Source: Halichondria panicea (lineage: Eukaryota; Porifera; Demospongiae; Suberitida; Halichondriidae). Taken from it: a stretch of 64,000 nucleotides of DNA. The position numbers and the translations under genes were made by a program. This document shows, piece by piece, positions 1 to 64,000 of the stretch. Below the pieces are notes generated by a model. The model saw nothing but the letters and a program-made list of their open reading frames with translations, was not told the origin of the DNA and ran no database searches. The first letter of the stretch is position 1. The number at the start of each line of letters is the position of its first letter. The stretch covers positions 5,524,169-5,588,168 of the forward strand of contig NC_087386.1 of the NCBI RefSeq assembly GCF_963675165.1, written 5' to 3'.

Positions 1-241
1 CAGAGGGAAGAAGTGGGGGTGGTGACAATGACACAATCTACCTCCAAACATAGATATTATAGAGTGCACGGCATAATGTACATCCTACAAACAATACATG
101 CTCGATCATAACAACTGCTTATAACACCATTGTATTGTAGTGTGTCATGAGAGCTATTGTAACAGTGGACCAGCTATGGACTTGCTAGCAACTAGAACAC
201 AAAGGTCATTATTTCCAGGGATAGATTTGAGGTGAACGTAC

Positions 242-856
242 TTGACAGCTGCAGAGTGACATTCGTAGTGGACCACGTTGAAGTGTGACACGGTGGAGTA
301 GCCCTGGGGGAACAAAATGGAGGCATCACATAACACACATCCTTACAGCAAAATTCAAGAGGAGCTAAGAGTAAAGTTGGTATACAGGTACAAGAGTCAC
401 CATGGATACGGTGAATGATGGTACTCACCACAGTCTTGCGTGGTTTGTTCTCAAACTCGTCCAACGCCACTTTCCTCGTGTACGTGTAGATACCGAGAAT
501 CTGGAGGCAAGGCAACAAGAGAATGACATTATACAAAATAGGCATTACCACTTGTACAAAACGACTCAATAATAATTCACACAATTATAATAGGTGGTTT
601 TGTACGGTCACTCTCCACCAAGCCCTACCCCCTAACACACCTTCTGCGGTTGATTCTTATAGCCCTCGAGGCAAATGCAGCACTTTAGGCCTGACTCTTC
701 AATCAGCTGTCCCTCCATCTCCGACACGAGTGTGGACTGTGCGATCACCTGACCCTTCTCGTTCACCTCCATACCCAGTGCACCCAGCTCCTTCTGTCTC
801 ATGGCCATTGCTCGTCGTTTCTTCTCCTCTCTAGTTGCCTTACGGACTCTCTTAAT
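242..856 (-). CDS. UBR4: UBR4 hemi-RING catalytic zinc-finger exons (left copy)
   Basis: Three exons (856-641, 500-429, 303-242) encode the helical lead-in and the UBR4-type hemi-RING that carries E3 activity. The first contains [20 protein letters not shown], then [17 protein letters not shown] with two cysteine pairs. The second continues [20 protein letters not shown]. The third gives [20 protein letters not shown], whose His and Cys residues complete the zinc sites. All putative metal ligands are present. A nearly identical copy of these exons lies at 62169-62783. Confidence 0.88.
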
Positions 857-3800
857 CTGAAAGGGGGGAGGGACATTACTAGCTGACTGTACTGTACACA
901 CACATGTGCTGTACACTCGAGGAAGAAGAAATGTAGTTTCACATGTACCGAACTTAAGCACTTTTAATATTGGTCAGAGGGGGCAGATTGCTATATAAAG
1001 TTACCACATAACGTGTATTTATACTTGCATAATGTAGCAGCGGTAATTGCATTGAGTTTCACCAGACATTAGGAAAGAGGCCCTCCAACAATGCACCCAC
1101 CACTGCTGGCCACATATATGGCCACTCTCTCCTTCACATCGACAACCTCTAGTATCATACATTTCACAGTGAAAACTGAAAACTTAACAAGAGGTGCTTT
1201 TAGAGTGAAGACTTACAACCAGGTAGATAGGTAGTTACCCCAGTACATTACACTAACTGCTTTGGTGTGCAAATATACACGCCCTAATTAAAGTTCCAGG
1301 TAGAATTCTGGACACAAAATGCCACCTCATCATTCTTACCTCTTCATAACATGGTGGATGCTCTGCCACGACCTCTAGAAGGTTCTCAGCGAGCGTGCCG
1401 ATGTGCTGGTCAGAGGCCACCTGCTCTAGTAGGTGGAGTTCTGAGATGACCTCCTTGAGTATCTCCTGTGTCTTCGTGTGCCAATGACAGAGACCGGCGA
1501 GCATCTTAAGCACGTACGGTAGTGATGGCTGGGAGATGCACAACTTCCACTCAGGAGTGTCGAAGGAGCCACTGTGTGTGCGGAGAAAGGGGGGGAGGGG
1601 CTTATAGAATAATGTTACACTGCTTTACTTTATTAATCTGAAAGGGGGGGGGGGGACTTTACTAGTACTGTGCACAAACATGTGATGTGCTGAACAACTA
1701 AAGGAAGGAGAAACACACTTAGCCTAGCTGAGCCTAAGGGCTTTTTTAATCATAGTAGGGGTGCAGATTGCTACCTAAAGTTACCGTATAATGTGTACTT
1801 ATTTCAGAATTGTTATTATACGTATAATGTAGCAGCGGTAATTGCATTGAGTTTCAGCGTGCATTAGGAAAGAGGCCCTCCAACAATGCACCCACCACTG
1901 CTGGCCACATATATGGCCACTCTCTCCTTCACATCGACAACCTCTAGTATCATACATTTCACCTTTCAGTGAAAACTTAACAAGAGGTGCTTTTAGAGTG
2001 AAGACCTACACTTACAACTAGGAAGGTTCATTGCTGAGTAAATCCGTTAATGACAGACTGCAAAGCTAAAACAAATGGATTGTAAAATCAGCCATAGATG
2101 CTTAAATATACTGTTTGATTGTATGCGGTCTTTCATTACCAAAATTGCGCCATGAACTATAATTATGTTTTACGGACAGGTGCAATCAGTTCTGACTCTA
2201 GAAGACCATGCAGCCAAGATGACATATACGCCCAGCCCACTCTTACATTTTGCTCGGTACTTTGCTCTTGAGGTAGGCCACAGCTGCCGGGGTAAGCCCA
2301 GTCTCCTTAGCCAAGTCCTTCAGCTTCTCACCGCTAGCGTCTTTCTGTAAGGTAACGAATAGAGAGAAGGTAATTAAAGTGAGGTACAATGTGGTGGCTA
2401 TGCTGGAGTAAGATCTAACATTCATATTGACTGCATTAGAAGACAAGAACCAGTATAATAAATACAAGGGACACGTCCTGACTCAATGGCTACATTATAA
2501 GCTATAGGTACAGTGATGGTTCCACGAGACCAAGAGGGTTAGTGCTTTATTGGGAGGAGAAATAGTTTAGTTGGCCCGGGAATAAACATTGTGAAAAGGC
2601 GGATTATAATTATACTTATGATTGTACCGGCTAAGATTCTACTGACCCCAATTCCAGCGGCTACTACACAGAAGCAGTCCAGATAGAGGGTGTTCTCAGC
2701 CGACTGGTGCAAGTCAAATCTGCCGAGAGAAAGGACAAGAACATGACAATAAACATTTTTAGGTATCCAACGGTAACGCAGAAGGCAACTGATTACAAAC
2801 ACACAGCACTAGAGATATTTCAAAACCATTAACTTACTTTTCAAAGTTCAGATAGGGTTCAAAATGTTGTAGTAACACGTTCATGTGACGTGGATCACCA
2901 AATGTCAGGAATGGGATAACGTGCATGAGGCCTTCCCGTATCGAGGGACTGGATTGGACGAATGAGCTCTCAATGTGCTTGAGGAACACCTGCAGTCTGT
3001 TGTCCTCTCCGTCAGGTGATATGCTCCCACCCTGTAGGGTAGTAACAATCATGGCCGGGGGTAAATTATCATCTCTACAGACTAGTTTAAAAGTGCACAA
3101 GTTTAAAATGGTAGCCGTGCACTAACTATTAATTTTGGATACTAACATTCAAAGCTACATTTTAAAGCAGCACACATGATACAGACTTCAAATGCTGCTC
3201 TCACATACTATCAGATATTAGCTAGATACTTTTGTGGTAGCTGGGTTAGCTGCTAATTCCAGTGACCTTCCATACATTAAGCTAGGTACTTGCCAACACA
3301 GGAGCTTCACTACTACTACTAGCTAGAGACTATAATAAGAGCTAGAACTTACATCAGTGCTGTCATGACTGGGTGTCCTCACCAACACAGGAGCCTCACT
3401 ACTCGCCTCCTGGAGGAACCGCTCGGTCACTTTGAGAGTCTTCTCTGCCACAGCTGCTCCTATACCAGTGCTGTTGGCCTCCTCGTAGTGAAGAGACTGT
3501 AACAGTGTGTGTGTGGTGGGTATGAGTAACTTTATGCAGAAACGTAGGAATGTAGTGTGCATGTATGGAATAATACTCCAGACAAAAGGCACAGACATAC
3601 AAACACGTATTTACGTATTACAGGTTATTACCATAATAGGGCTACCTAGTCAACGTTATAATATTATAACTTCCGAAGCTGTGTAAGCTAATACATTGAG
3701 CTCAGTACTTCTTAGAGGATATGCCCTCACGGCAACTGCTCAGGCTAGTGTACTATCATCTTCGCTCACGTAATTATGAGACACACACACACACACTAGG

Positions 3801-6800
3801 AATCGCTTACTGCGAGGAAAAGCTTTGACATTTCGAAAGTGGCTTTAAAAAAAAAAAGCTATAGCCTAGCTAGCCAGCTCACAGCTTATTACCAAGCAAG
3901 GGAGTGGATGCTCAAATTATAAATACGTTATAAACGTACAGCTATCAAAAACACATTTATAGCAAAGTTGAGAATCTTTATGTACCACAATAAAAAATAT
4001 TTTGTTGTACTGCAAGCACCTCCCACTTACCAGATCTAGAATCCCTAGTAATGTATTAAGAGTATTGAGATGAGGTTGTAGGAGATATTGTCTGTTCTCC
4101 TTCAGCTTCACACAGTAACCTAGCAACTTGAGTGCAGCAGAGATCAAATTATGACCCTGTATGAAATCATCGACCCTAGCCAGTCGAGAAAGTACAGAGT
4201 CCAATCCTCCGCACTTAGACAAGATGGCCGCCATTTTGTACCCCTCCTCTTCGTCGATTTCATCTTTAGCAACGTCCAGCTGCTCAACCATATCCTCCGT
4301 GGCATCTCCTAGGAGACCTCGCATTCGGTACACGACACGCATACGATCACTTTTCTGTAGAGACAAATAAACCATGAAGTTTAAAACCACTTTAACATAA
4401 TTATAGTGGATCATATAATTATTATGGTAATGTTCGTGAGTAAGCGTGTTGTGGGCGGCGGAGACCACACCCACAAGATAATAACCCACTGAGTCCTTGA
4501 TCCTGTGGACTACTAGTCACTGTCTGCGATTGGAACGCCAGTAATGGCATCACACGCCAAGATTGGAACTTAAACCGCAACTAACGAAACTAAAGTAGTG
4601 CAATTGAAATGCAACGTACGCTTGGAGTCCTATGCCATTACATACAAAACCTGCAGCCTTCAATATTTTCCAAATTCACATACCCACAGAAATACGCCCC
4701 ACCCACCCAACACACACACACAGTTACGACCTGGAAGCAACTTGAGTTTCATAGTATACATAATACCAACTGGTTTTGAGTTTGCCTTACGTTTGGTTGG
4801 GCGCACCAAATCTTCTTGTAGACATCCTTCACTGGCAGGTCTAGAGAGATGATTTTGTTAGCTACCAGTAACTCCATTCCAGTGTCGTCTTCCAGCAGCG
4901 CCACTAGCTCACAATCTGTGTGGTGTGTGATGTGTGTGTGGTGTGTGTGAAGAGTGAGTTAGGTAGCTATATATACCTAACAAGTGAAAGCTTAACGAAC
5001 ACTATACTATAGTAGGTAATTTAAAGTGGATATAACAACTAAGGCATTGTTCGTGAGTAAGCGTGTTGTGGGCGGTGGAGATCACACCCACAAGATAATA
5101 ACCCACTGAGTCCTTGATCCTGTGGACTACTAGTCACTGTCTGCGATTGGAACGCCAGTAATGGCATCACACGCCAAGACTGGAACTTAAACCGCAAAAC
5201 CACAACATACAAGCCATGAAACGAAGTCACCCAAATAAAACTTTCCTTGCACGCATTTTACCTGTACAAATTTTGTTCTTGACATCCCTCATGAGTGGCC
5301 CAAGGCCGGTGGTGGAGGAGGGGTAGGGGTTGCCTTGCATACGACCCTGTAGGAACTCCTCTTGTTGAGGGTCCTTGTCCAGTGACAGGAAGAACTCTCC
5401 AACGTCATTCTCCTCCTATAGATGGAGAGAGAAGGTGGTGGTTTGTATTATATACTTGTTTGTTGAGAGATACTGGGCTGATTTCAAGAGTCTTATTGGT
5501 ATGAGGCTGTGTAAGCCAACACATTGAGCTCAGTACTTCTTAGAGGATATGCCCTCACGGCAACTGCTCAGGCTAGTGTACTGTCATCATCGCTCATAAA
5601 GTATAGGACACACACTACATACATGTATTATAAAATAAGGTAATGGGAAAGTATAATTATATATCACAATTAAGCCTGGTCTTTAACGGTGAGATATAAT
5701 TATAATATACAACGCCAAAACAATTGGTGCACAGCAGCTGCTTACTGGATGAATGATATTGCAGAGGCGCTCAAACACGAAGATAGGGGTCAAAAGGTCA
5801 GAGTCCTTGAACCTATCGAGCGTCTCCACACAAGTGGACATGAACTCTTGCCTCTCTTGGTCAGTACCAGACGTCAATTCCTCGAGCATCTTGAGGAGGA
5901 GTTCTTGACTCTCGTCGATCCTCTTAGTTCGTTGAATGACCAGACGCTTGAGAGAGAGGTAGCCAGCGAGAATGACACTGACCAGCTTGCCCTTGTAGTT
6001 ACGCTTGATGCTCTCCACCTCTAGGAACGATTGGAGGAGCACTGGAGGCAGGAAAGATGGAGAGGAAGATGACGCAAATGAATATGGAATACATGAATAT
6101 CTTCATTCATAACTTTAGTTCAACAACATTAATGTAGCAGCGGTAATTGCATTGAGTTTCACCAGACATTAGGAAAGAGGCCCTCCAACAATGCACCCAC
6201 CACTGCTGACCACATATATATATATATATATATATGGCCACTCTCTCCTTCACATCGACAACCTCTAGTATCATACATTTCACCTTTCAGTGAAACTTAA
6301 CAAGAGGTGCTTTTAGAGTGAAGACTTACAACCAGGTAGATAGGTTTAACAAAAATTATACACCAGTACCATTACACTAATAACTGCTTAACTTTTGTGT
6401 CCAAAATTATAAAGAGCTAGCCTACAAGATCAAGAGTAATACTAACAATTATTCATGCACTTCGTTAGAGAACAGTTGTGTACACCGCATTGCAATCTGT
6501 TGAAGGTCGCTAACAGACCACACCCCTCACCAGTTAGCATCTTCAGGGCGTAACCCTGGGAGAGGTTGAAGCTCATAGTGGAGTCTTCAAGAACAGTCAT
6601 GTGCTCAATCTCGGCCGCAATCAGATCACCAATCTGTGGGAGCACCCCCCTCATGGCTAGGTACGACTTCCACTTGTGGGTGGGGTCAGACGTGAGCGTG
6701 TGTAGGAGCTCCAGATACTCCTGTGCTGACTCCCCAGCCTTACTAACCTGGTCCAGGAAGCTGCGTGTGTGTGTGTGTAATGTGTCGTGGGAGTGTGTGT

Positions 6801-9800
6801 GTGTGTGGTGTATCGATGAGTTTCGTTCACACTAGCTTCGGGAGGCCATAACTTGTTTGGAACGTCTAATTTCAAAAGAAAAGCTAAGAATGCATTCTGT
6901 AGATGTAGAGCTCTGAATCAGGGATTACATTACAAGCCAAAACCATAATTTTTGACTGACTAAAGCAAGATATCGATTCAACATTGGTAACAGATACCAA
7001 CAAATTTCGTACTGACGACTCTCACCTGCAGAGTAGGTCGAGCACCTGCCTGTGTCTAGCCTCGCCCACACACAGGGACTCCACCAGGCGACAGGAAGCT
7101 TGACGAGCTGACTGACTCGACCGGTTGAACAGCATGGAGCGGAGCCAGGTGTCGTGTTTGAGCAGCGAGCGAGAATGGGACACTATAGTAGTAGGGGAAG
7201 GGTTAATTAATGCAGTAGGGGAAGGGTTAAATAATGCAGAGGGAAGAGCTGTGCAAATGAGTGAAGAAGTTATATTAGTTGGAGGGTGTGCTCAGAAATT
7301 TGGGTATAGATTTGTTTAGTCATCACTGTTTACTCTGTAACTAGTTCATCATTCATCACCGCACACGGTAACCAAGGCACCGAATATGGTCGTTTTAATA
7401 AATAACCAATATTAATTATGTAAACTGCTAAATGCCCACAAAATGTACTCGGGTTGGCCACCATTCGGAAGTTAGTGATAGCAATAAGTAACTTTGTCAC
7501 CTTTGATGGTCTTCAATCTCCATATTCGGGCATACTTCTCCACAAGCCTTCGTTGTCGCAACTCCTCATTGCTTTGCTCTGTACAATTGTCCATCCCTGC
7601 TTTCCATTGGTCAAACGTGGCGTCTCCTTTCAGCCAATCAGACGTCTTAATAGTGATGTCATCACCTAGTTGAAGTGCATTGCAGTCGGCCAGGAACGAT
7701 TTTTTCTGTAACAAAAATTGCAACGATAAACTACCTGTATGTGTGATACATATTGTATAGCAACCACTATCACTGTAGTTCATCAGCCACATCTGTTCTC
7801 TCCAGTATAAAGTCAGGAGACCGTCGTGATGTGTACTAATCATCATCTGAACCACACCCACCCATCTATCTTACGTCTAAATCCAAACGACAGAAGTACA
7901 TAATAGTATAGCCTCCTTCACCGGCCTTTGAAAGAAGGCCTGCTATCGACTGCTTGCGCATGCGCCAAATTATTGGATTTTTTTCCCGTAAATATTTCTA
8001 TAATACTATAATATTGGATTTTTTACCCGTAAATATTTCTATAATACTGGTACATCAGAGAAAATATTCTAAAAGTCATACACAGAGCTATATAGCTAGC
8101 TAGCTAGAAACAGAGCTGTGTAGGTTTGTTGTACTGCTATTTTCTTCTGATAGAATCAGTAGCAGTAGTATAGTAGACTTTCACCAAAGTTAGTGTTAAA
8201 TGGGCGTGGCCTGTCCATATAGGCTCTTATCAGCCGTCACTCCTTTCAGACCATCGTCATCCACACTGTTGCAGGCTGTGAGTCTTTTGTTAACATAGCA
8301 GGCTAAGGGTAGCTATCAGAGAATGCTATCAGATGGGCTAGAAACCTTCAATCGAACTTTCTATCTACTTCCTTCAATCCACTTCCTTTTGTTGTGATGT
8401 CATAGTTTTACTGAGCATAAACGATGTTATCCAAAGCCCCCAGATACCGGGGGGATATTAGCGCATGCGCAAGCAGTCGATACCAGGCCCACTTCCCTAG
8501 CGGGAAGTGCGGCCTGGGATCGAGGCTAATAATAGTACGGTTTTAACTAGCAGTGCACATCATTATTATGATAACACAATTCTCTGCACTATATAGCAAA
8601 ATCAACCACCAAAGAAGACAATCACATCTTGAATCTCTCCCATGGTTCCTCACTATCCCCACTCTCTCCCCCATTACTCACTCTCCTCCCCATTACTCAC
8701 CTTGTCTTTGCTGCTCACTGCTTCTCGTGGGTAGATAACATTCTGCAGTATCTTGAGACAGGGCAGGGTAACCCCGGTGACAACAGCTGGGCTGGTGTTG
8801 AGTTGGGACTTCTGAAACAGACGCACAACTGGAGGAAGAAATCATGCAGTCGTAAAATTTGAGTGAATTTTGTTCGAAGGGATATTTGAGTTAGTTGGAA
8901 GTGTGCTCAGAAATTTGGGTATAGATTTGTCTAGTCTTCACTGTTTACTCTGTAACTAGTTCATCATTCATCACCGCACACGGTAACCAAGGCACTGAAT
9001 ACATTGTAAAGTTAACTCAATATTACAGACTATAGCCAATAAATTACAGTATATATGCATTGGACAAAACTTCTTCATTTGACCCCACCCACCTGTCCTG
9101 AGTCTCTCCTCCCAGCACGAGTCCTCCATGTCCAGTGAGGCTGCCAGCAACATGATCTCAGGACGAACAGCGGCAACCTGTACGAACAATTGGATGGAAC
9201 ATGATACAACTTTAATCTAACAAAAATGTTTAAAGCACTGGATTAGACCCTCTGTCAGTTTTCAGTGTTATCATTTTATGACTCACCAAGTTAGACGTGA
9301 TGTGTTTCGGCGCTATCTGGTCCAACACTCTGTCCAGTATGTAGCTATTGAGCTCAGCAGTGGCCACCGGGTCATCTCTGTGGGGGGGGGGGGGGAGGGG
9401 GGTAATTCGTACATGGCAGTAAAGCTATACAAACAAATTTGAGAAATTAACGACCAAGTGCACTTATAAATATACAAGACGTCACCTGGTCAGCTGACAG
9501 AGGAGGCGTCTCACATGTATCCTCATCTGCAGACTACCTGACCTCAGGTTCACCCGCACAAGCTCTCTAATCAGGTTCTGTGTGACTAACAACCGTCGTG
9601 TGGGGGCGACAAATGCTAGGGCTTTGAGGAGGTTGATACAGTGCTCAATTGATGCTGACGAGCAGCCAAAGCACCATCCTTGATGAGGGGCGTGGCCTTT
9701 AGGGGTGGGGGTAGAGTGGGCAGAGTCAACTCGGATCACGGTCGGGATGGACAACGACTGCGATGTGAAATAAATAATAAATACAAAAATGTGTGGAGTA

Positions 9801-10697
9801 CACTAGAAAATACATGCACATGCACTTACTCCGCTAGTTCCATTGTTCTGTTCTGGACCACCCTCCTCAGGGATCACGCCTGTTCCAAACTCAACAATCC
9901 TCTGATCGTATCCCACCAGCTCTCTACGTGATGCTAACACACCTCGGATGATCTTACTCAGTTCCGTGTATGTAGTCTTGCAATCGTTTGAGTAGCGTTG
10001 AGCGACCAATAGGATGCCCTTGTTGGCACCAGTGTCCGTGGGGAGGTTCTGAGGGGGTGGAGTCACTAGGATTGCAGTGTAGGAAAATAATTGCACACCA
10101 CAACTAGATCCTCAAACAACTTTCACTCCTAACTTGAAAGTAAGTTAAAACTTCCTTTTGTACTAGTTTTTAAAATCTTCATGTTGAAAAATGCAATATG
10201 CTACATGTATTAGATGCAATGTTTGTTTCATTGCCAAAAAATACAACTCTCACTGATGGGAGGACAGTTGCATGGTGTCACAATGAACTCAATCTAGCAT
10301 GGATTGTAATCACTCTGTCCACGAAACAGTCAAAGTGGACAAGATTCATGCAACCAATCATTATACAGGAAACTTAGGAACATGTACACTAGAAGTGCAC
10401 ATGTTTGTCTCATTGCATCGGTGCAACTCTCACTGATGGGAGGACAGTTGCAAAAATGGACCTGGCAATGATTCAATCTAGCATGGACTAAAAACCACTA
10501 TGTCTGTCTATGAGCAGTCACAGTGGCACCTTCCATGCAACCCATCAGCACTAGCTTGACAATTACGCTAGCTACTAACATTGATCACGGCCTTAAAACA
10601 AGTTATCAGGAATGCATCAATATCATAGAAGTTTCACTTAATGCACAAAATACACTGTAGCTAGTACACACACTCATCCTCCCACACACACACACAC

Positions 10698-10742
<45 letters not shown>

Positions 10743-13700
10743 GTAGCTAGGTACTCACAGCTCCAGGGGAAACGATGATTCCCCCTGCAAGAGATCCCAG
10801 TAGCTGGTCCAAGTCGTTCCTGTGCTGAACTAAGACCTTGTACATACTATCGGCTGTCTCTAGCATGCTGTTGATGCTGGAGGTCGTCTGTGGGGGGTAA
10901 CAGGTGCCATGGTAACTAATAGCTTTAGTAGTGCCTCAAAAATACGGTCACTACATGCACTGTAGTACATATCCAGTTTCGAGAGGACTGGCGATTAACA
11001 CACAGCTGTACTAGTGTTTGTACTTGGTGATAGTTGTTAGTGGTACTGAGTGAGGCAGTACGACAGTATATATAGGTCACCATGGTTACTATGTGCAATA
11101 GGGAACGCCAGTAGTGCCACTAACACTGACACCACGGAGCAATAACTGCACACACATACAAAAAAAAACTATTTGTACAATGACATGCATACATCGCACA
11201 CAGACACTATAATAGCTAAGTACTACTAAGCACACAAAACGACGTCATTCCATCTAACGATATGCGTTAACAATTTACCCCTTAACCACACCCCTACCCG
11301 CCCCTCACACCTTCTGTCTGTCCTCCTCCGTCTCGATGGGGTCGACTGCTGAGCTTGACTTGTGTTCCACGTACACGTCAAATTTGGCGTACTTACTAAA
11401 ACCGCAAGAATTGCACAGAAACGGATCTTTCTCATCATAGTTGATGGCACGACACTTGTGACACTGATACACGTTCTCTCCACACGTACCACACACCCCG
11501 GGGTGGGCGGAGACTGTTGCCTGGCAACGGGGACACTGGAGCAACTCGGATCCAGCCTACAGAAAATACCCACAGTTAAATTAGCATAATTATTAGTACA
11601 ATAGTTGACTGTGAACTATAATATCAAGTGCACTGCAATCAACTGTAACGATTGTTTCATTGCATCAGTGCAGCTGCTACGAGGAGAGGACAGTTGCAAT
11701 AGTTGGCAATGACTGTATCTAGCATGGTGTCTGGCCACTACTGTCTATGAGGGAGTCAGTGTGGAATCCTGAGTCCACGCAAGTAATCAGCATAGCAACA
11801 AGGTACAAAAAGTACAACAGTCAATGTAATTCGCACCTGTAGGTTGTCGTAGAAGTCTCTGAACTCAATGACCAGGTTGCTAGCGACTATCGGCAAGGGG
11901 AAGTCAATCTGAAGGGGGGTGAAATAAATACAATAGTACGTGGTGTGTGTGTGACTGACCTTGACTTCACTCTGACCAGCGGTGAGGGTACAGCTGCGTG
12001 CAGTCATCCACATCTTCCTCCTGTGAGTGGGTGTGTGTACTTAACTACATTCTAGTTGTGGAATATTTGAACTCACTTGTTCTTTAGTTCAATGACATTC
12101 GCCACAGTCCTGTTGCTATAGTAAACGTTGACGGTACGCACCTGCAGCAAAACACTCGATCAATATACGTGTACATAATAAGGGTTTCACCCTTGAGAGG
12201 CTATAAAATTAAGTTCTGGTATTCCAACTTATTTTTTGGTTTTCTGAAAGCTTAGAAGGAGGGAGCCCTTTCAGAAAACCAGAAAATCATTGAAACTGGA
12301 TTGCCAGAAATCAAGTCATGCTCAAAAATGGAGTCTCATTGAGGATTGTACTCTCCCTGAGGACCACTGTAGCCTCCATTGAGGGAGGCAGTGGGATTAT
12401 AGAGGGCTGCTTGATCATTTTGATTGCTCTCGCCAGATTAGATAGTGACCAGCACAGTGGAGCCCTGTGCTGCTCTAGTATTGACCTGGCATTACCAGAT
12501 ACTATAGCTAACCGCACAGTGTGCAGCTGGGTTGTTTTTTTAGTTTAATAATAATTTATGTACATGTACGTTATTAACAAAAAATAAAAAATGGCCCGGC
12601 ACTATTAAGATAGGATACTGCATTGAGAACTATGGTAGCTATATACGAAGGAATATGTCAAATCCTACCAAAAATAGCTGCGGGGGTCTGTGACACTCTC
12701 CACCCTGAACTCACCATTTTGGTTCTCTTGATGTCTGAGATGCGGAGGACCAGCTGTGCGATATTGTAGGAGCCTTGTAGCTTGACCAGTATCATCTTGG
12801 GGCTGTACTTGATCTCAGACTTGATAGCTGGTAACTTGGATACCTGGATAGGAATATGAAGGGTGCATAAAATACAGTTAGTATTACTAGGGCAACCATG
12901 CATGCAGTATTCACACTCTCTTGAGCAAACATGTATGTATAAAAATCAAGAGTTCATAAGGAATTCCTTCATTCAATCATTCTTAATGAACTCTTGATAA
13001 AATGTATATAGTTGAGCCATATTGTACTCTCCCTGAGGACCACTGTAGCCTCCATTGAGGGAGGTAGTGGGATTATAGAGGGCTGCTTGATCATTTTGAT
13101 TGATCTTGCCAGATTAGATCCCATTTGAGTGTATTTAGCAGGGAACTATGAGCTATAGTACCGGTACTATAGATTGCTCTGGGCTACAAACTACAACATT
13201 GTACATTGTATTGTGATTTACAAGAAGATACACATGTAATAACATAAAAATTATTGTAGCTAGATGCAATATAATAACAGAACTAGAATGAAAGAGAGAA
13301 GCTCTAGTTTCTTTTTTTTGGCTTTGTTCAAGAGTAGTAGGAGACGCTCGTTTTTTGGGCAGTGTGCTGTGCTTTTTTGCTGCAAGGCTGCATGGGGGAG
13401 GAGCTGGATGTATGGAAGTGCTGGGATTCTAGCTTTGGCTTCTTCCTAAAGTTCCTTTCGCTTTTTTCAAGAGTAGTATAGGAGCCGCTCGTTTGCTGGG
13501 CTTGTTTGCTGCAAATTATAGCTTAGGTGTCTTCCTTTTGCTTTGTGAGAGTAGTACGAGCCGCTCGTTTCTTGGGAAGTGTGCTGGGCTTGTTTGCTGC
13601 AAAACTGGGGGAGGAGCTGGTTGTTTCTGTTTTGTGGGTGGAGCTAGCTAGGACTATAATTTTGTCCATCAAACTGAGGTGGAGGAACAGGGTTGACTTG

Positions 13701-15468
13701 AATAGAGACTTAGTAGAGACACAGAGATGCCAACTTCAGATATTAGTTTTCAAAAGAATAATGATGCAGTTGCTAGGTTGGCTGTTTATATAGGTTGACT
13801 GTTGCTAAGCTAGTGCATTTCTAGTAGCCAATAAGTTTTGGGATCTAAATCAGTTAGAACATGTGCATTCGGTATCTATGGTTATAGTGTCCCTCATCCC
13901 TCGGGCTAAAGCCCTCGAGCTTTGGGACACTATAACACATAGATACCTCATGCCCATGTTCTAACCATAACTTAGATAGTGACCAGCACAGTGGAGCCCT
14001 GTACATGTGCTGCTCTAGTATTGACCTGGCACTACAGTGGAGCCCCGTGCTGCTCTAGTATTGACCTGGCACTACGGTGGAGCCCCGTGCTGCTCTAGTA
14101 TTGACCTGGCTGGCATTACTGAGATTCACTCACAAGTAAGGTATCTCCGGGTCATTGCACACTAGACACGGCTCATTCTCCATATAGAACCCGTCAAAGT
14201 CCACCAAATTCTGCAGCTGTGAGTAGATGTGGAAGTTTGCGTGGGTTGAGACTTGACTGTTGAGGCCCTTGAGCAGGTCAATGGCTCTCTCTACATAGCC
14301 TTGGCACAGCGACTCCTGGAGGGGGATATAATTTCATTTATACGTATGTAAAATTATTTCTGGAATCAAGTCATTTACAACCACTGTATGCAGAGAGTAC
14401 AACCACACACCATACCTCCCACCGCATATAGTGTAAACACTACATACCACACACCCCACACCACATATAGTGTAAACACTACATACCACATACCCCACAC
14501 CACATATAGTGTAAACACTACATACCACATACCCCACATCACATATAGTGTGAACACTACATACCACATACCTCCCACCACATATAGTGTAAACACTACA
14601 TACCTTCTCCAGCACTTGCGGTGTGGAGATGGACAGGTATCCAAGGAGGTCCACAAACTGAGCTGACTTGCGGCCATAAGAGGGTCTCCACCAGTGACAC
14701 CTGAGATAATAACGACAGTTACTAGAGTCCGGTATTAGCCAGTATAGCTAATAATACCAGCTACAGATTTAATCGGTAGAGAGGTGAGTGGTTTAGTATC
14801 TCCTCTCTGTTCTAACCGTTCAACTATTGGGTCTGTTTCAAGGCTTGTAAATGATTGTTTCATTGCATCAGTGCAGCTGCTACGAGGAGAGGACAGTTGC
14901 AATAGTTGGCAATGACTGTATCTAGCATGGTGTCTGGCCACTACTGTCTATGAGGGAGTCAGTGTGGAATCCTGAGTCCACGCAACCAACACTGCTATTC
15001 ATACACACGATAGCTATAATTAAAATCTAATATACTGTATAGCGTGTAATTTTCGTGGTTGGAGGTCTGACCACGAATATTTTACAAACGAATGAAGCGA
15101 CCTTGCCTGCCTTTACCTGCAGTGCAAGCTCCAACCACGAAAATATTACCCACGAAATGTCTCAATATTGCTGAACCACAAATATTTTGTCCCCCAAAAA
15201 TTACCCGCTATATGGTAACCATTTATTCAAAGGATTTATTACGGCCTCAAATACAGGCCCAGGGCCACAATTAGAGACTATACGGAACGTACCTGCTGTG
15301 GAGTCTGGCTGTACTGATAGAGGGTGTGCAGTAACTTGTGTGCCTGCCAGCGCAAGGAGGTGGAGTTTGACTGAAGCAGGAAGAGGGAGATGAACTGCGA
15401 CAGAGAGGCTTCATCAATGGAGGAGAGGAAGGTTTGGACCAGAGCACTGCAGGCTTCTTTGTCAGGGT
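242..15468 (-). CDS. UBR4: UBR4 (p600) E3 ubiquitin ligase, C-terminal third, 29 exons, partial
   Basis: UBR4 is a giant N-degron E3 ligase. The translated exons match the conserved C-terminal part of animal UBR4 in order and nearly end to end. Exons in transcript order: 15468-15293, 14699-14604, 14315-14134, 12843-12715, 12141-12077, 12020-11960, 11908-11837, 11556-11311, 10887-10759, 10049-9830, 9757-9486, 9377-9287, 9177-9093, 8828-8701, 7705-7501, 7182-7026, 6760-6531, 6041-5746, 5415-5262, 4915-4791, 4354-4031, 3496-3353, 3032-2838, 2719-2647, 2344-2247, 1571-1340, 856-641, 500-429, 303-242. Together they are about 4.5 kb, or 1,500 codons. Landmarks are [15 protein letters not shown] (first exon), [17 protein letters not shown] (4.3 kb) and [11 protein letters not shown] (1.4 kb). 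Splice sites are GT-AG. No exon for the N-terminal two thirds (including the UBR box) lies upstream; a plus-strand gene starts at 15.7 kb. This is therefore a 5'-truncated copy or sits beyond a very long intron. It continues off the left edge. Boundaries are hand-read and good to a few bases. Confidence 0.9.
1033..1212. repeat. Intronic interspersed repeat, copy 1
   Basis: A block of about 180 bp begins with a GTAGCAGCGGTAATTGCATT motif and ends near AGGTGCTTTTAGAGTGAAGAC. Copies recur at 1830-2008 and 6131-6328, and in the duplicated right-hand copy at 62957-63142 and 63753-63932. All lie in UBR4 introns. No coding potential is seen; it is probably a non-autonomous element. Confidence 0.75.
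1830..2008. repeat. Intronic interspersed repeat, copy 2
   Basis: Second copy of the 180 bp repeat at 1033. It is preceded by a shared flank (the G-run and TTTAATC...AGATTGCTA block near 860-1010 and 1640-1780), so the duplicated unit is about 350 bp and includes intron sequence beyond the core. Confidence 0.7.
4434..4580. repeat. Intronic direct repeat, copy A (partner at 5049-5197)
   Basis: About 148 bp beginning CGTGAGTAAGCGTGTTGTGG and ending GGAACTTAAACCGCAA. It recurs at 5049-5197 in the same orientation with only a few differences. The copies lie in the introns on either side of the UBR4 exon at 4791-4915, which suggests local transposition or duplication. Confidence 0.8.
5049..5197. 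repeat. Intronic direct repeat, copy B
   Basis: Second copy of the 148 bp block at 4434-4580. A second pair of direct repeats lies close by: about 95 bp at 3675-3770 and 5506-5598, containing ATTGAGCTCAGTACTTCTTA. Confidence 0.8.
6131..6328. repeat. Intronic interspersed repeat, copy 3, with AT microsatellite
   Basis: Third copy of the repeat seen at 1033 and 1830. Here it is interrupted by an expanded (AT)n tract at about 6213-6234, at a site where the other copies have a short ATATATGG. Confidence 0.7.
7270..7382. repeat. Intronic direct repeat (partner at 8885-8997)
   Basis: About 113 bp containing TCAGAAATTTGGGTATAGAT and ending ACACGGTAACCAAGGCAC. It is repeated in direct orientation at 8885-8997, both within UBR4 introns. 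No coding potential. Confidence 0.75.
7917..8527. mobile_element. Non-autonomous element with inverted ends in a UBR4 intron
   Basis: The left end carries GCTATCGACTGCTTGCGCAT followed by GCGCC. The right end carries the reverse complement, GCGCATGCGCAAGCAGTCGA followed by TACCAG. They enclose about 550 bp without an open frame. Exact boundaries and a target duplication are not clear. Confidence 0.55.
10205..10560. repeat. Two diverged copies of an intronic repeat
   Basis: Two related blocks (about 10205-10360 and 10379-10545) share GGGAGGACAGTTGCA, ATCTAGCATGG and an AGTCACAGTGG-like end. Close relatives lie at 11650-11785 and 14851-14983; these two are almost identical to each other. A CA-rich microsatellite follows at 10680-10741. 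Confidence 0.7.
11311..11556 (-). CDS. UBR4: UBR4 exon encoding a cysteine-rich zinc-ribbon-like segment
   Basis: This exon of the UBR4 gene encodes a cysteine cluster. Spaced CxxC pairs lie in [28 protein letters not shown] and [15 protein letters not shown], which predicts a zinc-binding fold. The stretch is one of the most conserved in animal UBR4. It is followed by [13 protein letters not shown], the start of a helical region. It is flanked by a clean acceptor at 11557 and a GT donor below 11311. Confidence 0.88.
11650..11785. repeat. Intronic repeat, copy nearly identical to 14851-14983
   Basis: About 133 bp including TTTCATTGCATCAGTGCAGC and GAGTCAGTGTGGAATCCTGA. It is nearly identical to 14851-14983 and related to the two older copies at 10.2-10.5 kb, so the family was active more than once in this gene. 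Confidence 0.75.
12330..14120. repeat. Split and re-amplified repeat in one UBR4 intron
   Basis: This covers parts of the adjacent introns, not exon 12715-12843. A block at 12335-12515 contains TGTACTCTCCCTGAGGACCA and later GACCAGCACAGTGGAGCCC. Its first half recurs at 13018-13125. Its second half recurs at 13975-14115, where a unit of about 41 bp (GTGGAGCCC...GACCTGGCACTAC) is tandemly repeated three times. Between them, 13294-13620 holds a threefold imperfect tandem of about 100-150 bp with AGAGTAGTA and TGCTGGGCTTGTTTGCTGC. Confidence 0.65.
13853..13965. mobile_element. Palindromic MITE
   Basis: The arms GTTAGAACATG...GGTATCTATGG...TATAGTGTCCC and GGGACACTATA...CATAGATACC...CATGTTCTAAC are inverted copies. 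They enclose a short GC-rich loop containing CCCTCGGGCT. The structure predicts a long hairpin of about 110 nt. Confidence 0.7.
14396..14603. repeat. Minisatellite abutting a UBR4 5' splice site
   Basis: About five tandem units of about 46 bp, each with CATATAGTGTAAACACTACATACC. On the minus strand every unit carries GTATGTAGTG, the same sequence as the real donor that follows the exon ending at 14604. The array therefore multiplies the donor. Confidence 0.85.
15033..15222. mobile_element. MITE family A, copy 1
   Basis: The ends are inverted copies: TATAGCGTGTAATTTTCGTG at the left, and AAAAATTACCCGCTATATGG at the right. The interior contains GAAGCGACCTTGCCTGCC. Copies 2 and 3 are at 30742-30948 and 55073-55276, both in the opposite orientation. 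Short open frames in it are artefacts. Confidence 0.8.
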
Positions 15469-15695
15469 CTGTGAGTGTGTGTATGTGTTCAATAGAATGA
15501 CAAAAATGCAAAATACATTTGGGATCATATTTCTCTCACGAGTGGGTTTAATGTATTGCAGCTGCTACTTGCATGACTGACCCTAAGGGTATTTTTCACT
15601 AGGGGTCCACTAATGATTTCCTCATACAACTAAGATCACATGTAAATACATATAATAAAACATTGAACCAAAATCTAGGTATAGCTGTGGTAGAA

Positions 15696-16607
15696 ATGGC
15701 TGTAAACGATAATAGCTGTGAGTTACGCTTTGATGACTCTCTGTGTGTGAAGCTTATTGAGGAAGGAGATAAAAAAAACGAAAGAGAGATAGAGGCCAGT
15801 ATAGGCCAGCAAAAACCAAGAAGACAAATCAATGACAGAAGGCTAAAGCCTCCTCCACTTCCTCAACAACAGGATCAGAAAAAGAGCTGCTTTGTGGCTG
15901 TCACCATAGCATTATCTATACTTACAGTTATAGTGCTCGGTGCACTAGCAGCAGCTGGTGTGGCCATACACAAAAGCAATGTCTTGAACCAAGCACAAAT
16001 GACGGATCTCGGACAAGTTCTTCGTGATCAACTTCGTCTCGAGCTACAAGCACAGTTCCGCACAGTGTACACTCGCTGGGGTAACTCCACATGCCCTCCT
16101 ACTGAAGGCACGTCGACACTGTACAAAGGATTAATGGCCGGGCATCATACTAAGCAGTCCAATCAGATCACTGACTACGACGGTGGAACTAATTTTCAGT
16201 GCTTACCACAGGAAAATGTCGAGTATGCGCTTCCCTCTTCACCAGGTATCCAAGGAAACAACACTATATACGGAGCAGAATATCGGACAAATATTAATCC
16301 CGACAGTGACCTCCATAATATACCGTGTGCCGTATGTTTGGTGAACGGCAAAACAGTTACGAGAATGATACCGGCTCGAACTAGCTGCCTTTCATCTTGG
16401 AGACGGGAGTACTACGGCTACTTGATGGCACAAGATCGTGACTACTCGACATATGAGTGCGTGGACATTGGTATGGAGATTGTCCCGGGAACAGCGAGGC
16501 AAGAAGGTGTGGCTGTGTTGGTGCATGTTGAGGCCAGCTGCAACGGACTGCCCTGTCATCCTTACATTGAGGGGAAGGAACTGACTTGTGTAATGTGCTC
16601 TATTTGA
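15696..16607 (+). CDS. Type II membrane protein with spongin short-chain collagen C4-type ectodomain (gene A)
   Basis: Single-exon gene, 303 codons from the ATG at 15696; no earlier in-frame ATG is seen. Residues 1-64 form a polar, proline- and glutamine-rich cytoplasmic tail. Residues 66-91 (VTIALSILTVIVLGALAAAG) form a membrane anchor. The ectodomain begins near 125 with VYTRWGNSTCP and carries the family signatures IYGAEYRTN, PCAVCLVNG, MIPARTSCLSSW, EYYGYLMA, YECVDIG and a C-terminal ELTCVMC. This is the cysteine-rich C-terminal module of sponge short-chain collagen C4, related to the collagen IV non-collagenous domain. There is no Gly-X-Y stretch, so the protein is not itself a collagen. 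A surface or matrix-binding role is inferred. Confidence 0.85.
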   Translation: MAVNDNSCELRFDDSLCVKLIEEGDKKNEREIEASIGQQKPRRQINDRRLKPPPLPQQQDQKKSCFVAVTIALSILTVIVLGALAAAGVAIHKSNVLNQAQMTDLGQVLRDQLRLELQAQFRTVYTRWGNSTCPPTEGTSTLYKGLMAGHHTKQSNQITDYDGGTNFQCLPQENVEYALPSSPGIQGNNTIYGAEYRTNINPDSDLHNIPCAVCLVNGKTVTRMIPARTSCLSSWRREYYGYLMAQDRDYSTYECVDIGMEIVPGTARQEGVAVLVHVEASCNGLPCHPYIEGKELTCVMCSI

Positions 16608-16799
16608 GCAGACTTTAGGCAGCCAAACTTTAACTCTAATTACGCATTAGTAGTAAGCAAGATGAAAGCTATCAGTAATATTTGATTACATTTGTGTATG
16701 TGTTAAGCTCTTATTTGAATCGTGATTTGAATAATGAAAACGAAATGCTTAAGAATCGATCCATACAGTGCATACAATACAATCAATACCCTATACCCC

Positions 16800-17130
16800 A
16801 TACAGTGTGTAAATTAATAAATTCTTGCAGCTGTTATTACACATGTGACTGGCCCTAAGGGTATTTTCATAATTAAGGCCCACTATTACTAGGACAATGA
16901 TAGTTGAAAGTATAATATTTCCAAACAACCTAATAACATGCTTGCACGTACAAACTATTTTGGCATTGTTGCACATAGATTCAGCATAATCGAATCAAGA
17001 GTATAGCTGTGATAGAAATGGACGTAACTATAGCTGTGAGATACGCCTTGATGACTGCCCTCCTCCTTATAAAAAGGGGAAGAAACTGGTTTGTGTAATA
17101 TGCTCATTTGAACTGACTTTAGCCAGACTT
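16800..17130 (+). pseudogene. Internally deleted copy of gene A
   Basis: 16800-17060 repeats the 5' flank and first codons of gene A (ATAGCTGTGATAGAAATGG, GATGACT). At about 17070 the sequence jumps to the gene A 3' end (GGGGAAGAAACTGGTTTGTG then TAATATGCTC). Everything coding for the membrane anchor and ectodomain is gone. Confidence 0.75.
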
Positions 17131-17390
17131 AACTTATGACCTAAAGTAGTAGTAAGCAAAATCTATTGTCTATGATTACATTTGTGCACCATGTAATTAA
17201 AGTCTATCTTAGTGAATATTGAAAATGAAATGCTGACACATTGTTTAGCTAGTCGAGAGCACATGCACAAGTTTACTACTTTGTACAATGTGCTTTGCAT
17301 TTGAACTAGCTGACTTGAGTTAGAACTTCTATTACTAAAATTAGCTCTAACAAACAACACAGAGGACTAAGTCTAAGAGGAGTGCAACAC

Positions 17391-17556
17391 GTACCTCTAA
17401 AGCAGAAGAGGTACGACAGGCGCGGTGCAGCTCAGGCAATTAGTCTTTGATTGAGCAATAATTATCCGCCCACATCGTACGTTTTTGCTGAGAGTAATCA
17501 AGGCTAATTTACTTGAGCTGCACCACACCTGTCGGACCTCCTCTGCCTCTAAAGGT
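17391..17556. mobile_element. Inverted-repeat element (MITE)
   Basis: Arms of about 55 bp are inverted copies: CCTCTAAAGCAGAAGAGGTA...GGTGCAGCTCA at the left and TGAGCTGCACC...GGACCTCCTCTGCCTCTAAAGG at the right. The loop is AT-rich and there is no coding potential. Confidence 0.7.
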
Positions 17557-18104
17557 AAGCTATATGAAAATACTGTCCAGCGAAAAATAATGCTATACCA
17601 CAGTTGTCTGACCTCCTCTGGCTAAGATTTTATCTTAGAGGTTTGAACCTTCCTACAGTAGACTTGCTAGATAGGACCTAAAAAGCTATTGCGGTTTCGT
17701 TATGATGCCCTTGCTCTGGACTGACCACATTGAAAATTAAATCTGTTTAGCTAGTCAAGAAAGAAGCAGTGAAGCACGGCTGATATTCATGACACATTGC
17801 ATAAGATGGCACCAATGAGAACCTTTGATAAATACCTAACCTTTCAAAAACAAAAAATGTTCTCATTAATATATTCATGAGGCAACTGTCTGTTTTACAA
17901 CATTTGGGGTCTTTGTATGGGCAGATTGAGTTGTAGTTTCTGTATATGCTCCAACTACCCCAGCTTCCGAAAGTAAGCTAGGCCAGTTACATGTACTACA
18001 GTTGTAGATCCTAGTCTATGGCATTTCTCCATTAATTTTGATCTCTATACTACAACCAAAAGAATACTAACAGATTTATACCACATAAATATACATAATA
18101 TCTT

Positions 18105-18202
18105 CACGTGCAGAGTACAGTAATCATAGTCATGTAATTATGATGTTGGATAAAAACAGCAGAGCACTATAGCTACCAAGTTGACAAGAGACAGCAGTTA
18201 GA
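18105..18202 (+). promoter_or_regulatory. Conserved 5' module with CACGTG E-box
   Basis: CACGTG lies at 18105-18110, then CAGTAATCATAGTCATGTAA, then an AGCACTATAGCTACC element, then GACAAGAGACAGCAGTTAG just before the ATG. The same order occurs upstream of the genes at 19073, 24320 (E-box decayed) and 26737 and of the relic at 21951. It is probably the core promoter and 5' UTR of this family. Confidence 0.6.
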
Positions 18203-18580
18203 ATGGAAACTGAGAATCTAGTGCCGCAGCAAAGGAAACTACACAATAAACTTGGAAAGATTCTGAAAGCGCGGATCATTGTATATTATAGTCTACACAC
18301 ATACACACACACACTACCGTATACCTCGCTTGCGCACCAAAGGTATAAATATTCCAATGTTTATGATTACATTTGTGCACTTTGTAAAATCTAATCTTTG
18401 TGGTTTGAACCCTGATTTGGATATTGAAAATGAATTAGCTATATAGTCAAGAATGGCTACTTGATGACTGGTAATACGTGTGTGGACAAGAAGGAAGGTG
18501 ACGACCTACTAATTAATCTTAACGGAGAGCCTTCTCTAAGACACGAGGTGGTAACAGCTAAAATAACTGTGTAACATGCA
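18203..18580 (+). pseudogene. Chimeric relic of spongin C4-like gene
   Basis: The first 24 codons resemble gene C (ENLVPQQR..., LGKILKA). The frame then runs into an unrelated CA-rich block and stops before any ectodomain. About 18455-18575 holds a separate 3' remnant (NGYLMTGNTCVDKK-like, PSLRHEVV). The unrelated middle is shared with relics at 22.0 and 25.5 kb. Confidence 0.75.
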
Positions 18581-18976
18581 TGTGCCCTAATTGAAATTAA
18601 TCTCTATAATTTGTTTTCAAGCTCTCTTATGCACTAGTATGCAAGAACAAAGCTATTATTGTCAGTATAACTAGATATATAGCCTGTACTCATGAATATT
18701 TAAAGTGTTTATTTACAAACTAACTCCAACTAAAGTGGATCGAAGCCTTCAATCCAACTACACCCCTACTCTATGCTAACAAAAGACCCAATAGTGTGGA
18801 TGACAATCATCTAAACCATGTTACAGCTGTGCTTTTTATTCCAAACCACAGTATGTGGTTACTACAGTTGTAGATCCAAGCTATAGTTAATGGTAATACC
18901 TCAATGGCTTCCTACCACAAAGAATAAACACCAAGGGGATTCATACTAGATTCCGTTTCGGTATACATAATATCTT

Positions 18977-19072
18977 CACGTGCATGCGCGCCATGTGATT
19001 ACTACGTTGGAGAAAAAAAACAGCAGTGCATTATAACTACCAAGCTGACATCGACAAGAGAGAGCAGTTAGA
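18977..19072 (+). promoter_or_regulatory. E-box/TATA-like promoter module of gene B
   Basis: CACGTG at 18977-18982, 91 bp from its end to the ATG. It is followed by CATGTGATTACTACGTTGGA, a CATTATAACTACC element and the shared GCTGACA...GAGAGCAGTTAGA leader. Confidence 0.6.
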
Positions 19073-19804
19073 ATGAATGATGATAATCAGCAACGGGAGA
19101 ATGAGCATCTAGTACAAGTACAAGATGAACCGAGAGTAAATGCTTGCCATGGGATGCAAGAGCGAAAGCAATATAACCCTGGAAATATTCTGAAAGGATC
19201 ATTGTGTGTTATTGTATTTTTAATGGTAGTGACAGCTTTTGTAATGAGTGCTACTGCAATAAGCCAGAGCAACAAGACCCCAGTGAAGTATCCGATCTAC
19301 GAAAGAATAGGCAAGAAAGAATGCCCAGATATCGGAGGGACCTCAATGATATACAGTGGTGTCACAATCAGCTACAGCTTCTACAACAACACACCAACTA
19401 CCTACGCTGGCTTTCGATGCATGCCTCTTGATAAAGAATATATCAACTATAATATGGACAAGTTCGAATATGACCAGAAACTAGTGAACGGTGGAAACGT
19501 AACTGGATATGTAACATTCACGACGTCAAACCACCACGATGCTGCGTGTGCCGTGTGCATGGTTGAGGGGCGTGGCTCAATCATGGTCATGCCAGGCACA
19601 GGCAACTGTTTAGACTCGTGGACCACGGAATATAATGGCTACTTGATGACCGGCTACACGTGTGTAGACAGAGAGATGGAAGGTATTGGTGCATTGAAAG
19701 ACCCTGACAGAAAAGCTAATCTGAGGCACGAGGTAATATCGTCGATGGTCAGCCAATACTACCAAGACCACAACGTTCTTAGTTGTGTGGTGTGCTCTAA
19801 GTAG
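19073..19804 (+). CDS. Spongin C4-like type II membrane protein (gene B)
   Basis: Single exon, 243 codons. The short cytoplasmic tail (1-42) is rich in Gln and Glu. The anchor is at 43-63 (LCVIVFLMVVTAFVMSATA). The ectodomain starts YERIGKKECPDI and has FRCMPLDKE, CAVCMVEGRGS, MPGTGNC, EYNGYLMTGYTCVD and a terminal LSCVVCSK. Compared with gene A the tail and stalk are shorter and the C-terminus ends in Lys. NVTG and NNT are possible N-glycosylation sites. The 3' flank (19845-19887) contains a partial second copy of the last 40 coding bases. Confidence 0.85.
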   Translation: MNDDNQQRENEHLVQVQDEPRVNACHGMQERKQYNPGNILKGSLCVIVFLMVVTAFVMSATAISQSNKTPVKYPIYERIGKKECPDIGGTSMIYSGVTISYSFYNNTPTTYAGFRCMPLDKEYINYNMDKFEYDQKLVNGGNVTGYVTFTTSNHHDAACAVCMVEGRGSIMVMPGTGNCLDSWTTEYNGYLMTGYTCVDREMEGIGALKDPDRKANLRHEVISSMVSQYYQDHNVLSCVVCSK

Positions 19805-20343
19805 AATGCGAACTCGATACAATGTGTGACTTTAATTTTAGCAAAAGAAGAACGTTCTTAGTTGTGCTGTGTGCTCTTGTAGAATGTACGTGTAAAACAA
19901 ACACAAAAAGTGTGATTAAAGAACGATTTGTTACCTATAGTCATAGTGCAGGGGTTGTAGGAGCAGATTACAGAAAGAGTGTCTAACTTTACATGGGTGT
20001 GGGAATCATATCTCGTGTGTTTTCCTAAACGCTGCATTGCCTAGTAAGAAAAGTGTGCAAGTACCGTGTACATAAATTACAGGCCGCAGTCACCCTGTAA
20101 ACATAGTAACTAATTAGTGGAGTAGCAAGAGAGCTAGGTTGAGCCAGAAAGAGCTAGCTATAGGTCTTTGATGGATATTGGTATACATCATGGAAGAGAC
20201 TGTGAGGTACAGAAAATTCCGAATGAGGAGCATTATCCATTTACTTTCGTAAAGAAAAAGTTTGACTAACACATATACTAGGCATTTTGTTTTTGCAGTA
20301 GGGAGTCTTACTAGGGTTCTAAGGAGAGAGCCAGGCCTATAGC

Positions 20344-20538
20344 AAGGGCGTATGAGAGAAGAGGGCATGCAACTCACTAAAAGTCTAACATGCGAGCAAT
20401 ACTGCATTTATAGCTATCTGCCATGTACTTTACACAAAATCAGAAATCTATTTTTACATATTACTGTACTTTTCTAATGCCCACTTACAGTACAGTTTTG
20501 CTCGCAAGCTGTTGGACGCCCTCTTCTCATACACCCTT
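20344..20538. mobile_element. Short DNA element with 9-bp target duplication
   Basis: The left end AAGGGCGTAT(GAGAGAAGAGGGC) and right end GCCCTCTTCTCATACACCCTT are inverted. The flanks are both GCCTATAGC (20335-20343 and 20539-20547), a perfect 9-bp duplication. The same family is at 35112-35311. A Mutator-like origin fits the 9-bp duplication. Confidence 0.75.
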
Positions 20539-20595
20539 GCCTATAGCTAACTAGCTAGCTGTAGCTTTTCACTTTTATCACTCTGACCTATGCGT

Positions 20596-20783
20596 TGGTC
20601 ATTTATGCTTTTTGTTGTTGACAAAGTATGCCAGGGAGTTTTGTATGGAAAACATTAACTTTTAGCTGGCTGAAGCTTATCAGCTCTACAGAGAAGCGCT
20701 TTTTAACAAGGAATCTAATGGTATATGAAACTTCGAATTTCAGTGAACTTCATGAAGGTTGAATTCAGCACAAATAGACTTTA
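20596..20783. repeat. Interspersed repeat (partner at 52735-52903)
   Basis: The block with GGTCATTTATGCTTTTTGT, TTTTTAACAAGGA, AATTTCAGTGAA and CACAAATAGACTTTAG recurs, diverged, at 52735-52903 in the ankyrin region. 20790-21160 holds nothing I recognise. 21165-21245 contains a small tandem duplication (TAGCTCTTCACTCTTGCAGC). Confidence 0.6.
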
Positions 20784-21532
20784 GCTCTGAACTATAGTCT
20801 ATATATACCTAGTCTGTTACGTTATTGTCGACAACAATACAGTCTACTAGTAATTATCTACCTCTGAGCCACAGCCTTGACTACTGAAAAAGCACGAAGC
20901 AAGAATTTGACTGCAGGCCTCATGAACATGGTAGCTCAGGTCAATACTGCACACACATTTTCAATTTCATTTGTGTACAAACATAGTACATTGTTAAGAT
21001 GCTTAATAATCAGCTGATAAATTATTGTATATAGCAGGTATACTTCCTAGGACAACAATATAGGTAATTATATTCACAGCTCAATTAATTAATAGCCGTA
21101 CATCAGCAACCCTCAAAAATACCCCTGAAACTAATACCATGGAGCACAAACCAAGTGCATTATTAGTGTGCAGCTCTTCACTCTTGCAGCTACAAATGGG
21201 TATCTCTCTAGTGTGTAGCTCTTCACTCTTGCAGCTACCAATGGCTGTTGCTTAGTGTAGAGCTAGCTACTAGCAGCCTTCTATCGGCAGGTTTTGCTAT
21301 TCCTGATTCTGGAGAGACTGCAATGGCCTTCAATGTACTACTTTAGTTTTTACTCGAGAATGATTTAAGCTTTGTTTGCAAGATGGTATAATGGCAGAAA
21401 GAGAATTACTTGTACTGCATTGCAAAAAGGGAGCAGTTGTAGATTCTCCAAGTACTCCAGCTGTGATCATTATTCCAAACCAAGGGTGAAAAAAAGGTAG
21501 CTAGGCCTGTGGTTACTTTTGTAGATCCTAGT

Positions 21533-21752
21533 GCCGTATTACTAGAATATTTTTTGGTGAAAAACCCTTTGCAAGGAGCCAAATCAGCAGAAAATTAGAC
21601 CCTTTGCGATCTAACTATTGCGTTCTGGCAAGGATCGTGTGTATTTACTAGTAATAATTTAGGTTTTGCGGATTTCATTGATGCGAATTGATCAACCCTC
21701 GCAAAATTCACAAATGTTTGATGCTCGCAAAACATCCTAGCAATACAGTACA
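21533..21752. mobile_element. MITE family B, copy 1
   Basis: Starts CCGTATTACTAGAATATTTT and ends with an inverted CTCGCAAAACATCCTAGCAA. The interior shares GCGTTCTGGCAAGGATCGTG with copies at 29083-29282 and 56502-56780. The insertion interrupts a duplicated spongin-gene flank that is uninterrupted near 18003. Confidence 0.75.
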
Positions 21753-21841
21753 TGGCATTTCCCATTTGATCTCAATGGTTTCTATACCACAACTAAAAGA
21801 ATACTAACAACACTAACCACACAAGTAATAGATAATATCTT

Positions 21842-22380
21842 CACGTGCAGAGTAGAAAGTACAATAATCACAGTCATGCATGTGATTATGATGTTAGAGA
21901 AAAACAACAGTGCACTATAACTACCAAGCTGACAAGAGACAGCAGTTAGAATGGCTGATGCAAATCCATAAAAGAAAACGTGACTAGAAGCCTATAGAAA
22001 CTCTTACTTGCACTTCATTGATCCTTGAGCAGCTGTAGCAGTCTACACACACACATGCACACACACACACACCACCGTATACCTCGCTTGCGCACCAAAG
22101 GCATAATTATTCCAATGTTTATGATTACATTTGTGCACTGTGTAAAATCTAATCTTTGTGGTTTGAACCCTGATTTGGATATTGAAAATGAAATTTTGTC
22201 AAGAAATATAATGGCTACTTGATGACTGGTAATGCGTGTGTGGACAAGAAGATGGAAGGTGACGACCTACCAATTAATCTTAACGGAGAGCCTTCTCTAA
22301 GACACGAGGTAGCAACAGCAGACATTGACAGTTATTACGAAAATCAGAAAGTTCTTAGCTGTGTTGTGTGCTCTAAGTAG
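21842..22380 (+). pseudogene. Spongin C4-like relic with intact promoter module
   Basis: CACGTG (21842-21847) and the shared leader precede an ATG at 21951, but the frame stops within a few codons. The 3' part (22205-22380) still encodes NGYLMTGNACVDKKMEGDD...YYENQKVLSCVVCSK and stop. The membrane anchor and first half of the ectodomain are missing. They are replaced by the CA-rich block shared with 18.3 and 25.5 kb. Confidence 0.8.
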
Positions 22381-22767
22381 AATCTATTATAGATCTACAA
22401 AAGATTGTTTCATAGCAATACAATTTTTTTAGTTTACTAAAATAACTGTGTAACATGTATGTGCCCTATAGATAATTGAAACTATAATCTCTATAATTTA
22501 TTTTCTATAATTATGAGCTCTCTTATGCACTAGTATGCAAGAATAAAGCTATATTGTCAGTAATATTGTATATATAGCCTGTACTCGACACTCATGAATA
22601 TTTATTTACAAACCAAATCCAACTAAAGTGGATCGAAACATTCAATCGAACTACACCCCTACTATGCTAACAAAAGACCCAATAGTGTGGATGACAATCA
22701 TCTAAACCATGTTACAGCTGTGCTTTTTGTTCCGAACCACACGGTTGTAGATCCTAGCTATAGTTAA

Positions 22768-23716
22768 CCCTTTCCTTGCCATTCGTGAAATCTGGAACAG
22801 GAGCGTCTTTAGGTCGATCAATTAGTGTGGATCCGGCCTCACCACGCCTCCATGTCATTCTATTAGTCTAGATCCGGCTAGCAATTCTAGCTGGGACTCC
22901 CAGTTCTAGCTCGTTTTGTTTAGCGTGTCAGAGACTGGGAGAAGATGATTGGCACTCCTTGGCTCCTTTGGATGTACAGCTGTCCAGATCCCTAGAACAT
23001 ACCCTCCATTCTGACGAGTTATCAGTGCATAGGGTGCTTACTAGATTCTTGCCAGCCAGTACAGTTCAAGCTACACACAGCACCGCTCAACTATTCTCTA
23101 CCCCATTATCTAGCTAAATCTGGTCCAACTAGACAGCAGACACAGCTAGTTAATTCAGTAAAGCCAGGGGTAGCCCTACTTCTACGGTTGTTCAGTACCC
23201 ACGGTAACAATTCCTCTGGGCTGGGCTAACTAGTTGAGCCACGCCTCCCAATTCTCAAGGCTAGGTACATGTCTCTGTCTAGCTGCTTCTTCAGCTTCTT
23301 GCTCAGTTTTGTGGCTTAGAGAAAGGCCAGCTACTCAGGGGGAAGAGTCGAGATGAAAGTCTGGCAACCAGGTGACGTCCAAACGGTCAGTTATTCATTC
23401 CACCAACTTTTTAATCTAGTCTAGTCCTGCTTGCACTGCTACTACTACTGCTACTCTTCCTACTACTACTACTGCTACTCTTCCTAGCTAGTCAAAGGTT
23501 TCTTTTTTTTTTTTTTTTTTTTATAACTACATATGCACAAAGAGACATCAAAGCTTACATCAAAGGACACAGATTTTTAGCCTACTTGACTGATAAGGCC
23601 GTTACCTAGACTACAGTTTGTTTGTCAGGGAGGAGCTCACATACAACTTCATCTAATTCATCATAACGATTCGTTACCGTTGTTGTAATTTCTACAACAG
23701 ATTGCCAAGGAAAGAG
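22768..23716. mobile_element. piggyBac-like non-autonomous element at TTAA
   Basis: The element begins CCCTTTCCTTGCCATTCG and ends with the inverted ATTGCCAAGGAAAGAG. It is flanked on both sides by TTAA (22764-22767 and 23717-23720). The empty site is preserved in two paralogous flanks (18890-18905 and 26220-26235), where ATAGTTAA runs straight into TGGTAAT or CGGTAAT. At 949 bp it has no open frame of transposase size. It contains a T-tract at 23503-23522. Confidence 0.85.
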
Positions 23717-23736
23717 TTAATGGTAATACCTCAATG

Positions 23737-24319
23737 GCTTTGAACCTTCCTACAGTAGATTTGCTAGATAGGACCTAAAAAGCTATTGTGGTTTGGTCAT
23801 GATGCCCATGCTATGGACTCTGACCATCATTTATTGAAAATTAAATCTGACAAAGCTGTTTAGCTAGTCAAGAAAGAAGCAGTGAAGCATGGCTGATATT
23901 CGTGACACATTGCATCCATCTTTACAAGATGGCACCAATGAAAACCTTTGATAAATACCTAACCTTTCAGAAACAAAATAATTTCTCATTAATATATTCA
24001 TGAGGCAACATTTGGGGTCTTAGGGTTGTAGTTTCTTCAAGTGCTCCAACTACCCCAGCTGTGATCTTTATTCCGAACCACAGGAAAATAGAATAAGCTA
24101 GGCGGTTACAATTACTACTGTTGTTAGATCCTAGTCTATGGCATTTCCACATTTGGTTTCTATACTACAACCAAAAGAATACTTACAAAACTAACAGATT
24201 CATACGACACAAATATATCTTCAGTGTATGAGTGCAGTAATCACAGTCATGTAATTATGATGTTGGAGAAAACAAGCAGAGCACTATAACTACCAAGTTG
24301 ACAAGAGACAGCAGGTAGA
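23737..24319 (+). repeat. Segmental duplicate of 17638-18202 (gene 5' flank)
   Basis: Close to 600 bp (ACCTTCCTACAGTAGA..., AGCACTATAACTACCAAG) is shared in order with 17638-18202 and ends at the ATG. The E-box is decayed here (CTTCAGTGTATGAG instead of CTTCACGTGCAGAG). It brings the promoter of gene C. Confidence 0.75.
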
Positions 24320-25033
24320 ATGAATGAGCAACGTGAAAATGAGAATCTATTGCCGCAGCAAAAGAATAACCTTGGAAAGAAGATTCTGAAAGGATCATTG
24401 TATGTTACTACAATTTTAATGGTAGTGTCAGCTTTTGCAATGAGTGCTGTAGCAATACAACTTTCTCTAAGCCACAGCCACCATGATATCGAGATCCAAG
24501 TGGTGAAATATACGACCTACGAAAGAATAGGTAACACAGAATGCCCAAATATCCCGGGAACATCGCTGATATACAGTGGCATCACCATCAGCTACAGCTT
24601 CAACTCCACGCAAAACACACCAACTAGCTACTCTGGTTTTCGATGCATGCCTACTGATAACGAAGATATCAAATATTATATGGACAATTTCATATATGAA
24701 GAGGATCAGTTATACAGTGGAAACGTAACCGGATATATAACATTTACGACGTCAAACAACTACAATGCTGCGTGTGCTGTGTGCATGGTTGAGGGGCGTG
24801 GCTCAACAATGATCATACCCGGCACATTCCAATGCAAGGACACGTCATGGACCAAAGAATACAATGGCTACTTGATGACTGGCTACACATGTGTCGACAT
24901 AGAGATGGACAGTACTGGTGCATTAGGAGATCCTAAGAGAGCGGCTTTTCTAAAGCACGAAGAAATATCGTCGAAGGTTAGCCAATACTACCAAGACCAG
25001 AACGTTCTTAGCTGTGTGGTGTGTTCTAAGTAG
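24320..25033 (+). CDS. Spongin C4-like type II membrane protein (gene C)
   Basis: Single exon, 237 codons. The cytoplasmic tail is 1-24 (LPQQKNNLGKKILKG). The anchor is about 27-47 (LYVTTILMVVSAFAMSAVAI). The ectodomain has TYERIGNTECPNIPGTS, FRCMPTDNED, CAVCMVEGRGS, EYNGYLMTGYTCVD and LSCVVCSK at the end. All cysteines shared by the family are kept. As with gene B, a partial repeat of the last coding bases follows in the 3' flank (25077-25120). Expression may be altered because the CACGTG box is lost. Confidence 0.85.
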   Translation: MNEQRENENLLPQQKNNLGKKILKGSLYVTTILMVVSAFAMSAVAIQLSLSHSHHDIEIQVVKYTTYERIGNTECPNIPGTSLIYSGITISYSFNSTQNTPTSYSGFRCMPTDNEDIKYYMDNFIYEEDQLYSGNVTGYITFTTSNNYNAACAVCMVEGRGSTMIIPGTFQCKDTSWTKEYNGYLMTGYTCVDIEMDSTGALGDPKRAAFLKHEEISSKVSQYYQDQNVLSCVVCSK

Positions 25034-25329
25034 AATGCGATCGAACTTGATACAAAATGTATGACTTTAATTTTAGCAAAAGAAGAACGTTCTCAGTTAT
25101 GCTGTGTGCTCTTGTAGAATGTACGTAAACACACACAAAAAAAGTGTGACTTCAATGTATAATTTTGCACGATTTGTTACCTATAGTCATAGTGCAGGGT
25201 TGTAGGAGCAGATTACAGAGAGAGCGTCTAATTGTACATGGGTGTGGGAATCACATCTTGTGTGTTTTCCTAAACGCCGCATTGCCTTGTAAGATGTAGA
25301 AAATGTGTAAGTACTGTGTACATAAATCA

Positions 25330-25840
25330 CTCGATGAGCAAGTTTTGCTACGTACTCTTCTGAAAAGGTTGCAATGGCATTCCAAGTAAGCAAAACTAGG
25401 CATAATTCGAGAACAACCACAAAATAAAATCAAGAAAACATGACTAGAAGCCTTATAGAAACTCTTACTTGCACTTCATTGATCCTTGAGCAGCTGTAGC
25501 AGTCTACACACACACACACACACACACTACCGTATACCTCGCTTGCGCACCAAAGGCATAAATATTCCAATGTTTATGATTACATTTGTGCACTGTGTAA
25601 AATCTAATCTTTGTGGTTTGAACCCTGATTTGGATATTGAAAATGAAATTTTGTCAAGAAATATACTGGCTACTTGATGAATGGTAATGCGTGTGTGGAC
25701 AAGAAGATGGAAGGTGACGACCTACCAATTAATCTTAACGGAGAGCCTTCTCCAAGACACAAGGTAGCAACAGCGGACATTGGCAGTTATTACGAAAATC
25801 GGAAAGTTCTTAGCTGTGTTGTGTGCTCTAAGTAGAATCT
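25330..25840 (+). pseudogene. Spongin C4-like 3' relic with shared repeat 5' block
   Basis: 25340-25500 is a dispersed block (TCTGAAAAGGTTGCAATGGC, CACTTCATTGATCCTTGAGC) that also occurs at 21975-22040 and 55800-55975. 25660-25840 encodes the ectodomain end (CVDKKMEGDD, KVLSCVVCSK, stop). There is no start, anchor or N-terminal ectodomain. Confidence 0.75.
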
Positions 25841-26330
25841 ATTATAGATTTACAAAATATTGCAATACATTTTTTTTAGTTGCCTTTAGTTTACTAAAAC
25901 AACTGTGTAACATGTATGTGCCCTAATTGAAACTATAATCTCTATAATTTATTCTATATAATTATGAGCTCTTATGCACTAGTATGCAAGAATAAAGCTA
26001 TATTGTCAGTAATATTGTATATAGCCTGTACTCGACACTCATGAATATTTATTTACAAACCAACTCCAACTAAAGTGGATTGAAACATTCAATCGAACTA
26101 CACCCCTACTATGCTAACAAAAGACCCAATAGTGTGGATGACAATCATCTAAATCATGTTCACAGCTGTGCTTTTTGTTCCGAACCACAGTATGTGGTTA
26201 CTACAGTTGTAGATCCTAGCTATAGTTAACGGTAATACCTCAATGGCTTCCTACCACAAAGAATAAACACCAAGGGGATTCATACTAGATTCCATTTCGG
26301 TTTCAAACAACATAGTATACATAAAATCTT

Positions 26331-26736
26331 CACGTGCATGGCCATGTGATTACTACGTTGGAGAAAAACAGCAGTGCACTATAAGGCCATGCAAAGTCAA
26401 TTTGTAGTTTCTCAGGCCCTTGCGCTTGGAAATTGGCAGCTTTACAAAAAAGTTAAATATCACGTGACCTCAAATTAAAGGCACTAAAAGAAAAGAAAAG
26501 GATAAATTTGTATGGTTTTTTGGTCATGAATATAATTATGACTAAAATTAATAAATAAAAATTATGCACTTCCGCTTATTGAGGAAGTTAGGGGTGTGTT
26601 TTCAATTAAAATTTTATGAATATCATTATCATTCAAATGCCTCAATCCGCTTGCTATTTTAAGAATAATAGCCTGAGAAACTACAAATTGACTTTGCTTG
26701 GCCTAACTACCAAGCTGACAAGAGACAGCAGTTAGA
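26331..26736 (+). promoter_or_regulatory. Gene D promoter split by a MITE
   Basis: CACGTG (26331-26336) and GCAGTGCACTATA are on one side of the insertion 26384-26703. The rest of the shared element (TAACTACCAAGCTGACAAG) and the leader are on the other. Without the insertion the E-box would be about 84 bp from the ATG, as in the paralogues. Confidence 0.6.
26384..26703. mobile_element. Tc1/mariner-type MITE inserted in gene D promoter
   Basis: Inverted ends of about 34 bp: AGGCCATGCAAAGTCAATTT and GTAGTTTCTCAGG at the left, mirrored at the right by CCTGAGAAACTAC, AAATTGACTTTGC and TTGGCC. It is flanked by TA on both sides. The paralogues show the empty site CACTATAACTACC, so TA was duplicated. 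320 bp, no coding capacity. Confidence 0.85.
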
Positions 26737-27486
26737 ATGAATAATGATAATGAGCAACGTGAAAATGAGAATCTACTACAACGAGTAAGAAATGCTCAGC
26801 TACTGACAAAAAAAAACCTTGGAAATATTCTGAAAGGATCATTCTATGTTCTGACATTTTCAATGGCAGTGTTAGCTTTAGCACTGAGCTCTATTACACT
26901 ACACATTTCTCAGAGCCAGAGCCAGAGCGACAAAATCGATATCCCAGTGGTGAAATATACGACCTACGAAAGAATAGGTAGCAAAGATTGCCCAAAAAGC
27001 AACGGGACCTCACTGATATACAGTGGTGTCACAGTCAGCTACAGCTTCAACTATACACACAACATACCAACTAGCTACTCTGGCTTTCGATGCATGCCTA
27101 CTGATGACGAAGATATCAACTATTATCCTGGCGACAATGAGTCTAAGTACACCCTCATGGAACAGGTGTACAGTGAGAATATAACTGAATATATAACATT
27201 CACAAATTCGAACTACCACGATGCTGTATGTGCCGTGTGCATGATTGAGGGGCGTGGCTCGATCATGGTCCTACCAGGCACAGACAAATGCAAGGATTCT
27301 TGGACCATGGAATACTATGGCTACTTGATGACTGGCAATACGTGTGTGGACAAGAATATGATAGGTATTGACGGATCAGGGCATCCTACAAGAGTGGTTT
27401 TTCTAAGGCACGAGGTAACATCGTCGAAGGTTAGCAAATACTACCAAGACCAGAAAGTTCTTAGTTGTGTTGTGTGCTCTAAGTAG
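26737..27486 (+). CDS. Spongin C4-like type II membrane protein (gene D)
   Basis: Single exon, 249 codons. The cytoplasmic tail is 1-33. The anchor is about 35-56 (FYVLTFSMAVLALALSSITL). The stalk has a SQSQSQSD repeat. The ectodomain carries TYERIGSKDCPKSNGTS, FRCMPTDDED, CAVCMIEGRGS, LPGTDKC, EYYGYLMTGNTCVDK and the LSCVVCSK terminus. There is an extra loop (PGDNESKYTLMEQ) not found in genes B and C. Several N-x-S/T sites are present. The family is plus-strand, tandem and intronless, so it probably spread by local duplication. Confidence 0.85.
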   Translation: MNNDNEQRENENLLQRVRNAQLLTKKNLGNILKGSFYVLTFSMAVLALALSSITLHISQSQSQSDKIDIPVVKYTTYERIGSKDCPKSNGTSLIYSGVTVSYSFNYTHNIPTSYSGFRCMPTDDEDINYYPGDNESKYTLMEQVYSENITEYITFTNSNYHDAVCAVCMIEGRGSIMVLPGTDKCKDSWTMEYYGYLMTGNTCVDKNMIGIDGSGHPTRVVFLRHEVTSSKVSKYYQDQKVLSCVVCSK

Positions 27487-27499
27487 AATCTATGTAAAA

Positions 27500-28007
27500 C
27501 GAACTGGATACCAAAGCGTATGATTTATTAAAGTATAACTTTTTGCAAAATTTGATATAGTGTATATTTAGGGGTTGTGATATGTTGCATTCAATTAGCT
27601 CTATTAATTAGGACAGTGTGTTATTTCATGGGAAATTCTTTAAACCTGTTCCAAGGTCTGTTTCAAAGCTTTCAGAAAATCATAAAAATTGGGAAATTAG
27701 ATCAATGGTACTAGTTACGGCCATTGAAACCCCCCCCCTCCGTTTAATTGCTCCTAGGAGGGTGAGCCGGACCATGTTTGATGACTGGTTAGGCAGCCCC
27801 TCTAATTAATTAGAGGAATGCAACCCGCTAGTTAAATAATAATCAGCGTTTCTATTGCTCCACTAATTAAGTACTTGGGGGTAAAGACGTGGCCTAGCCA
27901 CCAGTCATAGCTTCAGCTCAGTCATGCCCTAACCACATGCAGATCTAGAGAAGTTTACCCTAACCCTTAACAACAGATATGAAGAGCAAGCATTACTATA
28001 CAGTATC
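27500..28007. other. Intergenic stretch without recognised genes
   Basis: No convincing coding exon. A block containing AATCATAAAAATTGGGAAAT and GTTACGGCCATTG at 27680-27730 recurs in diverged form at 28070-28140 and 28240-28280, so a low-copy repeat is present. Confidence 0.5.
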
Positions 28008-28221
28008 CTAAATACAGGGAATTCAAGTTATGGCAGCTAAAATAGTCCCCAAACCATTGAGCTTTTAGAAAATCATTGACAACGATGCTTATTTATGGCA
28101 AGAGCACTTATCTACTCTTGGTCACGGCCATTAAACTGCAACCTCCCCCCCATCCGTTAATTAATGGTTCGGGGACTCTTTTAGCTGCCATGCATAACTT
28201 GAATTCCCTGTATTTAATGTT
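28008..28221. mobile_element. Palindromic MITE
   Basis: AAATACAGGGAATTCAAGTT then ATGGCAGCTAAAA at the left is mirrored by TTTTAGCTGCCAT and AACTTGAATTCCCTGTATTT at the right. The centre is AT-rich and non-coding. 28222-28920 shows nothing I recognise except a fragment of MITE family B near 28590-28690. Confidence 0.75.
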
Positions 28222-29082
28222 TAGAAAGTACGAAGGTCTCTTTAAAAAATCATAAAAATTGGGAAATTGGATAAGTTACGGCCAACAAACATCATAGTAC
28301 GTGACATACAGAGCTAGAGCAAAAGAAAATAGCAAAGTGAGATACAATAATTATGGCTTGTATATACCGTATAGCGCAAAATTTTCACTGATTTCGTAGC
28401 TTTTCCATCCTACACGTCCATGAAAATTGGAATTATGTGCAAAGATTAAAGGCAGATTTTGGGAAGAGAAACGTAATACGATAGCTTAAATAACTGGTAA
28501 AATTTGGCGCATAATCAATAAGCCTTAAGCTTGAGCCTACACACAACAAGCTGAAGTACATGGATACACCAATGCCAAATTAACCCTTTTCAATCTACCT
28601 ATTGTGTTTTGGCAAAGATCGTGTGCAATTTGTGCGAAGTATCAAATTAATGATCGCAAAGTTCGATGCTCTCAAAGCATTCTTTGGCCAAAGCAAGTGT
28701 CATAATTATACACTAATTATAATCAAGAGTTCTGTTAGGAAGAGTATGCAACTCCACTTAAAACCATAGGGGGCGTTTCTCCAATCTTACGTCGCAACCA
28801 CGTGCTGTTGTATAAAACAAGTAAGATCGATCGACCGACGTGTAGGACAACTTCATTATTCTGATATGTAACGCCGTTCACACAGTAGGCGTAACACACT
28901 TTATGGTCGCATACTTCAAATTTTGTTTACTTTAGGATGGTACGATTATATCACGAGAACACATTACACAAAAGAAGGTTAAGACTTCCGTCTCTTATGA
29001 CAAGAATGCGCTGTTAGACTAGTAGTTTTTAGTGAAGGGACCCAAACACCGAAAGGCATCAACATCAACAACAAAATCAGAT

Positions 29083-29282
29083 ACCGTATTACTAGAATGT
29101 TTTGCTGGTGAAAAACCTTTGCGAATGAGCCAGATCAGCAGAAGATTTGACACTTTGCAATCTAACTATTGCGTTCTGGCAAGGATCGTGTGTATTTACT
29201 TCAGATTTTATTGTTGCGAATTGATCAACCATCGCAAAGTTCGCAAATATTTGATGCTCGCAAAACATTCTAGTAATACGGA
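29083..29282. mobile_element. MITE family B, copy 2
   Basis: CCGTATTACTAGAATGTTTT at the left and the inverted AACATTCTAGTAATACGG at the right. It interrupts a duplicated flank of the UBR4 tail: 28927-29083 and 29283-29440 correspond to 33545-33860, where the element is absent. Confidence 0.8.
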
Positions 29283-29449
29283 ATATGAAAAGATACTTTT
29301 GAATCTGAACATGATGTACACAATGTACTTTTCGGGCCAACTTGTCTAATATTGCATCTATCGGACACTTGATCCAACAAAATATTTATAATACAGATAA
29401 TAATAATAATTATGTTTACGTGTGTTTATTAATGGCAGCTGTATCTTGT

Positions 29450-29636
29450 CGCTAGCTTCCAGCACGGTGCTATCATTGGTCCGGACGTGCTCCAGTAGAG
29501 CTGTGGGCAGGTCACTACCAGACACTGACAGTGTGGTCTTGAGGACTCGGTGTAGACTGTCCACTAGTGAGAACATCATTAGCAGTGGCTTGTACACCGA
29601 GAAGTCTGCCGGGGAGGACGAGGAGAGGCTGTGGGG
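29450..29636 (-). pseudogene. UBR4: Isolated copy of one UBR4 C-terminal exon
   Basis: Encodes [20 protein letters not shown] and [20 protein letters not shown], the UBR4 exon also present at 33855-34038, 50156-50286 and 59423-59606. No neighbouring UBR4 exon accompanies it; a transposon begins 48 bp to the right. A broken duplicate. Confidence 0.8.
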
Positions 29637-29683
29637 ACGAATAATAAGGCTCATAATCCAACAAATTGTTTCATGTGTTGGCT

Positions 29684-30301
29684 TAGACTCGCCAGCCAGC
29701 CCTTCCTCCGTTAGGGACTGGTGGATTGCCTATCTGAGAGTTGTGCCGGTGGAATTTTAATGAGTTGCATGACATCATGTATGACATCATCATGTGGTTT
29801 GTAATGTCTGATATGCATGGGTTGCAAATAGCTACACAATTACTAGCCTCGATCCCAGGCCGAGTTTTCGCTACACAATTACAAATAAGCTCCCCTTGCT
29901 TAGTTTGTGGCAGAGAAACCAAGAAACATTGAGACTGGTGGTAGAAGGCTACTGTCAAGCCCTTTTCATCCCCAGAATGGAAAGATTTTCTCCAATGTAA
30001 GACAAGTGGTGCAAATCATTTACATACTAAAGTCACTGGAGGATTTGTCTCAATTGCAGCTTGATTGATAAGCTCTGCTTGGTCGCTTAATCTTGCACTA
30101 GCACAGTCTTGCATCCATTATTTTGTTATTATCATGCATTCTACCACAAAGAAATTAACTAAGCAATACTATGGGCGTAAGAATGTCACATGACATTGAT
30201 ACTGCACTCTGATTGGTCATTACCAGATTCAGGTAACGGCACAACTCTCAGATAGGCAATCCACCAGTCCCTAACGGAGGAAGGGCTGGCTGGCGAGTCT
30301 A
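29684..30301. mobile_element. DNA element with 65-bp inverted ends and 9-bp target duplication
   Basis: Left end TAGACTCGCCAGCCAGCCCT continuing TCCTCCGTTAGGG...GAGAGTTGTGCCG. The right end is its inverted copy. Both flanks are GTGTTGGCT (29675-29683 and 30302-30310). 618 bp with no transposase. A Mutator-like non-autonomous element is likely. Confidence 0.8.
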
Positions 30302-30319
30302 GTGTTGGCTGACGTACAG

Positions 30320-30639
30320 TCAGGGGCGGATCCAGGAATTTTGAAAAGGGGGGGCAGTTTAAAGAAAATGTTTACTAGTCAACAGTTTTTTTTAAAGCTC
30401 AATCAGTGTAGCTTTTCTAATCATGGATTGATTGATGACAGTATGACATACATATTAGCAAGAGATAGCAGAAATAAATGGAATCATCTTGCTCTTCAGC
30501 TTCAAATGTCTACAACTAGAGATCGTCTGCATGCGATATGCTGCAATAATTGATTTCTGCTCTAAGCCACACCCACTTTGTGAGCTAGAGCTGGTCAGAA
30601 AGGGGGGGTACGTGCCCCTTGTGCCCTGGATCCGCAACT
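30320..30639. mobile_element. hAT-type MITE
   Basis: Starts CAGGGGCGGATCCAGGAATT and ends CCCTGGATCCGCAACTG, the typical inverted ends of hAT MITEs in invertebrates. G-runs lie just inside both ends. A clear 8-bp duplication was not found. Confidence 0.65.
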
Positions 30640-30741
30640 GAGATTAGCTTCAACATACATGTAGGATTATCAGGTCAATTATAATTGGGTATAGGTGGCA
30701 GGAGTAAAGTGTATCCAATAGAGGGATGTAATTAATAACTA

Positions 30742-30948
30742 CCGTATAACGGGTAATTTTCGGGGGACAAAATATTCGTGGTTCAGCAATATTGAGACAT
30801 TTCGTGGGTAATATTTTCGTGATTGGAGCCTGCACTGCAGGTAAAGGTAGGCAAGGTCGCTTCATTCGTGGGTAAAATATTCGTGGTCAGACCTTCAACC
30901 ACGAAAACCACGAATATTTTGCCCCACAAAAATTACCCTCTATATAAG
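30742..30948. mobile_element. MITE family A, copy 2
   Basis: TATAACGGGTAATTTTCGGG at the left, inverted AAAAATTACCCTCTATATAA at the right, with the shared AAGGTCGCTTCATTCGTGGG interior. See 15033 and 55073. Confidence 0.8.
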
Positions 30949-31229
30949 TATGGGTGTGGTTGTACGGTGTGTGTCCGTGCGTGCACAGTGTGTCTACCTG
31001 CAAGCATGTATGCGATATGTACATATAGTGCATACCGTAATCGTTCTAATTATAGAACCAGTAAAAAATAATTATTTGACTTGTAAACATTTGTACATTG
31101 TTTTTGACATTAAACAATGTTACAAATGATTTTATATGGTAGTATAATTATGGGCGTTATAAAAGAGGGCGTCCTAACCGAGGCTGGCTCTATAATTGGA
31201 ACGCTTACGGTAGTTGTGTCCTCTATCTC

Positions 31230-32390
31230 ACACTGCATGGTAGTGATCAAAGTCCTCCTCACACACTCTGCATGGAAGCTGAGATGCTCTTTCTTTGGAG
31301 AAATTCAACACTTCTAGTTCAGCTTTCTCACCAAGATTGACAGCTGCAAATTATAAGCATAATCATAATTATATAATTATATATGCAACTACGTATGCAC
31401 ACACCTTTCCAATCTAAAGGTAAAACAATTGTTACCATGCACAATGAAACTGAATCCCTTTGAAGGAATGCATCATAATTACAGATATAGCTACATAGAG
31501 TCATATTACATAGTTTTACCAGTCGTGTGCACGCAGAAGTAGTAATCAATGTCTCAATGAAACAAATAAATTACCTTCTTCGATTTTAGCAGCTACATCG
31601 TTGCGCTCAACAGTAGGACTTCTCAGGCATTCACATATGTAAGGCCATGTGACCGGATGTTCTGGATTAGGGACTTCAAGACGCTTGTTTACCATCTTGG
31701 TTAGACAGCGCTTATTATTACGGGGTATTCAGGTTCAATACTTTTCAAATCTGAAATATTCAGTCCAAAATCCAGTCCCATATTCAACCAATTTGTGCGA
31801 GCAGGTGCCAACTTCTCACAAATTGTTTGAATGTCCTTTTTAGTCAACTCCGATGATGATCCTATAATTCACACATATTCAGTGTTCAATGTTAAGAATT
31901 GTTATAGCAGACTGAATATACATACGAGATTGAACTAATGCATTGCCAAGCTAAAAGCCTTTTATCCTTATCGTGCTGCATGAACAATAAAAAGTCGTCA
32001 ATTATAGATTAGTGCTATGAAAACTGTCACATGTGAGGTACCACATTGTCCGAAACAGCGGATTGCTTCAAAGCCATGCATCTACATGTAACTCAATCCA
32101 CGTGCACATGCGCAGTGTACATAATTGCTATAGAGCATGCTAATGCATTGTAATGTGTATTGGGGCAGGATATAAAAATAGGATGACAGTATGGGATATA
32201 ATTATTCAGTGAGGGTCTTCAAAGCCAGCTTTACTGTCAGTATGTTCATGTAGGTATATATAACTCTGGAGTATGAAGTCAATAGAGCACAAACACTCCA
32301 TCATGCACAGCACCTAGATATATATATATATATATATTTTATATGCATGAACTGACCTCTTTGTATGGCTGAGTAACTAGTCCCTGGGGT
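31230..32390 (-). pseudogene. Partial ZU5-Death gene copy: Death-domain exon with frameshift
   Basis: The exon 31861-31575 encodes a Death domain close to that at 36454-36809: IQTICEKLAPARTNWLNMGL, then HPVTWPYICECLRSPTVERN. The frame is broken near 31720 (GGGG tract on the plus strand) between EPEYP and KRCLTKMVNKRL. Upstream, a short exon at about 32355-32400 keeps PGTSYSAIQRG, as in 37589-37630. Flanks at 31235-31290 and 32105-32330 also match 35960-36010 and 37325-37540, so this is a segmental duplicate. The ZU5 exons are absent. Confidence 0.75.
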
Positions 32391-32479
32391 GTGAGGCACT
32401 GAGGAAAAAAGAAGTTCATTTACAACAAAATATTGTTACGTTCGCCCTGATTGTGCAAGGAGGGCATGTATAGGTTAGA

Positions 32480-32925
32480 AGTCCCATAACATGAGGATCC
32501 GGGTCCACGTAAGTGGACTCACCCATGTCTCCGATCTTGGCAGCGAGGTACAGAGTGAGCAGGATGTTGAGAGCAGTGAGGGGAGGGGTCAGAGAGTGGA
32601 GATAGTGAAGGCCCTTAATTGGATACATCATACAGAAGTCAGAATGAGCCTCTCCATTATTAGACTGATGTCGTTCTTATCGCTACCGTAATGGACCAGA
32701 ATATGACACTCATTTTGGAACATTGTTAAAATCCTCTCCTGTCCAAGGGATTGCTCTTGGAGCAATATGTTATGTAGCTTCTTAGCAATGCAGTGTCTTC
32801 CATTCACCGTCACTCTGAAGACACAGCCATAAGCCCCCGAGCCAGCTTTGTCCTCCTCTATAATTATGTAGATCCAATTCTTCCACCTGGACCACCAGAG
32901 GATCAAGGTCTCTTCTTGTAGCCAT
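32480..32925 (-). pseudogene. Dead kinase fragment (K3)
   Basis: Starts with the ATGGCTACAAGAAG codons shared with the kinase at 44063. A 10-base insertion shifts the frame before the Gly loop (AGSGAYGCVFRVTVNG). The region between NECHIL and VHYGSDK is deleted. The catalytic loop is lost: TPPL runs straight into TALNILL without His-Arg-Asp. Asp-Leu-Gly has become Asp-Met-Gly. It cannot encode an active kinase. Confidence 0.85.
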
Positions 32926-33176
32926 TATTTTGCAGCAGTTTACTGTAGATCTACCCAATATTTAAAAGCACCATTAACAACCTTTACCATAGATCTACAC
33001 CTGTACCCAAGCTTGAGGAAAAACTGTCATCTATGATCACACAATGATAATAAAGAATGTTCAGAAGCTAAAATGTTGGATATAAAATGCTAATGTCAAC
33101 TAATTTTGTGAGTATAATAACACTTGTAAAAATGTTTAATCATATATAATTATAATCAGTTTCTACAGGTACTGGT

Positions 33177-35628
33177 TCAGTTGTCACTAGCGGTGGAGAC
33201 TGTGACCGAGGAGAGCAACTCCGCCAGGAAGACATCTGGGTTGTCAATAGCAACAAGCAACCCTGTGCACGACAAAGCAAAAAAATTAAAATTGTGCAGT
33301 GTTCCTTACAAAATGAAGTTTATTATTATAGGATTGAGGTTATATACAGCATATGAACGATTCAAACAAAATGGGTATGTCACATGGTTTAGGTGCAAGT
33401 CACATGACTCACCCATGACATCAAGGAACTCTTGGAAGGACTCGCAAGATTGCACCTCATCTTGGAACTCTGTCAACAGCTGCAGCAACAGATCGAACCA
33501 TGATTAGAATAGACCGTAACAATTGTTTAGTATGATACTTGTACCACTTTAGGGAATAGTTTACTTTAGGATGGTACGACTATATCACGAGAACACAATA
33601 CACAAAAGAAGGTGAAGACATTCGTCTCTTATGACAAGAATGCGCTATAGTACTTTAGTAAAGGGGACCTAACACCGAACACGAAAGGCAACAACAATCA
33701 ACAAGATCGAAGTAGATACTTTTGAATCTGAACATACATGTGCACAACGTATTTTTGTATTTTTCAGGCCAACTTGTCAAACGATTAAATATTGCATCTA
33801 TTGAACACTCCAACAAATATTTAATTTCCATACAAATAATAATGGCAGCTGTACCTTGTCGCTAGCTTCCAGCACAGTGCTATCATTGGTCCGCACGTGC
33901 TCCAGTAGAGCTGTGGGCAGGTCACTACCAGACACTGACAGTGTGGTCTTGAGGACTCGGTGTAGACTGTCCACTAGTGAGAACATCATTAGCAGCGGCT
34001 TGTACACCGAGAACTCTGCCGGGGAGGACGAGGAGAGGCTGTGGGGGGTATATGTGGGTGGGGCCACAGATGATTAGATTTCCATAAGCCAAAATAAATA
34101 GATACCAGTTACTATAAAATTATCATAATCAAAAAAATACTTCGAAGATTTGTTGGCTGGCTTAAAAAAGAGTACGGATTAACTACAATATTAATGGATC
34201 TAGAGATGTAGTACCATGGACCCACCTCTTGATGAGGGAGGAGCTACTGTTCCTGGCATGGGCCAACACTAACAGTCTCTTGAGGATGGTGGTCCGATGC
34301 TCCTCCCACTCACTCAACGACTGGATGAACAGTGACACCACCAGCTGGTACTGGGGACCGTCCAACTAGCGAAGGAGGGTGGCAAAGGTCAAGAGCAAGC
34401 CACGTACCATAAAAAAGCGTTTTGCCATTAAGAGTAACATACAGTAGAAGGTGCAGCAATAATATTATTATTATGGCTATTGTGCATACGCTGACATATT
34501 ACTATTATAGCAAACAATATGTATAGTGTAGGGTTGAGATTATTTGCATCTACTTGTGTTCACCTCGTAAGCGGAGGAGACCCAGGTGTCAGGAGCAGCT
34601 GCCAGGAAGGTTGCTAGGTTCCTCTCCTCTCTCTGGTAGCAGTGACTCCTGTGCAGGGTGGCAGAACAAAGCAAGATAATGTACACTAGTAGGCATAAAT
34701 TGTAAGTCCCCAATCAATAATATAAGAGGGTATTTTGAGCTTAGAATGCACTGAAGAGAATAAGTATTGCTTACTAACAAACAAAACTTATCCCACACAA
34801 GCCAAATATTTTTAAGCATGCAGGCCACATTAATTAGTGCTCACAGGTTCATGACGTGTGCTCCAACATGAAGGTAGTAGGGGAGCAGGTGCATGTTGCT
34901 CTGTGGACCACCCCCTCCACTTTCCCCACTGAAGGACTTCTCGTAGGCAAAGCGAACCAGAAGCAGTCGAATATCGTGAGCAAGGGTGTGGAAGGAGGGG
35001 TCAAATAGTCCTGTACACTCTTGTAAGTAGTTGTGGAACCTGGGTTCGTGTGTGGAGGTGGGGTTATTACCAGCTGTACTCTTAAGGAGGTCGTGGCTAA
35101 ATAGTATTAGCAAGGGCGTATAAAAGAAGAGAGGGCATGCAACTCCTATGTGAGCAGAGTTCAAACGTGGGCGGAGGAATGTGTGCATTTGTATGAAGTG
35201 CTAAAAATAGAAATTTCATTTCATGCACAGTCATGCACATTCATCCGCCCACGTTTGAACTCTGCTCATAATTATAGGAGTTGCATGCCCTCTCTTCTTT
35301 TATACGCCCTTGGTATTAGCTCTAGACAGAAATAGCTGACATGTGTCTAGACAGATATTAGCGTACCTTGCAACAGAACTCGAGAAGTTGGTATGTGAAA
35401 TCTGTGAGAAAATGGACAATATATTAATCTAGTGGTGGCATTTTGAATACTAAACCTACTTATGTTCTGGCCTAAGCTAAACACGCACACACTAGCGGTT
35501 GTTATGACAGTTTATTACTGGTCAGCTGATATCTCACCTCGGGCCCCCATATTGGCAGCAAGGCGTTGCACTTGGTGTTGGCGTTCTGTAGAGTAGCACT
35601 CTCCCATTCGTCTCGACTCCGGGCAAGT
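33177..35628 (-). CDS. UBR4: UBR4 C-terminal tail, duplicate without hemi-RING (8 exons)
   Basis: Exons in transcript order: 35628-35538, 35401-35367, 35039-34845, 34648-34564, 34365-34226, 34038-33855, 33479-33413, 33262-33177, the last with a TGA stop. They encode [60 protein letters not shown], a MDGPQYQLV-like segment and a final [11 protein letters not shown]. This is the extreme C-terminus of UBR4. All exons look open and spliceable. Homology to the full gene stops at 35849, before the hemi-RING exons, so no complete gene can be assembled here. It is a partial duplicate; whether it is transcribed is unknown. Confidence 0.8.
35112..35311. mobile_element. Palindromic DNA element, 9-bp target duplication
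   Basis: AAGGGCGTATAAAAGAAGAG at the left and inverted CTCTTCTTTTATACGCCCTT at the right. Flanks AGTATTAGC and GGTATTAGC differ by one base. The paralogous intron at 60770 has the empty site GGTATTAGC, so the insertion postdates the UBR4 tail duplication. Same family as 20344. Confidence 0.85.
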
Positions 35629-36453
35629 CTGCAGAGGGAAGAAGTGGGGGTGGTGACAATGACACAATCTACCTCCAAACATAGATACTATAGAGTGCAC
35701 GGCATAATGTACATTGTACATCCTACAAACAATACATGCTCGATCATAACAACTGCTTATAACACTGTAGTGTGTCATGAGAGCTATTGTAACAGTTGAC
35801 CAGCTGGACTTGCTAGCAACTAGAACACAAAGGTCATTATTTCCAGGGATATATTAGCAACAACGATAACTCACTTGTCTCTTCTTTAATTGTAGAGAGG
35901 TCTGTATTATATAGACAGTGCATGAGGACCACTTTCAGCAGCTTAATCCTTCACCTAACACTGGTAGTGATCAAAGTCCTCGATCCTCACACACACTCTG
36001 GAAGCTGAGATGATGGGCTGTGTTCATCGATTGCCATTATCTGACATCTAGAGGCCTAGTTCTTTGGTCCAGTGGAAGGAGAAACCACTACTAATCGGGA
36101 ATTTAAACACCTCTATAGTTCATGATCAGCTTCGACACGTTGCAACTTATTGCACATAATTGCGTATGCACACATTTCCAATCAAAAAATGTCTGTCCTT
36201 TCCTCAAGGTAACGCGATTGTCATACAATGCACACTGAAACTGAACATATTTCTAAATAATATTAAAGGTTGGGCACCAGGAAAATTACGAAGGTTTTGA
36301 AAGAAATGGTTTCGAGCAACTCGTTTTGTAGCTTCTTTCACGAGACAATGTTATCTTCGATTTTTCAATGAGCTTGACCCCATCTTCCTCATATATACAT
36401 CGAGTCATTACAATAATAATTAGTGTCGTATAATAATTATGCAGAAGAAGTAA

Positions 36454-39400
36454 TCAATGGCTTGAAGAAGCAAAAGATTTATTTTTTAATTCTGTTTCAA
36501 TTTCCTCAGCTATATCATTGCGTCCAACAATTTTACTCCTCAGGCATACACATATGTAAGGCCATGTGACCGGATGATCTGAATCAGTGAGACGCTTGTC
36601 TATAATCTCAATCAGACGGCGTTGATTAGAGCAGTGTTCATCTTCAATATTTTTCAACACTGAAGTATGCAAATCAAAAGCCAGTCCCAGATTGAACCAA
36701 TCTTTCTGAGCATAAATCAGCTTCTCACAAATCGTTTTCAAAACAATCGGATTGGAGGACGACTGTTTTGTAATTTCTTTTGAGCTGGGATGCTCCTCCT
36801 CTGATGATTCTATATAATTCACACATAATTTGCCATTAGAAATTGCATGCTGAATGTACATACGACATTGAAGAGCTATATGCATTATCAAGCTATCTTT
36901 ATCGTGCTGAACAATTAAAGTCATCCAATGATTAGTGCCATGGAAACTGTCACATAGTAAAAGTATCCCCCGAAGTAGATTGCCCCCCCCCCGACACAAT
37001 AAAAATTTACTTCGGAGCAGTAGCATTAATCATTAATAATAATGCAAAGTTTATTATAGATCTAGAGGGACACATTGACAGATACGTATGGTCTACAAGT
37101 ACAGGTGTGTATTAAAGTAGATAGTGTGACATGTGATGAGGATATGAATATACTTTTTGGCAGGGGACACTTCGCTCTGACTCAATTACTTGTCTGGGGG
37201 GACAATCCATTCAGTGACAGAAAAATTCTCACAATAGTTTGTGGGATACCACATCGTCCGAAACAGCGGATTGCTTCAAAGCCATGCATCTAATTTATAC
37301 TGGATTATTTATTCTGGATTATGTACACTGTGCACATGCGCACAGTGTACATAATTGCTATATAGAGCACACTTGTGGGCTAATGCATTGTAATGTGTAT
37401 TGGGGCAGGATATAAAAATAGAATGACAGTGTGGGATATAATTATTCAGTGAGGGTCTTCAAAGCCAGCTTTACTGTCGGTATGTTCAGGTATACATAAC
37501 TCTGGAGTATAAAGTCAATCCAGTACAAACACTCCATCATGCACAGCACCTAGATATATATATATATATTTTATATGCATGAACTGACCTCTTTGTATGG
37601 CTGAGTAACTCGTCCCCGGGGTCTGAACTACTGAGGGAAAAAAGTTGGTAAACATCAAAAATATTTTCACATTCGCCCTGTTTGTGCAAGGAGGATAAAT
37701 CAGAGTTTGTGCATTCACGTTGTAAAACTAGCTTCAACATAGGATTTTCAGGACAGTATACAGTTATAGTATTGTATAGATTACTTACAATGAATATTTA
37801 GGTGCAAACAACGACTCTCTTCGTCTAAATTGGTATTCTTCAGCAGAAACTTTACTGAAAGAGAATACTCATTTTCAAGCAGAGTAAATTTGTAATGGAT
37901 GGCTGGGATAACTCCAAGTTGATTAGTCGAAAGTAGAACGTTTGAGTAGCGATCGATAGATTCTTTGGATAGCTACAAGACGGAAAGTGCATGCATGCAT
38001 GTAAGTAATCACACGATCATGTGTATGTAATGCACGTTACATCATAATTAGAGACGGTACTTAGTGCACAGTATAACCCCTCCTTCAAAAGATCGAGTGA
38101 TCATGCTTTTGACTTGCATTGTCTTGTGCATGGTAATAGAGCACTAACTAACTCACAACGGATGACGATTGCATATTAACAGTCCAATTACGGTGTGGCT
38201 GGGAGTTTTGTATCTCCATCTCTATTTCATTTTCAAATTGAATTTGACCTCGATCCACCAATTCTTTTGTGAATCCATGGCGATCTCCTTCAAGCTCTTC
38301 TCTAATTATCTGTATAATGAAAACTCATCATCATGCATAAATAATTATGTTACGCTGTCAGATTTAAGCTCAAACATCACAATGTCAAAACACATGCATG
38401 CAACATGCATAATTATCACTCCGGAAACCTACATTTACATGAGTGCGTAGATCCCGACAGATCACACATTTCACGTCAATTACGACAACGTTACGCAGTA
38501 AGTAAGTTCTGCTAAACAGCAAAGCACTGTACATTTTCTCAATTGTAAAGCCAAATACTTTACGAACGTAAATACCAAAGCCCTCGAAACGAGTAAGTTC
38601 GATAGATCCATAGGATTGGCCAATAGGAAAGTGTCCACCCTCCAGGGTCTCAAATACTTCGTTCTGGTCTGTTGTTCGAGCAATGACAAGAGGGTCAGCC
38701 CTTAAACTGGCACGATGTTGTATTTGTAAAGTAAGAGGCTTCTTGAACTGCACTTCGGGCTCACATTTCACATAATATATTAAACTGAATAGGTCTGAGT
38801 TTGCAGGAATCTCAAAGTCAGTGGATGAGTCAAAGAATATGTGTAGGACACACGTATCGGTTCCTTTAGGTAGGCAATTCTTGGGGAATTTAATTTTAAA
38901 TCCGAACGTGCTGAACTCCTTAGATTTGTTAGTGACTTCCACAACAGTTTTTCCAATGCGACCTGTGATTCAAAACTCAACATAATTAGTATCATAGTCC
39001 AGAGAGCAAATTAAGGCATCCGGCACACTATTATAACTATAGAAAGAGCTCCAAAAAGATAATTAAACCTGGTGATGGTATGGTAGCCTGGATTCCAGGC
39101 AGGAGAGAGGCAATCCAAGGGTTTGGAGTTGAGGCTAATTGTATGGATTCGGTGCCATTGTGTGTTGACTCTTCATTCCTTCCAGTATAGAACTCACCTG
39201 AAGCTGAAAACAAACGTGTCTTATTATTGTACATACAACCATTAACCTCATCATGCCTGAGTTAAATAGCTGGTTGAGGTTATATATCTTTACGAATCTA
39301 TATACAACTGTTCTTGAACTAACGTTATATTTACAACTCCATGCCAGGAGCTTTTTCTGGCAGTGAAGTTGAGTGAAGATGTATAAATTTTGGTATACTT

Positions 39401-39534
39401 TAGTTATAATTTTTATGTCATGTTCTAATTAACACACCTAGTAAGCTAGTGGTAGAAGGCACTGGAGGATCCAACTGCTCGTCAGTGACTCCCTTCTTTA
39501 CCATCAACTGGTGGAAGCTGGTGGTCCCTGGTTT
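36454..39534 (-). CDS. ZU5-Death module exons (possibly 3' part of a composite gene)
   Basis: Exons: 39534-39438, 39203-39069, 38962-38439, 38309-38157, 37972-37789, 37630-37589, 36809-36454 (stop at 36454). The large exon encodes a ZU5-type beta domain: FGFKIKFPKNCLPKGTDTCV, VKCEPEVQFKKPLTLQIQHR, GSIELTRFEGFGIYV. The two following exons may form a UPA-like segment. The last exon encodes a Death domain (ICEKLIYAQKDWFNLGLAFD, HPVTWPYICVCLRS). ZU5 plus Death occurs in UNC5, PIDD and ankyrins, where the Death domain recruits signalling partners. Phases at every junction agree. The first two exons (KPGTTSFHQLMVKKGVTDEQ, FYTGRNEESTHNG) are linkers I do not recognise. No start codon is evident. Confidence 0.75.
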
Positions 39535-39712
39535 CTATACACATACATATGAACATGTAAATCTGAACAGCTTCAGTTCTAGGGTACATTGGATTACAAT
39601 GTAGAAAGGTCTAATTACGGGTCAGGTTAAGAGGATCTATATAGCTAAGATCAGGAGTTCAACTCCTGCATGCTATGATAAATGTACAAATACTCCACCT
39701 TTATAAACCACA

Positions 39713-39924
39713 CCAGGGTGTCATACAGGATTTTGAAGTAGAGGGGGAAATAAGAAAAGTAACTTGCTAAAAAAAAGGTCAACTGTTCAAGTATTTCAAT
39801 ACTCTGTTAGTATGTAAAATTACCAGCTATGGACCCAAACTAGTACCTGAATGCAAATTTTAGGGGAGGAAATTGGAGCTTGAGGGAGGATATCCCCCCT
39901 TTCCCCCTCCCCTGACACCCTGAT
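39713..39924. mobile_element. Inverted-end MITE (CAGGGTGTCA type), copy 1
   Basis: CAGGGTGTCATACAGGATTT at the left and CCCTGACACCCTG at the right. G-rich near the ends. Copy 2 is at 41941-42089 and a diverged one at about 53697-53945. The ends resemble hAT MITEs. Confidence 0.65.
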
Positions 39925-39977
39925 ATAGGTACATGAGCAATTAAACTGCATGCTCACTATCCGAAACAAGAGCTCAC

Positions 39978-41794
39978 CTTCACGGCAACAGCTGTTTGCT
40001 TTGAGAGGTAATCGAGTATCTCCTTGTAAGCCTTCCTTTGTTTGAATCCCTTCCATGCAGCCTGTAGCTTGACAGTGTCCTCTTGACGTGAGGAGAGGAA
40101 CTCGAGTCTCTCCTTATATGGTCGTCTCTCTCTAGCCCCCCTCACTCTGGCTTGTATCTGGATGATGAGTGGCTCGTTGGCTTGCATCAGAGTCCACCTG
40201 TCATAGTCTGCTGTCACCTTGGTAACCACAGCCTGTGAGGGGGAGAGTATGCAAAGGTTGGTATAAATCTTTCAGCAAACGATAAACTTTCCAGCTATAC
40301 ATATACATGTACACCGATACAAAAGTTATATTATACAAACATCAACACATTTACACACACACGTACAGCAAGGGAAAAGTAACTTCACCTGTATTTCATC
40401 TTTGCTGAGTTCACAAGATTCTCCAGTGAATCCTTGAGGCTCTGCCCACTGCCCCTCCCCTGTCTGGCTGTTGTGGTAGTAGGTGTACCCTCCATGAAGG
40501 TGGTGGGCTGACCATCCATCATTGTCAGACACTCCTGTGTATAAAAGTAAAACTGTGAACGCCTCCGTCAATATGTACAGTACATTCTTTCGAATAAACT
40601 TGGGTAAAGGTATATAAGTAGCTAAAACACGTACATGTAACATACAAATCTGTCAACTGAGCTATTTAAGTGCCATAGAATTCCCCTCGACAGATTCTCT
40701 GTTAACTCACCCACCCACACACCACACACAACACACCACACACACTCACCTTTGTCCATTTTCTCCTGTCGTGCTGCACTCAGTTTCTCTAAGTACGTGT
40801 CAGTGCAGCTGTCAGTGATGGAGCGGATGTTGGTAGTGGGGGCTTTGATGGCCTCCAATGTGGCGGCTGGGTCGTTGCTCTCCACAGCACGGTTGATGGA
40901 GCTCACCGCCTGGGCGTCTGTGAGTGTGTGTGGGGGTGTGTGTGTTAAATCGCTACGTAAACGTGCCACCTTTCATTGTTTAGGTCATTATAGATTCAAA
41001 ATGGACCTTAACTCGTACTTCACCAAACTCAAGGAGTACTAATCTCTACCATACATGTGTATATACCAGAATATCATATGGGCCTTCCACTAAAATGTGT
41101 TAATCGTTTACAGAGCAATCCTTTACGAGGATGATGTAAAAATAATTTCCGGGCCAACTCTCCGCTTTACACACATTCTTCCACAATGCAACTATAAGTC
41201 TATTCACTCACATTCCAGTGCCTCCACAGTCTGAGCGTTGGCCTTTTCCACCATGCCTTGTATCTCTTCCCTACTCAACACTGCCTCTGGGTCACTCTCC
41301 AACTTAACCGCAAGAGCAGCCTTGAGTAGCGTCAGGTAGTGAGGGGCCTGGGGCTCTTGGATACCCTCCAGATGGGCATGGTCGCTTTGTAGCGCCTCTA
41401 GAAGAGCCTGAGGGTCATCTGCTGTCAGTGTACTGTTGATGGTGACAATGGCCTCAGCAGCTAAAAACGAAAAGCATTGTCACTGCAGAGGTCACCATGC
41501 CTATATTGCATCTACAGTAGGTCTATATGCTGTACAGGTCAACACATTTCTCATACATAGTACAGCATTTCAAGCTTCTAGCAATTGAAAACTATGCACA
41601 TAGGGAACAAAATACAATTCCAGTTAAAGCGGGTGTACATGCAGCTTACACAGTCAAGATGACACACACACTATAGCCTCTAACTCACAGAGTGTCTCTT
41701 GTCTAACTTCCTCGTTGACCTGAGCCACGACATCACGTATCTCTGCCTCTGTGAGAGCACCACCTTTCCTCAGTCGAGCCTCCTCAAGGGCATT
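39978..41794 (-). CDS. IQGAP-type helical repeats, WW and IQ motif exons
   Basis: Exons 41794-41689, 41460-41212, 40917-40750, 40534-40389 and 40232-39978. The first three encode IQGAP-type repeats (AQAVSSINRAVESNDPAATL, KLSAARQEKMDKG; earlier INSTLTADDPQALLEALQ). The fourth encodes a WW domain (GGYTYYHNSQTGEGQWAEP). The fifth encodes IQ-like helices (IQARVRGARERRPYKERLEF, LQAAWKGFKQRKAYKE) expected to bind calmodulin-like light chains. The order repeats-WW-IQ is that of IQGAP scaffold proteins. There are no calponin-homology, RasGAP or RasGAP-C exons. Instead, ZU5-Death exons follow on the same strand in a compatible phase. This is either an IQGAP relic or part of a composite gene. Confidence 0.8.
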
Positions 41795-41940
41795 CTGAGG
41801 GGGGAGGGTGTGTGAGTGTACATCGATCAATATTGAAAGTACAACGCTGGTGAATAAGAAAACCTTCGACGTTTAGCAACAAATAATAGAGCTATCAACA
41901 CCCAAAATACCAATTAAAACTTATTTAAGTTTACCATGTT

Positions 41941-42089
41941 CAGGGTGTCATACAGGATTTTGAAATAGAGGGGGGAAATGAGAAAAGTAACCAGAAAATG
42001 TTGCTAAAAAAGGTCAACTGTTATTTCAATACCCAGCTATGGACACTCAGTCATAATTGAAGGGGGGGGCCCCTGTATGACACCCTGCA
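41941..42089. mobile_element. Inverted-end MITE (CAGGGTGTCA type), copy 2
   Basis: CAGGGTGTCATACAGGATTT at the left, CCCCTGTATGACACCCTG at the right. It shares AAAAGTAAC and AAAGGTCAACTGTT with copy 1. 42090-42830 beyond it holds no gene that I can support. Confidence 0.7.
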
Positions 42090-43003
42090 CACCGACTAGG
42101 TCCTGTACATATATGTAATACATGAGGGGAAAAGGACAGTCATTATTATAGTGATGAAAGTGCCATGGGACGAGTGTGAGTTAATTGTGTATCTGGGCCG
42201 GGGTTAATGACTTTTGTAAGAGAAGTAGTATGTGCATTTGTTTGACCAATGTATGAAATTATATTATGACCAATACTGAGGAATGTTACTGGCAAGGCAA
42301 AATCCAATATGCATAAAGTAAAACTACAATAATTATGTGAGTGAAGGTTCAGTATCTTAACAATGTGGCCGAAAAATGCACAGCAGTAGATCTAACTTAG
42401 TATTATAAAAACGGATACTAATTTTAGCGAATTTTGTAATGAACGCTAAATTAAGTATGCACTAACAATTTAAAAAAATTATGAATCTCATTTAAACTTT
42501 TTTCTTTCATGTACTTTTGTATAAAGAGTATGCTAGTACATATTTTGACAAATATTGTGCTAATGAATTTGCTACAAATCCGACAAAATTAGTACCCTAA
42601 AAACAGTCTGTAAAATTACTACCCGTCTATAATAGTAACATTAAGGTATCATTAGAGCCATGAATTTCTTAACCACACACGAAGTGGCGCCAACACTCGG
42701 TCATGAATAATTTTACAGGACCTATCATGTCATTCCGTGGGATATATTTGTGAACGGTTGTGGGTACAGTTGACATATGCAGCAATCAGTTCAGGCTCCA
42801 GCAAGACAGGTACTATACATAGAAACTTGACAGGTCTGTCAACGAACGGCCTGAACGGCCTGCATGGTCTCGAGGCATATGCAATAATTCACGTAGAAGT
42901 TGGTCAAACGTAGAAGTTGGTCAAGATAAAAGCAAACCATGACTATATAGACCACACACAGGTGAGCAGACTCTGAGATGTGTGTACAGCTACTTACACT
43001 CAC

Positions 43004-44063
43004 CTCTTTGGGTACATTGACATTGGCCCCAGCATCGATTAGGGGCTCCATACATTTCTTGTGACCACCAAAACTGGCTGTCCGAAGAGGGGTCTCTCTC
43101 GACTGTACATAGGAGGGAAAAGAATGTTGACATCATATAAGCTGACGAAACACATAAGAAACCTCACTCACGCACCATCCTGGGGTGCTGTAGACACAGC
43201 TTTCTGAGTGAGACAATCACTTCGTCAACTGATGGTCTCTGTTGAGGTCGGTCATGGAGGCAGCTAACAACAAGAGGATAAAGAGCGTGTTTCTGCCCCA
43301 TTTTGTCACCATGGACAGCAGTGCTTCGACGCATGAGCTCCACCTGTCCCCAGAAAGAGTTGATATAGTTGTAAAGATTTTGTTTAACTTCGTTGACTTT
43401 AGGGAAATCACCGATAATAGTGTGAATGATGAGATGACCGAATGAGAAGATGTCCAGCTTGGTAGTGTAGGTTGGCTCTTCTCCATGACATTCGGGAGGC
43501 ATGTAGGTTGGATTTCCCGGGACACTTGTCAGAACATGAGTCAATCTGTCCAGGTCCACATACCTGGAGACACCCAGGTCTCCGATCTTGGCAGTGAGGT
43601 CCTCAGTGAGCAGGATGTTGGGAGCAGTGAGGTCACGATGGATGAGGGGAGGGGTCAGAGAGTGTAGATAGTGAAGGCCCTTGGATATATCATACAGGAT
43701 ACGGATTCTAGTGGCGATATTCGTGTCTCGATGGGTTTCAACAAAAATAGCCAAGTCGGAATGAAGCCTCTCCATTATTAAACTGATGTCGCTCTTATCG
43801 CGGCCGTAATGGACGCCAACAAAGTTGACTATGTTGGGATGATCCAGACTGCTCAGAATACGACATTCATTGCAGAAATTTGTTAAAATCCTCTCTTGAT
43901 TTTGTAGGAGCAATATGGAGTGGATTTTCTTAGCAATGCAGTCTCTTCCATTCACCGTCACTCTAAAGACACAGCCATAAGCCCCATGACCAGCTTGGTT
44001 CTCCTCTAGACCCAATCCTTCCACCTGGACCACCAGAGCATCAAGGTCACTTCTTGTAGCCAT
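43004..44063 (-). CDS. TKL-like protein kinase with ankyrin repeat (K1)
   Basis: Exon 44063-43176 (ATG to a GT donor, 296 codons) encodes a complete kinase fold. It has Gly loop GHGAYGCVF (25-33), IAKK Lys (45/46), Glu66 for helix C, catalytic HRDLTAPN (142-149), Asp162 in DLG rather than DFG, MPPE (188-191) and DIFSFGH. Exon 43102-43004 (99 bp, phase 0) adds one ankyrin repeat (TPLRTASFGGHKKCMEPLID). Kinase followed by ankyrins is the layout of RIPK4 and ANKK1. Compared with the paralogue at 58.6 kb the rest of the ankyrin array is missing. The next minus-strand exons are the IQGAP-type ones, in compatible phase. Unlike that paralogue, the start codon is intact. Confidence 0.85.
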
Positions 44064-44569
44064 TTTGAAGATTTACAGAAAAAGGGTCTTTGTGTTCCTT
44101 GGTCATATGACACATTCTCCTACTGCGCATGCCCAGGTATCCAGATGTATTTCAGAAGCTTAATGATCTTTACCAAATCAGACACATAAATAGGACTTGC
44201 ATCAGAGGACTTGCATGATGTGTCTTGGACCATGGCGAATGGAGAATAGAAAGACCTACTGTATAGGCAACACAATTCATGGTAAGTGTGAGTACCCTCC
44301 CACCCTACAATAGATACCTCCATCAGCTGGCTAAGATATCATTCTCACTACTCTCATGTGTCTGGATCTGAGAGGCGTCAGATCTTCTAAGTCACGTACC
44401 TTTCAACGGCCATCTAGCTAGCTAGCTGCATATATCATCATTTCAGTCTGTTATTATTGTGTACAGAATTGTACCTTATTATCTCAGCTACCCCACCACT
44501 AGATACCTCACACACACATCTTGAGCCCCTAGTATCAGAGTGTACTAATCTCGTCCCTCTCTCTCACAG

Positions 44570-44996
44570 ATTGTTTCGTTCTCCTACTTTCTTTGGGATT
44601 GCCGGAGGAGTGACTGACAGTGACTGTGTGTACTCTGTCCTGCCCCTCTACCATTCCCACGGCCTCGCACACGGTGGAGGGCCTATGATCTACACAGGAG
44701 CCACTCTCGTCATTAGGAAAAAGTTTTCTGCCAAACACTTTTGGACCGATAGTGCAAAGTACAACTGCACTGTGAGTTGGCTAATTGACTGGGGCTGACC
44801 CACTTACATTAATGTCTTAGATAGACAGTACGTGTTGTTATGCTTTCAGCTATTCTTGCCTTTGCTTTCACTACACAACTTGAGCTATGTATCACTGTGT
44901 ACGGGTGACATCACTTCATTTATATCCACTTACTCCCCCACTGTGCAGATGGTGTGCACGATTGGGGAGTTGAATCGCTACGTGTTGGTCCAACCC
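44570..44996 (+). pseudogene. SLC27A: Fatty-acid transport protein (SLC27A) fragment
   Basis: Exon 44570-44771 encodes VYSVLPLYHSHGLAHGGGPM, TLVIRKKFSAKHFWTD and KYNCT, the AMP-binding domain of very-long-chain acyl-CoA synthetases and transporters. Exon 44949-44996 continues MVCTIGELNRYVLVQPP. The match stops abruptly inside this exon, where galactosyltransferase sequence begins. No upstream or downstream SLC27A exons are in the window. A truncated relic. Confidence 0.8.
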
Positions 44997-45170
44997 CCTG
45001 GCTGTATCCGAACCTTGACCCTTTCGAGGAGCATGACGAGAGGTTCGTCCATGTTGCCCAGCTGAGACAGGAAGGTCTGGAGACTACCTCTTTGTGAGTT
45101 ATCTGTGTGGTCATCTCTAGCCTCGTTCCCGGCCCATCTATTGTAACAACCTAGCTAGGCTATCTCTAGA

Positions 45171-45895
45171 CGTACAGTGCATCCAGCTTAGAGAGTAGAT
45201 TACCACAAATTTGTGAGTAGCTGTACTTAAATGTAAATATCTTTTGATCGGAACATTTCTAAGAAATGGTGTTGATACCAATGTGTAGATGAATGACCAT
45301 GAAAACAGTAATCTTGTACAGATAAGGTCCTAGACTTCATCACATAATTGTTCAATGGTTTAGGTATCCTGACCATCCCTTTATGGGTCTTACATTATGT
45401 TCATAGTGTTTATAATTCATGATTTACTAGTTTTCAGGTACACTTTTGGTTAGAGTAATAACTTCTGACAAATTAATAGCTTAGCTTTCAAATTTCTGTA
45501 GTAAGTTAACAGATAAATGGGCTACATTTTGATACCAAGAACATCCTATATGCTTATTCCATTGTTGACTGAAAAGCTACATAATTACTATTTTCTACTG
45601 TTTTGATGACATCAGCAGCTGCAAACCACAAACCAATGCCGCTTTATCAACCACAAACTTAATTACGATTACCCACTATAACAATTTGTTGTTGTTCTAT
45701 TAATCACCACAAACCCACCACCTTATGTTTCCATGGAAACATTTTTGAGTATGTTGTAGCTTGGTCATTCACCTACACATTGGTATCAACACTATTACTT
45801 AGAAATGCTCCAATCAAAAGATATTTACATTTAAGTACAACTACTCACACATTTGTGGTAATCTACTCTCTAAGCTGGATGCACTGTGCCATTAT
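45171..45895. mobile_element. Element with about 125-bp inverted ends inside a COLGALT intron
   Basis: The left arm ACAGTGCATCCAGCTTAGAG...GTAGATGAATGACC is mirrored by GGTCATTCACCTACACATTG...GCTGGATGCACTGT at the right. The 470 bp between them has no long frame. A target duplication is not clear. Confidence 0.75.
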
Positions 45896-46649
45896 TATAC
45901 AGTGAAGTCACCCTGTAAGCAGGTCACCCTCTATAATACAGCCAGGTTAATGGGGCCCAAAGTCTCCATAGCATGTGTTTGGACCGGTGTTAGCAGGCCA
46001 CCTCTTTATTTCAACCACTGTTAGTCTGCCCAAGACAGTAGTAGATACAGTTTTAGTTATTGCAATTTTGGTATCCACAGTATCTAGCTCAGATTAACTA
46101 TACAATTGTTGTTTATCCTGCGGCTAGACTGTGACAACTTTCTGGTGAACAACAGGACACTACGGATTCTGATGGATCAGCAAAGGTAAGTCAGTGCGTG
46201 TACAGTCCATAGGGAGGGGATAACTTGTCTATATGTACGAGGCTTGCACTGAATACATTATTTGCTGACCTGTGGACTTTATTATGGTACATGTATGTAC
46301 ATGTAGAACAAGTTTGAATTGTCCCCTTCCCTCCACTGTAGATCTGCCTATGCACATTCTGAACACCGAGGTGTTTGGGTTCATTGTCAAACCAGAGGAC
46401 TATGAGAGCCTGGACCACGCTGCTCAGGACTTCCTTAACTTTAAGCTGGAAAACCTTGGTGAGCCCCTCCCCCTTAAAGCTGCGGTGTCATCTGCTCTTT
46501 ATTAGTATAGCCAGTAGCCATCTCAGTGTGTGCTGATATAGCTCCATTGTTGCTGTGAACAATGTGTGTGGGCGGGTATAATTAGTGCAGGTCATAATAG
46601 AGGGGCTCTTTTAATAGTGTTCCCACAACATCCTTGACTGTGTATCCAT

Positions 46650-47060
46650 TAGTGTGTGTATTGTCTCCCCCCACACAGTGGACCACCCCCCTATACTGCA
46701 TTAGTGTGTGTGTTGTCTCCCCCCACACAGTGGACCACCCCCTATACTGCATTAGTGTGTGTGTTGTCTCCCCCCACACAGTGGACCACCCCCCTATACT
46801 GCATTAGTGTGTGTATTGTCTCCCCCCACACAGTGGACCACCCCCCTATACTGCATTGTGTGTGTATTGTCTCCCCCCACACAGTGGACCACCCCCCTAT
46901 ACTGCATTAGTGTGTGTGTTGTTTCCCCCCACACAGTGGACCACCCCCCTATACTGCATTAGTGTGTGTGTTGTCTCCCCCCACACAGTGGACCACCCCC
47001 CTATACTGCATTAGTGTGTGTATTGTCTCCCCCCACACAGTGGACCACCCCCCTATACTG
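46650..47060 (+). repeat. 52-bp minisatellite containing a splice acceptor
   Basis: About eight tandem units, each with ATTAGTGTGTGTGTTGTCTC, CCCCCACACAG and TGGACCACCCCCCTATACTG. The last unit supplies the polypyrimidine tract, the AG acceptor and the first codons of the COLGALT exon at 47040. One unit (near 46855) is about 4 bp shorter. Confidence 0.9.
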
Positions 47061-47334
47061 TACAGTCAGTACATCTCCAGACCACACCCTGTCAAGAACA
47101 ACTTGGGGTTGGACGTGGTAAGCTGTCTCTACTATTACAGTTATGTTGTATGTGTACGGAAATCATAAAAGTTCACTGATAATTTCCAAACAATATTTTG
47201 TAGGTGTTCATGATTGGGCTAGTACGGAGGCCAGAAAGAAGGAACCGGATGATTTTAAGCCTGGACGAGCTCAACTTCAACTACACCCTCTTTGAGTGCT
47301 GTCGATGGAAGGTGAGAGAAAGTTAATAATTATA

Positions 47335-47560
47335 CATCGTATGGAGTAAGGTTTTAGATAGTGGCTTATCACGTCCAACCCCAAATTGTCATTGAGAGAG
47401 GGTAGTCTTGAGATGTACTGCATGGTGTAGAGTATAGGTTCACTGTGTGTGAGGGGAGACATAACTGGCTGTACAATACAGAGGGATGGGGGAGGAGACA
47501 ATACACACTAATTGATACACAACGATGTGGTGGGGAACTCATATTTAAAAGAACCTCATT
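47335..47560 (-). repeat. Inverted copy of the minisatellite-exon segment
   Basis: On the minus strand this repeats 46600-47130: an acceptor-like CACACACAG followed by codons for EPILYTMQYISRLPSLNDNL, then a donor-less end. It carries one minisatellite unit where the plus-strand copy has about eight, so it may preserve the unexpanded state. Non-functional in the sense gene. Confidence 0.8.
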
Positions 47561-48549
47561 TTATCCCTGGCCACTACAGACAGTTGAATCAGAGCTTCCT
47601 GGACAGTCTGGGCATCAAGTACCTACCCGGCTGGAAGGACCCTTGGGGAGAACAACCTATGACCTTTGGAGAGGTCGGCTGTTTCCTTAGTCACCACACG
47701 ATATGGCAGCAGGTGAGTGGGCGTTAGTGGACACTTGTTGATGTGTACAGAAAGTATTGCTACCTGTTGCATTGTGGGCACTTGTAACTGTGTGAAACCT
47801 GTCTAATGTGGTCACCCTCTATAATAGTACAGCCAGGTTAATGTGCTCCTAAGTCTCCTGTGTGCGGACACAAACATTAGCTGTTTGAGCGAACTAGATA
47901 CTTTCATGAACTGCTTTAACTGATGAAGCGGTGGTTGAAAATACTTGTCTTCGAAGGTGACAAAAAACACTGTTTTCCAATCGTTGCTTTGTAGAATCCC
48001 CATAATGTTAAAGTCATTAAAATAAAAAGTTGATTGCGTGTCTGTTATGTCAACGCACGGGATGAATGCTCTACTGAGCATCTTGTTATAATAGCCACTG
48101 TTGGTCTGTCCAAGGGTGACCAGTATAGACAAGTCTTACTGTACCTCTCTTGCCCCCCAGATGATGACGGAGGGTCTGGATCAAATCCTGATTCTGGAGG
48201 ATGATGTCGTGTTTGAGCCCTACTTCCGACATGACCTCACTAGCTAGAGTACTGGAAGAGGCCAATCGGATCACACCAAACTGGGACCTCATGTGAGAGC
48301 TCTGGAGATATACAGTCTATTATTATACGCAATGTCCGTATCTCGTTAGACAATATTCCAATCTTTGCTTACAAGTAGTTCAGTGCAACACCATAAATAA
48401 GGCACACCTTATAATCAGCTGACAGTAGTCTAGAAGTAAGAAAATTGCTGTCTAATTTCCTTGAACTATAACCATGCAAGTTTGGATTGTCCAACTTACA
48501 ACAAGTTAACGCTAGATTGTTGTATATAGAGATGCATTTCATGATACAG

Positions 48550-49099
48550 GGGATGGGTCTTCTTCACTGGGCCTGTGACCGTGGCAACCTGAACATGGTG
48601 AAACTACTTGTGAAGAGGGGAGCAGATGTTAATATTGAGGACACAGACAATCAGACACCTCTTCATTATGGTGAGAGATGGAGTATTCCTTTACAGAGGG
48701 TGCTTGTGTGTTAATACATGTTGAAGCTAGCTGTCTGTTTGTAGATCTTTGTTTGAGTCCAATGCTCCCTCTACTGAATAGTGAGGGAAGTCAGTTTGGC
48801 TGTGTATCTATGGTAACCTGTGAGATCTTTTTGTATTTGCATTAAATGATTAATATTGATGATGATCGAGGAAAAAGACCCTAGAGCTATAGAAGTTGAG
48901 CTGGTTGATGAATTAGATTTATTCACGGTAATAATTATGTCTCTTTTTGAATTTCTTGATTTTCGCGATTGATTGTATTTCCTCTACAGCTGTGTCATGT
49001 GATCATCATGCTGTCATCTCTTATCTACTGCAAGTGGCCAAAGCAAGAACAGACATTGCAGATTGTGATGGCAACCTACCTCAAAATATAATTATGTGA
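48550..49099 (+). pseudogene. ACBD6: ACBD6-like C-terminal ankyrin exons, partial
   Basis: Exon 48550-48670 encodes GLLHWACDRGNLNMVKLLVK and RGADVNIEDTDNQTPLHY. Exon 48990-49099 continues AVSCDHHAVISYLLQVAKAR, DIADCDGNLPQ and a TGA stop. The pairing and the sequence match the two ankyrin repeats at the end of acyl-CoA-binding protein ACBD6. The acyl-CoA-binding exons are absent. Both exons are open and splice in frame, but the gene is 5'-truncated, so it is probably a relic. Confidence 0.75.
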
Positions 49100-49319
49100 C
49101 TGATCGAGAATCAACAACTTTTTAATTAACTTATTTTGCACATTTCCCATTAAATTGACCAATTTGCAAGTTTTTACATGATAAAAGAGAATGTAACTGT
49201 ATGGTGAAATGCATGGCAATGGTCGAGAAACAGTAGACACAAAAATTATAAGACAAAATGATGTAGTGTAAAGCAATCTACGTATCTATCAGAGGCTAGC
49301 TGCCATGGTAACAGTACAG

Positions 49320-50016
49320 TTAATAAGGTACAGAGTCAGTGTATAGTAGTTCACACACTTGAATGTGTCCATTCCTACTAGCCACATCATAGGCAGTACG
49401 TCCGTCCTGTATAGTGGGTATGTGAGCAGTTAGTGATGAAAGGAAAACATTCGTACAGCAGGAAATTTTCGTGTGGCGCAAAACATTTCGGTTTTTCGAG
49501 GGCAGAGCAGTTAATGCAAAGGATATAAACTCACACACACACCGGTATTTCACATGCAATGCTGCGTTTCCTGGCATTGAACGTGAATATCATTGTCCAC
49601 AAATATTTCTTCTGAGAGCTCTCGAGCCAAAATATCAAAAATGTCATGCTATGCGGTAGTTAGACAACAAAATCATAACATAAGGAAACAAAATGTAACA
49701 ACTATACTCATAACAAGTGGATACAATCGTTATTTTGGTGATAAACACATGCTATAAAGTCATGTTACAGTAGATGTTATAATCATGTGACTCACATTAT
49801 TCTGGATGTGGACGTCAGCCTTGGCCTCTAACAATATTCTAAAAACTCCACAGTGACCCTCCTGACTGGCCATGTACAATGCTGTGGCTCCATCATTCTG
49901 CATGTACACATCCAAATAATTACTAACAGACAAGCAGTAAATCTCACCTTATATTGAATGTCCACTTGAGCTTTCAATTCCACTGCCCTCACATGACCAT
50001 TCTGAGCTAGTCTCGA
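49320..50016 (-). pseudogene. Duplicate 3' end of the ankyrin-kinase gene
   Basis: Exons about 50016-49948 (truncated, with a 12-base deletion), 49897-49796 (102 bp, DGATALYMASQEGHCGVFRI) and 49406-49320 (DGRTAYDVASRNGHIQVCEL, then stop TAA). These duplicate 52559-51859 closely, introns included. The last exon reads YTDSVPY before stop, where the partner stops at LLH. The duplicate breaks at about 50016, next to a UBR4 fragment. Confidence 0.8.
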
Positions 50017-50155
50017 ATACCCGCCTCAACCTAAAAGCTTGAGTCTGGTCAAACTCACATTGAGGTTTGGTTCAAGTGTGTCCAGGAATTTCTTGGACAT
50101 TTAATTGACCACAAGTGGGTGTGGAACATGAATAAAATTATAGTCTACATGAATA

Positions 50156-51385
50156 GAGCTGTGGGCAGGTCACTACCAGACACTGACAGTGTGGTCTTGA
50201 GGACTCGGTGTAGACTGTCCACTAGTGAGAACATCATTAGCAGCGGCTTGTACACCGAGAACTCTGCCGGGGAGGACGAGGAGAGGCTGTGGGGGGTATA
50301 TGTGGGCGGGGCCACAGATGATTAGATTTCCATAAGCCAAAATAAATAGATACCAGTTACTATAAAATTATCATAATCAAAAAAAATACTTCGAAGATTT
50401 GTTGGCTGGCTTAAAAAAGAGTACGGATTAACTACAATATTAATGGGTCTCATTAGATCTAGAGATGTTGTACCATGGACCCACCTCTTGATGAGGGAGG
50501 AGCTACTGTTCCTGGCATGGGCCAACACTAACAGTCTCTTGAGGAGGGTGGTCCGATGCTCCTCCCACTCACTCAACGACTGGATGAACAGTGACACCAC
50601 CAGCTGGTACTGGGGACCGTCCAACTAGCGGAGGAGGGTGGCAAAGGTCAAGAGCAAGCCACGCACCATAAAAAAGCGTTTTGCCACTAAGAGTAACATA
50701 CAGTAGAAGGTGCAGCAATAATTATTATGGCTATTGTGCATACGCTGACACTATTATAGCAAACAATACTTATAGTGTAGGGTTGACATTATTTGCATCT
50801 ACTTGTGTTCACCTCGTAAGCGGAGGAGACCCAGGTGTCAGGAGCAGCTGCCAGGAAGGTTGCTAGGTTCCTCTCCTCTCTCTGGTAGCAGTGACTCCTG
50901 TGCAGGGTGGCAGAACAAAGCAAGATAATGTACACTATTAGGTATAAATTGTAAGCCCCCAATCAATAATATAAGAGGGCATTTTGAGCTTAGAATGCAA
51001 TGAAGAGAATAATGTATTGCTTACTAACACTTATCCCACACAAGTCATATCTTTTTAATGCCTAAAAGAAAGCTAAAAAATGGGCATTGAAGACACTATA
51101 ATCAAACTTTTGAGAAGAAATATTAATTCGCTTACACACAAAAACAGGTTTAGCATGCAGACCACATTAATTAGTTAGTGCTCACAGGTTCATGACGTGT
51201 GCTCCGACATGAAGGTAGTAGGGGAGCAGGTGCATGTTGCTCTGTGGACCGCCCCCTCCACTTTCCTCACTGAAGGACTTTTCGTACGCAAACCGGACCA
51301 GAATCGAAGTAGTCGATTGTCGTGAGCGAGGGTATGGAAGGAGGGGTCAAATAGTCCCGTACACTCTTGTAGGTAGCTGTGGAAC
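50156..51385 (-). pseudogene. UBR4: UBR4 C-terminal fragment, broken
   Basis: Four exons: 51385-51186, 50897-50813, 50624-50485 and 50286-50156. The first has a 5-base insertion near 51303 (GAATCGAAGTAGTCG where the other copies read GAAGCAGTCG), which shifts the frame. The last is cut off at 50156, losing [18 protein letters not shown]. The two terminal UBR4 exons and everything upstream of 51.49 kb are missing. Confidence 0.85.
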
Positions 51386-51858
51386 CTGGAGGTGTGTGTG
51401 TGGGTGGGATATTACCAGCCTACAGTATTTAGCTCGATAGAAATAGCTGACAATGTGTCTAGACAGTATAGATGCATACCTTGCAGAACTGGAGAAGTGT
51501 ATTTGGTAAAGATCATTAAGTATGAAACAACATTTTTAATACAGAAACCACCTCAGTCTCACTTTTCAATCAGGAACACCTATAAGAGAATTTGTAGGAA
51601 AGGCAGCACTGAAATAATAGCTAGCTGGAGTATACATTATAGTTATTTATACAGGGTAACCGGTTTTTGAGTGGGAAATAAAAGCGTTATCATAGTCATA
51701 ACTTAACTATGATCATACGTACAATAATTATGTATGAACATTGGATACAATACACTAACGTCAACTACTCTTGAGTTCAAATATATATACTGATGATTGT
51801 ATAAAAATCAATTGCTAGTTGCCATTGCAACCACAGACAACACACTTAACAAAGTGCA

Positions 51859-54800
51859 GAGTCAGTGTAGTAGTTCACACACTTGAGTGTGTCCATTCCT
51901 ACTAGCCACATCATAGGCAGTACGTCCGTCCTGTATAGTGGGTATGTGAGCAGTTAGTGATGAAAGGAAAACATTCGTACAGCAGGAAATTTTCGTGTGG
52001 CGCAAAACATTTCGGTTTTTCGAGGGCAGAGCAAAGGATATAAACTCACACACACCGGTATTTCACATGCAATGCTGGGTTTCCTGGCATTGAACATGAA
52101 TATCATTGTCCACAAATATTTCTTCTGAGAGCTCTCGAGCCAAATATAAAAAATTTTCTGCTATGCGGTAGTTAGACAACAAAAATCATAACATAAGGAA
52201 ACAACATGTAACAACTATACTCATAATAAGTGGATACAATCGTTATTTCGGTGATAAACACATGCTATAAAGTCATGTTACAGTAGATGTTATAATAATG
52301 TGACTCACATTATTCTGGATGTGGACGTCAGCCTTGGCCTCTAACAACATTCTAAAAACTCCACAGTGACCCTCCTGACTGGCCATGTACAATGCTGTGG
52401 CTCCATCATTCTGCATGTACACATCCAAATAATTACTAACAGACAAGCAGTAAATCTCACCTTATATTGAATGTCAACTTTAGCTTTTGCAGCGATTAAC
52501 AATTCCACTGCCCTCACATGACCATTCTGAGCAGCTACAATCAACGCAGTGGCTCCATCCTGTACAGTGTCAAGATAGTGTGAGCAGGTGAACCATCACT
52601 CATCACAAACCCACTCATTATACAATATCACATGCAATGACCTAACGTCAGGGGATACACCAACTAGCTGGTCTTTACACAAACATAACTGAAGTCCATT
52701 TGCATTGAGTTCGACCCCGGAAGTTATGTGGTCAATTATGGCTTTATTTATGCTTTATGTGGTGACAAGTATGCATGCTTCTACATGGACAATTCGCTAT
52801 AAGTGAAGCTATCAGATAAAAGCGTTTTTAACAAGGAGGTTATACGTTAAACCTTGAAATTCAGTGAATTATGAAGGTCAATTGACACAAATAGACTTTA
52901 GCAACACAGGCAACAGAACATGGGGAGGCTCTGTGGCTAGTGGCCTTTGAGATGTGTGTATAGCTACTTACACTCACCTCATTGGGTACATCAACATTGG
53001 CCCCAGCATCGATTAGGAGCTCCATACATTTCTGGTGACCATAGAAACTGGCTGTCCAAAGAGGGGTCTCTCCCGACTGTACATAGGGAGAAAACAATGT
53101 AAACAGCATGTTGTGGGAAAAGTGTTGACAGTTAGCCTTGGCTGTTAATTAAGACTATTTCTTACTGGTTGCAATACAGACTTGTCTGGTTGTCCTGTTA
53201 TAGACCATAAACCATATAATTATATATCACAGCAACTGGACCAGCTAATTGTACACTCTCCACTACTCAGTCTACTCATACACAGAGGTGACAGTACACA
53301 CACTCAACCATGGAGGAATCAACAGAGTACACAAACACCACCATGCAGCGTGACTCACATTAGTCTTGATTTGGACGTCAGCTTTGGCCTCCAACAACAT
53401 TCTAACAACTACATAGTGACCATTCTTACTGGCCATGTACAACACAGTGGTTCCATCCTGTACACATCCAAATAATCACTGAGTTGCAGACAAGCGGTAA
53501 ATCTCACCTTTGCTTGAATGTTAACATGAGCTTTTGCTGCAATCAACAATTCAACTGCCTTCACATGACCATTCTGAGTAGCTACAATCAACGCAGTGGC
53601 TCCATCCTGTACAGAGTCAAGATAGTGTGAGCAGGTGAACCATCACTTATCACAGACCCACTCATTAAACAATATCACATGACTAACTAATGTCAGGGCA
53701 GGGTTTCACACAGGATTTTTAGCTGGGAGGGGGAAACGTTTAATTCAAGGGGGTCAGGTGTCGTTCTCGAAAAAATTTTTAGCGAAATGGTTATTAAAGG
53801 TGCAAGTTGGATCTTTTTTTGTTTCAAACCTTACTAGTATACTCTTCTAAGGATTGTAGACGTTTTTAAGTAGAAAAATCATACATTTTGGTAATCATTA
53901 ATTCCTAGGGGGGGGGGGAGGTGGCCTCTCTATGAAAACCTGCAGCAGATACACAAATACCAGTGCTCTCTACACAAACATGACTAGCTCTGGTGTCTAA
54001 TGGACTATAGGTCAACAGAACATGGGGAGGCTCTGTGGCTAGTGGCCTCTGAGATGTGTGTACAGCTACTTACACTCACCTCTTTGGGTTCATCAACATT
54101 GGCCCCAGCATCGATTAGGAGCACCATACATTTCTGGTGACCACTGAAACTGGCTACTAAAAGAGGGGTCTCTCCCGACTGTATACATAGGAGGAAAACA
54201 ATGTAAACAGCATGTTGTGGGAACTGTGTTTGTGCAACAAAACCAACCTTCTCCTGAGTGTTGACTGTAGCCTTGGCTGCTAAGAGGACCCTCACTATCT
54301 CATCATGTCCATTGTAACTGGCTGCATGCAGAGCTGTCTGGTTGTTCTGCCATAAACCATATAATTATATATCACAGCAACTGGACCAGCTAATTTACAC
54401 TCTCCACTACTAAGTCCACTCATACACAGAGGTGACAGTACACACACTCAACCAAATCAGCAGAGTACACAAACACCACCATGCAGCGTGACTCACATTA
54501 GTCTCGATATTGACATCAGTCTTGGCCTCCAACAACATTCTAACAACTCCACAGTGACCCTCCTTACTGGCCATGTACAATGCTGTGGCTCCATTCTGTA
54601 CACATCCAAATAATCACTGAGTTGCAGACAAGCGGTAAATCTCACCTTTGCTTGAATGTCAACCTTAGTCGTTGCTGCAAGCAACAATTCCACTGCCCTC
54701 ACATGACCATTCTGAGCAGCTACAATCAACGCAGTGGCTCCATCCTGTACAGAGTCAAGATAGTGTGAGCAGGTGAACCATCACTCATCACAGACCCACT

Positions 54801-57800
54801 CATTATACAATATCAAATGAGTGCCGTACTTCTATTGCTGTGTTTGCAAGACTACCGGATTATTAGCGCATGCGCTTTTAGCAGAGCTCTATATACGCTT
54901 ATATTCGAGAATGCGCCTATAATGCAGTCACTTTGAGCCCCACCCAGCAACCGGATGTCTCTGTGATGAGAGCTGACTCGCAAGCTGGCTAGAAAGTGAG
55001 CAAGCAAGGCATGCAGGCAACCCCTAATGGGGCAACTAATACTGCATCGTATCTCAGTTGTATGTATGTATGTACCGTATAGCAGGTAATTTTCGGGGGA
55101 CAAAATATTCGTGGTTCAGCAATATTGAGACATTTCGTGGGTAATATTTTCGTGGTTGGAGCTTGCACTGCTGGTAAAGGTAGGCAAGGTCGCTTCATTC
55201 GTGGGTAAAATATTCGTGGTCAGACCTCCAACCACGAATATTTTGCTCCACGAAAAAATTACATGCTATACAGTATATGTCACGCTCAGGAATGTCACGC
55301 TTCAGGAATGCGGAATTGGGTGTGGCTACATTCGGTTAATCTTTACTACCTCCAAACCGATCTACTATTGGCATAATTATGCAGAGAATAAAGCTATAGC
55401 TATATAAGAGTCTCACTTGAACAAAGCCAACAACGACACTACTACTCTTGAAAGCAGAGTTCTTGAGAGACTGATTCTAGCCAAAAATGTACAAGTTATG
55501 TTTATTAATTGCTATTTCATAATGAAAGTACCTCGGTGGGTATCAAAGCTACATAACATTAAAAGCTGTTTTATACACACATTATACAATGATGAATATT
55601 AATTTTGCTGCATGCAGAATCCATCACAGGGATGATCGACAATAATTGTTGTTAAAACGATCGATGCCAAGAGTTCAAGTTTAAAATTGATGGCTGCATC
55701 AGCAGAACCTTGCAGCGCAACTACCAATAGCTAGCGTTATAGTGTAGAGCTAGCTACTAAGTATATAGAGTAGCAACACTCAGTGGACAAGTTTTGGTAC
55801 GTACTCTTCTGAAAAGGCTGCAATGGCATTCCAAGTAAGCAAAACTAGGCATAACTCGAGAACGAAGCATCATTTTGCAAATCCATGAATTAAAATCCAA
55901 GAAAACTAGAAGCCTATAGAAACTCTTATACTTACACTTCATTGATCCTTGAGCAGCTGTAGCAGTCTACACAGTACAGAGAGACAGTCACATGCACACA
56001 CATATTAAAACACATGCGCACCAAGGCATAATTATACCCAAATCTCCTCTCCTTCTTTCTCCTAAATTGTACTTAAATATAACTCTGCGCGAGGCTAATC
56101 ATGCGTGTGCGTATACCTTGTACTATTATGTTACAATTCGTTTTACAGTTCATTTACATCATCATTTAAATTTACATTATAAAAACATTCATATTGACCA
56201 GGAACTTGGAATATCATTCATGTCTCACATTCTCTCAGCATGATCAGACAAGGTAACAGCATGCCCAGAGAGTCCTTCCTGATGGATATCACCATCTATA
56301 ATTATAGCTATCATTCAAGAACTGTACAAGCTAATTAGCTCATAGATAAACTGAATCAATTCTAAAATTTCACTTTCACTCATAACCTTCGCATAATTGG
56401 AAAAGCGCTTCAATTTGAGTATAAAAAGTCTGCAGTTGAGCATGCGCTTAAAATAAATATACGCTTATGGTCGAGTAAGCGCTAATAATCCAGTTTCTGC
56501 TACCGTATTACTAGACATTTTGCTGGTGACTATCAGGAGCATTGAAACGAGCCAAATCAGCGAAAAATCATTCAATTTTTGTGTTCTGGCAAGTCTTACA
56601 TGTACCAGTTGGTCCTCAGCTCGCTGACATAGTTTCCCAGACCCATTAGTTCGAATGTTCCATCATCTAAATAACCCTTTCCATGAAGATCAATTATGCA
56701 AAATAGTTTTTGTGAAGCGGCGATCAACACTCGCAAAATTCGCTATGTTTGATGCTCGAAAAATATTCTACTAATAGTGAATATGGGTGAAATTTCCCGG
56801 AGGCGTATAATTAGAAGGGGGCTTAGAAGTATCGAAACTCCACTTAATCGTATATGCTGTGCTATTAGCGACTGGAGAGTGCACAGCAATTAATCCTGTA
56901 TCACATCTGGTGGCACATTGTCATTGATAGCGTGCAATTACCTGTCAAGTAATTGCACGCTGCAACTAGTATCCTTGCCATTGCTTGTTACTCGTGTAAT
57001 CCCATATTGCACTCTTAGCCATACAAATTATTCACTACCAGTTAGCTGGTCTAAACACAAACACGACTAGCTCTGGTGTCTAATGGACCAGGTCAACAGA
57101 ACATGGGGAGGCTCTGTGGCTAGTGGCCTCTGAGATGTGTGTACAGCTACATACACTCACCTCTCTGGGTACATCAACATTGGCCCCAGCATCGATTAGG
57201 AGCTCCATACGTTTCTGGTGACCATTGAAACTGGCTTCCCAAAGAGGGGTCACTCCGGACTGTACATAGGAGGAAAACAATGTAAACAGCATGTTGCGGG
57301 ATACGTGTTTGTACAACAAAACCTTGGTCTGAGTGTTGACTGTAGCCTTGGCTGCTAAGAGGACCCTCACTATCTCATCATGTCCATTGTTAATGGCCCA
57401 GTGAAGAGGAACATCCTGTAGAGACAATATCATCAACCAACGGACATATTGGCACTGTAGAGACAGTATTCCCCTCACCTTGTCTGCCTGGTTGGGATCA
57501 GCCCCACACTCCAGTAGCTCCAGAACCACACCCACATTACCCGTCTTACAAGCATCTAAAAATTCCTGGGAGAAAAATGCATTTACTAATTCACTCACAC
57601 AAAAGCACCAGCACACCAACACTTAGTCTATTTAATTATAATTCTGACACAATGGACAAATATGACAATGCACATTTATTTTATACCTCCACCCACTCAC
57701 TCACGTACCATCCTGGGGTGCTGTAGACACAGCTTTCTGAGTGAGACAATCACTTCGTCAACTGATGGTCTCTGTTGAGGTCGGTCATGGAGGCAGCTAA

Positions 57801-58604
57801 CAACAAGAGGATAAAGAGCGTGTTTCTGCCCCATTTTGTCACCATGGACATCAGTGCTTCGACGCATGAGCTCCTCCTTTCCTCCTATAGACTTGAAATA
57901 GTTGCGAATACTTTGAGGTACGTGGTTGACTTTAGGGAAATCTCCGATAACAGTGTGAATGATAAGATGACCGAATGAGAAGATGTCCAGTTTGGTAGTG
58001 TAGGTGGGCCGTTCCACACGACACTCGGGAGGCATATAGCCTACATTTCCCGGGGTGCTTGTTAGAACAATTTGAGTCAATCTCTCCAGATCAACGTATC
58101 TGGAGACACCCAGGTCTCCGATCTTGGCAGTGAGGTCCTCAGTGAGCAAGATGTTGGGAGCAGTGAGGTCACGATGGATGAGGGGAGGGGTCAGAGAGTG
58201 GAGATAGTGAAGGCCTTTGGATACATCATACAGGATATGGATTCTAGTGGCGATATTCGTGTCTCGATGGGTTTCAACGAAATTGGCCAAGTCAGAATTA
58301 TGAAGCCTTTCCATTATTAGACTGATGTCGTTCTTATCGCGGCCGTAATGGACTCCAACAAAAGCGACAATGTTGGGGTGATCCAAAACACTCAGAATAT
58401 GACACTCATTTTGGAACATTGTTACAATCCTCTCCCTCTGTCCAAGGTATCGCTCTTGGAGCAATATGTGGTGTAGTTTTTTAGCAATGCAGTCTCTTCC
58501 ATTCACCGTCACTCTAAAGACACAGCCATAAGCCCCTGAGCCAGCTTTGTTCTCCTCTAGATCCAATCCTCCTTCCACCTGGACCACCAGAGCATCAAGG
58601 TCAC
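51859..58604 (-). CDS. Kinase-ankyrin protein (K2), 14 exons, start codon lost
   Basis: Kinase exon about 58604-57709, then ankyrin exons 57565-57479, 57415-57323, 57259-57161, 54744-54646, 54595-54497, 54346-54248, 54178-54080, 53606-53508, 53457-53359, 53076-52978, 52559-52461, 52410-52309 and 51930-51859 (stop TGA). The kinase has GSGAYGCVF, IAKKL, HRDLTAPN, DLG and MPPE, as in K1. Most ankyrin exons are exactly 99 bp, phase 0, one repeat each (TALIVAAQNGHVRAVELL-type). Four repeat types recur in order, with a degraded third-type exon near 53110-53215. The ATG present in K1 and K3 is deleted here, and the codon just upstream in this frame is TAA. The gene needs another first exon or is a pseudogene. 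A RIPK4/ANKK1-like signalling role is inferred from the layout. Confidence 0.75.
52735..52903. repeat. Interspersed repeat (partner at 20596-20783)
   Basis: Contains GCTTTATTTATGCTTTATGT, TTTTTAACAAGGA, AAATTCAGTGAATT and CACAAATAGACTTTAG, shared with 20596-20783. It lies in an intron of the ankyrin gene. Confidence 0.55.
55073..55276. mobile_element. MITE family A, copy 3
   Basis: TATAGCAGGTAATTTTCGGG at the left, inverted AAAAAATTACATGCTATACA at the right, with the interior as in 15033 and 30742. It lies in the 2.4 kb ankyrin-gene intron (54745-57160). The rest of that intron has no gene, only a shared block at 55800-55975 (see 25330) and MITE family B at 56502. Confidence 0.8.
56502..56780. 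mobile_element. MITE family B, copy 3 (diverged)
   Basis: CCGTATTACTAGACATTTTG at the left and inverted GCTCGAAAAATATTCTACTA at the right. It is longer than the other copies because of an internal insertion. 56781-57100 shows nothing I recognise. Confidence 0.65.
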
Positions 58605-58956
58605 TTTATTTTGCAGCAGTTTACATAGATCTATAAAAGGCCTTAATTTCTTGTAAAACTTAATGCATGCATGTGGATGTATGCAGAATCTAGTGCTTTT
58701 ATAATAGCAACATCTTATACCCAATATTTAAGAGTACCATTAACGACCTTTACCATAGAGCTACATGCACCTGTACCCAAGCTTGAGGAAAGACTGTCTA
58801 ATAATAACTATAATTATGATCACACAATGATAATAACGAATGTTCAGCTAAAATGTTGGATATAAAACGCTAATGTCAACTAATCTTGTGAGTATAATAA
58901 CACTTGTAAAAATGTTTAATCATATATAATTATAATAAGTTTCTACTGGTACTGGT

Positions 58957-61900
58957 TCAGTTGTCACTAGCGGTGGTGACTGTGACCAAGGAGAGCAACT
59001 CCGCCAGGAAGACATCTGGGTTGTCAATAGCAACCAGCAACCCTGTGCACGACAAAGCAAAAAAATTAAAATTGTGCAGACAAAATGAAGTTTATAATTA
59101 TACAGCATACGAACGATTTAAACAAAAATGGGTATGTCACATGGTTTAGGTACAAGTCACATGACTCACCCATGACATCAAGGAACTCTTGGAAGGACTC
59201 ACATAATTGCACCTGATCTTGGAACTCTGTCAACAGCTGCAGCAACAGATCGAACCATGATTAAAACAATTGTTTAATACCTTTAACAGCATAATACGTG
59301 TACCTCTTTAGGAAATAGTTTACTTTAGGATGGTTTATGAGCAGATGGTTTGACAATGCCATGAGCACACAATAGACAAAGGAAGGTGATAATTTCCATA
59401 AAGATCTTTATGGCAGCTGTACCTTGTCGCTAGCTTCCAGCACGGTGCTATCATTGGTCCGAACGTGCTCCAGTAAAGCTGTGGGCAGGTCACTACCAGA
59501 CACTGACAGTGTGGTCTTGAGGACTCGATGTAGACTGTCCACTAGTGAGAACATCATTAGTAGCGGCTTGTACACCGAGAACTCTGCCGGGGAGGACGAG
59601 GAGAGACTGTGGGGGGTATATGTGGGTGGGGCCACAGATGAATGAGTGTATAATTATGTGTGTGTGGGTGAATAATAAAGCCAGTCACTATAAAATTATC
59701 ATAGTTCAAAAAATACTTCGAAGATGTGTTGGCTGACTTAAAGAGTACGGATTAACTACAATATTAATGGATCTCATCAGATCTAGAGATGTAGTACCGT
59801 GGACCCACCTCTTGATGAGGGAGGAGCTACTGTTCCTGGCATGGGCCAACACTAACAGTCTCTTGAGGATGGTGGTCCGATGCTCCTCCCACTCACTCAA
59901 CGACTGGATGAACAGTGACACCACCAGCTGGTACTGGGGACCGTCCAACTAGCAGAGGAGGGTGGCAAAGGTCAAGAGCAAGCCACGTACCATAAAAAGC
60001 GTTTTGCCATTAAGAGTAACATACAGTAGAAGGTGCAGCAATAATTACTATGGCTATTGTGCATATGCTGACATATTACTATTATAGCAAACAATGCTTA
60101 TAGTGTAGGGTTGACATTTGTAACCACTTGTGTTCACCTCATAAGCGGAGGAGACCCAGGTGTCAGGAGCAGCTGCCAGGAAGGTTGCTAGGTTCCTCTC
60201 CTCTCTCTGGTAGCAGTGACTCCTGTGCAGGGTGGCAGAACAAAGCAAGATAATGTACACTATAAGATATAAATTGTAAGTCCCCAATCAATAATATAAG
60301 AGGGCATTTTGAGCTTAGAATGCACTGAAGAGAATAAGTATTGCTTACTAACAAACAAAACTTATCCCACACAAGTCAAATCTTTTTAACGCTTAAAAGA
60401 AAGCTAAAAAAATGGGCATTGCAGACACTATAGACACTATAATCAAACTTTTGAGAAGACAGATTAATTTTACATAACAGGTTTAGCATGCAGGCCACAT
60501 TAGTTAGTGCTCACAGGTTCATGACGTGTGCTCCAACATGAAGGTAGTAGGGGAGCAGGTGCATGTTGCTCTGTGGACCGCCCCCTCCACTTTCCCCACT
60601 GAAGGACTTCTCGTAGGCAAACCGGACCAGAAGCAGTCGAATATCGTGAGCGAGGGTGTGGAAGGAGGGGTCAAATAGTCCAGTACACTCTTGTAGGTAG
60701 TTGTGGAACCTGGAGGTGTGTGTGTGGGTGGGATATTACCAGCTGTACTCCTAAGGAGGTCGTGGCTAAATGGTATTAGCTCTAGACAGAAATAGCTGAC
60801 ATGTGCCTAGACAGATATTAGCATACCTTGCAACAGAACTCGAGAAGTTGGTATGTGAAATCTGTGAGAAAATGGACAATACATTAATCTAGTTGTGGCA
60901 TTTGAATACTAAACCTACTTATGTTCTGGCCTAAGCTAAACACGCACACACTAGCGGTTGTTATAACAGTTCACTACTGGCCCGCTGGTATCTCACCTCG
61001 GGCCCCCATATCGGCAGTAAGGCGTTGCACTTGGTGTTGGCGTTCTGTAGAGTAGCACTTTCCCATTCGTCTCGACTCCGGGCAAGTCTGCAGAGGGAAG
61101 AAGTGGGGGTGGTGACAATGACACAATCTACCTCCAAACATAGATATTCACGACATAATGTACATTGTACATCCTACAAACAATACATGTTATAGTTATA
61201 ACACGGGCACAAGGGATGTATGGAATATATTGCACTGAAGCACGAGGGCGCCAGCCCCGAGGGCTGAGTGCAATATATGCCATGCAGCCCGAGTGCACGT
61301 GTTATAACTAGTTTATATCCCGAGGGCATAGCAACATAACACTGTCCTAGTAACACAATATAAACAGCACAAAAAAAGACAGAGACAACTCTAGACACAG
61401 CTCCATCTCTTCTCTCTTCTAGACGCCAGTATCTGCAGCGTATAAGATTGGCATGACCGACGAATGGCTTGACACAAAATTGTTGGAGTTTCAACTGAAA
61501 TCTACAAAACAGCCCCACCCCACTTCTGGTGCTGCAAAACAGCGCCGCCCCACTTACTGCTGCAAAGAAACAGCCCCACCCCACTACTCAGTGAATACAT
61601 GGTATTAGCTGCTGGTCTACGCTCGGCCTCGTAACCAAGCCAAGAAAGCTCGCTTCTACACTGCTGCAAAACAGCTCATGCCCCCAGCAAAAAGAGCCAC
61701 TTCTAGTGCTACGGTGAAGCAGAATTGACATGCATCACGATGTCGAGGACTAGGTCGATCTAGGAACACAGAATCTTCCACAAAATGAATCTTGGACAAT
61801 TTTAAAACCTGCATGGTTGCAAGAAGAAACTCCAGCAGTGCTGAACATTCATTCCTGCATGGCTGGACATACTTTGATACTTGTTATTTCTCATGCATAT

Positions 61901-63498
61901 TAATTTAATTTTAATTTAATTGTCTGTCTAATTGCCAGAGGGGCGTTTTGCGGTCAGTGCAATATGACTTTCAGCAGTGCAATATGCTTTATATTGCACT
62001 TGGCAACAACGTAGCAACGGGATATAAGCTCTATATAACAACTGCTTATAACACCATTGTATTGTAGTGTGTCATGAGAGCTATTGTAACAGTGGACCAG
62101 CTATGGACTTGCTAGCAACTAGAACACAAAGGTCATTATTTCCAGGGATAGATTTGAGGTGAACGTACTTGACAGCTGCAGAGTGACATTCGTAGTGGAC
62201 CACGTTGAAGTGTGACACGGTGGAGTAGCCCTGGGGGAACAAAATGGAGGCATCACATAACACACATCCTTACAGCAAAATTCAAGAGGAGCTAAGAGTG
62301 AAGTTTGTATACAGGTACAAGAGTCACCATGGATACGGTGAATGATGTACTCACCACAGTCTTGCGTGGTTTGTTCTCAAACTCGTCCAGTGCCACTTTC
62401 CTCGTGTACGTGTAGATACCGAGAATCTGGAGGCAAGGCAACAAGAGAATGACATTAATACAAAATAGGCATTACCACTTGTACAAAACGACTCAATAAT
62501 AATTCACACAATTATAATAGGTGGTTTTGTACGGTCACTCTCCACCAAGCCCTACCCCCTAACACACCTTCTGCGGTTGATTCTTATAGCCCTCGAGGCA
62601 AATGCAGCACTTTAGGCCTGACTCTTCGATCAGCTGTCCCTCCATCTCCGACACGAGTGTGGACTGTGCGATCACCTGACCCTTCTCGTTCACTTCCATA
62701 CCCAGTGCACCCAGCTCCTTCTGTCTCATGGCCATTGCTCGTCGTTTCTTCTCCTCTCTAGTTGCCTTACGGACTCTCTTAATCTGAAGGGGGAGGGACA
62801 TTACTAGCTGACTGTACTGTACACACACATGTGCTGTACACTCGAGGAAGAAGAAATGTAGTTTCACATGTACCGAACTTAAGCACTCTTTTAATATTGG
62901 TCAGAGGGGGCAGATTGCTATATAAAGTTACCACATAACGTGTATTTATACTTGCATAATGTAGCAGCGGTAATTGCATTGAGTTTCACCAGACATTAGG
63001 AAAGAGGCCCTCCAACAATGCACCCACCACTGCTGGCCACATATATGGCCACTCTCTCCTTCACATCGACAACCTCTAGTATCATACATTTCACAGTGAA
63101 AACTGAAAACTTAACAAGAGGTGCTTTTAGAGTGAAGACTTACAACCAGGTAGATAGGTAGTTACACCAGTACACTACACTAACTGCTTTGGTGTGCAAA
63201 TATACACGCCCTAATTAAAGTTCCAGGTAGAATTCTGGACACAAAATGCCACCTCATCATTCTTACCTCTTCATAACATGGTGGATGCTCTGCCACGACC
63301 TCTAGAAGGTTCTCAGCGAGCGTGCCGATGTGCTGGTCAGAGGCCACCTGCTCTAGTAGGTGGAGTTCTGAAATGACCTCCTTGAGTATCTCCTGTGTCT
63401 TCGTGTGCCAATGACAGAGACCGGCGAGCATCTTAAGCACGTACGGTAGTGATGGTTGGGAGATGCACAACTTCCACTCGGGAGTGTCGAAGGAGCCA
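58957..63498 (-). CDS. UBR4: UBR4 3' end with hemi-RING (right copy)
   Basis: Exons in transcript order: 63498-63267, 62783-62568, 62426-62355, 62230-62169 (these four match the left copy at 1571-242), then 61087-60997, 60861-60827, 60709-60515, 60222-60138, 59948-59809, 59606-59423, 59236-59170 and 59042-58957 with TGA stop. This gives an unbroken C-terminus: hemi-RING ([37 protein letters not shown]), then [20 protein letters not shown] through [11 protein letters not shown]. It shows which exons should follow off the left edge of the window. The gene continues off the right edge. The intron 61088-62168 carries an insertion that the left copy lacks. Confidence 0.88.
61190..62033. mobile_element. 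0.84 kb insertion in a UBR4 intron, absent from the left copy
   Basis: Compared with 1-240 and 35638-35849, the intron is interrupted here. The insert has an inverted pair at its left end (GTTATAACACGGGCAC...CATGG versus CCATGCAGCCCGAGTGCACG then TGTTATAAC). It repeats GTGCAATAT near both ends. It has a 136-codon open frame on the minus strand that I do not recognise. About 7 bp of host sequence (CTCGATC) are missing at the junction. Element class unclear. Confidence 0.65.
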
Positions 63499-64000
63499 CT
63501 GTGTGTGCGGAGAAAGGGGGGGGAGGGGCTTATAGAATAATGTTACACTGCTTTACTTTATTAATCTGAAAGGGGGGGGGGGACTTTACTAGTACTGTGC
63601 ACAAACATGTGATGTGCTGAACAACTAAAGGAAGGAGAAACACACTTAGCCTAGCTGAGCCTAAGGGCTTTTTTAATCATAGTAGGGGTGCAGATTGCTA
63701 CCTAAAGTTACCGTATAATGTGTACTTATTTCAGAATTGTTATTATACGTATAATGTAGCAGCGGTAATTGCATTGAGTTTCAGCGTGCATTAGGAAAGA
63801 GGCCCTCCAACAATGCACCCACCACTGCTGGCCACATATATGGCCACTCTCTCCTTCACATCGACAACCTCTAGTATCATACATTTCACCTTTCAGTGAA
63901 AACTTAACAAGAGGTGCTTTTAGAGTGAAGACCTACACTTACAACTAGGAAGGTTAATTGCTGAGTAAATCCGTTAATGACAGACTGCAAAGCTAAAACA
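61960..64000. repeat. Near-identical duplicate of 60-2073
   Basis: From about 62034 to the window end, exons, introns and intron repeats match positions 108-2073 with only scattered single-base and short indel differences (for example TAAAGTTGGTA against TGAAGTTTGTA near 370). Same orientation, offset about 61.93 kb. Confidence 0.9.

Follow-up and report, generated by a model that had tools for sequence, protein, structure and literature searches.

A young, putative IQGAP-ZU5-Death gene in the sponge Halichondria panicea, probably assembled by transposon-mediated capture of IQGAP exons

The question raised by this locus is whether an early-branching animal carries an IQGAP WW-IQ scaffold with a kinase and ankyrin part before it and a ZU5-UPA-Death part after it, and how such an arrangement could have come about. 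The window analysed is a 64,000-nucleotide stretch of Halichondria panicea DNA (assembly GCF_963675165.1, contig NC_087386.1, positions 5,524,169 to 5,588,168), and window positions are used throughout (Table 1). An original prediction, made from the letters alone, had placed twelve exons on the minus strand and joined IQGAP-type exons in frame to a ZU5-Death part. All twelve places and lengths proved correct, with 12 AG acceptors, 11 GT donors and a stop closing the last exon; the phases agree, and once joined the exons make 2415 nt, or 805 codons, whose single stop is the terminal one. An Rfam scan of positions 36000-44500 gave no match at the gathering score.

Table 1. Features of the locus, in the order of the minus strand
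Feature	Positions	Strand	Details
Protein kinase exon	43176..44063	minus	888 nt; ATG at 44063; donor GTGCGT; Pfam Pkinase E 1.2e-37
Single ankyrin-repeat exon	43004..43102	minus	99 nt; phase 0-0; splice sites present
Small host exon, left part	42088..42102	minus	15 nt GACCTAGTCGGTGTG; interrupted by insertion
MITE-like element 1	41941..42087	minus	147 nt; ends CAGGGTGTCATACAGG / CCTGTATGACACCCTG; without own target duplication
Captured IQGAP piece	39923..41940	minus	homology to C7:3402143-3404840 stops at both elements
Captured exons	41794-41689, 41460-41212, 40917-40750, 40534-40389, 40232-39978	minus	introns carried too
MITE-like element 2	39714..39922	minus	209 nt; without own target duplication
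Right target duplication GTGTG	39709..39713	minus	followed by remainder of interrupted small exon
Death-like exon remnant	39438..39534	minus	first 67 nt, fused to end of next family exon
Host linker exon 2 (ASGEFYTGR...)	39069..39203	minus	matches in L003, L009, L027, L028
ZU5 exon	38439..38962	minus	Pfam 16.2 bits, cut-off 21
UPA-like exons	38309-38157, 37972-37789	minus	same order in paralogs
Short exon	37630-37589	minus	between UPA-like and Death-like exons
Death-like exon	36809-36454	minus	contains stop; many genomic relatives
Twelve-exon chain	41794 to 36454	minus	lengths 5' to 3': 106, 249, 168, 146, 255, 97, 135, 524, 153, 184, 42, 356 nt

The domain labels attached to these exons stood in part. 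IQ exceeded its Pfam cut-off (30.7 bits against 20.3) in one stretch, a second IQ-like stretch being recognised by eye, while WW (21.8 bits against 26.9) and ZU5 fell below theirs and the window Death exon gave no Pfam Death hit. In a PDB search the WW stretch matched WW chains with E values down to 2.4e-8, and the 21 chains listed include no IQGAP. Taken by Pfam, PDB and near identity to the genome's own IQGAP gene, the IQGAP repeats, WW and IQ features are present in the window.

Exons 1-5 were found to be a partial copy of that IQGAP gene, which lies on contig C7, with the introns kept. The five exons are frame-compatible with the ZU5-Death part, as had been predicted, and the C7 gene has the same exons with identical boundaries and frame, which rules out a chance in-frame fit. 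A genome search placed the IQGAP block at two sites only, the C7 gene and the window, and RasGAP_C matches (E 0.001 or better) on C7 only; the expectation that an IQGAP continues into RasGAP thus holds for the C7 gene. A CH exon was also identified there, and the captured stretch starts downstream of it. In noncoding DNA the two copies differ at 64 of 1059 aligned bases (divergence 0.063), and in coding DNA at 26 of 924, a count for the window-C7 pair that takes both branches together. Judged by the noncoding divergence from C7 the window block is young; an ancient architecture was rejected on this figure together with the two genomic places. Duplication in the assembly is unlikely given the 64 noncoding differences, 21 indels and the flanking elements.

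The captured copy adjoins a MITE-like element at each end, to the base; the two elements had been overlooked in the original prediction. Element 2 is oriented as element 1 and has about 70% identity to family copies. The family has terminal inverted repeats and many copies (at least 40 matches scored of about 673 candidates), and a 5-bp target duplication was seen in 14 of the 15 other best-scoring copies examined. The 5-mers at the inner sides of the two elements, AACAT and TATAT, are mismatched, while the outer flanks are both GTGTG, so that a duplication of the fixed family length bounds the whole unit and is absent from each single element. Because neither element has its own duplication and the outer flanks are both GTGTG, the element-exons-element stretch probably came in as a single unit; independent insertion of the two elements, neither with its own duplication, is not favoured. 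As to the mover, no transposase linkable to the element was found, and both element ends were seen in none of the 10 hAT loci inspected, cut at about 3.2 kb each from a set of 32 matches, although the ends may fall outside these stretches. These loci thus give no support to a hAT transposase as the mover, and the element was given no superfamily.

The insertion site can be read from the host side. The final 5 nt of the left part of the small host exon are the left GTGTG duplication, and the uninterrupted counterpart occurs in two paralogs (L028 on C22 and L005 on C6), each with a single GTGTG; the splice sites and frame of the paralogs suggest that the target was a coding exon. The host gene is proposed to begin its coding sequence with the kinase exon. 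The two kinase paralogs examined (L041 and L042, 95% identical) are kinase-ankyrin loci. The ankyrin exon has homologues at L003, L004, L009, L041 and L042, its own Pfam Ank match (E 0.0084, 16.8 bits) being below the cut-off of 21.1. Both upstream exons are in frame and had escaped the original prediction. The host gene is probably longer than was described there, with kinase and ankyrin in front, and these exons would share one transcript with those downstream.

Of the host tail, the exon following the block had been read as a plain linker; alignment with L026, L027 and L028 shows it instead to be a Death-like remnant. Of its 39 further matches in the genome, 38 fall at least partly on the first 67 nt and one on the last part, and the L026 version gives a sub-threshold Pfam Death match (E 0.0042). 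The window ZU5 exon is absent from the 27 ZU5 matches in the genome; of the 11 other places where this exon was matched, 8 are among them, all over the cut-off, and the paralog L006 scores 28.3 bits. The name UPA rests on the place of these exons after ZU5, there being no profile hit, and the ZU5-UPA alignment, used as a profile against the PDB, found no match. For the last exon, 'Death' is a weak, family-level label because of sub-threshold Death hits (3 of 5 family members, with 2 of 5 instead or also weakly matching an unrelated family), poor matches of the family profile in the PDB (an amylase at E 0.019, five FADD chains at E 0.45-0.56) and absence from the genome-wide Death matches (150 scored of 503 candidates), where the window exon was not found, nor, compared by eye, were its relatives.

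The following origin is proposed. An internal 2.0-kb IQGAP piece with five whole exons would first have come to lie between two copies of the same MITE family. The element's transposase would then have moved element, exons and element together, as one composite transposon; the target would have been a small coding exon, in a gene of the type kinase/ankyrin - Death-like - ZU5 - UPA - Death, where the 5-bp duplication arose. The C7 donor has no element at either end of the homologous stretch, so the donor composite is itself postulated. The source of the block, its ends, elements without duplications of their own, the outer duplication, an uninterrupted target in paralogs and an open frame can each be read from the DNA; that the unit transposed as one, rather than arising by recombination, we infer. 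A transposon origin of the block is considered very probable, and the whole account, composite-transposon capture giving a likely in-frame hybrid, probable.

An in-frame hybrid of 1133 residues is likely because the captured block (phase 0-0) and the neighbouring host exons are all phase 0, and the frame through the upstream kinase and ankyrin exons is open over this length. The predicted order is kinase - ankyrin - IQGAP repeats - WW - two IQ-like stretches - Death remnant - ZU5 - UPA-like - Death-like. The chances that such a transcript is formed are judged to be about even, and the hybrid would then be spliced and translated.

The copied exons were also compared with C7 for signs of constraint. 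Across the 924 coding nt no indel was found, whereas the 1059 aligned noncoding nt hold 21 indel events; the conditional chance of such a zero on a neutral window branch is 0.0005, rising to 0.013 when the count is restricted to 12 of the 21 events. This contrast suggests that the coding part of the block is under constraint. The dN/dS between the window block and the C7 gene is 0.226, and nonsynonymous changes number 11.5 against 18.8 expected for a neutral window copy (P 0.04 to 0.28 by method); from substitutions alone, a neutral window copy is not rejected.

These results bear directly on a dead insertion, in which the composite broke a coding exon, the gene ends early at a stop in element 1 or decays, and the IQGAP exons are passengers that seem usable since the copy is young. 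The insertion does lie inside an apparent coding exon, whose surviving acceptor (exon start 42102), if used, opens a frame that ends 21 residues on, at a stop within element 1; the substitution test by itself is indecisive, and the neighbouring paralog L009 is broken by stops. Yet the block has no indel and no stop against 21 indels in its noncoding part, and the host exons and kinase are still open, so that this outcome is regarded as possible but doubtful. The block could instead be an optional cassette, with a host protein of 825 residues as the main product and the IQGAP form as a minor isoform: both joins are in frame, and skipping the block leaves kinase-ankyrin-ZU5-Death in frame. This is thought rather unlikely, a judgement that overlaps with the best explanation and does not exclude it.

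That the locus holds three units, with kinase and ankyrin in one gene, the IQGAP fragment untranscribed and the ZU5-Death part started on its own as a second gene, is likewise held to be improbable. L041 and L042, which run into ankyrin exons, have no ZU5 or Death match within about 7 kb downstream, so the kinase may be part of another gene. Against this, ankyrin, linker 2 and ZU5 are collinear and equally oriented in both L009 and L003, and a separate start for the ZU5-Death part, a possibility raised with the original prediction, is disfavoured by an in-frame stop directly before the exon at 39534 and by the internal position of that exon in paralogs. There is, finally, a different route to the same structure, in which one element with its GTGTG duplications already lay inside the small exon, and the IQGAP piece and second element were joined to it when element copies recombined or served in the repair of a break. 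The outer duplication would come out identical, and the two elements differ in length (147 and 209 nt) and in divergence from the family; this route also requires an element beside the donor piece, however, and is not simpler. It is considered quite unlikely.

The likeness of the locus to the IQGAP family (CH - repeats - WW - IQ - RasGAP - RasGAP_C) lies in the five exons, their boundaries and frame; it holds an internal piece only, without CH, the further IQ exon, RasGAP or RasGAP_C, and the next window exon is the Death-like remnant. UNC5/PIDD-like proteins are of ZU5 - UPA - Death type. With these and with the ZU5-Death genes of the same genome the locus shares its ZU5, UPA-like and Death-like exons, in the order seen in paralogs, and differs from them in its front (kinase, ankyrin, IQGAP block); its ZU5 is below the Pfam cut-off and its Death exon without a hit. 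DAPK-type kinases combine a kinase, a calmodulin-binding stretch, ankyrin, ROC-COR and Death. The hybrid, if expressed, would likewise unite kinase, ankyrin, a calmodulin-binding part and a Death-like part, a functional resemblance only: IQGAP IQ stretches replace the autoinhibitory calmodulin segment, and ZU5-UPA replaces ROC-COR.

In Pack-TYPE transposons, captured DNA lies inside the ends of one element, whereas in this sponge two complete short elements enclose it. In plants, Pack-TYPE transposons carry coding DNA and shuffle it into genes (PMC8903248). In transduplication by Turmoil-1 of C. elegans, gene fragments were built into the inverted repeats (PMC2572040). An animal transposon with host coding sequence is common to both cases, while the locus here has five exons with their introns between two elements, the frame kept, within a multi-domain host gene. 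A search of one literature collection found no IQGAP-ZU5-Death protein, the single paper to contain all three terms being judged unrelated from its title, and nothing joining IQGAP with exon shuffling, which is not proof of absence. The event, as proposed, is a variant of transposon-mediated exon capture, a known process.

The arrangement is not supported as an established new architecture, its IQGAP block having been found at two genomic places only, being young and lying between two transposon copies; as a new architecture it is young, single and putative. It is a tentative proposition that a MITE pair, in a single jump, gave rise to a functional kinase that binds calmodulin and ends in a Death-type tail, and that selection now maintains it. 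If the hybrid is made, calmodulin could bind, through the IQ stretches, to a kinase with a Death-type oligomerisation tail; expression of the hybrid would be a new link from calmodulin binding to Death-type signalling. Exon shuffling is mostly inferred long afterwards. In this one genome the source gene, the carrier elements, the target duplication and the target in uninterrupted form can all still be read, with noncoding divergence of about 6%, and the steps by which a multi-domain signalling gene of an animal is assembled are therefore directly testable.

The original prediction, an IQGAP-type scaffold spliced in frame to ZU5-Death by twelve minus-strand exons (41794-36454), was confirmed in its claimed lengths and phases, with 12 AG acceptors and 11 GT donors; the joined exons comprised 2415 nt (805 codons) with a single stop, at the end. 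The 308 residues of exons 1-5 (the block, 41794-39978) were searched against the sponge's own genome (131 Mb, 39 contigs), giving 15 rows: five were matches to exons of the window itself, another five to exons on contig C7 (83-97% identity), and the last five were weak (E 0.0496 or worse), one of these lying within the C7 IQGAP gene. Parts of this gene identified in C7:3394000-3412500 were a CH exon, a further, sub-threshold IQ exon, a two-exon RasGAP and RasGAP_C; both matches to RasGAP_C found genome-wide at E 0.001 or better lay in this interval. Window positions 39923-41941 aligned with C7:3402143-3404840 at 89-90%, introns included, which marks the IQGAP stretch, on sequence grounds, as a partial DNA duplicate and neither a retrocopy nor a second IQGAP gene. 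A C7 IQGAP intron also contains an open frame (about 6907-7515 of locus L001) whose start resembles a signal peptide by eye; its only match was very weak, to Prok-JAB (E 0.082).

Features of the minus strand at the captured IQGAP exons
Feature	Position	Length	Orientation	Remark
Kinase exon	44063-43176			
Ankyrin exon	43102-43004			
Element 1	42087-41941	147 nt	same as element 2	C7 homology ends at its edge
Element 2	39922-39714	209 nt	same as element 1	C7 homology ends at its edge
Linker 2	39203-39069			
Final Death-like exon	36809-36454			

The MITE-like elements 1 and 2, one on each side of the captured piece, are related; both start CAGGGTGTCA and end CCTGTATGACACCCTG. Their family is numerous (at least 40 matches, all those scored, of about 673 candidates). 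Target duplications were checked in the best 16 of the 40 listed matches, one being the window's own; an exact 5-bp duplication at the standard ends was found in 14 of the other 15, while one copy (L024) had none. Element 1 has GTGTG on its outer side and AACAT on its inner side; element 2 has TATAT on the inner side and GTGTG on the outer, such that neither has a target duplication of its own and the pair as a whole has one. At the matching places C7 carries AACAT once and TATAT once, and no element. The arrangement reads as a composite transposon, two elements and the enclosed host DNA having moved as one. Movement of an element-exons-element composite into the host gene is the most likely route; recombination between elements could be another. 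The kinase paralog locus L041 also contains a member of this MITE family (L041:2847-2976), and the intron to the left of the insertion holds a 17-bp tandem pair (42891-42924).

Left of element 1 the window reads ...TACAG/GACCTAGTCGGTGTG, and right of element 2 it resumes as GTGTGGTTTATAAAG/GTGGAG. Since uninterrupted counterparts occur in paralogs L028 (contig C22; ACAG/GACCTAGCTGGTGTGGATC...CAAAAG/GTTTGAG, 45 nt between splice-like borders) and L005 (contig C6; ACAG/GACCTAGCTGGTGTGGCTC...), the composite unit reads as inserted within an apparent coding exon of the host gene. The original end of this exon is uncertain because the alignment with L028 past the right-hand duplication is short and gapped. 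Its acceptor survives, and a frame entered through it meets a stop 21 residues on.

Exon 39534-39438 had been taken for a plain linker, a label overturned by paralog matches that show a Death-like remnant. Among 39 other matches listed (contigs C5, C6, C8, C10, C14 and C22), 38 overlapped its first 67 nt and one matched its end. Its counterpart in L026-L028 extends into a longer open stretch (Pfam Death E 0.0042, sub-threshold, in L026), and its final part corresponds to the end of the exon that comes next in L028, so in the window a Death-like domain has been shortened by deletion. The downstream order of linker 2, ZU5, UPA-like and Death-like exons was common to window and paralogs. L027 and L028 carry a long open exon ahead of the small exon that is interrupted in the window (COR-A match in L028, E 2.5e-7, 31.1 bits versus a cut-off of 35.3); its place is taken in the window by a kinase exon (Pfam Pkinase E 1.2e-37) followed by a single ankyrin exon. 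In locus L028 (C22:17500-27400) the long exon is an 820-residue open frame; there and in L027 it is joined to a Death-like exon, and L028 has ZU5-like and final Death-like exons further on.

The kinase-ankyrin head is probably, not certainly, part of the same transcript: in the neighbouring paralog L009 a kinase, a truncated ankyrin exon, linker 2 and ZU5 lie in line, with stops breaking the frame, and L003 has ankyrin, linker 2 and ZU5, whereas kinase paralogs L041 and L042 (95% identical; two loci examined among 137 listed kinase matches) run into ankyrin exons, with neither ZU5 nor Death matched over about 7 kb downstream. The family of the kinase exon is very large (at least 137 matches; 132 scored of 793 candidates); many of its matches sit on C10, at 83-95% identity, and another copy in the window (57709-58614) contains one TAA. 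Just upstream of the kinase, on the opposite (plus) strand, 44418-48714 holds an ankyrin exon and an exon matching AMP-binding enzymes below the cut-off (E 1.8e-6). A 52-bp tandem unit occurs in eight almost identical copies at 46647-47060. Compared with L003:1710-1889, the UPA-like exon (37793-37972) had 16 nonsynonymous changes and one synonymous, versus 5 of 351 bases differing in the Death-like exon (Fisher P 0.13), a contrast possibly due to exchange or diversifying selection.

The predicted domain labels stood in part. IQ exceeded the Pfam cut-off for one stretch, a second being assigned by eye. The WW stretch was below cut-off and matched WW chains of the PDB, at E 2.4e-8 for the best; the 21 chains listed include no IQGAP. 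The window ZU5 scored 16.2 bits (Pfam cut-off 21) versus 28.3 for paralog L006; it was absent from 27 genome-wide ZU5 matches, which included 8 of 11 other loci with the same type of exon. The window's Death exon had no Pfam Death match. In its five-member family, three gave sub-threshold Death matches and two weakly matched an unrelated family, and the family profile matched an amylase in the PDB (E 0.019) and, at E 0.45-0.56, five FADD chains; the genome-wide Death search (150 of 503 candidates scored) did not list this exon or, on comparison by eye, its relatives. Because of these results, the ZU5 name depends on the family and not on the window copy's score, and Death is a weak label. In ZU5 the window has RFE where three compared paralogs have RFS; HFS stands at this position in self-cutting ZU5 proteins such as PIDD, so self-cutting would not be expected.

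Kinase, ankyrin, block and host exons together give 3402 nt (1133 residues), open until the final stop; with the block skipped the frame is kept (825 residues). An in-frame stop lies directly at the acceptor before exon 39534, which must therefore be spliced in or begin at an internal ATG. Over 924 aligned coding positions the block differed from C7 at 26, without gaps (14.5 synonymous, 11.5 nonsynonymous; dS 0.072, dN 0.016, ratio 0.226), and at 64 of 1059 noncoding positions. A ratio below 1 could be explained by constraint on C7 alone; with C7 fully constrained and the window neutral, 18.8 nonsynonymous changes are expected, and the 11 or 12 seen give P 0.04-0.07 (Poisson), 0.07-0.10 against all neutral changes and 0.16-0.28 against synonymous changes only. 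Constraint was indicated more clearly by indels (21 noncoding events, 0 coding): assuming events split half per branch and equal exon and intron rates, the conditional chance of no coding indel on a neutral window branch is 0.0005, or 0.004 and 0.013 with 15 and 12 events, our own discounts for repeat tracts. About one stop would also be expected in the block and none was seen. Maintenance of the block as coding sequence thus has moderate support.

After insertion, the ankyrin donor would most likely be spliced to the acceptor of IQGAP exon 1, which is pyrimidine-rich (by eye), and the donor of exon 5 to the Death remnant. In the literature searched, no paper combined IQGAP and exon shuffling; comparison drew on PMC2572040, for Turmoil-1, and on PMC13317346, PMC8195603 and PMC8903248. 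The predicted hybrid architecture was partly borne out, with transposon carriage now supplied as its cause. As judged from the sequence, this is a well-preserved, base-resolved case of transposon-mediated exon capture, which may have given rise to a hybrid signalling gene; in its proposed product a kinase would be linked with IQ stretches that bind calmodulin and with a tail of the Death type, if the parts function as in the families for which they are named.
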